The notes beneath the pieces are model-generated. The model had not been told where the DNA came from and did no database searches. It saw nothing but the letters and a program-made list of their open reading frames with translations. Below are positions 1 to 23,916 of a DNA stretch of 23,916 nucleotides, in pieces; within the stretch, counting starts at the first letter, position 1, and each line of letters starts with the position of its first letter. Origin of the DNA: a virus; IMG/VR virus record IMGVR_UViG_3300010157_000251, positions 1-23,916 of that record, one strand, 5' to 3'. A program made the translations under genes and the position numbers.

Positions 1-849
1 ACTCGTTGCCGCCCCTGGTGTGGAACTTTTAACGCTGACCGCTGCCGCCCGAGCCGCTTTCGCTGCCCTGTTCGATTGTTCCCGTTTTGCCGCATCTGCT
101 TGACCCTGTGAGGCTTGCTGATGCTTAGTAAACAAGTCATTATCTAGGCGTATTGCTTTTTGATACGCATCATCCAGGTCTTTCGCCACGCCGCTGTTAA
201 GCAACTGGATCATTGTTGGACGTGCTTCCTCAAAATACTCTGCTTTTGTTTGAAATTCACTAATTTCATTCAAAAGTGCTTGATTCTGTGCTGCTTCCTG
301 CTGTTGCTTCCAATTTAACACCTCGCCACGAACTTGTGCAAGCTCGTTTTGAATAGCGTAAAAATTAGGATCAGTTGGTTGAATCTGCACTTCGCCCATA
401 TTGATCCCATACTGTTGGGCTAGTTGGGCAAAATATGCTTGCTTCTGTTGTGGCGAGCCGTGGCGCAATACATTATCAGCTTCCATCAAGGCTTTTACCG
501 CCTGCGGTGCTTCAATGCCAAGCCCACGAATGTTTTGCATATAAGGCTCAATGGCCTGCTGCATTTGATCGGCAAATTGCGCTTTTGACAGCAGAGGCTG
601 AACCCCTGCTTTCATTTCTTCTTCACGTTTCCAAGCGTATTCTTTTAGCTTTGGATCAGCGGTTGTCCAGGCTTCGTGATAATCCTTTTTCCACGATGCT
701 GGCGGTCTTTCCCAAACGGGTGGTTCTGGCGGTGGCTCAAGATCGGGTTCGGGCTGAGTCCTGACTGCCTCGACGGGTGTTTCATTCTGAACCTCGTCAA
801 ACTGCTGTGACAGTAATTCTCGACGATCTGGCTGTTCAGTATTGTCCAT
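1..849 (-). CDS. Phage head scaffolding-like protein, C-terminus cut off by window edge
   Basis: The open frame of 283 codons starts at ATG 849 and runs off the window without a stop. An AAGGGG Shine-Dalgarno lies about 7 nt upstream of the ATG. The N-terminus is acidic and proline/glutamate rich (PEPDLEPPPEPPVWERPPASW), followed by a long charged and glutamine-rich, mostly helical stretch. The visible end is Ala/Lys/Arg rich, with AARAAAVSVKSSTPG. Podovirus-like scaffold proteins encoded after the portal commonly end in such a segment. The role would be to guide coat assembly around the portal and then leave the head. It is the last visible gene of the portal operon, and the coat gene is expected just beyond the window. 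The call rests on position, composition and a remembered C-terminal motif, with no catalytic signature to confirm it. Confidence 0.7.
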   Translation of the reverse strand, partial: MDNTEQPDRRELLSQQFDEVQNETPVEAVRTQPEPDLEPPPEPPVWERPPASWKKDYHEAWTTADPKLKEYAWKREEEMKAGVQPLLSKAQFADQMQQAIEPYMQNIRGLGIEAPQAVKALMEADNVLRHGSPQQKQAYFAQLAQQYGINMGEVQIQPTDPNFYAIQNELAQVRGEVLNWKQQQEAAQNQALLNEISEFQTKAEYFEEARPTMIQLLNSGVAKDLDDAYQKAIRLDNDLFTKHQQASQGQADAAKREQSNRAAKAARAAAVSVKSSTPGAATS

Positions 850-859
850 TCATACCCCT

Positions 860-1180
860 TTAGGTAAATTTACGGCGTAGTTGTGAAAGAATCTGATTTG
901 CTTGCTTGTGTGTCATATTTCCCAATTGTTGCCGCATAACTTCCCGCCGTGTATCTTTTGGTGGTGGCAACTTGGTTTCCATCTTTTCGTTACCTACTTC
1001 AATGCAGCCATGCTGTCGCAAATGGTCACGATGCACCGAACGGCTCGTAATCATCGAACCGTCGATCATAGATTTGTAAGGTGCAATGTCAGGCATAACC
1101 ATTGGGCCAAGGCTCTCGTAATGCTCTTTTGAACCTTTCTCGACCAGTTCGCCATTAACGTATATGTAAGTTTTTTTCAT
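860..1180 (-). CDS. Conserved small phage protein of the portal-scaffold cluster, function unknown
   Basis: A 106-residue protein starting at ATG 1180, which overlaps the upstream stop by ATGA. The N-terminus (KKTYIYVNGELVEKG) looks like a beta-strand pair of the kind seen in many small phage proteins. The middle holds PDIAPYKSMIDGSMITSRSVHRDHLRQHGCIEVGNE, and the C-terminal 30 residues are basic. I recognise this pattern from hypothetical proteins placed between portal and scaffold in podovirus-like phages, but know no assigned function. A short head-assembly or portal-associated protein is the likely class from context. No signal peptide or membrane segment is visible. Confidence 0.75.
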   Translation of the reverse strand: MKKTYIYVNGELVEKGSKEHYESLGPMVMPDIAPYKSMIDGSMITSRSVHRDHLRQHGCIEVGNEKMETKLPPPKDTRREVMRQQLGNMTHKQANQILSQLRRKFT

Positions 1181-1536
1181 ATCAAAGCTAAAACGTCCTC
1201 ATCATCCATTTCTATGTGTTCGTTGTAAATCCTGTTTACTCGATTCAAATCAGCCAACATTGCATCGTAATCAATCACAGCTGGCGCTTGCGCTGTTGCT
1301 TCAATCACAAACGGTTCTGCAATTTCCTCCGCAATTCTTGGTTTACCCTCAACTATTTGCTCAAATAACGCTAAAACCTCATCTCGTCTTGCTTTTGCTT
1401 TGTCTGCCTCTGCTTTAAGGTAGGCATCTTCCTCTTTTTTGCGTTTACCGCCATCGTGCATATCCATCTCGACGATGACAGGCACATAATCCCATGTCGC
1501 ATCGTCCCACGTTCCGGTATCCCAGTAACCGTTCAT
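1177..1536 (-). CDS. Acidic small protein between portal and scaffold genes, function unknown
   Basis: A 119-residue protein starting at ATG 1536, inside the ATGA that ends the portal gene, so its translation is probably coupled to portal synthesis. The N-terminus is tryptophan and aspartate rich (GYWDTGTWDDATWDY), then comes a charged lysine/glutamate helical stretch (about residues 30-65) and an acidic C-terminus. It overlaps the next gene by 4 nt. No family is recognised. Small head-cluster proteins in this position are common in podovirus-like phages and are usually annotated as hypothetical. Context suggests a role in head or portal assembly, which is inference only. Confidence 0.7.
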   Translation of the reverse strand: MNGYWDTGTWDDATWDYVPVIVEMDMHDGGKRKKEEDAYLKAEADKAKARRDEVLALFEQIVEGKPRIAEEIAEPFVIEATAQAPAVIDYDAMLADLNRVNRIYNEHIEMDDEDVLALI

Positions 1537-3881
1537 GCAAGCTCGACCCCCGCGGCTCTCCCATCTGCGCCACGGACAATCTTCTTAGGTGCTGCAATAA
1601 CCGTCATTACGCCATTAATCTTATCCATTGCCATGTTGTGCATATTGTTCATGTTTTCGTGCATCTGAACCATACGGTTCATTGCTTGCGTCACATTGTC
1701 ACCCAGTTCTGCGGCAATCTTGGTGCTTGCAGCCTCTTGAGCCTCAAGCAATGGCAAGTCTAAGCCTGGGTTCGCCCCAATCCTAGCCACCATAATCTTG
1801 GTTGCAGACTCTAGCTCAGTTTTCCACTTTTCCAATTGTTCAGCGGCTTGCAACTTGGCTTGTTCCATTGCCTGCATATACTGTTGTTTTTGCGCCTCAA
1901 GTTGTGTTTCGGCTTGCAGTTTCATTTGGTGCATTTGAACGTCTGCCTGCGCCTTGGCTTGAGCTACCTGAATATCGGCTTGCGCCCGTAGTTGTTCAGC
2001 CTGCGCTGTGGCCTGCATCTTCATTTGCTCGTTTTGGGCTTGAGCTTGCATCTTCATTTGCTCAAACTGCTGCTCTGCCTGCATCTTCATGATTTCAGGG
2101 TTTGGCGGTGGTGGTTGTTGCGCCATCATTTGCTGCTTTTTCTGCAACTCTTGCATAGCCTGGTCAATCGTACCCTCAATCGGTGTGGCTTTTTTGTATG
2201 CGCCAACGCCAAACTTAACCAATTCAATCAACATAGGCACTAACTCTGGCGCTTGTTGACCCATTGGCAAGGCTTGCGTCAAGAACCCACCCATCGCTTG
2301 CAAGAACTCAACTCGCTCACGTTTGTTTTGATTTTCGTCAATCTGCACCAGACTATCTGAGTCAACTTGGATGCGGAACGAACGTAATGGCTTGTCTTGG
2401 ATTAACTGCAACGCCTGTGGGATAAGCGCCTGATCTGCCGGTTGCATACCTTGTGCGGCAGCGTACATTAAGATAGTTGTGGGCTGAAATTTAGTGCAAA
2501 TGACTTGGGCTTTTAACTGGAATAACTCACTTGCAAACAAGGCAACATCTTCTTGCATCGAGCGCAAGCGCAGTCCTGCATACTGACCCTTAATCTGTTG
2601 TGCCGTAGCGGTTTCACTAGCTGCTGTCTGTCCCCGAACAATGTCACTAATACCTGTGATTTCATAAATTTGGTTTTTGATTTCATCTCTTGCCCGATAG
2701 CATTGCAATAGAGCATTTGACAGGGTATCCAACGGCAACAAGTCAATAGACCCTTTTAAGCCGCCTTTTTCAGAGAACGCCATCCATTTATCAACAGGGA
2801 TAAGTGTGTTGTTATCGCCTTCAGTCAAAAGACGCTGTAAAGTGGGTTGTGATGCGTCATAGACCCCACGCACACGCAATGCCTTAACTAACCCGTCGAT
2901 ACGATCAGTCAAAATGTCTAGCTCTGTGGCTTGATCTTGATAAAGCACAAAGTCAGGCACAGGCACAAGCGTGTCGCTCGTCATTGTGGCGTACAACGGT
3001 TTAGCGCATGGAAAGAAATTCTCTAGCTCTAGCGGATCTTCACGTTCATCCAATATGTCTGGGCAACTCTTGCTAATCCAGTACACCTTGCCACTTTCTT
3101 TGTCCCAAATCTCGCAAATCTTTGCCCTTGTGAAATCTTTGGACTGGGTTGAATACTGTTTATTCGTTTCAGGCCCTGCATCTAATGGTATTTTTTTAGC
3201 CATTTCTTCGCCAAATCGTTCGGCAAGGCTTTCTTTTGTCATGTACACCCAACGCCAGACGCTTGTGACTTCTTCCCATGTTCGTGCAACTGAATGACCA
3301 AAATCTTTCCAATGCACATAATCAGTTGGCGCACACTCGTACTCAATTTCTTCTTGTGGCTCGACTTCTTCACCCAAAGCGCCATCAATGCCAGGCATTG
3401 CTGTTTTAATTTGTTGGCCTTCGCTGTCAACTTCGTCTACATCTTCTGTGATTTGCAGCCCATCTTCAGGAATGTCTTGCGCCCGAACGTGTGGCTCGTA
3501 GCGCACCCATGCCACGCCTCGACCACCTAAGAACCTGTCCTCAACTGCGTGTTTCATTGTCGATCTGAAATCGGTGTAATGCTCAATCTCAAAGTCCAAG
3601 GCACGTTCAATGAGTTGTGCGGCAACACGGGCAACTGGATCGTTATCGCCAAAGCGTCTAGCAACGTCTGCTTTTGGTAATCGAGCGTATACGGCAGGGA
3701 TCAGCGTTTGTACGTTAGACCACAGAATATTAAATTTAGCGGTTTCGTTTGTATTCTGATTGCGGTTGTCATCACGGTAACGCTTAACAATCTTAGTGGT
3801 GCGACCTTCCCACTTTTTAAATTCATTGTCGTATTGGCTGATTGTATTCAGCCATTTTTGCACACCAGTCAATGCTTCCAT
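1533..3881 (-). CDS. Portal protein (P22-like head-to-tail connector)
   Basis: A 782-residue portal, the dodecameric ring through which DNA is packaged and ejected. I chose ATG 3881 (MEALTGVQKW): it follows the previous stop by 1 nt and has a GAGA Shine-Dalgarno about 8 nt upstream. An in-frame TTG at 3896 would add five residues but is less likely. The N-terminal half carries portal-type features: KFNILWSNVQTLIPAVYARLPKADV, a conserved VEDRFLGGRGVAWVRYEP stretch, and ITGISDIVRGQ with nearby ETATAQQIKG. The C-terminal quarter (about residues 560-700) is a long glutamine/alanine/methionine-rich helix with 11-residue repeats, matching the long helical C-termini of P22-class portals. The order terminase, portal, scaffold supports the call. 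Genes on both sides abut or overlap it. Confidence 0.93.
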   Translation of the reverse strand: MEALTGVQKWLNTISQYDNEFKKWEGRTTKIVKRYRDDNRNQNTNETAKFNILWSNVQTLIPAVYARLPKADVARRFGDNDPVARVAAQLIERALDFEIEHYTDFRSTMKHAVEDRFLGGRGVAWVRYEPHVRAQDIPEDGLQITEDVDEVDSEGQQIKTAMPGIDGALGEEVEPQEEIEYECAPTDYVHWKDFGHSVARTWEEVTSVWRWVYMTKESLAERFGEEMAKKIPLDAGPETNKQYSTQSKDFTRAKICEIWDKESGKVYWISKSCPDILDEREDPLELENFFPCAKPLYATMTSDTLVPVPDFVLYQDQATELDILTDRIDGLVKALRVRGVYDASQPTLQRLLTEGDNNTLIPVDKWMAFSEKGGLKGSIDLLPLDTLSNALLQCYRARDEIKNQIYEITGISDIVRGQTAASETATAQQIKGQYAGLRLRSMQEDVALFASELFQLKAQVICTKFQPTTILMYAAAQGMQPADQALIPQALQLIQDKPLRSFRIQVDSDSLVQIDENQNKRERVEFLQAMGGFLTQALPMGQQAPELVPMLIELVKFGVGAYKKATPIEGTIDQAMQELQKKQQMMAQQPPPPNPEIMKMQAEQQFEQMKMQAQAQNEQMKMQATAQAEQLRAQADIQVAQAKAQADVQMHQMKLQAETQLEAQKQQYMQAMEQAKLQAAEQLEKWKTELESATKIMVARIGANPGLDLPLLEAQEAASTKIAAELGDNVTQAMNRMVQMHENMNNMHNMAMDKINGVMTVIAAPKKIVRGADGRAAGVELA
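2011..2090 (-). repeat. 33-nt tandem repeat encoding hendecad coiled coil in the portal
   Basis: Three imperfect copies begin at 2011, 2044 and 2077, exactly 33 nt apart. Each contains the core tgcatcttcat. They encode the 11-residue unit MKMQAxxQxEQ. At protein level weaker copies continue for about six units (roughly residues 598-663). Eleven-residue periodicity is typical of straight, parallel helical bundles. Confidence 0.85.
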
Positions 3882-3882
3882 C

Positions 3883-4494
3883 TTAAATTCTCGCAAAAAT
3901 TACGTCACGGTTGACCCGCCCGACGATCTGATAGCCCCAATTCGCAAGCAAATTAATCGTATTTTCATTGCTATAACCGTATCTTTCGCCACAACCTTTA
4001 AGCTCTAGCGTGATAACCGGATATGTTTTTTTAATGGTTTGTTCTGCGCCAAGCAACGCCAAATGTTCGTAACTTTCAATATCTAACTGGATAAAATCAC
4101 AATCATTTACATCAAACGAGTCAATCGTAAGGACTCGCACCTCATTGCCTGCTTTGATTTGATGCGCTCCTATATTGTCAGGCTGGATTCTGTCAACAGC
4201 CGCAATACCTGTTTTGTCACCAAACGCAGCTTGCGTATGTTCAATGTTTAAAATGCCTTTTGTATTTAATACCAAGGCTGAATAATTTAACGCATCAGGC
4301 TCGACGGTAATCACTCTTTCAAAATAGTTAGCCATATTTGCAGGAAATAATCCAATGTTGCCACCTGCTTGAATGACAGTTCTGAAGTTGTTAACGTAAA
4401 TGTAACTTAACGTTAAATCAGGCAATTCGTTTAACAATGCCGTGATGCAAACTTCATCAAAGTCAGGTACGTACCAGCCTTCAACCAATTTCAT
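3883..4494 (-). CDS. FkbM-family SAM-dependent methyltransferase
   Basis: A 203-residue protein with a Rossmann methyltransferase core. Motif I is VIQAGGNIGLFP (residues 40-51), the acidic adenosine-ribose contact is VEPD (64-67), and the catalytic-side region is CDFIQLDIESYEHLALLGA (132-150), the hallmark of FkbM-type enzymes. Members typically O-methylate sugars or other small substrates. ATG 4494 has an AAGGA Shine-Dalgarno 6 nt upstream. The start lies 14 nt inside the preceding glycosyltransferase gene, so the two are translated together. Likely role: methylating a sugar placed by the neighbour, on virion protein, host surface glycan or phage DNA. The substrate cannot be told from sequence. 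Confidence 0.85.
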   Translation of the reverse strand: MKLVEGWYVPDFDEVCITALLNELPDLTLSYIYVNNFRTVIQAGGNIGLFPANMANYFERVITVEPDALNYSALVLNTKGILNIEHTQAAFGDKTGIAAVDRIQPDNIGAHQIKAGNEVRVLTIDSFDVNDCDFIQLDIESYEHLALLGAEQTIKKTYPVITLELKGCGERYGYSNENTINLLANWGYQIVGRVNRDVIFARI

Positions 4495-5071
4495 ACGGTA
4501 TCCTTGTTTGTTCCCACGGTCTAGGTTTGCCGTGGAATATTACTACCTTGGCATCGTCTAACCCGTTTGGCAGCACATCAGCCTTAAAGCTCACTATCCC
4601 ATCCGCAATATCCTGCCAGTATGTCACTTTGTCCCGCATAAAGTGTTCAATGTAAGTCTGGTCACCACCCGCCGTATACATCTGTAATGCAGCAAACTTG
4701 TCGTACAAATCAACAGATTTTGACCAATACATCATGCTTGATTGCATTGCTTTCGGGTTGTATTGACCCCGATAAACATCACGCATAATCACAAAATCAT
4801 GCTGCTTTGCCGCCTCAATCATTGCCGTACAGTCACCAGTCAACACGGTATCTAAGTCAAAATACAGCGCACTTGGTAACCTAAACAACTCCATCTTTGA
4901 CCACCAACCGTCCCAATTGTGCAGCAAAGGCAACGTGTGGCAATCCAGTTTTAGATCAGATAAACAAACAAACGCATGGCTTGGCAAATATTTGGCACAC
5001 ATCTTTTCAAGCGCATAAACGTGTTCAGGCTTGAAATCACCACCAGACCGCAATACGCTTGCTACGATCAT
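4481..5071 (-). CDS. GT-A fold glycosyltransferase-like protein
   Basis: A 196-residue protein with features of a small GT-A glycosyltransferase: N-terminal strand MIVASVLRSGG, DGWWSKMELF (54-63), the metal-binding DxD as YFDLDTVL (DLD at 72-74), GGDQTYIE (135-142) and a C-terminal FHGKPRPWE (169-177). This arrangement resembles GT8-type or bacterial and phage glycosyltransferase-like proteins that use nucleotide-sugar donors with a divalent metal. It starts at ATG 5071 in an ATGA overlap with the upstream gene and overlaps the methyltransferase by 14 nt. A sugar-transfer plus methylation pair lying between terminase and portal genes suggests modification of a virion or surface glycan, but donor and acceptor are unknown. 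Confidence 0.8.
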   Translation of the reverse strand: MIVASVLRSGGDFKPEHVYALEKMCAKYLPSHAFVCLSDLKLDCHTLPLLHNWDGWWSKMELFRLPSALYFDLDTVLTGDCTAMIEAAKQHDFVIMRDVYRGQYNPKAMQSSMMYWSKSVDLYDKFAALQMYTAGGDQTYIEHFMRDKVTYWQDIADGIVSFKADVLPNGLDDAKVVIFHGKPRPWEQTRIPYEIG

Positions 5072-5391
5072 TGCGTAAAAATACCTACCGCCATGACTTC
5101 AACGCCTGCGCCAGTTGTAATCTTCCAAGCGCCGTTTGCAGATACTGCGTTTAGCTCGATGTTATACACACCAATGCCGCCGCCGACCGCAGCTGGCAAC
5201 ACAGTATGCGTCAAAATGCCTGCGCCTGTACCGTCAACGATTTGAACCGTTGAAGTCAATGCTGTATTGACCGTACAAACCAATCTGTGAATGTAATCAC
5301 CAATTGCGCCTGTACCGCCTAAAACCTGCGCCGATGAACTTGCTGCAATGTGTTCGTATTGGTAACGATAAGGATTTGCTACGCCACTCAT
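5068..5391 (-). CDS. Small beta-rich structural-type protein, function unknown
   Basis: A 107-residue protein rich in Gly, Ala, Thr and Val with alternating polar and hydrophobic residues, suggesting an all-beta fold (GDYIHRLVCTVNTALTSTVQIVDG, GVYNIELNAVSANGAWKIT). It sits directly after the large terminase gene with an ATGA overlap and before the glycosyltransferase gene, also by ATGA. Beta-rich proteins of this size near terminase are often minor virion proteins or head decorations. It has general resemblance in composition to the product of 18026..18400 in the fibre block. No catalytic motifs, signal peptide or membrane segment are visible. The structural assignment is inference. Confidence 0.65.
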   Translation of the reverse strand: MSGVANPYRYQYEHIAASSSAQVLGGTGAIGDYIHRLVCTVNTALTSTVQIVDGTGAGILTHTVLPAAVGGGIGVYNIELNAVSANGAWKITTGAGVEVMAVGIFTQ

Positions 5392-6725
5392 AATCTTCTA
5401 CTCCGTTGTGTTGTGTGGGTTGCCCACATATCATTTAAAGTTACTGTGTTTTCTGGCCCGACCATAAGAGGCTTTTCTGTATCTGCTTGCTTAACCTTTG
5501 GCTCTAGCCTCCAAGCAATCGCCAACATCCTAAATGCGTCAGCTGGGTGAGAAGTCCAATCATGCCTGGGCGTTTGCCTAAATGCCTTCTTGTCCTCGTC
5601 ATATTCCCGTTGATATTGCCTTAGTGCTTCTAACCCATCGTGTGTGCGTTCAGCATCAAACCAACATTGCGACAACATCTGCCTGACCGCTTGAATCCCA
5701 TCTTGCACCGACAAGTCAGGCACGATAGCCATGTTGTTGATACCTAAATACTCTGCCAATTGCTCAATGACTGACTTACCCGCAGCTGCCAAGGTTTTAG
5801 CCCTCGCGTCATGCGGTAGGTAATGTTTACCGTAAATATACGGCTTTTGTAGCACTATTTTAGCTATTTCCTCGATATTTGCACCACTTATTGCAAAATA
5901 ATCAATGATGTGGATTTCGTTACGCACGACTTGATACCACCAAATTGCCGTGTCATCTCGATAACCCAAGTCCCAAGCCGTGTGGCAAGGTATGTGCGGA
6001 TCGTAGTCAACACGCCTAACTTGTCCGGCCTCGGTCACTTTGCGTAAGTCCTCGCCATAGAACGCGCCAAGAATAGCCGCCTCAAACGAACACTCATACT
6101 CTTGTAGAAACTGGTCATCGCTGATCTGTGCGGCAGCTGCTCGTAGCTCTGTGTCAGGCAATAGACCAGACTCACTAGCCTTTAAAACAAGGTGAAACCA
6201 CTCGTCAGGCGTTTTCTTAGCTGTTTCAAATATCTGCCAAAACTGGTTTTTACCCTTTGGCGTACCGGCAAACACAGCCCAACCCTGCTTGTCTGACAAA
6301 GTAGGACGAATGACGTTACCCCACACGCTAGGTCTAAAGTCCCCGTATTCGTCCATAAACACGCCATCAAAACCTAAACCGCGCATTGCATCTGCATTAT
6401 CAGCACCGAACAAACGTATTTTGCCACCAGTTATAAGCTCAACCGTCAGCTCGGCCTCGTTGCTTGATGCAAGAACTGGTGCTGCAAAGCGTTTGATGTA
6501 GTCCCAAGCCACAGACTTAGCTTGGCTGCGAAAAGGTGCAATGTAGGCAAATAGTGGGCTTTCAGTCTTGCACATGAGTGCGGCACGGATAATGTCGTTG
6601 ATTGCTGCGACAGTCTTGCCTGCTCGACGGTGGGCAACCAAGCAAGCCCAACGCTCGGTGCGGTTATGGAATGGTTTGAAAGCGCCCCTTGGAGAGTAGG
6701 GCAGAGTTACTTCCCGTCTTGCCAC
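5388..6725 (-). CDS. terL: Terminase large subunit (packaging ATPase and nuclease)
   Basis: A 445-residue large terminase that pumps DNA into the head and cuts concatemers. The ATPase has Walker A AHRRAGKT (31-38), Walker B GVFMDEYGD (121-129, catalytic D125/E126) and the coupling motif FAGTPKG (152-158). The RNase H-like nuclease is seen in WDLGYRDDTAIWW (D252), HDARAKT (D306) and HPADAFR (D396), a plausible acidic metal-binding set. The start is GTG 6725, since no ATG precedes the ATPase domain; it lies 19 nt inside the small-subunit gene behind a weak GGTGG. It ends in ATGA with the next gene. Length is near the usual 430-500 residues. Confidence 0.96.
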   Translation of the reverse strand: MARREVTLPYSPRGAFKPFHNRTERWACLVAHRRAGKTVAAINDIIRAALMCKTESPLFAYIAPFRSQAKSVAWDYIKRFAAPVLASSNEAELTVELITGGKIRLFGADNADAMRGLGFDGVFMDEYGDFRPSVWGNVIRPTLSDKQGWAVFAGTPKGKNQFWQIFETAKKTPDEWFHLVLKASESGLLPDTELRAAAAQISDDQFLQEYECSFEAAILGAFYGEDLRKVTEAGQVRRVDYDPHIPCHTAWDLGYRDDTAIWWYQVVRNEIHIIDYFAISGANIEEIAKIVLQKPYIYGKHYLPHDARAKTLAAAGKSVIEQLAEYLGINNMAIVPDLSVQDGIQAVRQMLSQCWFDAERTHDGLEALRQYQREYDEDKKAFRQTPRHDWTSHPADAFRMLAIAWRLEPKVKQADTEKPLMVGPENTVTLNDMWATHTTQRSRRL

Positions 6726-7003
6726 TTGACCACCATTTCAATCGGGCCATCATTAGCGCCAGTATGTTCGGTTCGTGCAAGTTTAGGAACGTGGTACTCA
6801 GCGACAGCCATGAAACATTCAAATGCTGTCTTTGGCCCATATCGATCATCTACAGCGATCTGCTCAAGCCACGTTTGTAATAAGTGTGCATTACCATCAA
6901 CAAACGCTGCAATCGCCTCACGAGCCTTTGTGGTGGATTTGTTAGGCACTCCCTTGGGTCTGCCTGCACCTTTAATATTTGTTAATTGTTTTTTAACTGC
7001 CAT
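6707..7003 (-). CDS. terS: Probable terminase small subunit
   Basis: A 98-residue protein if read from ATG 7003 (MAVKKQLTNIKG), which has a clear GAGAAAG Shine-Dalgarno. A longer frame to 7090 would overlap the upstream gene and lacks such a site. The sequence holds GRPKGVPNKSTTKAREAI, a basic DNA-binding-like stretch, then a helical region with LLQTWLEQIA and FECFMAVAEYHVPKLARTEHTG, a pattern found in proteins encoded just before large terminases in podovirus-like phages. Small terminases form rings that recognise the packaging site and hand DNA to the large subunit. The 19-nt overlap with terL supports partnership. No direct structural proof is visible. Confidence 0.75.
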   Translation of the reverse strand: MAVKKQLTNIKGAGRPKGVPNKSTTKAREAIAAFVDGNAHLLQTWLEQIAVDDRYGPKTAFECFMAVAEYHVPKLARTEHTGANDGPIEMVVKWQDGK

Positions 7004-7046
7004 ATCTTTCTCAATTGTCGTAGATTTAAGATATTTTAAGTTTAGC

Positions 7047-7331
7047 TTACTTATTCCGTTCGCTGATATTCTTGGCTTTTGCCCTTGCATCTTCTTTGCT
7101 TGATGCGCCCCATGCTTTTAAGGCTAGGGCTAGTCTGGTCGGTTTCCCGTCTTTTTCCATTGGCCCTGGCATATTGCCCATTCGTGCAAGAAAACTGGCT
7201 CGGCGTGGGTTATCGCCTGCCTTAACGGGTGGCTTGAGGTTCATGCCCTCTGCTTTGGCACTCGCTCGACCCTTGGCATTTAGACCGCCAGCAGGGTTCT
7301 TGCCCTCCTTACGTTGCCAAGCCGCTGTCAT
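7047..7331 (-). CDS. Basic small conserved phage protein (DUF6321-like)
   Basis: A 94-residue, strongly basic protein with AAWQRKEGKNPAGGLNAKGR at the start, then PRRASFLARMGNMPGPM and a C-terminal ALKAWGASSKEDARAKAK helix. I recognise the wording of this family from environmental phage genomes, where it is annotated as a domain of unknown function (DUF6321 from memory). The positive charge suggests nucleic-acid contact, perhaps DNA packaging or a head-internal role, given that the terminase genes follow. ATG 7331 overlaps the stop of the small gene 7328..7483 by ATGA. About 43 nt separate its stop from the chosen small terminase start. Confidence 0.8.
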   Translation of the reverse strand: MTAAWQRKEGKNPAGGLNAKGRASAKAEGMNLKPPVKAGDNPRRASFLARMGNMPGPMEKDGKPTRLALALKAWGASSKEDARAKAKNISERNK

Positions 7332-7483
7332 TTCTTAGTGTCCTTGGCTGTCTTCGCTGATTCTTTAAAGTCTTTAGCCGTAGGTGCGCCTGGTGAGCCT
7401 GGCTTTCTCATGTGTTCGCCGCTGCCTGCTTTAATTCGTTCCTGTTTGGCAAGAATGTTTGCGTAGAGTCCAGGCTTATTCAT
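7328..7483 (-). CDS. 51-residue basic conserved phage protein
   Basis: ATG 7483 opens a 51-codon frame ending in TGA at 7328-7330, with ATGA overlaps on both sides. It begins MNKPGLYANILAKQERIKAG and continues with SGEHMRKPGSPGAPTAKDF and a lysine-rich tail. The combination YANIxAKxxRIxxGSGExMRKPGxxGAPTA is one I associate with small proteins that accompany the DUF6321-like gene in environmental phages. The two are adjacent here too, so they may act together. Function is unknown; the basic charge suggests DNA or RNA contact. Its short length makes it easy to miss. Confidence 0.8.
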   Translation of the reverse strand: MNKPGLYANILAKQERIKAGSGEHMRKPGSPGAPTAKDFKESAKTAKDTKK

Positions 7484-7836
7484 TTGAACGCCTTTAATTT
7501 ATAAAGTGTTGAATCAATTAAGTCAGCAATCTCATCGACAAGGTTTTGCAATTCTGAATCTTTAGGCAATTCATCACGAATATCTTTAACAAATGATTTA
7601 ATTGCCGTAATGTATTTTACTGGGTCTGTAGCTAGGTGAAAATCTTTAGGATAGCTTTTGATCTGCTCGTAACAACCTTGATACGCCTCGGCCCAGCTGT
7701 CGGTCAAATCAATGATGCCTTCGTAGTATTTTTGCAACGCTTTATGCTTGGCGTAACTGTCCGTTTGTAAATGCATAAAGTGAGCATTTGTTCCGCTATG
7801 AAACAATGTAGACACGAAAACGGCAGGATAATCCAT
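7480..7836 (-). CDS. Dps/ferritin-like helical protein (DUF5856-like)
   Basis: A 118-residue all-helical protein. The stretch NAHFMHLQTDSYAKHKALQKYYEGIIDLTDSWAEAYQG repeats the spacing of metal ligands in Dps and ferritin-like four-helix bundles (H..HLQT..Y..H..L...Y..I.D..D..AE). I recall phage proteins with this pattern classed as DUF5856. Dps proteins bind DNA and sequester iron or detoxify peroxide. A phage copy could protect DNA or be a virion protein, which is inference. Two ATGs are adjacent (7839 and 7836). GAGG lies 2 nt before the first and 5 nt before the second, so I prefer 7836. Confidence 0.7.
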   Translation of the reverse strand: MDYPAVFVSTLFHSGTNAHFMHLQTDSYAKHKALQKYYEGIIDLTDSWAEAYQGCYEQIKSYPKDFHLATDPVKYITAIKSFVKDIRDELPKDSELQNLVDEIADLIDSTLYKLKAFK

Positions 7837-7843
7837 CATGGCC

Positions 7844-8104
7844 TCACAATGCTAAAACATCGTCAATAGACTCAATTCTAACAAAAATACCACCTTTCCA
7901 ACCGTTTTGCCACTCAATTTGCTGCGGTGTGAATTTTGCTTTATTGTCCCGTTTAATTTCAAATAGGTAAGTAATACCGCTTTTTCCCGCTAGTAAATCT
8001 GGGCAACCTTTGCCTACGGCTGACAAATCTGTAACAGAAAACCCTAATTGTCGCAGCGCATCAACAATTTCTTTTTGATTAACGTCAACCCGTTTAGCTC
8101 TCAA
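7844..8104 (-). CDS. VRR-NUC/Holliday-resolvase-like PD-(D/E)XK nuclease
   Basis: An 86-residue single-domain nuclease. The PD-(D/E)XK core is visible as GCPDLLAGK (D36), then YLFEIKRDN (E49, K51) and QQIEW (Q62), with an N-terminal helix carrying E12. Small phage VRR-NUC proteins of this size act as structure-specific DNA nucleases, for example on junctions or flaps. The start is TTG 8104: no ATG exists in the frame, a GAGG lies 8 nt upstream, and TTGA overlaps the stop of the upstream nuclease gene. It may trim recombination intermediates before packaging. Cleavage specificity cannot be read from sequence. Confidence 0.8.
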   Translation of the reverse strand: MRAKRVDVNQKEIVDALRQLGFSVTDLSAVGKGCPDLLAGKSGITYLFEIKRDNKAKFTPQQIEWQNGWKGGIFVRIESIDDVLAL

Positions 8105-8364
8105 ATTAGCGCCTCAGTCTGGGTTAATAAATCCTCCTCTGTCACGCTATATTTTACTGCAAAGGCTTTGCGACCCATGCCATGTACACCCGTGTTGCCT
8201 CGGTGGTGTTCTGGGCATAGTCCTATAACTGGTGCTGAGTCCCTGCGTCCTGCGTGGCGTAAGTGATGAATCTCGCACGGAGTTTCTCCGTACCCTAAAT
8301 GTCGGCACAGCGAGCATCCAAGAATGGCAAGTTTTTCGTAATGCTTACGTTGCGCTTTGGTCAT
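8101..8364 (-). CDS. Ref-like (RecA-dependent) HNH-type nuclease
   Basis: An 87-residue zinc and HNH-type nuclease. CSLC (17-20), CEIHHLRHAG (30-39) and IGLCPEHHRG (47-56) form the characteristic pattern of the P1 Ref family, followed by NTGVHGMGRKAF and an acidic helix. P1 Ref cuts DNA at RecA-made displacement loops and enhances recombination. The copy here is compact and holds essentially the nuclease core, without the long basic N-terminal arm of P1 Ref. It starts at ATG 8364 with an ATGA overlap and overlaps a second nuclease gene downstream, suggesting joint use in recombination or replication-fork processing. Confidence 0.8.
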   Translation of the reverse strand: MTKAQRKHYEKLAILGCSLCRHLGYGETPCEIHHLRHAGRRDSAPVIGLCPEHHRGNTGVHGMGRKAFAVKYSVTEEDLLTQTEALI

Positions 8365-8690
8365 TTAGTTAATTTCTCAATTTGACGGTTACTGGCCTGC
8401 TCTGTACGCCAGGCATCGAATCGTAGTTGTGCGCTTGTTAGCCGCCACTTTAACAACTCAGCTTTCTCAGTTGCTGCCCCAATTGCATTACATAGGTTCT
8501 GATAATCAGGATGAGCATATGCCTCGCGCTCTTGGGCAGTTACAGCAGATTCTCCTGATTTCTTCATCAGAATAGCCTTTAGGCTTGATTTAAACGCCTC
8601 CAACTGCGCCAATTCTCCCTTGGCCTTGGCGTAATGTGGTGCGTTGTCGTAAATGTATTCTATGCAGGGATGTGGGCTGTATTCACTCAT
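8361..8690 (-). CDS. Conserved phage protein of unknown function next to Ref-like nuclease
   Basis: A 109-residue, mainly helical protein. A notable segment is LEAFKSSLKAILMKKSGESAVTAQEREAYAHPDYQ (about residues 28-62), followed by a helical C-terminus with KWRLTSAQLRFDAWRTEQASNR. I recognise this wording from small phage proteins commonly encoded beside Ref or HNH nucleases, but no function has been assigned to my knowledge. Constant pairing with the nuclease suggests an accessory role in recombination. ATG 8690 overlaps the upstream stop by 8 nt and the stop overlaps the nuclease start by ATGA. Confidence 0.75.
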   Translation of the reverse strand: MSEYSPHPCIEYIYDNAPHYAKAKGELAQLEAFKSSLKAILMKKSGESAVTAQEREAYAHPDYQNLCNAIGAATEKAELLKWRLTSAQLRFDAWRTEQASNRQIEKLTK

Positions 8691-9315
8691 GCCTTTCCTT
8701 AATATCGTAAAACCAATCGTTACCCGCTGACCATTTGCGAGACCCGTCTACAGTCCAAATGTGGCGTGATGCCTGAAAGTCTGGAAAGTCAGTCTTTGCC
8801 GGTATCAGCGACTGGTCGTACCAAAGGCATCTGTTGTTAGGCTGCGCTGCAAACTGCCCATTATCCAACCGGATAAAGTTAAATGATTTGTGTTCTTCAG
8901 CAACTTCAGTAAAACCTGTGTCTACATCCATACCGTCGGCACAAAAGTCTACCGTAAACAAGTATTTACCAAAGTGCCATTCTTTGTCTTTACCTAAGAA
9001 TTTAACGCCAAAGTTACGCAGACCAATCTTTTCGTGGACGGTAAACCTATAGCCCATGCAATCCCAAAGTTGCAGAATGTCAAAATCTAAATCGCCATGC
9101 TTAGTATTCCAAACATAAGCCTGAATAGGCAGTTTGTCGTACAAAGCGCCGTATCGTGGCAATAAGCTCTCAATGCGAAACACTTGCCCACGAATTGCCT
9201 TGATGCTTACCCAAATGCAAGGCTCAAGTTCACCGTGGCCTTTTTCAAAATTATACAAATACTCACGCCGCACAAAGCACTTAACTGGCGGTAAATTTCC
9301 AATTATGTAGCTCAT
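8683..9315 (-). CDS. Conserved phage protein, 210 residues, function unknown
   Basis: The frame is open from 9348, but ATG 9315 (MSYIIGNLPPVKCF) forms ATGA with the upstream stop and has GGA 6-7 nt upstream, so I chose it. The protein is rich in aromatic residues and alternating strands (CFVRREYLYNFEKGHGELEPCIWVS, GALYDKLPIQAYVW, LQLWDCMGYRFTV, WHFGKYLFTVDF), suggesting a beta fold. I associate IIGNLPPVKCFVRREYLY with a family widespread in environmental phages and annotated hypothetical. Two cysteines (C14, C33) do not form an obvious metal site. Placement among nuclease genes suggests nucleic-acid metabolism, but nothing in the sequence proves it. Confidence 0.75.
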   Translation of the reverse strand: MSYIIGNLPPVKCFVRREYLYNFEKGHGELEPCIWVSIKAIRGQVFRIESLLPRYGALYDKLPIQAYVWNTKHGDLDFDILQLWDCMGYRFTVHEKIGLRNFGVKFLGKDKEWHFGKYLFTVDFCADGMDVDTGFTEVAEEHKSFNFIRLDNGQFAAQPNNRCLWYDQSLIPAKTDFPDFQASRHIWTVDGSRKWSAGNDWFYDIKERHE

Positions 9316-9608
9316 ATCAAATCCATTTGCCGCGGCATAACTTTCCATTCCCGTTCGGCACGACCTGATTTGCTTTGCACGTTGCGCCCAGTTAAAACAA
9401 TTTTATGATCCCGTTGCAACTCACTCAGGCGCCTGGCTACTTGATTGCCATCGAGTCCCGTAACAGTGGCTATACCGTCTTTTCCTTGCGGGCCATACCT
9501 AAGTAAGGCAGAAAGCACCAACTCACCGTGTAGACCTGCTAAAACCCTAGCACGGTCAGCTGCGTCCCAACTGGTTGACGGATCGGTGTTGCGAGCAACT
9601 TGGTTCAT
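9312..9608 (-). CDS. Winged-helix DNA-binding protein
   Basis: A 98-residue protein from ATG 9608, which overlaps the upstream stop by ATGA and has AAGGA about 9 nt upstream; an in-frame ATG at 9641 would add 11 residues without that support. Residues 28-75 form a winged-helix pattern: HGELVLSALLRYGPQGKDGIATVTGLDGNQVARRLSELQRDHKIVLTG, with recognition helix DGNQVARRLSEL. The tail is basic. It may regulate phage transcription or accompany replication proteins. The N-terminal NTDPSTSWDAADRA is often seen in small phage wHTH proteins. Confidence 0.75.
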   Translation of the reverse strand: MNQVARNTDPSTSWDAADRARVLAGLHGELVLSALLRYGPQGKDGIATVTGLDGNQVARRLSELQRDHKIVLTGRNVQSKSGRAEREWKVMPRQMDLI

Positions 9609-9970
9609 GTGTTTTTGTCCTTTAAAGTTTGTTCTATCCAATCAAACAATTCAGCGTCACGTTCACAACCTTGTTTGCCTGTGTCTGGCGTGTTTTCCCA
9701 ATCTTCGCTAGTCAGCCCGACCCATTGACGCTTAGGTGCTTCATAAAATTGTGAGTGAATAATTTCATTACCCCTTCTAACAATTAGGTGCATACCTTCT
9801 TCGATTACATCCGTGCCAATATGTAGAATATTAATATCTTGCTCAGGCTTGGCTAACTCTTGTTGCAACTTACGGGCTGCGTATATAGCTTCATTGACTT
9901 TTTCAACCCAGCCGGGTGTGTCCTCGTACGCTTGTCGAAGCGCATCAATAATTAAATCAATTTTGTTCAT
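9605..9970 (-). CDS. Hypothetical protein, 121 residues
   Basis: ATG 9970 overlaps the upstream stop by ATGA. The first 45 residues are helical and charged (DLIIDALRQAYEDTPGWVEKVNEAIYAARKL). The rest alternates strands and turns (INILHIGTDVIEEGMHLIVRRGNEIIHSQFYEAPKR) and ends in a charged helix. I do not recognise a family. Small proteins of this kind fill early operons of tailed phages and often bind host factors. No membrane segment, signal peptide or metal site is apparent. Confidence 0.65.
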   Translation of the reverse strand: MNKIDLIIDALRQAYEDTPGWVEKVNEAIYAARKLQQELAKPEQDINILHIGTDVIEEGMHLIVRRGNEIIHSQFYEAPKRQWVGLTSEDWENTPDTGKQGCERDAELFDWIEQTLKDKNT

Positions 9971-10200
9971 TTCTCACCCCTTGCTCTGATTGTTTCTCGA
10001 ATATTTAAAGCCGCACCTGCTTCATGGTCTAAACTGCTTTCTGCTAATTCATCACACAACTTCGCACAAGCCTCACGCTCGTCAGCCCGTACTAGCTCGG
10101 CAAAGCGTTCGAGATGCGGAGGATTTGCTAACCAACACCAAATGTGCGTGTCCCATTCCATACCGGCTTGAATTGCTAGTTTTTTAATGTAATCGCTCAT
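9967..10200 (-). CDS. Small early phage protein, 77 residues, function unknown
   Basis: ATG 10200 is overlapped by the upstream stop (10197-10200). The centre reads LERFAELVRADEREACAKLCDELA, a helical segment that recurs in many small phage hypothetical proteins. The N-terminus (KKLAIQAGMEWDTHIWCWL) is a likely amphipathic helix. Two closely spaced cysteines (ACAKLC) could be structural, but there is no second pair to make a zinc site. No function can be assigned. It sits in a run of four ATGA-linked small genes. Confidence 0.7.
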   Translation of the reverse strand: MSDYIKKLAIQAGMEWDTHIWCWLANPPHLERFAELVRADEREACAKLCDELAESSLDHEAGAALNIRETIRARGEK

Positions 10201-10457
10201 ACATCCTCCTGCCGATACATAGCAACAGCACCAGGCTCAGGCGTAAACACAATCCGTGCTTTAGGCCCATCGCAATGCATCCAATACGCTGGCTTGCGTT
10301 CTAATTCTTTAGTAATCCGTTTGATTTCCTGTTGCAAATCGGTAATAACTTTCTGATGGTCTGGGTCAACGTTGCTGTAATCCTCTGCCCAAATGGTCAG
10401 CACAAGGTAAGCACGTTCATACAAATCAAGTTGTTTTACTAATCGTTGATCAGTCAT
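10197..10457 (-). CDS. Small hypothetical protein with helical coiled region
   Basis: I chose ATG 10457 (MTDQRLVKQLDLYERAYL), because it forms ATGA with the upstream stop and has GGTGA upstream; the frame itself is open to 10526. The protein has 86 residues. Its first 55 are a continuous charged helix (including DHQKVITDLQQEIKRITKELERKP), and it then ends in a short beta segment (KARIVFTPEPGAVAMYR). A coiled-coil dimer is plausible. No family is recognised and no enzyme motif is seen. Confidence 0.65.
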   Translation of the reverse strand: MTDQRLVKQLDLYERAYLVLTIWAEDYSNVDPDHQKVITDLQQEIKRITKELERKPAYWMHCDGPKARIVFTPEPGAVAMYRQEDV

Positions 10458-10651
10458 AACATCACCAATGATAAAAGTGGAAAAAAACCAAACACCATTG
10501 CAAGCATTAGTAGACCAACAACCCAAGCAACAGGCGGTATACGTTCGTCATCTGCCGAATAGCGTGTCTGGTTACGCATTGTGCGAGTGGTTCTACCTGT
10601 CCAGTTAGGATCGCCTAAGTCTGTCAAGAAAGGCCAGTTACGCTTATTCAT
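10454..10651 (-). CDS. Small single-pass membrane protein
   Basis: A 65-residue protein starting at ATG 10651, which overlaps the upstream gene by 8 nt. The N-terminal 42 residues are polar and basic. They are followed by one strongly hydrophobic segment (PVAWVVGLLMLAMVFGFF, about residues 41-58) that reaches nearly to the C-terminus. Such small membrane proteins in early phage operons can alter the host envelope or exclude superinfecting phages, but nothing here indicates which. It lacks the features of a classical holin (no charged C-terminal tail, single segment). Confidence 0.65.
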   Translation of the reverse strand: MNKRNWPFLTDLGDPNWTGRTTRTMRNQTRYSADDERIPPVAWVVGLLMLAMVFGFFPLLSLVML

Positions 10652-10901
10652 AATCTTCTTCGTTAGCTGTCACGGTTTCAATGTGGTTAATGTCAATAAA
10701 GTGGGTGTACAACGGCACAGCACACACCAGCACCTCGTCACGATCAATTTTGATGTACGGTTCGCCATTGCTGTCTGTTTTTACCCCATCGGCAAATTGA
10801 TCCATAAGCTCTGCAATCTTTTTGTCGGTCAGCTCACGGCTAAGTTCTCGCATCAGCTGGCGTTTGCCTTCGTCCGTTAATTGAATGTATGAATATTTCA
10901 T
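10644..10901 (-). CDS. Small hypothetical protein, 85 residues
   Basis: ATG 10901 follows AAGGGG by about 7 nt; that sequence lies at the end of the upstream gene 10905..11054. The first half is helical and charged (LTDEGKRQLMRELSRELTDKKIAELMDQFADGV) and the second half is predicted beta (YIKIDRDEVLVCAVPLYTHFIDINHIETV), ending in an acidic tail. No family is recognised. It may be a small regulator or host-factor binder, but there is no direct sign. Its stop overlaps the next start by 8 nt. Confidence 0.65.
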   Translation of the reverse strand: MKYSYIQLTDEGKRQLMRELSRELTDKKIAELMDQFADGVKTDSNGEPYIKIDRDEVLVCAVPLYTHFIDINHIETVTANEEDYE

Positions 10902-10904
10902 GGC

Positions 10905-11054
10905 TTACCCCTTAAACCCGTTAGATTTTAAAAATTGCTGCTCGTCTGGGCTTGCCATGCAAATTGCCATCATGTGCTTTTGCAAGTATGCCGCTAGCTT
11001 TGCGCGGTTCTTGTCGGATGGGTCTGCTTTAAATGCTTCAATCAATTTACTCAT
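10905..11054 (-). CDS. 49-residue small phage protein
   Basis: ATG 11054 opens a 49-codon frame ending in TAA at 10905-10907. It begins MSKLIEAFKADPSDKNRAKL and continues with a helical middle rich in Met and Ala, ending in DEQQFLKSNGFKG. The layout (helix, KNRAKLAAYLQKH, then SPDEQQFLKSNG) resembles small phage proteins of unknown function. AAGG lies about 9 nt upstream of the ATG, inside a leader motif (CGACAAAAG-TACATAA) repeated before gene 11099..11299. Its end is 3 nt from the next start, within an otherwise gene-dense operon. Confidence 0.7.
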   Translation of the reverse strand: MSKLIEAFKADPSDKNRAKLAAYLQKHMMAICMASPDEQQFLKSNGFKG

Positions 11055-11075
11055 TTTATGTACCTTTTGTCGTAG
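11052..11075 (-). promoter_or_regulatory. Repeated leader element, copy 1
   Basis: On the minus strand this reads CTACGACAAAAGGTACATAA and then ATG of gene 10905..11054. It matches copy 2 over CGACAAAAGNTACATAA with one central difference and a 1-nt difference in spacing to the ATG. A GGGC-GCAA-GCCC hairpin with a GNRA loop lies just upstream (11081-11092). Possible roles are a translation-control or mRNA-processing site. Confidence 0.5.
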
Positions 11076-11098
11076 TAATGGGGCTTGCGCCCTTTGGG

Positions 11099-11299
11099 TT
11101 ATTTTGCTGATTTTAAAATTTCTGTATCAATCCAATCATTAATTTGTGCGCCACAAAAACCATTTTTTTGAGTGCGACCACGGTGCAAATTAAGCAAAAG
11201 GCAAAAAGTGTTTTGCTCTGTTTGTGTACCAACACCAATAATTTTCCAAACTTCGCCCATGTGAACGATTGTTTTGTCGAGGAATGTTTGCTTGTTCAT
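11099..11299 (-). CDS. First gene of the terminase/structural operon, 66-residue hypothetical protein
   Basis: ATG 11299 is the first start after the operator-bearing promoter near 11345. The protein reads MNKQTFLDKTIVHMGEVWKI and then has a beta-type segment (IIGVGTQTEQNTFCLLLNLHRG), ending in AQINDWIDTEILKSAK. It looks like a small beta-barrel or SH3-like domain, which is only a guess. The ribosome-binding site is poor: the leader CGACAAAAGTTACATAA is a second copy of the motif before gene 10905..11054, so translation may be controlled. No family is recognised. Confidence 0.65.
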   Translation of the reverse strand: MNKQTFLDKTIVHMGEVWKIIGVGTQTEQNTFCLLLNLHRGRTQKNGFCGAQINDWIDTEILKSAK

Positions 11300-11319
11300 T
11301 TATGTAACTTTTGTCGTGG
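11297..11319 (-). promoter_or_regulatory. Repeated leader element, copy 2
   Basis: On the minus strand this reads CACGACAAAAGTTACATAA and then ATG of gene 11099..11299. It is the near match of the element at 11052-11075 and lies about 20 nt downstream of the predicted transcription start. A shorter match, CTACGACAA, also occurs before the small terminase start at 7003. Confidence 0.5.
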
Positions 11320-11342
11320 TTGATCGCGTGTTGCGATGACTA

Positions 11343-11371
11343 ATATTAAGCTATCTAAACAATAAAAGCAT
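11343..11371 (-). promoter_or_regulatory. Leftward promoter with operator, start of the structural operon
   Basis: The -10 box TAATAT (11348-11343, minus strand) is preceded by the operator: plus-strand ATTAAGCTATCTAAACA at 11345-11361. This operator is identical in 16 of 17 positions to the sites at 13408 and 14346. The -35 position (ATGCTT) is poor, so an activator or another start may be needed. The predicted transcript begins near 11336, giving a leader of about 37 nt before ATG 11299, similar to the leader of the recombination operon. Confidence 0.6.
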
Positions 11372-11420
11372 AGGTGTTAACCCTATTTTTGCAATTATTT
11401 TTAATTTATTTGGATTTTTA

Positions 11421-11446
11421 CAACAAAACGCCCCATTTACGGGGCG
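11421..11446 (-). terminator. Intrinsic terminator after the exonuclease gene
   Basis: On the minus strand CGCCCC (11446-11441) and GGGGCG (11434-11429) form a perfect 6-bp GC stem with a 6-nt loop, followed by TTTTGTTG. It lies 38 nt after the exonuclease stop and about 50 nt before the next promoter's -35 region. It therefore separates the recombination operon from the structural operon. Confidence 0.75.
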
Positions 11447-11483
11447 GTCGATGGAACAAGGAGTGAACAACACCGACGGTTAA

Positions 11484-12218
11484 TTATATGTTGTTCTTAC
11501 GCTTGTAGAACGCTAACAAATACTGAAAGCAATCCCACGCCTGTTGCAAATCATCCTCACTATGCTCAATCAGTTTTACGTCACCAGATTCTGTAAAGAA
11601 CACATTGGCGCATCTGGCTGTGGGTTTGCCAAGACCAACACGATACGCTGCCAGTTGCATCAATTGTTCGTGGTACGAAACAACTTTGTCGAGCTTATCT
11701 TTGCTCTTAAAGTCAATCACGATGTTCTCAGCAATCAAATCAACCTTGCCGCCAAACCCTTCGTAAGCAAAAGATCGTTCTGCCTCCCAAATATGATCCT
11801 GCCCAAAGTGGATTCTGATTGACGCATCAACTTGGTCAACATAACGTGGATAATCGTCACGTTCGCCGCTGTAAAACCGTTCTAACACGCCGTGCATTTG
11901 TGTCCCGCGATCCATAGCGTCACGGCCTGTAGATTTAGAATCAGAAATAACCCGTTCTAGCCAGTTTTCCTCAGTTTCGCCAGCAATGCGTGGCAACGTT
12001 AGCGCAGCCAATAACACTTGTTGTTGCAACCAAGTATTAAGCCCAGGCTTGGCAATAATTCCAAGAATTGTTGTCACCGACGGTACAAGGTTTAATTCTC
12101 TAGCGTCACGCAAATTAGTATTGCGTTCTTTGCCGTTTTTGCCAATGATTCGATAAGCTGGTGACCCGTCTTGAGCATACCAATGGCTACTTTCTGTATC
12201 TACGGATTTAATAATCAT
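11484..12218 (-). CDS. PD-(D/E)XK exonuclease (recombination partner of Erf-like protein)
   Basis: A 244-residue nuclease with the RecB/lambda-exonuclease-type core. RGTQMHGVLERF (104-115, H109) is followed by WEAERSF, then FGGKVDLIA (D160), IVIDFKSK (D169, K171) and YHEQLMQLAAYR (QxxxxxxY, Q185/Y192), the usual order of active-site motifs. Such enzymes resect double-stranded ends so that an annealing protein can load. It sits in the same operon as the Erf-type protein and SSB, making a two-component recombination set. ATG 12218 overlaps the preceding small gene by ATGA. It is the last gene before the terminator at 11421..11446. Confidence 0.88.
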   Translation of the reverse strand: MIIKSVDTESSHWYAQDGSPAYRIIGKNGKERNTNLRDARELNLVPSVTTILGIIAKPGLNTWLQQQVLLAALTLPRIAGETEENWLERVISDSKSTGRDAMDRGTQMHGVLERFYSGERDDYPRYVDQVDASIRIHFGQDHIWEAERSFAYEGFGGKVDLIAENIVIDFKSKDKLDKVVSYHEQLMQLAAYRVGLGKPTARCANVFFTESGDVKLIEHSEDDLQQAWDCFQYLLAFYKRKNNI

Positions 12219-12358
12219 TTTTGCACCTGTTTAGCTAATGTTTTAAGCATCTCGATTGCATCCTGCAAATCTTGCATAGCTCTAGCGTCTAAAACCATGC
12301 CTTCATACCATTGCTGGATGCGCCAAGAAATAAGTATTGCCTCTTCCGTCTGCGTCAT
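12215..12358 (-). CDS. 47-residue helical protein between SSB and exonuclease genes
   Basis: ATG 12358 shares one base with the SSB stop, and the frame ends in TGA at 12215-12217, overlapping the exonuclease start by ATGA. The sequence starts MTQTEEAILISWRIQQWYEG and continues as an amphipathic helix (ARAMQDLQDAIEMLKTLAKQ). Both junctions are the tight overlaps used throughout this genome, which supports it as a real gene. Function is unknown. A small accessory of the recombination enzymes is possible. Confidence 0.7.
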   Translation of the reverse strand: MTQTEEAILISWRIQQWYEGMVLDARAMQDLQDAIEMLKTLAKQVQK

Positions 12359-12795
12359 CAGAAAGGTGGGTCGTTAAAGTCAGATTCCATCGGGACAAAC
12401 GTGCCTTCCTTCATAGCTCGATAACCACCGTCTGCTTTTTCTTTTACTGCTGCTGGCGTTGGCGCATCCTCCGCAGGCCGACCACCAAGCATTTGCATTT
12501 GGTCAGCAACCACCTCAGTTGTGTATTGATCCACGCCATCTTTGTTTTGCCACTTACGGGTAGTCATACGACCCGCTACAAAGACCTGTGAGCCTTTCTT
12601 TAAGTAGTCGGCACATATTCCTGCCAACTTGCCAAACGCCGTGATCCTGACCCATTCTGTCGTTTCTTTGGTTGCGGTCTTGTAGCCCACCGCAATTGAG
12701 AAATTACAAATTGCATTGCTGTCAGCGGTGTAACGTACTTCAGGGTCTTTGCCCAAGCGTCCAATAAACTCGCAGCGGTTAAGATCGTTTGCCAT
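12358..12795 (-). CDS. ssb: Single-stranded DNA-binding protein (SSB)
   Basis: A 145-residue SSB. The OB fold is clear: NRCEFIGRLGKDPEVRYTADSNAICNFSIAVGY (residues 6-38), then WVRITAFGKLAGICADYLKKGSQVFVAGRM and YTTEVVADQMQML. The C-terminus ends in the acidic tip DFNDPPF, close to the bacterial DDDIPF tail that recruits partner enzymes. It coats single-stranded DNA made by the exonuclease or at replication forks. ATG 12795 overlaps the Erf stop (TAATG), so the two are translated together. Length is slightly below that of host SSBs, mainly from a short linker. Confidence 0.95.
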   Translation of the reverse strand: MANDLNRCEFIGRLGKDPEVRYTADSNAICNFSIAVGYKTATKETTEWVRITAFGKLAGICADYLKKGSQVFVAGRMTTRKWQNKDGVDQYTTEVVADQMQMLGGRPAEDAPTPAAVKEKADGGYRAMKEGTFVPMESDFNDPPF

Positions 12796-13361
12796 TATTG
12801 TTGTTCCCAGTTTGCTTTAAATTGATCGTATGCAGCCTTTAACGGGATTTGTTGTTCTTTCAAACACACAGTCCATGCTGCCCTAAATATGTCCTTCAGG
12901 CTTTCGTAACTAACCGCGGATGCCATTTGAGCCACGATGTTGTCCAACTCAATACCTTTGGGTTTCTCAATAACTTTAACTGGCGGTGATTTGGTTGCTG
13001 CGTTTCCGTCATCATCTTCAGATGCAATGCCCAACGCACTTTGCAAACTGTAGCGTTTTGCATACGAAATCGCTGAACCGTAGCCTTGTGCATCTTGTTT
13101 GCTTGCAGGAATAAACAACGTGCCACAAGACAGCTGCTCACCTGATTCATGGATAAGAACTGTTTCGACTGCTACGCCACCGTCTGCCGTATGCAACATC
13201 TGCACAAAAGCTAAACCGTTTGCTGACAAAGCAGGCCGCACAGCGTCGATAACCGATGCCAGGCTGCTGTATGCAGATTTAAAGTGTGGGTTTTTACTAT
13301 CTTTGGCTGCGTGTGACATAGCTGCCTGAGCCGTGACTAATGCTTTTGCTAGTTCTTTCAT
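12795..13361 (-). CDS. erf: Erf-family single-strand annealing protein
   Basis: A 188-residue recombinase of the Erf type. The N-terminal core has NPHFKSAYSSLASVIDAVRPAL (residues 24-45) and GYGSAISYAKRYSLQSALGIASEDDDGN (91-118), both diagnostic of ERF proteins. The C-terminal third is a variable helical region probably used for oligomerisation or partner contact. It would pair complementary single strands for recombination or genome circularisation. ATG 13361 has AGGTG upstream and is the first gene after the operator-bearing promoter at 13406-13434, followed by SSB and exonuclease. Confidence 0.92.
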   Translation of the reverse strand: MKELAKALVTAQAAMSHAAKDSKNPHFKSAYSSLASVIDAVRPALSANGLAFVQMLHTADGGVAVETVLIHESGEQLSCGTLFIPASKQDAQGYGSAISYAKRYSLQSALGIASEDDDGNAATKSPPVKVIEKPKGIELDNIVAQMASAVSYESLKDIFRAAWTVCLKEQQIPLKAAYDQFKANWEQQ

Positions 13362-13405
13362 TTATGCACCTGTATGTTTTCCTGGCGGGTATGCCAGTAA
13401 GATAG

Positions 13406-13434
13406 ATATTAAGCTAACTAAACAGATTCGTCAA
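13406..13434 (-). promoter_or_regulatory. Leftward promoter of the recombination operon with embedded operator
   Basis: On the minus strand TTGACG (13434-13429), a 17-nt spacer and TAATAT (13411-13406) make a good sigma70 promoter. The spacer and the start of the -10 are the operator, plus-strand ATTAAGCTAACTAAACAGAT at 13408-13427. The same 20 bases occur in inverted orientation at 14327-14346. A repressor bound here would block RNA polymerase directly. The predicted start is near 13399, leaving a leader of about 38 nt. Confidence 0.8.
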
Positions 13435-13462
13435 ACATATTCTGCAAATACAAACAGTCATG

Positions 13463-13475
13463 TTAAGATAGCTTA
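13463..13475 (+). promoter_or_regulatory. Operator and -10 region of the repressor gene
   Basis: TTAAGATAGCTTA contains the perfect inverted half-sites TAAG and CTTA four bases apart, the same spacing as in the other sites. Within it, TAAGAT (13464-13469) is a plausible -10 box with a weak -35, TCTGCA, 17 bp upstream. The transcript would begin within a few bases of ATG 13477. The site therefore suggests autoregulation. Confidence 0.6.
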
Positions 13476-13476
13476 C

Positions 13477-13692
13477 ATGAATACAACAGAAATCATCAAT
13501 TGTTTAGGTGGCACGTTTGCCGTAGCAAAGATGTGCCGAGTTTCGCCAGCTGCCGTGAGTCAATGGAAACATAACGGGCTGCCTGGTTACCAACTGGTGT
13601 GGATTGCCGCCGAACTTGAAAAAAAATCTGATGGCAAATGGAATCGTAAAATGGTTCGTAATTGGCAACAAATATGGCCAGAGTTGCATTAG
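13477..13692 (+). CDS. Cro/YdaS-like helix-turn-helix repressor
   Basis: A 71-residue DNA-binding protein: IINCLGGTFAVAKMCRVSPAAVSQWKHNGLP (about residues 6-36) is the helix-turn-helix of the Cro/YdaS family, with AAVSQW as recognition helix. The C-terminus (KWNRKMVRNWQQIWPELH) is basic and aromatic. I chose ATG 13477 because the longer frame (to 13333) would run back through the promoter region and into erf. No Shine-Dalgarno precedes this ATG, and a -10-like box ends 7 nt before it, so the mRNA may be leaderless, as for lambda cI from PRM. It is the likely repressor of three operons carrying the TAAG-N4-CTWA operator. Confidence 0.88.
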   Translation: MNTTEIINCLGGTFAVAKMCRVSPAAVSQWKHNGLPGYQLVWIAAELEKKSDGKWNRKMVRNWQQIWPELH

Positions 13693-13763
13693 ACTGATTA
13701 AGCCTTTAGCAAGCAGAAACAACAACTGGTAAGGGTCTAGTTTCAACAGCCTAGCTTTAGGGC

Positions 13764-13793
13764 TTGGCACATCGGAACAGACGGTGGTAGAAT
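13764..13793 (+). promoter_or_regulatory. Strong-looking promoter of the candidate small RNA
   Basis: TTGGCA (13764-13769), an 18-bp spacer and TAGAAT (13788-13793) each match the sigma70 boxes at five of six positions. The predicted start, near 13800, falls just before the first arm of the RNA structure at 13806. No operator sequence is present, so expression may be constitutive. Confidence 0.7.
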
Positions 13794-13799
13794 CAAATT

Positions 13800-13934
13800 G
13801 TTGTCTTGGTCGACGATGTAAGCCGTTTTAGTGTGTATCTTGATTTTTTGATAAATGACGTAAAGAATATTTATCAAAGAATGTCCTCTTTATAAGAGGT
13901 CGACCAACAAGATGCACTCTAAAACGGCTTTTTT
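13800..13934 (+). ncRNA. Candidate structured phage small RNA of about 135 nt
   Basis: Four pairings are visible. A: TTGGTCGAC (13806-13814) with GTCGACCAA (13899-13907), 9 bp perfect. B: 13820-13842 with 13908-13930, 23 positions with one mismatch and one G-U, followed by six Ts. C: 13843-13856 with 13869-13882, 14 positions with one G-U. D: CCTCTT (13885-13890) with AAGAGG (13894-13899). C and D lie inside B. A crosses B, and the linkers (5 and 0 nt) are too short for both to form fully, so A and B are probably alternatives. It has its own promoter and terminator and no coding frame. It could be a trans-acting RNA, an antisense RNA or an attenuator. I know no family for it. Confidence 0.72.
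13820..13934 (+). terminator. Intrinsic terminator formed by the long stem of the small RNA
   Basis: The closing stem pairs AAGCCGTTTTAG (13820-13831) with CTAAAACGGCTT (13919-13930) and ends in T 13929-13934. The intervening RNA folds into further hairpins. It should stop transcription from the small RNA promoter and from the repressor gene. Confidence 0.7.
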
Positions 13935-13970
13935 ATTGCTCAAAATAACTGTCAGGGCGCATTAGCTAAC

Positions 13971-14108
13971 ATGGTAGCCGCCAGTACCCAGAACAGGTTA
14001 AATAAAGAATTAAAGTTGTATCCCGTGTGACCCGCACGCCCCAGTAGAGAAATCGAACAGGATATAGACAGAGTTTGGAAACAAACTAAAACCATTTACT
14101 CTAGGTAG
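13971..14108 (+). pseudogene. Short reading frame interrupted by an in-frame TGA
   Basis: ATG 13971 opens MVAASTQNRLNKELKLYPV, then TGA at 14028-14030, and the same frame continues for 25 codons (PARPSREIEQDIDRVWKQTK and more) to TAG at 14106-14108. The second part is helical and charged and looks like real protein. This is either a decayed gene, a readthrough product or chance. There is no Shine-Dalgarno before the ATG and no start codon after the TGA. It sits between the small RNA terminator and the rightward promoter, in otherwise non-coding sequence. Confidence 0.35.
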
Positions 14109-14166
14109 TGATCTTTTACAGCTGCAAGGACTGCTACTGTTTTAGGGAATCTAGGGGTGGGGTGAG

Positions 14167-14295
14167 ATGCCTGCCATAAACCTAACAAGGTACAGGTCTG
14201 TCGTAAAGGATTTATCCTCAACTACTATCAGTAGCTTGCTACTACGGTGGGTGGGTATAAGGGTAGGGGAACTATATTTAAATAAAACAAAGTAA
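14167..14295 (+). CDS. Possible 42-residue peptide upstream of the rightward promoter
   Basis: ATG 14167 is preceded by the purine-rich GGGGTGGGGTGAG and opens a 42-codon frame ending TAA at 14293-14295. It starts MPAINLTRYRSVVKDLSSTT, contains a hydrophobic stretch (SSLLLRWVGIRVG) and has a lysine tail. No promoter is clear and the frame crosses a G-quadruplex motif, so the region may instead be regulatory DNA. No family is recognised. I treat it as a weak candidate. Confidence 0.25.
   Translation: MPAINLTRYRSVVKDLSSTTISSLLLRWVGIRVGELYLNKTK
14249..14269 (+). other. G-quadruplex motif upstream of the rightward promoter
   Basis: GGG-T-GGG-TATAA-GGG-TA-GGGG has four G tracts with loops of 1, 5 and 2 nt, meeting the usual G3N1-7 rule. 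A small hairpin AGTAG-CTTG-CTACT lies just upstream (14230-14243), and an AT-rich run (actatatttaaataaaac) follows at once. It could affect replication initiation or transcription here. Confidence 0.55.
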
Positions 14296-14319
14296 GGGTT
14301 ATCACCTAGTTAATATTTC

Positions 14320-14348
14320 TTGATTGATCTGTTTAGTTAGCTTAATGT
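14320..14348 (+). promoter_or_regulatory. Rightward promoter with embedded operator
   Basis: TTGATT (14320-14325), a 17-bp spacer and TAATGT (14343-14348) form the promoter. ATCTGTTTAGTTAGCTTAAT at 14327-14346 is the exact reverse complement of the operator at 13408-13427 and holds the same place between the boxes. Both copies point toward their own operon. ATG 14368 follows with AAAGGG as ribosome-binding site. Confidence 0.75.
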
Positions 14349-14367
14349 ATCCTTTTAAAGGGAATAT

Positions 14368-14640
14368 ATGTCAACAGAACAAAAGATATTGCGGTATTGC
14401 ATTGAGCCTAAAACAACAACTGATATTGCTGATTATTGTGGCCTTGAAAAGATCAGCATCTACACACAACTTGCCAAACTTCAGCGCAATAACAAGATTG
14501 AGAAACGTGGGGACGGTAGGCGTGGCTCACCTTGTGTTTATGTCACTATTCGACAAGCACCGACTGCTACAGAATCTTCAGATAATTACGAAAACTTAGT
14601 TGTTAAACACGCTCATAACCCGTTTGGACTGCGCTTATGA
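14368..14640 (+). CDS. Winged-helix DNA-binding protein, first gene of rightward operon
   Basis: A 90-residue protein starting at ATG 14368, with AAGGG about 6 nt upstream. The first 60 residues form a winged helix: EQKILRYCIEPKTTTDIADYCGLEKISIYTQLAKLQRNNKIEKRG, with the recognition helix near SIYTQLAKLQ, followed by a wing carrying GDGRRGSP. The tail is unstructured. As the first gene after the repressed rightward promoter it may be an early regulator or replication-initiation helper. There is no Cro-type resemblance, so it is not simply a second copy of the repressor. Confidence 0.75.
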   Translation: MSTEQKILRYCIEPKTTTDIADYCGLEKISIYTQLAKLQRNNKIEKRGDGRRGSPCVYVTIRQAPTATESSDNYENLVVKHAHNPFGLRL

Positions 14641-14858
14641 ACAAAGCCGACTATATCCATCTGTTTAAAGAGGCTTGTGGTGGTCGCTGCAACGCTGAAT
14701 ACAATCCTTGTGCGTTTATGCAGGCTGCTCAATCAATGGCTAAATTAAAGCCTACAGGCTACATTGGTGACAAAGGTGTGTTGATTAACGACACAACGCA
14801 TCCGCATCTGTATACCGCCCTCTATGCTTTAGACAAGGCAAACAATGAACCCACTTAG
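14637..14858 (+). CDS. Small hypothetical protein, 73 residues
   Basis: ATG 14637 overlaps the upstream stop by ATGA. The sequence begins MNKADYIHLFKEACGGRCNA and continues with NPCAFMQAAQSMAKLKPTGYIGDKGVLIND. The cysteines (C14, C18, C25) hint at a small metal or disulfide site but do not match a known zinc motif. It overlaps the next gene by 14 nt. No family is recognised. It is one of five tightly coupled early genes. Confidence 0.65.
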   Translation: MNKADYIHLFKEACGGRCNAEYNPCAFMQAAQSMAKLKPTGYIGDKGVLINDTTHPHLYTALYALDKANNEPT

Positions 14859-15048
14859 CCCAAAAAAATTATTAAGAAACCTTGAAAATGGTTTTTATAT
14901 GACTCATCAAGAACAAACCGAAGCGGCGGATTACATTCGCCAATTGCAGGCATTAAACCAATCATTAACTGAGGGAATGATTAAATACGCAGAAGAAATA
15001 GTTGCTCTGCGCCGTGATTTAAGCAATGCCACAAGAGGTGTGAAATGA
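14845..15048 (+). CDS. Small helical hypothetical protein, 67 residues
   Basis: ATG 14845 has AAGG about 7 nt upstream, within the preceding gene. The protein is mainly one long charged helix (ENGFYMTHQEQTEAADYIRQLQALNQSLTEGMIKYAEEIVALRRDL), suited to a coiled-coil dimer. A similar arrangement (leader, LLRNLENG, then EAADYIRQLQALN) is common in small phage proteins from early operons. Function is not known. The stop overlaps the next start by ATGA. Confidence 0.7.
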   Translation: MNPLSPKKLLRNLENGFYMTHQEQTEAADYIRQLQALNQSLTEGMIKYAEEIVALRRDLSNATRGVK

Positions 15049-15323
15049 CGTTATCCAACTTGTACCTGGCTGCTGCTGACAAACTGCGCCACAAAGGTTT
15101 GTTGCCAGACTCTAGAACCACAACGTTATCAATGTGTGCGTCAGAACTTGGAAACATTGCACCGACTGGCGAACGTGCGTTACTTGAGAAATTCCTAACC
15201 CACGTTGAAAAAAAGATCGACAGGTTTGACCGCCCTGCATACAGGCTATCGCCAGCCATGCGTATAGCCGCTGAGAGAGCCGCAAAAGAGCAAACGGTAC
15301 TCATGGGTGTGGGAGGCTGGTGA
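15045..15323 (+). CDS. Small hypothetical protein, 92 residues
   Basis: ATG 15045 lies in ATGA with the upstream stop. The protein is helical with basic patches: NLYLAAADKLRHKGLLPDSRTTTLSMCASELGN, then a long segment ending KKIDRFDRPAYRLSPAMRIAAERAAKEQ. It may bind nucleic acid, which is a guess from charge. There is no enzyme motif and one cysteine only. The stop shares a base with ATG 15323 of the next gene (TGATG). Confidence 0.65.
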   Translation: MTLSNLYLAAADKLRHKGLLPDSRTTTLSMCASELGNIAPTGERALLEKFLTHVEKKIDRFDRPAYRLSPAMRIAAERAAKEQTVLMGVGGW

Positions 15324-15532
15324 TGACGCTATGGGACTGGATTTTTATATTTTATTGCGCTGCCGCTGCATTGGTTGCTACAGCTCTTTGGGTTCGCTGG
15401 TCACGCCCGACAAACTTTCCCAAAGAGTTTGTTTGTGATGGTTGCGGTCAAGTCTGTACAACGTTGCGTGAGGGGCTTTGCGTGTACTGCGACAGGCACT
15501 TCAAACCAACATCGCAGAAGCCTTTACCTTAA
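15323..15532 (+). CDS. Membrane-anchored zinc-ribbon protein
   Basis: A 69-residue protein from ATG 15323, which has GGGAGG 7-8 nt upstream and shares one base with the upstream stop; a GTG three bases earlier is less likely. Residues 4-25 (WDWIFIFYCAAAALVATALWVRW) are one transmembrane helix, followed by a cytoplasmic-type zinc ribbon with C38, C41, C45, C53 and C56 (CDGCGQVC ... CVYC). This design could tether a regulatory or antiviral-avoidance factor to the membrane. No family is recognised. Its 3' end overlaps the convergent muramidase gene by 32 nt. Confidence 0.7.
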   Translation: MTLWDWIFIFYCAAAALVATALWVRWSRPTNFPKEFVCDGCGQVCTTLREGLCVYCDRHFKPTSQKPLP

Positions 15533-16013
15533 CGTCAACAACTCGATTTAGCCAGCCTTTGCCAAACGTTGCAAAGGTAGTCAAAGACCGATAGAAGTCC
15601 TCTTTGGCTTGGCTAAATCGCTCAATCAGATCAACAGGGTCAACGGCCTGCACAGCTGCCATTGTCATCGGGCCAAACTTACCGTCTGGCGTAACACCCA
15701 CGGCAGATTGCATGACCTTGATAGCGCGCCCAGGCCCCGCATTGACCGCAAAATCAAACACAAGGTAGTCCAGCCCTACAGGCAGCTCATCGCCGCGTAC
15801 AGCGTCGAAATACTTCTTCTTGTACAAAGGCTCAACCTTCTCTGGAGTCAGGCTGCGCATCTCAGCTTTGTCAGACGGGCGCCCGACCCAGCTTTCCCAA
15901 GTGCCTTGAGTAACGCCTAAGTTTGTACGTCCACCTGGGTCGAGAGGATTGTTAACGTAACCACCTTCAGATTTCAGCATCAATTCAAACGATTTTTGCC
16001 AGTTACTTTTCAT
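15501..16013 (-). CDS. Endolysin: GH108 N-acetylmuramidase with C-terminal peptidoglycan-binding domain
   Basis: A 170-residue lysozyme-like enzyme that cuts the glycan strands of the host wall. The catalytic motif is EGGYVNNPLDPGGRTNLGVTQGTW (residues 16-39), with Glu16 the expected acid, matching glycoside hydrolase family 108. LDYLVFDFAVNAGPGRA follows, and VMQSAVGVTPDGKFGPMTMAAV (about 99-120) is the peptidoglycan-binding part. There is no signal peptide, so release depends on the holin encoded just upstream. ATG 16013 overlaps the holin stop by ATGA. Its 3' end overlaps the plus-strand gene 15323..15532. Confidence 0.93.
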   Translation of the reverse strand: MKSNWQKSFELMLKSEGGYVNNPLDPGGRTNLGVTQGTWESWVGRPSDKAEMRSLTPEKVEPLYKKKYFDAVRGDELPVGLDYLVFDFAVNAGPGRAIKVMQSAVGVTPDGKFGPMTMAAVQAVDPVDLIERFSQAKEDFYRSLTTFATFGKGWLNRVVDVKVKASAMLV

Positions 16014-16411
16014 TTTGCAGCTACACCTTTAATTTTGTCGAGTGTACGCAAGCCACCCATGCCAAGCATACCCAAAAGAACTTGCATGGTGAGCGTTGTA
16101 TCAATGTTAGGAAACGCACCTGTGTAGCCTACAATGGTAGCCACAAGCCTTGCAACAGGCTCTATGATCGACACATACGCCAAGCCTATACCACACACCC
16201 AACCTGCAAACGGACGCCACCCAGCCACAAATACGCTGCTTGATCCAGCTTCAATTTTGTTAATTTCCATCTGCCCGCTGATTGCGGCCAACTCACCATC
16301 CTGCTGCATTTTGAGCAACGCCAATTGCGCTTGAGCCGCTTGCGCAGGGTCAGGGAATAACTTGTTTATCAGCGTATTGCCAATGTTAAGGAGGGCGCTA
16401 ATCGGGTCCAT
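16010..16411 (-). CDS. Holin, 3-TM superfamily
   Basis: A 133-residue membrane protein. An N-terminal amphipathic part (PISALLNIGNTLINKLFPDPAQAAQAQLALLKMQQ) precedes GWRPFAGWVCGIGLAYVSIIEPVARLVATIVGYTGA and LTMQVLLGMLGMGGLRTL, which make two to three membrane segments. The GWRPFAGW motif is typical of the gene-transfer-agent/phage 3TM holin family. It opens the inner membrane so that the muramidase can reach the wall. Gene order (TM/coiled-coil protein, holin, muramidase) is a standard lysis cassette. The start shares a base with the stop of the upstream gene. Confidence 0.88.
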   Translation of the reverse strand: MDPISALLNIGNTLINKLFPDPAQAAQAQLALLKMQQDGELAAISGQMEINKIEAGSSSVFVAGWRPFAGWVCGIGLAYVSIIEPVARLVATIVGYTGAFPNIDTTLTMQVLLGMLGMGGLRTLDKIKGVAAK

Positions 16412-16644
16412 TATTTATCTGCCTTTTGATCGACCTTGTCTAAAATCTTATCTAGCTGGTTTTCTATTCGGCTGAACATTCGCTGAATGTCTTCTGTCTT
16501 CATGTAGTTTGTTGACACATGAAGTTTTAAGTCGCCGATCTCTTTTTTTAGTTCGTCAACAGCATCCCACAACTGACGGGCAAACCAACCAATTGCGCCC
16601 AAAGCAGCGCCAGCACCAATGTTAAATAGTTGTTGCCAATCCAT
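16411..16644 (-). CDS. Small TM plus coiled-coil protein of the lysis cassette
   Basis: A 77-residue protein with a single N-terminal membrane segment (LFNIGAGAALGAIGWFARQLW, about residues 6-26) followed by a long charged helix (VDELKKEIGDLKLHVS ... QRMFSRIENQLDKILDKVDQK). Proteins of this form are found just before 3TM holins in podovirus-like phages and may regulate holin action or serve as a spanin-like component. It has no lipoprotein signal, so it is not an outer-membrane spanin. The coupling to holin (TAATG) suggests a shared role. Confidence 0.75.
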   Translation of the reverse strand: MDWQQLFNIGAGAALGAIGWFARQLWDAVDELKKEIGDLKLHVSTNYMKTEDIQRMFSRIENQLDKILDKVDQKADK

Positions 16645-16670
16645 TATTTACCCTTAAACATTGCAAAAAT

Positions 16671-16745
16671 TTACCACGGTATCAACCACACGCTGCATAG
16701 CAGTATCAATGGTGAAATCAACAATATGGCAATAAAGTTAAGCAC
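16671..16745 (-). CDS. Possible 24-residue hydrophobic peptide upstream of the lysis genes
   Basis: GTG 16745 overlaps the end of the upstream gene and opens a 24-codon frame ending TAA at 16671-16673. The product is almost all hydrophobic (LNFIAILLISPLILLCSVWL, then IPW), one membrane helix. The ribosome-binding site is weak (GGGTAA). Many tailed phages carry tiny membrane peptides before the holin gene, but chance cannot be excluded for so short a frame. Confidence 0.35.
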   Translation of the reverse strand: MLNFIAILLISPLILLCSVWLIPW

Positions 16746-17136
16746 TTGTTACCCAAGATTCTGTAGCCTCGTCCCAAGAATATGGCTCACCAGTTTTTGG
16801 CATTGGAACTGGCGCTTCCCACAAATACGTTTGAGTATTTAAAACCCATGATGGATATGGTTGTGGCGCATAAAACACCCCAGTTACGCCATCTTGAACC
16901 ACAGTTGTATCAAGTGTGTAGCCAATACCCGCATAATTTGCCCTAAATGCTACCCCGCCATCCGGTTGACCGTCTTGACCGTAATGAACATTACCATGTG
17001 TGTTGTATGAAGTTTGCCACCACATACTTGGGTTGCCTTCCGAGCCTGAGTCAATAACCGCTTGGTCAGCCGCAATGACGTTGTTAACAATGCCTTTGCC
17101 ATCTGTAAGCGTAGATACTTTTGCAAAATAACTCAT
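16738..17136 (-). CDS. Tail-fibre-associated protein, conserved in many phages
   Basis: A 132-residue protein with a recognisable layout: MSYFAKVSTLTDGKGIVNNV, then MWWQTSYNTHGNVHYGQDGQPDGGVAFRANYAGIGYTLD, YPSWVLNTQTYLWEAPVPMP and YSWDEATESWV. The motif (W.QTSYNT.G.VHY...DGG.A.R.NYAGIGYT) recurs in phage and cyanophage proteins next to fibre genes and is probably a virion or fibre-tip component. Exact role is unknown. ATG 17136 overlaps the glycine-rich gene stop by ATGA. Confidence 0.8.
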   Translation of the reverse strand: MSYFAKVSTLTDGKGIVNNVIAADQAVIDSGSEGNPSMWWQTSYNTHGNVHYGQDGQPDGGVAFRANYAGIGYTLDTTVVQDGVTGVFYAPQPYPSWVLNTQTYLWEAPVPMPKTGEPYSWDEATESWVTSA

Positions 17137-18026
17137 GCCGTATAACTCCCTGATGCCGTAAATTTTAATATTGTATTTACGCCCGAAGTAGTAACTGTTG
17201 GAGAGCCGGTTGTTTTTCCGGTATATCTTGTAGTTGGAATAGACAAGATAACAACACCTGAGCCACCATTTCCTGAAGAAAAAGTTGAATAACCACCGCC
17301 GCCGCCACCGCCAGTATTAGCAGTTCCAGCTACTCCATTGCTCACACTCTGGTATGCACCCGCACCACCACCGCCAGTTCCTCCTGCACCATTAGGTACA
17401 GTTTCAGAAGAACCACCACCACCACCACCATAAAAAACTGCTGAACCTGTGATTGAATTTGACAAGCCGACACCACCCGCACCAGCAGCGACTCCGGCAT
17501 TGCCATTTGCACCAACACCGCCTGCGCCACCGCCACCGCCTGCTGATCTTGTCCCCGCACCAGAGCCAGTCCCGCCAGCATTGCCTTGTCCCGATGTTCC
17601 CGCACCACCTGCGCCGCTGTCAAAAGAACCGCCGCCACCAGAGCCACCAGTTGCGCCGCTAGTTGTTCCTCCAAAAGAACCACCAGTGCCACCGCCAACC
17701 GCTGCTGTAAGAGAAATCCCCGTTCCGGTTAATGTGGAATTAGAACCATTTGTCCCTAACGAACCAGCACCAGAACCACCACCACTACCTCCCGCACCAA
17801 CCGTAACCGTGTAAACAACTGTGGAACTTAACGTTGCTGTACCAGAAATTAAACCCCCTGCGCCACCACCGCCACCGCCGCTACCACCAGAACCACCAGC
17901 GCCGCCTGCAACAATTAAGTAATTTGACGAATAATAAGCAACGCCTTGTTGCAAAGAACTTAACCGCAACATTCCGCTAGTTGGGCCGCGATACGGGCCT
18001 ATCTGCCCTTGGTTTCCTAAAGCCAT
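17133..18026 (-). CDS. Glycine-rich adhesin/tail-fibre tip protein
   Basis: A 297-residue protein. The first 36 residues (MALGNQGQIGPYRGPTSGML and following) form a short base, then YLIVAGGAGGSGGS opens a long glycine-rich domain with repeated GGxGG and G-runs up to about residue 260. A final GGSGVVILSIPTTRY and LKFTASGSY close the domain. This matches the glycine-rich family used as receptor-binding tips, where poly-Gly sheets carry variable loops. The gene precedes the fibre-associated gene and follows other structural genes. The matching plus strand is proline rich and not coding. Confidence 0.85.
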   Translation of the reverse strand: MALGNQGQIGPYRGPTSGMLRLSSLQQGVAYYSSNYLIVAGGAGGSGGSGGGGGGAGGLISGTATLSSTVVYTVTVGAGGSGGGSGAGSLGTNGSNSTLTGTGISLTAAVGGGTGGSFGGTTSGATGGSGGGGSFDSGAGGAGTSGQGNAGGTGSGAGTRSAGGGGGAGGVGANGNAGVAAGAGGVGLSNSITGSAVFYGGGGGGSSETVPNGAGGTGGGGAGAYQSVSNGVAGTANTGGGGGGGYSTFSSGNGGSGVVILSIPTTRYTGKTTGSPTVTTSGVNTILKFTASGSYTA

Positions 18027-18400
18027 TACGAAATGTCCTCATAAGAACAAACCACTTTTAATTTGCTTGCTGTACCAGCTACAGCACCAATTGACATATT
18101 TTCTTCAAGATAGATCATGGTTGTTTTATCAATCACAATCAAACTTGCCGCAGGTGGAATGGAAATAACAGATGCAATTGGTGTTGCAGTACCGCCTAAC
18201 GCAGCCGCCGAATAATGATTAATTGTAATATTTACAGCGTTTGCCGTATCAATATTAGCCACCACAAGAGAATCAATTTTAAACACTTTGCCACTTGATG
18301 CAGCATTGCTTAAAACTGAAATTGCAGAGGTTGAAGTTAAATCGGCAGTTACGACTTTGCCATAAATTGCGCTAACGTTAACAATATTAGGTGCGGCCAT
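18026..18400 (-). CDS. Small beta-rich virion-type protein
   Basis: A 124-residue protein, rich in Ala, Ile, Val, Ser and Thr in alternating pattern (NIVNVSAIYGKVVTADLTSTSAISVLSN, KVFKIDSLVVANIDTANAVNITINHY, ASVISIPPAASLIVIDKTTMIYLEE). The fold is likely all beta. Such proteins are often fibre-associated or head-decoration units. It starts at ATG 18400, 3 nt after the fibre gene stop, and shares one base with the next start. Composition resembles that of the product of 5068..5391, though I see no real identity. Confidence 0.7.
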   Translation of the reverse strand: MAAPNIVNVSAIYGKVVTADLTSTSAISVLSNAASSGKVFKIDSLVVANIDTANAVNITINHYSAAALGGTATPIASVISIPPAASLIVIDKTTMIYLEENMSIGAVAGTASKLKVVCSYEDIS

Positions 18401-18403
18401 GAT

Positions 18404-18970
18404 TTATAATCCAAAAATAATTGAAAAAGCTATTGATTTGCCAGCTGTTACGCCGCCAGCCCCGATAAGTTGAAATTGTGTACCATCATAAACAATTTGA
18501 TACATTGAACCGCTAACCAATTCACCCGCAGATAACGCTGTTGAACCGTTTTTAACAATAGATTTAGCACCAAGCGCACTAATGTTTATCGTAACTGCGC
18601 CTGTGTTCGTTGCAGCAGCAATAAACTTAAACGTTTGCCCAACAGCATATGCAGACAATGACGGGCTTACCGACGCTGTAATTGTGTCTGTGCCGGCTGC
18701 TGTTAAAAACGATCCGGTCGAGCTTTGCACTTGCGATAAGTTTGCAGAGTCAGTTGCAGACGAACCCGCCCCCAATCCCGTAAACTTAAAAGTTCCCATG
18801 GGGATATTAGCAGTCGGAGTTGTTTGACCGTCTTTAGTCAAAGCAGTCGTTAAACCAGTCGCAAGATCAGCAGTCAGCGCATTGAACGCTGTTGATGAAA
18901 TAACCGTGTTTGTAACAACTGGCTGACCAGTTGAGTTGATTACAAACGTCCCTGAACCATTGTAGCTCAT
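18404..18970 (-). CDS. Tail-fibre protein
   Basis: A 188-residue protein from ATG 18970 (MSYNGSGTFVINSTGQPV), which has GGGGG upstream at good spacing; upstream in-frame ATGs at 18976 and 18994 lack this. The sequence SGTFVINSTGQPVVTNTVISSTAFNALTADLATGLTTALTKDGQTTPTANIPMGTFKFTGLG is one I recognise from fibre proteins of podovirus-like phages, followed by a variable part with GTDTITASVSPSLSAYAVGQTFKF. It probably forms part of the tail-fibre trimer. Transcription comes from upstream, past the HNH gene region. Confidence 0.85.
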   Translation of the reverse strand: MSYNGSGTFVINSTGQPVVTNTVISSTAFNALTADLATGLTTALTKDGQTTPTANIPMGTFKFTGLGAGSSATDSANLSQVQSSTGSFLTAAGTDTITASVSPSLSAYAVGQTFKFIAAATNTGAVTINISALGAKSIVKNGSTALSAGELVSGSMYQIVYDGTQFQLIGAGGVTAGKSIAFSIIFGL

Positions 18971-18999
18971 TTGCATCCCCCATGAATAAGACATATACT
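18971..18999 (+). promoter_or_regulatory. Candidate promoter for the HNH endonuclease gene
   Basis: TTGCAT (18971-18976), a 17-bp spacer and TATACT (18994-18999) face the inserted gene. The -10 is good (5 of 6) and the -35 weak (3 of 6). The predicted start near 19006 leaves a leader of about 15 nt with AGGAG (19010-19014) before ATG 19021. Confidence 0.55.
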
Positions 19000-19020
19000 G
19001 TTATTTAACAGGAGATGCCA

Positions 19021-19581
19021 ATGACTTACCAAGTTAAAACAACGATTCCGTGCAGCATTTGCAGCGAAAAATCTGTTGCTCGACATTTGTGCCGCACTCA
19101 TTACAATCGAGCTAGAGCAAAAAACGAATTGCATTTGTATTTGCCTGTAACCATGCAAGAATCGTTTGAAGCAAAAATTAATAAAACTGATACTTGTTGG
19201 ATTTGGAACGGAACTAAAAATAGTTACGGGTATGGGATTGTTCGTTGTGGCGAACACCAAATGAGAGCGCATAGATTTTCTTATGAGCATTTTATTGGAA
19301 AAATACCTAATGGCAAAATAATTATGCACTTGTGCGATAACCCGCCATGCGTAAACCCAGAGCATCTTAAAGTAGGAACAAAAGCCGAAAACAATGCTGA
19401 TGCAGCTAATAAACGTAGACATAATTACGGATTGGATCATTGGAACGGCAGACTTTCTGAACAAGATATTGCAGACATTTGGCAAAGCACCGAACGTCAA
19501 AGCATCATTGCCAAAAAGTATGGGGTTCATCAATCGCATATTAGTCGGTTAAAAAAACTTGTAACAGGATATAAGAGATAG
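19021..19581 (+). CDS. Homing-type HNH endonuclease with zinc finger and C-terminal HTH
   Basis: A 186-residue protein. An N-terminal zinc finger uses C11, C14, C24 and H27 ([20 protein letters not shown]). The HNH nuclease runs from [14 protein letters not shown] through [12 protein letters not shown] (82-93) to [15 protein letters not shown] (102-116). The C-terminus has a helix-turn-helix-like part ([36 protein letters not shown]). This is the layout of free-standing homing endonucleases. ATG 19021 is 7 nt after AGGAG; ATG 19015 is too close to it. It is antisense to all neighbours, fitting a mobile gene inserted into the virion block. Confidence 0.9.
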
Positions 19582-19596
19582 CTCATTGATTACCTC

Positions 19597-21867
19597 TTAT
19601 TGTTGACCAACTTGGGGATTAGTCAAAAGCCCCGCATAAATGGATGCCGGCACTACTCGTTCGCCGAGAGAAAAGCCTGGCACTTTAGTTGATAATGCTT
19701 TGCCCATGTCTAATGCTCGTTGTTGCTCTGCTGAGTTTAACGTTCCTTGCATCATTTTTTTAGCAAATGGAATGGCAAGCGTTGCCCCAACACCGAATCC
19801 ACTTAAACCCGTAGCAGATGCAAGCAAATCAATACCAGCACCAAGCACCAAAGCGCCAGAGTTGCTATTGTTAACTGCCGAGCCTTTAGGCTGTACGGTT
19901 GTGTATTCAGCAACACGGCCTAAACGCTTTAATTCACCAATTTCTTCAGGCGTAAAAAACAAAGCTAATTTTTTATCGCCAATTTCTTTAAGCGTTTTAT
20001 TGTACGTTGCAGCGCCAAATGTACCAACCTCGTCTGATCTGCCGCCCAACGCTCGATCTTTCAAATGCGTCAAGATAGCCGACTTTGTGGCTGCTGGATC
20101 GCCTGATTTGGCTACTGATGCTGCATCTGCAACATCCCCATTAAGTACAAACTTTCGCACAAACTGGTCTGGTTGCATCCCATCAACGGTTTGTTCAATT
20201 GGCTTAGTTGATTCTTGCCAATTCATGCGTTCACGGTGTGATGCTCTTGCTTTGTTCAATGCTGATAACAATTCACCGGCTTGAGCGTCTTGCGTTTGCA
20301 AAAACTTGCCACCGGCCTCAGTTACCAATTGATTGCCGCCAAACTCTGTTTTAACTGGTTTAATTTCTGTGTTATCAATGGCTTGACGCACTAAACTTAA
20401 AGCAGTCTTTGTATTACCATCTGCACCACGTTGCGCTGTTGCAATTTTAGTCATCAAAGTATCAAGTGCATTGGTATCAAACGGTACAGGAAACGTTTTG
20501 CCGTTAATTGTTGTTTGACCAGCGCTTATTTCATTCAACATTGATCGGATACTTTCAGGCAAAAATGCATTAGCGTTTTGTTTTGCCAACAAAGTGTCAA
20601 TATTGTTCATCAACTCCGAACGATCTAATGGCGTTGTGCCACCAGGCATATTTTTAGCTTGTTTATATAACTTCGATGTATCGGCTTGTTTTGCGGCATC
20701 TTCAGCAGCAATCTTTGCTGCACTTGCTTCGCCTGCTTCCATCAAATACGGCGCTTGTACATTACCCGCACCTCTTGCGTTTAAAGCATCAATCAACGCT
20801 TTGTTGTTTGCCGCTTGTACATTGCCCAATGTTTGCAAATTAGGGTCTGCCGAATTCATGCCAGTTTTGGCTAAGTTTTGCTCTAGCGTGATTTGCCGTG
20901 GATCAAGCGTAATCATGCCTTTGGTTGGCGTTGTACCCTCAACCATGCGGAAATCAAGCAATCGACGCATTGCATCGCCGCCCAAGTCACCGCCCGTCCG
21001 CAAAGCATTTGCAACGTCTGCGGTCAACGACTTGCGTACTTGATCTGGCAATCGACTGAAATCAATGCCTGATTGACCGAGCTTTAAAGTAATGATCTGA
21101 TCAACTTCAGCAGGGTTTGGGATTGCAGCTTCCGGGTTTAGCTTGCCAGTTAGCGTAGGCGCTACCTTTTGACCGGCAGACGTAAGCAAAGACTTTGCCC
21201 CACCGTATGCCGCAGGCACAGCAACACCACCCGCCAAGCCTGCAAAGAATTGTTGCAAGGGATCGCCGCCTGATTCTCTTGTTAACCCGCTGCCGTACCC
21301 TGCTCCAACTGCCGAACCGTATTGCAGCATAGGGTTTGCAGCCAACTGGTTGGCAACGTTGCTTGTAATGCCGGTGGTATTTTTGGCTATAGTTGCCGCT
21401 GGCCCAACCATAGCGGCAGAAGATGCTATAGATTTAGCAATATCGCCAACTACTTCTTCACTTGGCAATACGTTGGCTAAACCTGTCCGAGTGTCCATGA
21501 CAGACGTTTCTTTAGGCTTAGGCAATCCAAGCAAATCCGCTAACTTTGTGCCATACGTTGACATTGATGCTGCTGGTGGCCCACCGGCAAGTTGTGAAAT
21601 TGCGCTAACACCCATCCGCATAGGTTCTAAAGGCAACCCTAACGTGTTTGCTGCACCTTCAATAGCATACCGGCCTGTCAACCCAACTTGTCGGGGAAAG
21701 TCTTTAACCGCCGACATAATGCTTTCGCCCGTAGATTTTTCGGGTGGCGCAGGCGGTGGGGTTTGAGCGTGAAACGTATTAGCTAGTTTCCACGCTTCAT
21801 TTTCGTCTTTGGCATCTACCTCGTAGACTTCTTTGCCAATCTTTACTTCGAAAGTGGCTGTTGTCAT
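19597..21867 (-). CDS. Large internal virion/DNA-ejection-type protein
   Basis: A 756-residue protein starting at ATG 21867 with an ATGA overlap. The N-terminus (ATFEVKIGKEVYEVDAKDENEAWKLAN) looks like a small beta domain and is followed by a proline-rich linker. The remainder is largely helical and Ala/Gly rich with moderately hydrophobic stretches (SAVGAGYGSGLTRES, FFAGLAGGVAVPAAYGG, LVLGAGIDLLASATGLSGFGVGATLAI). Long Ala-rich proteins encoded together before the fibre genes are typical ejection proteins that enter the host envelope with the DNA. No lysozyme or transglycosylase motif was identified. The call is by position and composition. Confidence 0.7.
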   Translation of the reverse strand: MTTATFEVKIGKEVYEVDAKDENEAWKLANTFHAQTPPPAPPEKSTGESIMSAVKDFPRQVGLTGRYAIEGAANTLGLPLEPMRMGVSAISQLAGGPPAASMSTYGTKLADLLGLPKPKETSVMDTRTGLANVLPSEEVVGDIAKSIASSAAMVGPAATIAKNTTGITSNVANQLAANPMLQYGSAVGAGYGSGLTRESGGDPLQQFFAGLAGGVAVPAAYGGAKSLLTSAGQKVAPTLTGKLNPEAAIPNPAEVDQIITLKLGQSGIDFSRLPDQVRKSLTADVANALRTGGDLGGDAMRRLLDFRMVEGTTPTKGMITLDPRQITLEQNLAKTGMNSADPNLQTLGNVQAANNKALIDALNARGAGNVQAPYLMEAGEASAAKIAAEDAAKQADTSKLYKQAKNMPGGTTPLDRSELMNNIDTLLAKQNANAFLPESIRSMLNEISAGQTTINGKTFPVPFDTNALDTLMTKIATAQRGADGNTKTALSLVRQAIDNTEIKPVKTEFGGNQLVTEAGGKFLQTQDAQAGELLSALNKARASHRERMNWQESTKPIEQTVDGMQPDQFVRKFVLNGDVADAASVAKSGDPAATKSAILTHLKDRALGGRSDEVGTFGAATYNKTLKEIGDKKLALFFTPEEIGELKRLGRVAEYTTVQPKGSAVNNSNSGALVLGAGIDLLASATGLSGFGVGATLAIPFAKKMMQGTLNSAEQQRALDMGKALSTKVPGFSLGERVVPASIYAGLLTNPQVGQQ

Positions 21868-23471
21868 TTTGGAGTAATCCTACGAACAGAGCCTGGCGGT
21901 GGTGCGCTTGGTGTTGGTGCGTATTTTTCGTTTAACTCAATAACCGTATTTAACGCTTTCATGCGAGTTTGATACGGTCTATTTGGATTTGCAACTTCAG
22001 CTGCCATTTGTTGATACAAAATACTGTCTGCGTTACTTTGTGGCCCTTCCATGCGAGGCTGTGCTAACGTTAGCTGTCCACCAAGAACCCGCAATTGTGC
22101 ATCCGCAGCAGATTTGTCTGTTGGAATTCCCGCAGCATCAGTTGCCATTGTGAACAAATTACTAATAATGCCAGACGATGCTTTTGGTAATACTAATTCA
22201 GCCCTTCTTGCTACATCAAGAACCGTGTTTCCTTGTTGAGCTTTTGTATCAACTTGAGAAATTGCAGGCGTTCCTTTTTCCGCTTGCGTTACAAGCTGTG
22301 ATCTTGGAATTAAAACTTTAGCGCCAGTTCCTTTTGGATCGGGAACGCTTACAAGATCAAGTTCAGCTTCAGCTTGTCCCGTAGATTTTGCAACCATGCC
22401 TTTAAATTTAGCAGTCAATTCTGCGGCTTGTGCAATTGGAACGGCAGTAAGTTTTCCATCGATCATCACGTTTACCGTGTTTTCAGCAGGGGCTGGTGCG
22501 GTTTGTTGTGGTTCTTTACCAGGCCTTTCAACTGTTGCATTAGGTGCAAAAGATTGCGTTAATTTCTTGTTAATAAACGCTTGGGCTAATTCTTGGAATT
22601 TAGGATTGTCAGGTGTAATTCCTGCGTCAGCTAATTCTTGTGCAAGAGGTGTTTGAGTCGGTACTGGGGAAATACCTTCAACTTCAACGTATTTACCATC
22701 TTTGCCCATCTGCACAAGAACAAGTTTTCCATTACGCATAACTGGAATAGGCGCACCCGCTGGCATATTAACTACGTTATTACTAATTGCTCGACCTGCT
22801 TGTATTTGTCTTGTTTTGTAAGCATCAATACTGAGAGGTGTTTGACCTGCGGCTTTAGCTTGTTCAGCATAAAGTTTATATTCAGCCAATGGGCCGCTGT
22901 CTTGTTTTTCTAAACTTTCGTACATTAATTTAGCAACTGGTGAAGCGTATGGGTTTTGACCCATCATTATTTCAACAAGTTTTTGACGCTTTAATTCTGG
23001 CGTCATTTGCACCGCTGCTTGTGGTGGGATTGCCGCTTGTGGTGCAACGGCAGGCTGATACGGCACAGCAGGCGTTTCCACATTTCCCGACGGTGCTGTT
23101 TGCAAATTTGGATTGTCCTCATAATCAGCGCCCATTGGGGTAAATGACGTTGCAGGCCGCGCTTGAATCTCAGGCATACCCATGACCGCAGCACGACCAG
23201 GTGATGCTGGCCTGTCTTGCAATCCTGACAACATTTGTTGCGCTTCTGTCTTAGCTTCTTGATTTAGCTTGATGCGTACTTCATCGCCCGTACCTTTTGC
23301 GCCCATGTAGGCTTGTAAAACTTTTGCTAACCCCGACAAAGGACTGATTGGCGCTTGAATACCTTGATAACTTTGAATATCAATAGGCTGAAATGCTTGT
23401 TGTTGCATAATCTGCGCTAACTTTTCGTTACGCTGAATCGCCGCTAGTCTGGTGTTGTAATCTAAATCCAT
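21864..23471 (-). CDS. Internal virion/ejection-type structural protein
   Basis: A 535-residue protein starting at ATG 23471, with GGGG about 7 nt upstream. The N-terminal quarter is glutamine rich (IQRNEKLAQIMQQQAFQPIDIQSYQGIQAPISPLSGLAKVLQAYMG). The middle has proline/alanine-rich linkers (PAVPYQPAVAPQAAIPPQAAVQ, EPQQTAPAPAENTV), and the C-terminus is helical and Ala rich. It is directly coupled to the 756-residue gene (ATGA). Two or three such large proteins encoded together are typical of ejection machinery in podovirus-like phages. No enzyme motif is seen. Weak resemblance to T7 or P22 ejection proteins may exist at the structural level only. Confidence 0.68.
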   Translation of the reverse strand: MDLDYNTRLAAIQRNEKLAQIMQQQAFQPIDIQSYQGIQAPISPLSGLAKVLQAYMGAKGTGDEVRIKLNQEAKTEAQQMLSGLQDRPASPGRAAVMGMPEIQARPATSFTPMGADYEDNPNLQTAPSGNVETPAVPYQPAVAPQAAIPPQAAVQMTPELKRQKLVEIMMGQNPYASPVAKLMYESLEKQDSGPLAEYKLYAEQAKAAGQTPLSIDAYKTRQIQAGRAISNNVVNMPAGAPIPVMRNGKLVLVQMGKDGKYVEVEGISPVPTQTPLAQELADAGITPDNPKFQELAQAFINKKLTQSFAPNATVERPGKEPQQTAPAPAENTVNVMIDGKLTAVPIAQAAELTAKFKGMVAKSTGQAEAELDLVSVPDPKGTGAKVLIPRSQLVTQAEKGTPAISQVDTKAQQGNTVLDVARRAELVLPKASSGIISNLFTMATDAAGIPTDKSAADAQLRVLGGQLTLAQPRMEGPQSNADSILYQQMAAEVANPNRPYQTRMKALNTVIELNEKYAPTPSAPPPGSVRRITPK

Positions 23472-23474
23472 GAC

Positions 23475-23780
23475 TTACCCCGTGTAATTGTTCGCAGTCA
23501 TCGATGGCGCTTGAGCATTAGCCGAATCAAACATACCACCAGTTTGCGCTTGACCAAGTTTAAACCGAGCCAAGTAATCTTGCATATCTTGCATTTGATT
23601 TTGTTTTTGCATTTGCCCATACATACTCATAGCGTTTTGTGCGCCAGCTAATGGGTTTTGCATTTGAGGCATTTGAGCTTGGTTAACATCTTGACCTTGC
23701 AACGGAGTTTGTTGCCCTTGCTGTTGCAGCATTTGAGCCATTTTCTGCTGCGGAGTCATGTTGACGTATTGATTAAGCAT
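23475..23780 (-). CDS. Gln/Met-rich small virion-type protein
   Basis: A 101-residue protein with extreme glutamine and methionine content (MTPQQKMAQMLQQQGQQTPLQGQ, MSMYGQMQKQNQMQDMQDYLARF). It is probably helical or disordered. Its position immediately before the two large ejection-type genes and its composition suggest a small internal virion protein. ATG 23780 overlaps the upstream partial gene by 8 nt, and the following start lies 3 nt after its stop. No family is recognised. Confidence 0.68.
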   Translation of the reverse strand: MLNQYVNMTPQQKMAQMLQQQGQQTPLQGQDVNQAQMPQMQNPLAGAQNAMSMYGQMQKQNQMQDMQDYLARFKLGQAQTGGMFDSANAQAPSMTANNYTG

Positions 23781-23916
23781 CGCAATTCCTTAATAACTCT
23801 AAAGTAGGCAACAAGGCAGACTTTAGTGCCGCCATGTTTATTTTATATTTTTCATGCAGATTTGGGTGTTTTTCTTTCATCCATGCCACTCGATCCGCTG
23901 AGTGCGCCAAATACGC
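23773..23916 (-). CDS. C-terminal part of an unidentified protein, N-terminus outside the window
   Basis: The frame is open from the window edge and ends TAA at 23773-23775. The visible 47 residues include AHSADRVAWMKEKHPNLHEK and then YKINMAALKSALLPTLELL. The segment is helical and charged. It overlaps the next gene start by 8 nt and so belongs to the same operon. The gene lies upstream of the ejection-type genes. No function can be read from the fragment. Confidence 0.7.
   Translation of the reverse strand, partial: AYLAHSADRVAWMKEKHPNLHEKYKINMAALKSALLPTLELLRNCDA

Follow-up and report, generated by a model that had tools for sequence, protein, structure and literature searches.

A structured RNA, here called RNA X, stands between the regulator gene and the rightward genes of a freshwater phage. 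Comparison with its relatives leaves us nearly certain that it represents a real, undescribed family in which a pairing between a hairpin loop and a helical junction has been under selection. While the new family is well supported, its mechanism is something that we infer.

RNA X and its place in the window

The window, that is, the whole stretch of DNA analysed, is the virus record IMGVR_UViG_3300010157_000251 with its 23,916 bases. Portal, terminase, Erf, single-strand-binding and exonuclease-like genes lie on its minus strand. The upstream neighbour of X encodes a 70-aa regulator that matches Pfam P22_Cro at 7.8e-7, slightly under the curated cut-off; its YdaS match is also weak. From 13693 to 14367 the window holds no convincing gene, in agreement with the first-pass annotation, which had seen no coding content in the RNA. 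A 19-nt stretch, TTAAGCTAACTAAACAGAT, lies at 13409-13427 between promoter-like boxes of the leftward operon and recurs at 14327-14345, as an exact reverse complement, before the rightward gene at 14368; these inverted copies are probably shared operators of the regulator. An open reading frame at 19015-19581 (+), on the opposite strand to its neighbours, resembles an HNH-type homing endonuclease, judging its translation by eye.

The first-pass annotation had proposed a near-consensus promoter, TTGGCA-18-TAGAAT, with a start at about 13800. Both boxes are where it had placed them (Table 1), and hairpin P1 begins with G13800, seventh in line downstream of the -10 box. Equally good promoter-like matches occur three times in the window against 2.6 ± 1.7 expected, and support for the promoter thus comes from its fixed register in the relatives rather than from the rarity of the match: although the contexts are unrelated, 76 of 94 distinct upstream sequences have a -10-like box whose end is 12 nt away from the P1 loop. 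X is very probably transcribed from the predicted promoter.

Two small hairpins precede X at 13748-13786 and in relatives, with kept loops AGCUUUA and GAAAGA or GAACAGA, respectively, and with arms that co-vary (AGGUU/GACCU, AGUUC/GAACU; CACCG/CGGUG, AUCUG/CAGAU). The second of them sits between the -35 and -10 boxes and may be a boxB-like site in the read-through RNA or an operator. In six loci (L028, L052, L056, L057, L108 and L153) these hairpins are replaced or extended by a segment whose ends pair, GTTGGTATGT ... ACATACCAAC; it lies between the regulator gene and X and looks like another structured RNA.

The minimum-energy fold of X has -54.2 kcal/mol compared with -25.4 ± 3.3 for shuffled sequences (z -8.7). 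The minus strand folds less well (-40.5 kcal/mol) and scores lower with the family covariance model (55 bits against 106 on the plus strand), and we therefore take plus as the sense strand. The complete motif of P1, loop pairing, P2 and U-run occurs at a single site in the window and is absent from the other strand; its search-motif score there is 77, the maximum in four shuffled windows being 45. The compact set of helices described by the first-pass annotation is confirmed. Its helix B, which we call P2, has one U.U mismatch and one G.U wobble as claimed, and the T6 run is in place; helices C and D are present in the minimum-energy fold but are not conserved, being replaced among relatives. 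Hairpin P1 and a loop-junction complementarity of 8-9 bp had been overlooked. At the end of X a G+C-containing P2 base (AAGCCG/CGGCUU) is followed by U6, as in an intrinsic terminator. A simple terminator scan of the window did not list it because that scan permits loops of 3-8 nt only.

Table 1. Positions of RNA X, its parts and its neighbours in the window
Feature	Position	Strand	Remarks
70-aa Cro/YdaS-like regulator gene	13480-13692	+	Upstream neighbour of X, outside the RNA
Promoter (predicted)	13764-13793	+	-35 TTGGCA 13764-13769, 18-nt spacer, -10 TAGAAT 13788-13793
RNA X	13800-13934	+	Predicted +1 at G13800, 3' end within the U-run
Hairpin P1	13800-13817	+	13800-13805 with 13812-13817, loop 13806-13811 UUGGUC; minimum-energy fold
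Loop strand of loop-junction helix, UUGGUCGAC	13806-13814	+	Pairs with 13899-13907
P2 5' strand (helix B)	13820-13842	+	23 positions; covariation
Exchangeable inner hairpins	13843-13899	+	Helix C 13843-13857 with 13868-13882 (about); helix D 13885-13890 with 13894-13899
Partner strand of loop-junction helix, GUCGACCAA	13899-13907	+	Directly 5' of the P2 3' strand
P2 3' strand	13908-13930	+	Base of the terminator stem; covariation
U-run finishing the intrinsic terminator	13929-13934	+	U6; sequence
Structured non-coding RNA Y	13948-14268	+	Directly downstream of X

Relatives and covariation

IMG/VR was searched for relatives with the regulator and with RNA patterns. We parsed 206 partly overlapping loci, which correspond to about 120 distinct viral contigs (at least 121 in the hand-made listing used for the within-sample allele test below) and to 75 distinct RNAs. 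The low-scoring parses L205 and L155 and the unparsed loci L017 and L037 mark the limits of the script; other unparsed loci are mostly contig ends or chance pattern matches. The distinct RNAs span 86-136 nt from stem to stem. P2 has 22-24 bp in 71 of the 75, and the segment inside it runs from 10 to 61 nt with sequences unrelated among relatives; helices C and D are freely exchanged in the family. Type I RNAs have a linker of 0-4 nt from P1 to the base of P2 (up to two bases overlap in some parses), type II RNAs one of 8-13 nt. The T-run, itself a required element of the search that gave the 75 RNAs, is present in the relatives inspected and interrupted in L007 and L040.

A type I covariance model run on 20 whole virus records found one locus each in 18 of them, the second match per record being the same hairpin read on the opposite strand; the model missed the records of L017 and L049, whose RNAs are of the divergent types III and II. 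The structure is also found in the complete circular phage genomes MW202674 and MW202520 from GenBank, where the annotation has only short hypothetical ORFs across it. That X falls into no recognised family, as the first-pass annotation had put it, was borne out by the Rfam search it had called for: Rfam 15 has no family at or above its gathering cut-off over X and nothing credible below. The sub-threshold matches, found at permissive scores over part of the region, are microRNA and snoRNA long-hairpin models far below their cut-offs. The window contains no tRNA or tmRNA, and no similar DNA was found on plasmids. The model also found no match in 399 sampled genomes from the order to which Achromobacter sp. 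HZ34 belongs, a weak result obtained with strict filters and without a positive control.

To assess covariation we aligned 31 type I RNAs with MAFFT. Pairing is kept in 95.7% of the cells of P1, 96.3% of those of P2 and 100% of those of the loop helix, which was scored over six columns. Two-sided changes occur at 20 of 35 pairs, including 13 of the 23 in P2 and 5 of the 6 in the loop helix, where up to four pair types are found at one position. There are 121 cells with two-sided changes; shuffling gives 30, and sliding of the partners no more than 15. These counts lean somewhat towards the structure, which was itself read from the sequences. Diversity in the loop columns is twice that of P1 and P2, the loop pairing nonetheless always being kept, and RNAs with identical P2 carry two to four different loop alleles. 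In a cross-test that is independent of the alignment, the loop and partner strands of 17 out of 17 alleles were complementary to each other (two of these alleles derive from low-scoring parses), compared with none of the 272 cross-combinations. The partner abuts P2 with a gap of 0 nt in 67 of the 75 RNAs. In L017 the loop pairing is only 5 bp; the search script demanded at least five paired bases, and RNAs lacking the loop pairing would therefore go unlisted. On this comparative evidence, the P1 loop is selected for complementarity to the strand at the top of P2.

The first-pass annotation had asked whether the helices decay in related phages without compensatory changes. Instead, many two-sided changes have left P1, P2 and the loop pairing intact, and the central proposal of that annotation, a structured RNA gene with its own promoter and terminator, has gained comparative support.

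Genome contexts and the downstream RNA Y

X stands behind a Cro-like gene in most loci. In L061 it precedes a capsid-like gene, and in L063 it follows a gene for an endolysin-type peptidase. In L082 X immediately follows a tRNA-Thr gene (anticodon TGT, 3484-3559), which in turn comes after a different Cro-like gene, and further loci place X in yet other genome positions. Found in several genome modules, X therefore appears as a portable unit and not as part of one operon, and its position, which the first-pass annotation had likened to that of lambdoid regulatory RNAs, is not fixed across the family. In phage lambda the terminator region nutR/tR1 lies between cro and the replication genes. The X terminator likewise stands between a Cro-like gene and the rightward genes; unlike nutR/tR1, X has its own promoter in a fixed register, a covarying loop-junction helix and relatives in other modules.

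The type II gene order is erf, the cro-like gene, X, a replication-type gene and the gene for replication protein P. In L094 and L039, and likewise in MW202520, the replication-type gene begins 16-17 nt after P2; its start codon lies some 16 nt past the end of P2, which leaves no room for a promoter of its own. The genes downstream of X are co-directional in nearly all contexts, the next gene being opposite in L201 and L052.

In type I loci a second structured RNA, Y, usually begins within some 20 nt of X (L177 has no evident Y). In the window, Y shows two-sided changes at 14 of 85 consensus pairs in an alignment of 19 relatives; its single-sequence fold is no better than shuffles (z 0.08). 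The types of Y differ between loci and are exchanged independently of X. In five loci (L157, L183, L188, L213 and L235), Y matches the Betaproteobacteria-1 RNA, Rfam RF02932, with 81-98 bits at a cut-off of 49.4. Neither the Y of the window nor the Y types of some other loci match any Rfam family, RF02932 included, and X itself does not match the RF02932 model: the Betaproteobacteria-1 RNA is the downstream partner of X in these five loci and distinct from it. RF02932 passes its cut-off in 4 of the 399 bacterial genomes; in the bacterial loci inspected by eye no X was found directly upstream of it, a weak result given that some of these loci were not in RNA orientation. A literature search returned no paper on RF02932. 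X had been called a stand-alone RNA, and it does have its own promoter and terminator; with Y or a replication gene directly downstream, reachable only through the X terminator, it is only partly so.

Possible functions of the loop-junction pairing

Closed P2 would be about 64 Å long (~23 x 2.8), with P1 at its base and the partner strand at its top. By this rough A-form estimate, a type I molecule can hardly hold the loop helix while P2 is closed; in type II the loop pairing may coexist with P2. Since this geometry would bar the pairing in a finished type I molecule, it would have to act either co-transcriptionally, against the terminator, or between molecules. We folded the transcript stepwise, allowing nested folds only. 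For transcripts ending at the partner strand, 63 of 67 type I RNAs include the loop-partner pairing in their minimum-energy fold, and after 12-15 nt of the P2 3' strand P1 plus P2 beats the loop-partner helix in nearly all. When a foreign loop allele is swapped in, the median advantage, about 4.4 kcal/mol, falls to 1.1 kcal/mol. Once the nested fold is complete, 70 of 75 RNAs have their P1 loop unpaired and 72 of 75 their partner strand. In these models the loop pairing is consistent with a short-lived helix in competition with the terminator; they also leave both strands free for intermolecular contact.

Our tentative first choice, held with less than even confidence, is that X is a promoter-proximal two-state switch, which would gate read-through and give off a stable small RNA as well. 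Transcription would start at the first base of P1, and the RNA would end at the intrinsic-type terminator formed by the 23-bp P2. Once the partner strand emerges, the nascent P1 loop would pair with it and block full closure of P2; termination would be delayed and the polymerase would run on into Y or, in one subtype, into the replication gene. Were P2 to close first, termination would yield a stable small RNA whose two ends are buried and whose complementary strands are free. A weaker suggestion is that a nascent copy is bound by these free strands and so driven to terminate; such self-recognising feedback would account for the high variety of loop alleles. We rank the switch first because of the elements downstream, a replication gene or Y, and the co-directional genes. 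Since P1 plus P2 wins widely at equilibrium, the gate would rest on kinetics. Against a switch it can be said that the mechanism has no need for a near-constant 23-bp P2, that the geometric exclusion holds for the type I majority and not clearly for type II, and that the next gene is reversed in L201 and L052.

Phage P4 CI RNA, P1/P7 c4 RNA and the antisense attenuation of plasmid pT181 are attenuators with self-derived small RNAs. The proposed switch resembles them in that a leader controls termination of its own transcript via short complementary stretches. Unlike them, X has no sequence or Rfam match, its exclusion would be geometric instead of resting on shared bases, and action in trans is putative. 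Leader complementarity of the P4 CI/c4 type was not found within the flanking 450 nt, where only the loop and partner strands, mutually complementary, were compared. Pairing of the loop with Y or with an upstream leader was likewise considered and rejected: the 450 nt on either side have no excess complementarity over swapped alleles. Nor were P1 loop alleles significantly more different within a sample than between samples (2/31 vs 12%; 1345 of 5000 permutations), and self-recognition thus draws no support from the sample test. We think it rather improbable that X is either a self-recognising switch, in which released RNA forces allele-specific termination of nascent copies, or a unit of protein-free particle assembly.

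The constancy of P2, to which the switch is indifferent, is what lends substantial probability to an assembly of RNA molecules, although we consider this reading unlikely on balance. The P1 loop of one stable small RNA would pair with the junction strand of the next, and dimers, rings or filaments would result; with P1 stacking on the 23-bp P2, each molecule would be a rigid rod that carries the complementary strands at its opposite ends, both of them exposed in the finished fold. The fixed P2 length around an inner part of 10-61 nt fits such a rod, and in the few RNAs with flexible linkers P2 varies from 19 to 25 bp. Assembly leaves the promoterless element behind the terminator unexplained. 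It also does not account for a seventh pair (columns 17-115), beyond the 6-nt loop, that is kept as A-U in four RNAs lacking the P1 closing pair, which suggests that P1 opens. The packaging RNA (pRNA) of phi29 is likewise small, and its complementary loops differ from phage to phage; X is set apart by having no Rfam match, another genome position and no phi29-type packaging context. Covariation cannot distinguish intramolecular from intermolecular contact, and the loop-junction covariations known earlier from GOLLD and ROOL RNAs turned out to be intermolecular contacts (PMC12286853). Like GOLLD and ROOL, X is an ornate phage-borne RNA with no known protein partner and, in L082, a tRNA nearby; unlike these RNAs of >600 nt, it has 86-136 nt, it matches neither in Rfam, and its multimers are only hypothetical.

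Improbable, in our judgement, is an ordinary protein-binding small RNA in which the loop pairing is a tertiary contact made while P2 is bent or open in part, and in which the terminator does no more than end the RNA. The compact fold with both ends paired, the own promoter and terminator and the portability between modules would suit it; against it stand the hypervariable loop, the lack of any unpaired sequence conserved from type to type, and a linker of 0-4 nt, with which the contact does not suit a closed 23-bp P2. Still less probable is an antisense RNA whose loop or partner, both exposed in the finished fold, would pair with another phage or host RNA, given that 17 loop alleles would require 17 co-varying targets. 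A mere strong terminator between transcription units, with structure by chance, is the least credible reading and very improbable indeed: P2 does end in a U-run at which transcription from the regulator promoter would stop, yet the covariation of P1, P2 and loop, the fixed promoter register and the occurrence of the unit in other modules exceed what a terminator needs.

The X family, absent from Rfam, is found in more than 100 freshwater phage contigs, and it links to the equally unexplained structured RNA Y, which is the Betaproteobacteria-1 RNA in some phages and of Rfam-unmatched types in others. Its hypervariable loop helix would serve either the control of termination or the joining of RNA molecules, a prediction that is easily tested. 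If the RNA is self-recognising, the hypervariable loop would set RNA-based compatibility groups among co-infecting phages.
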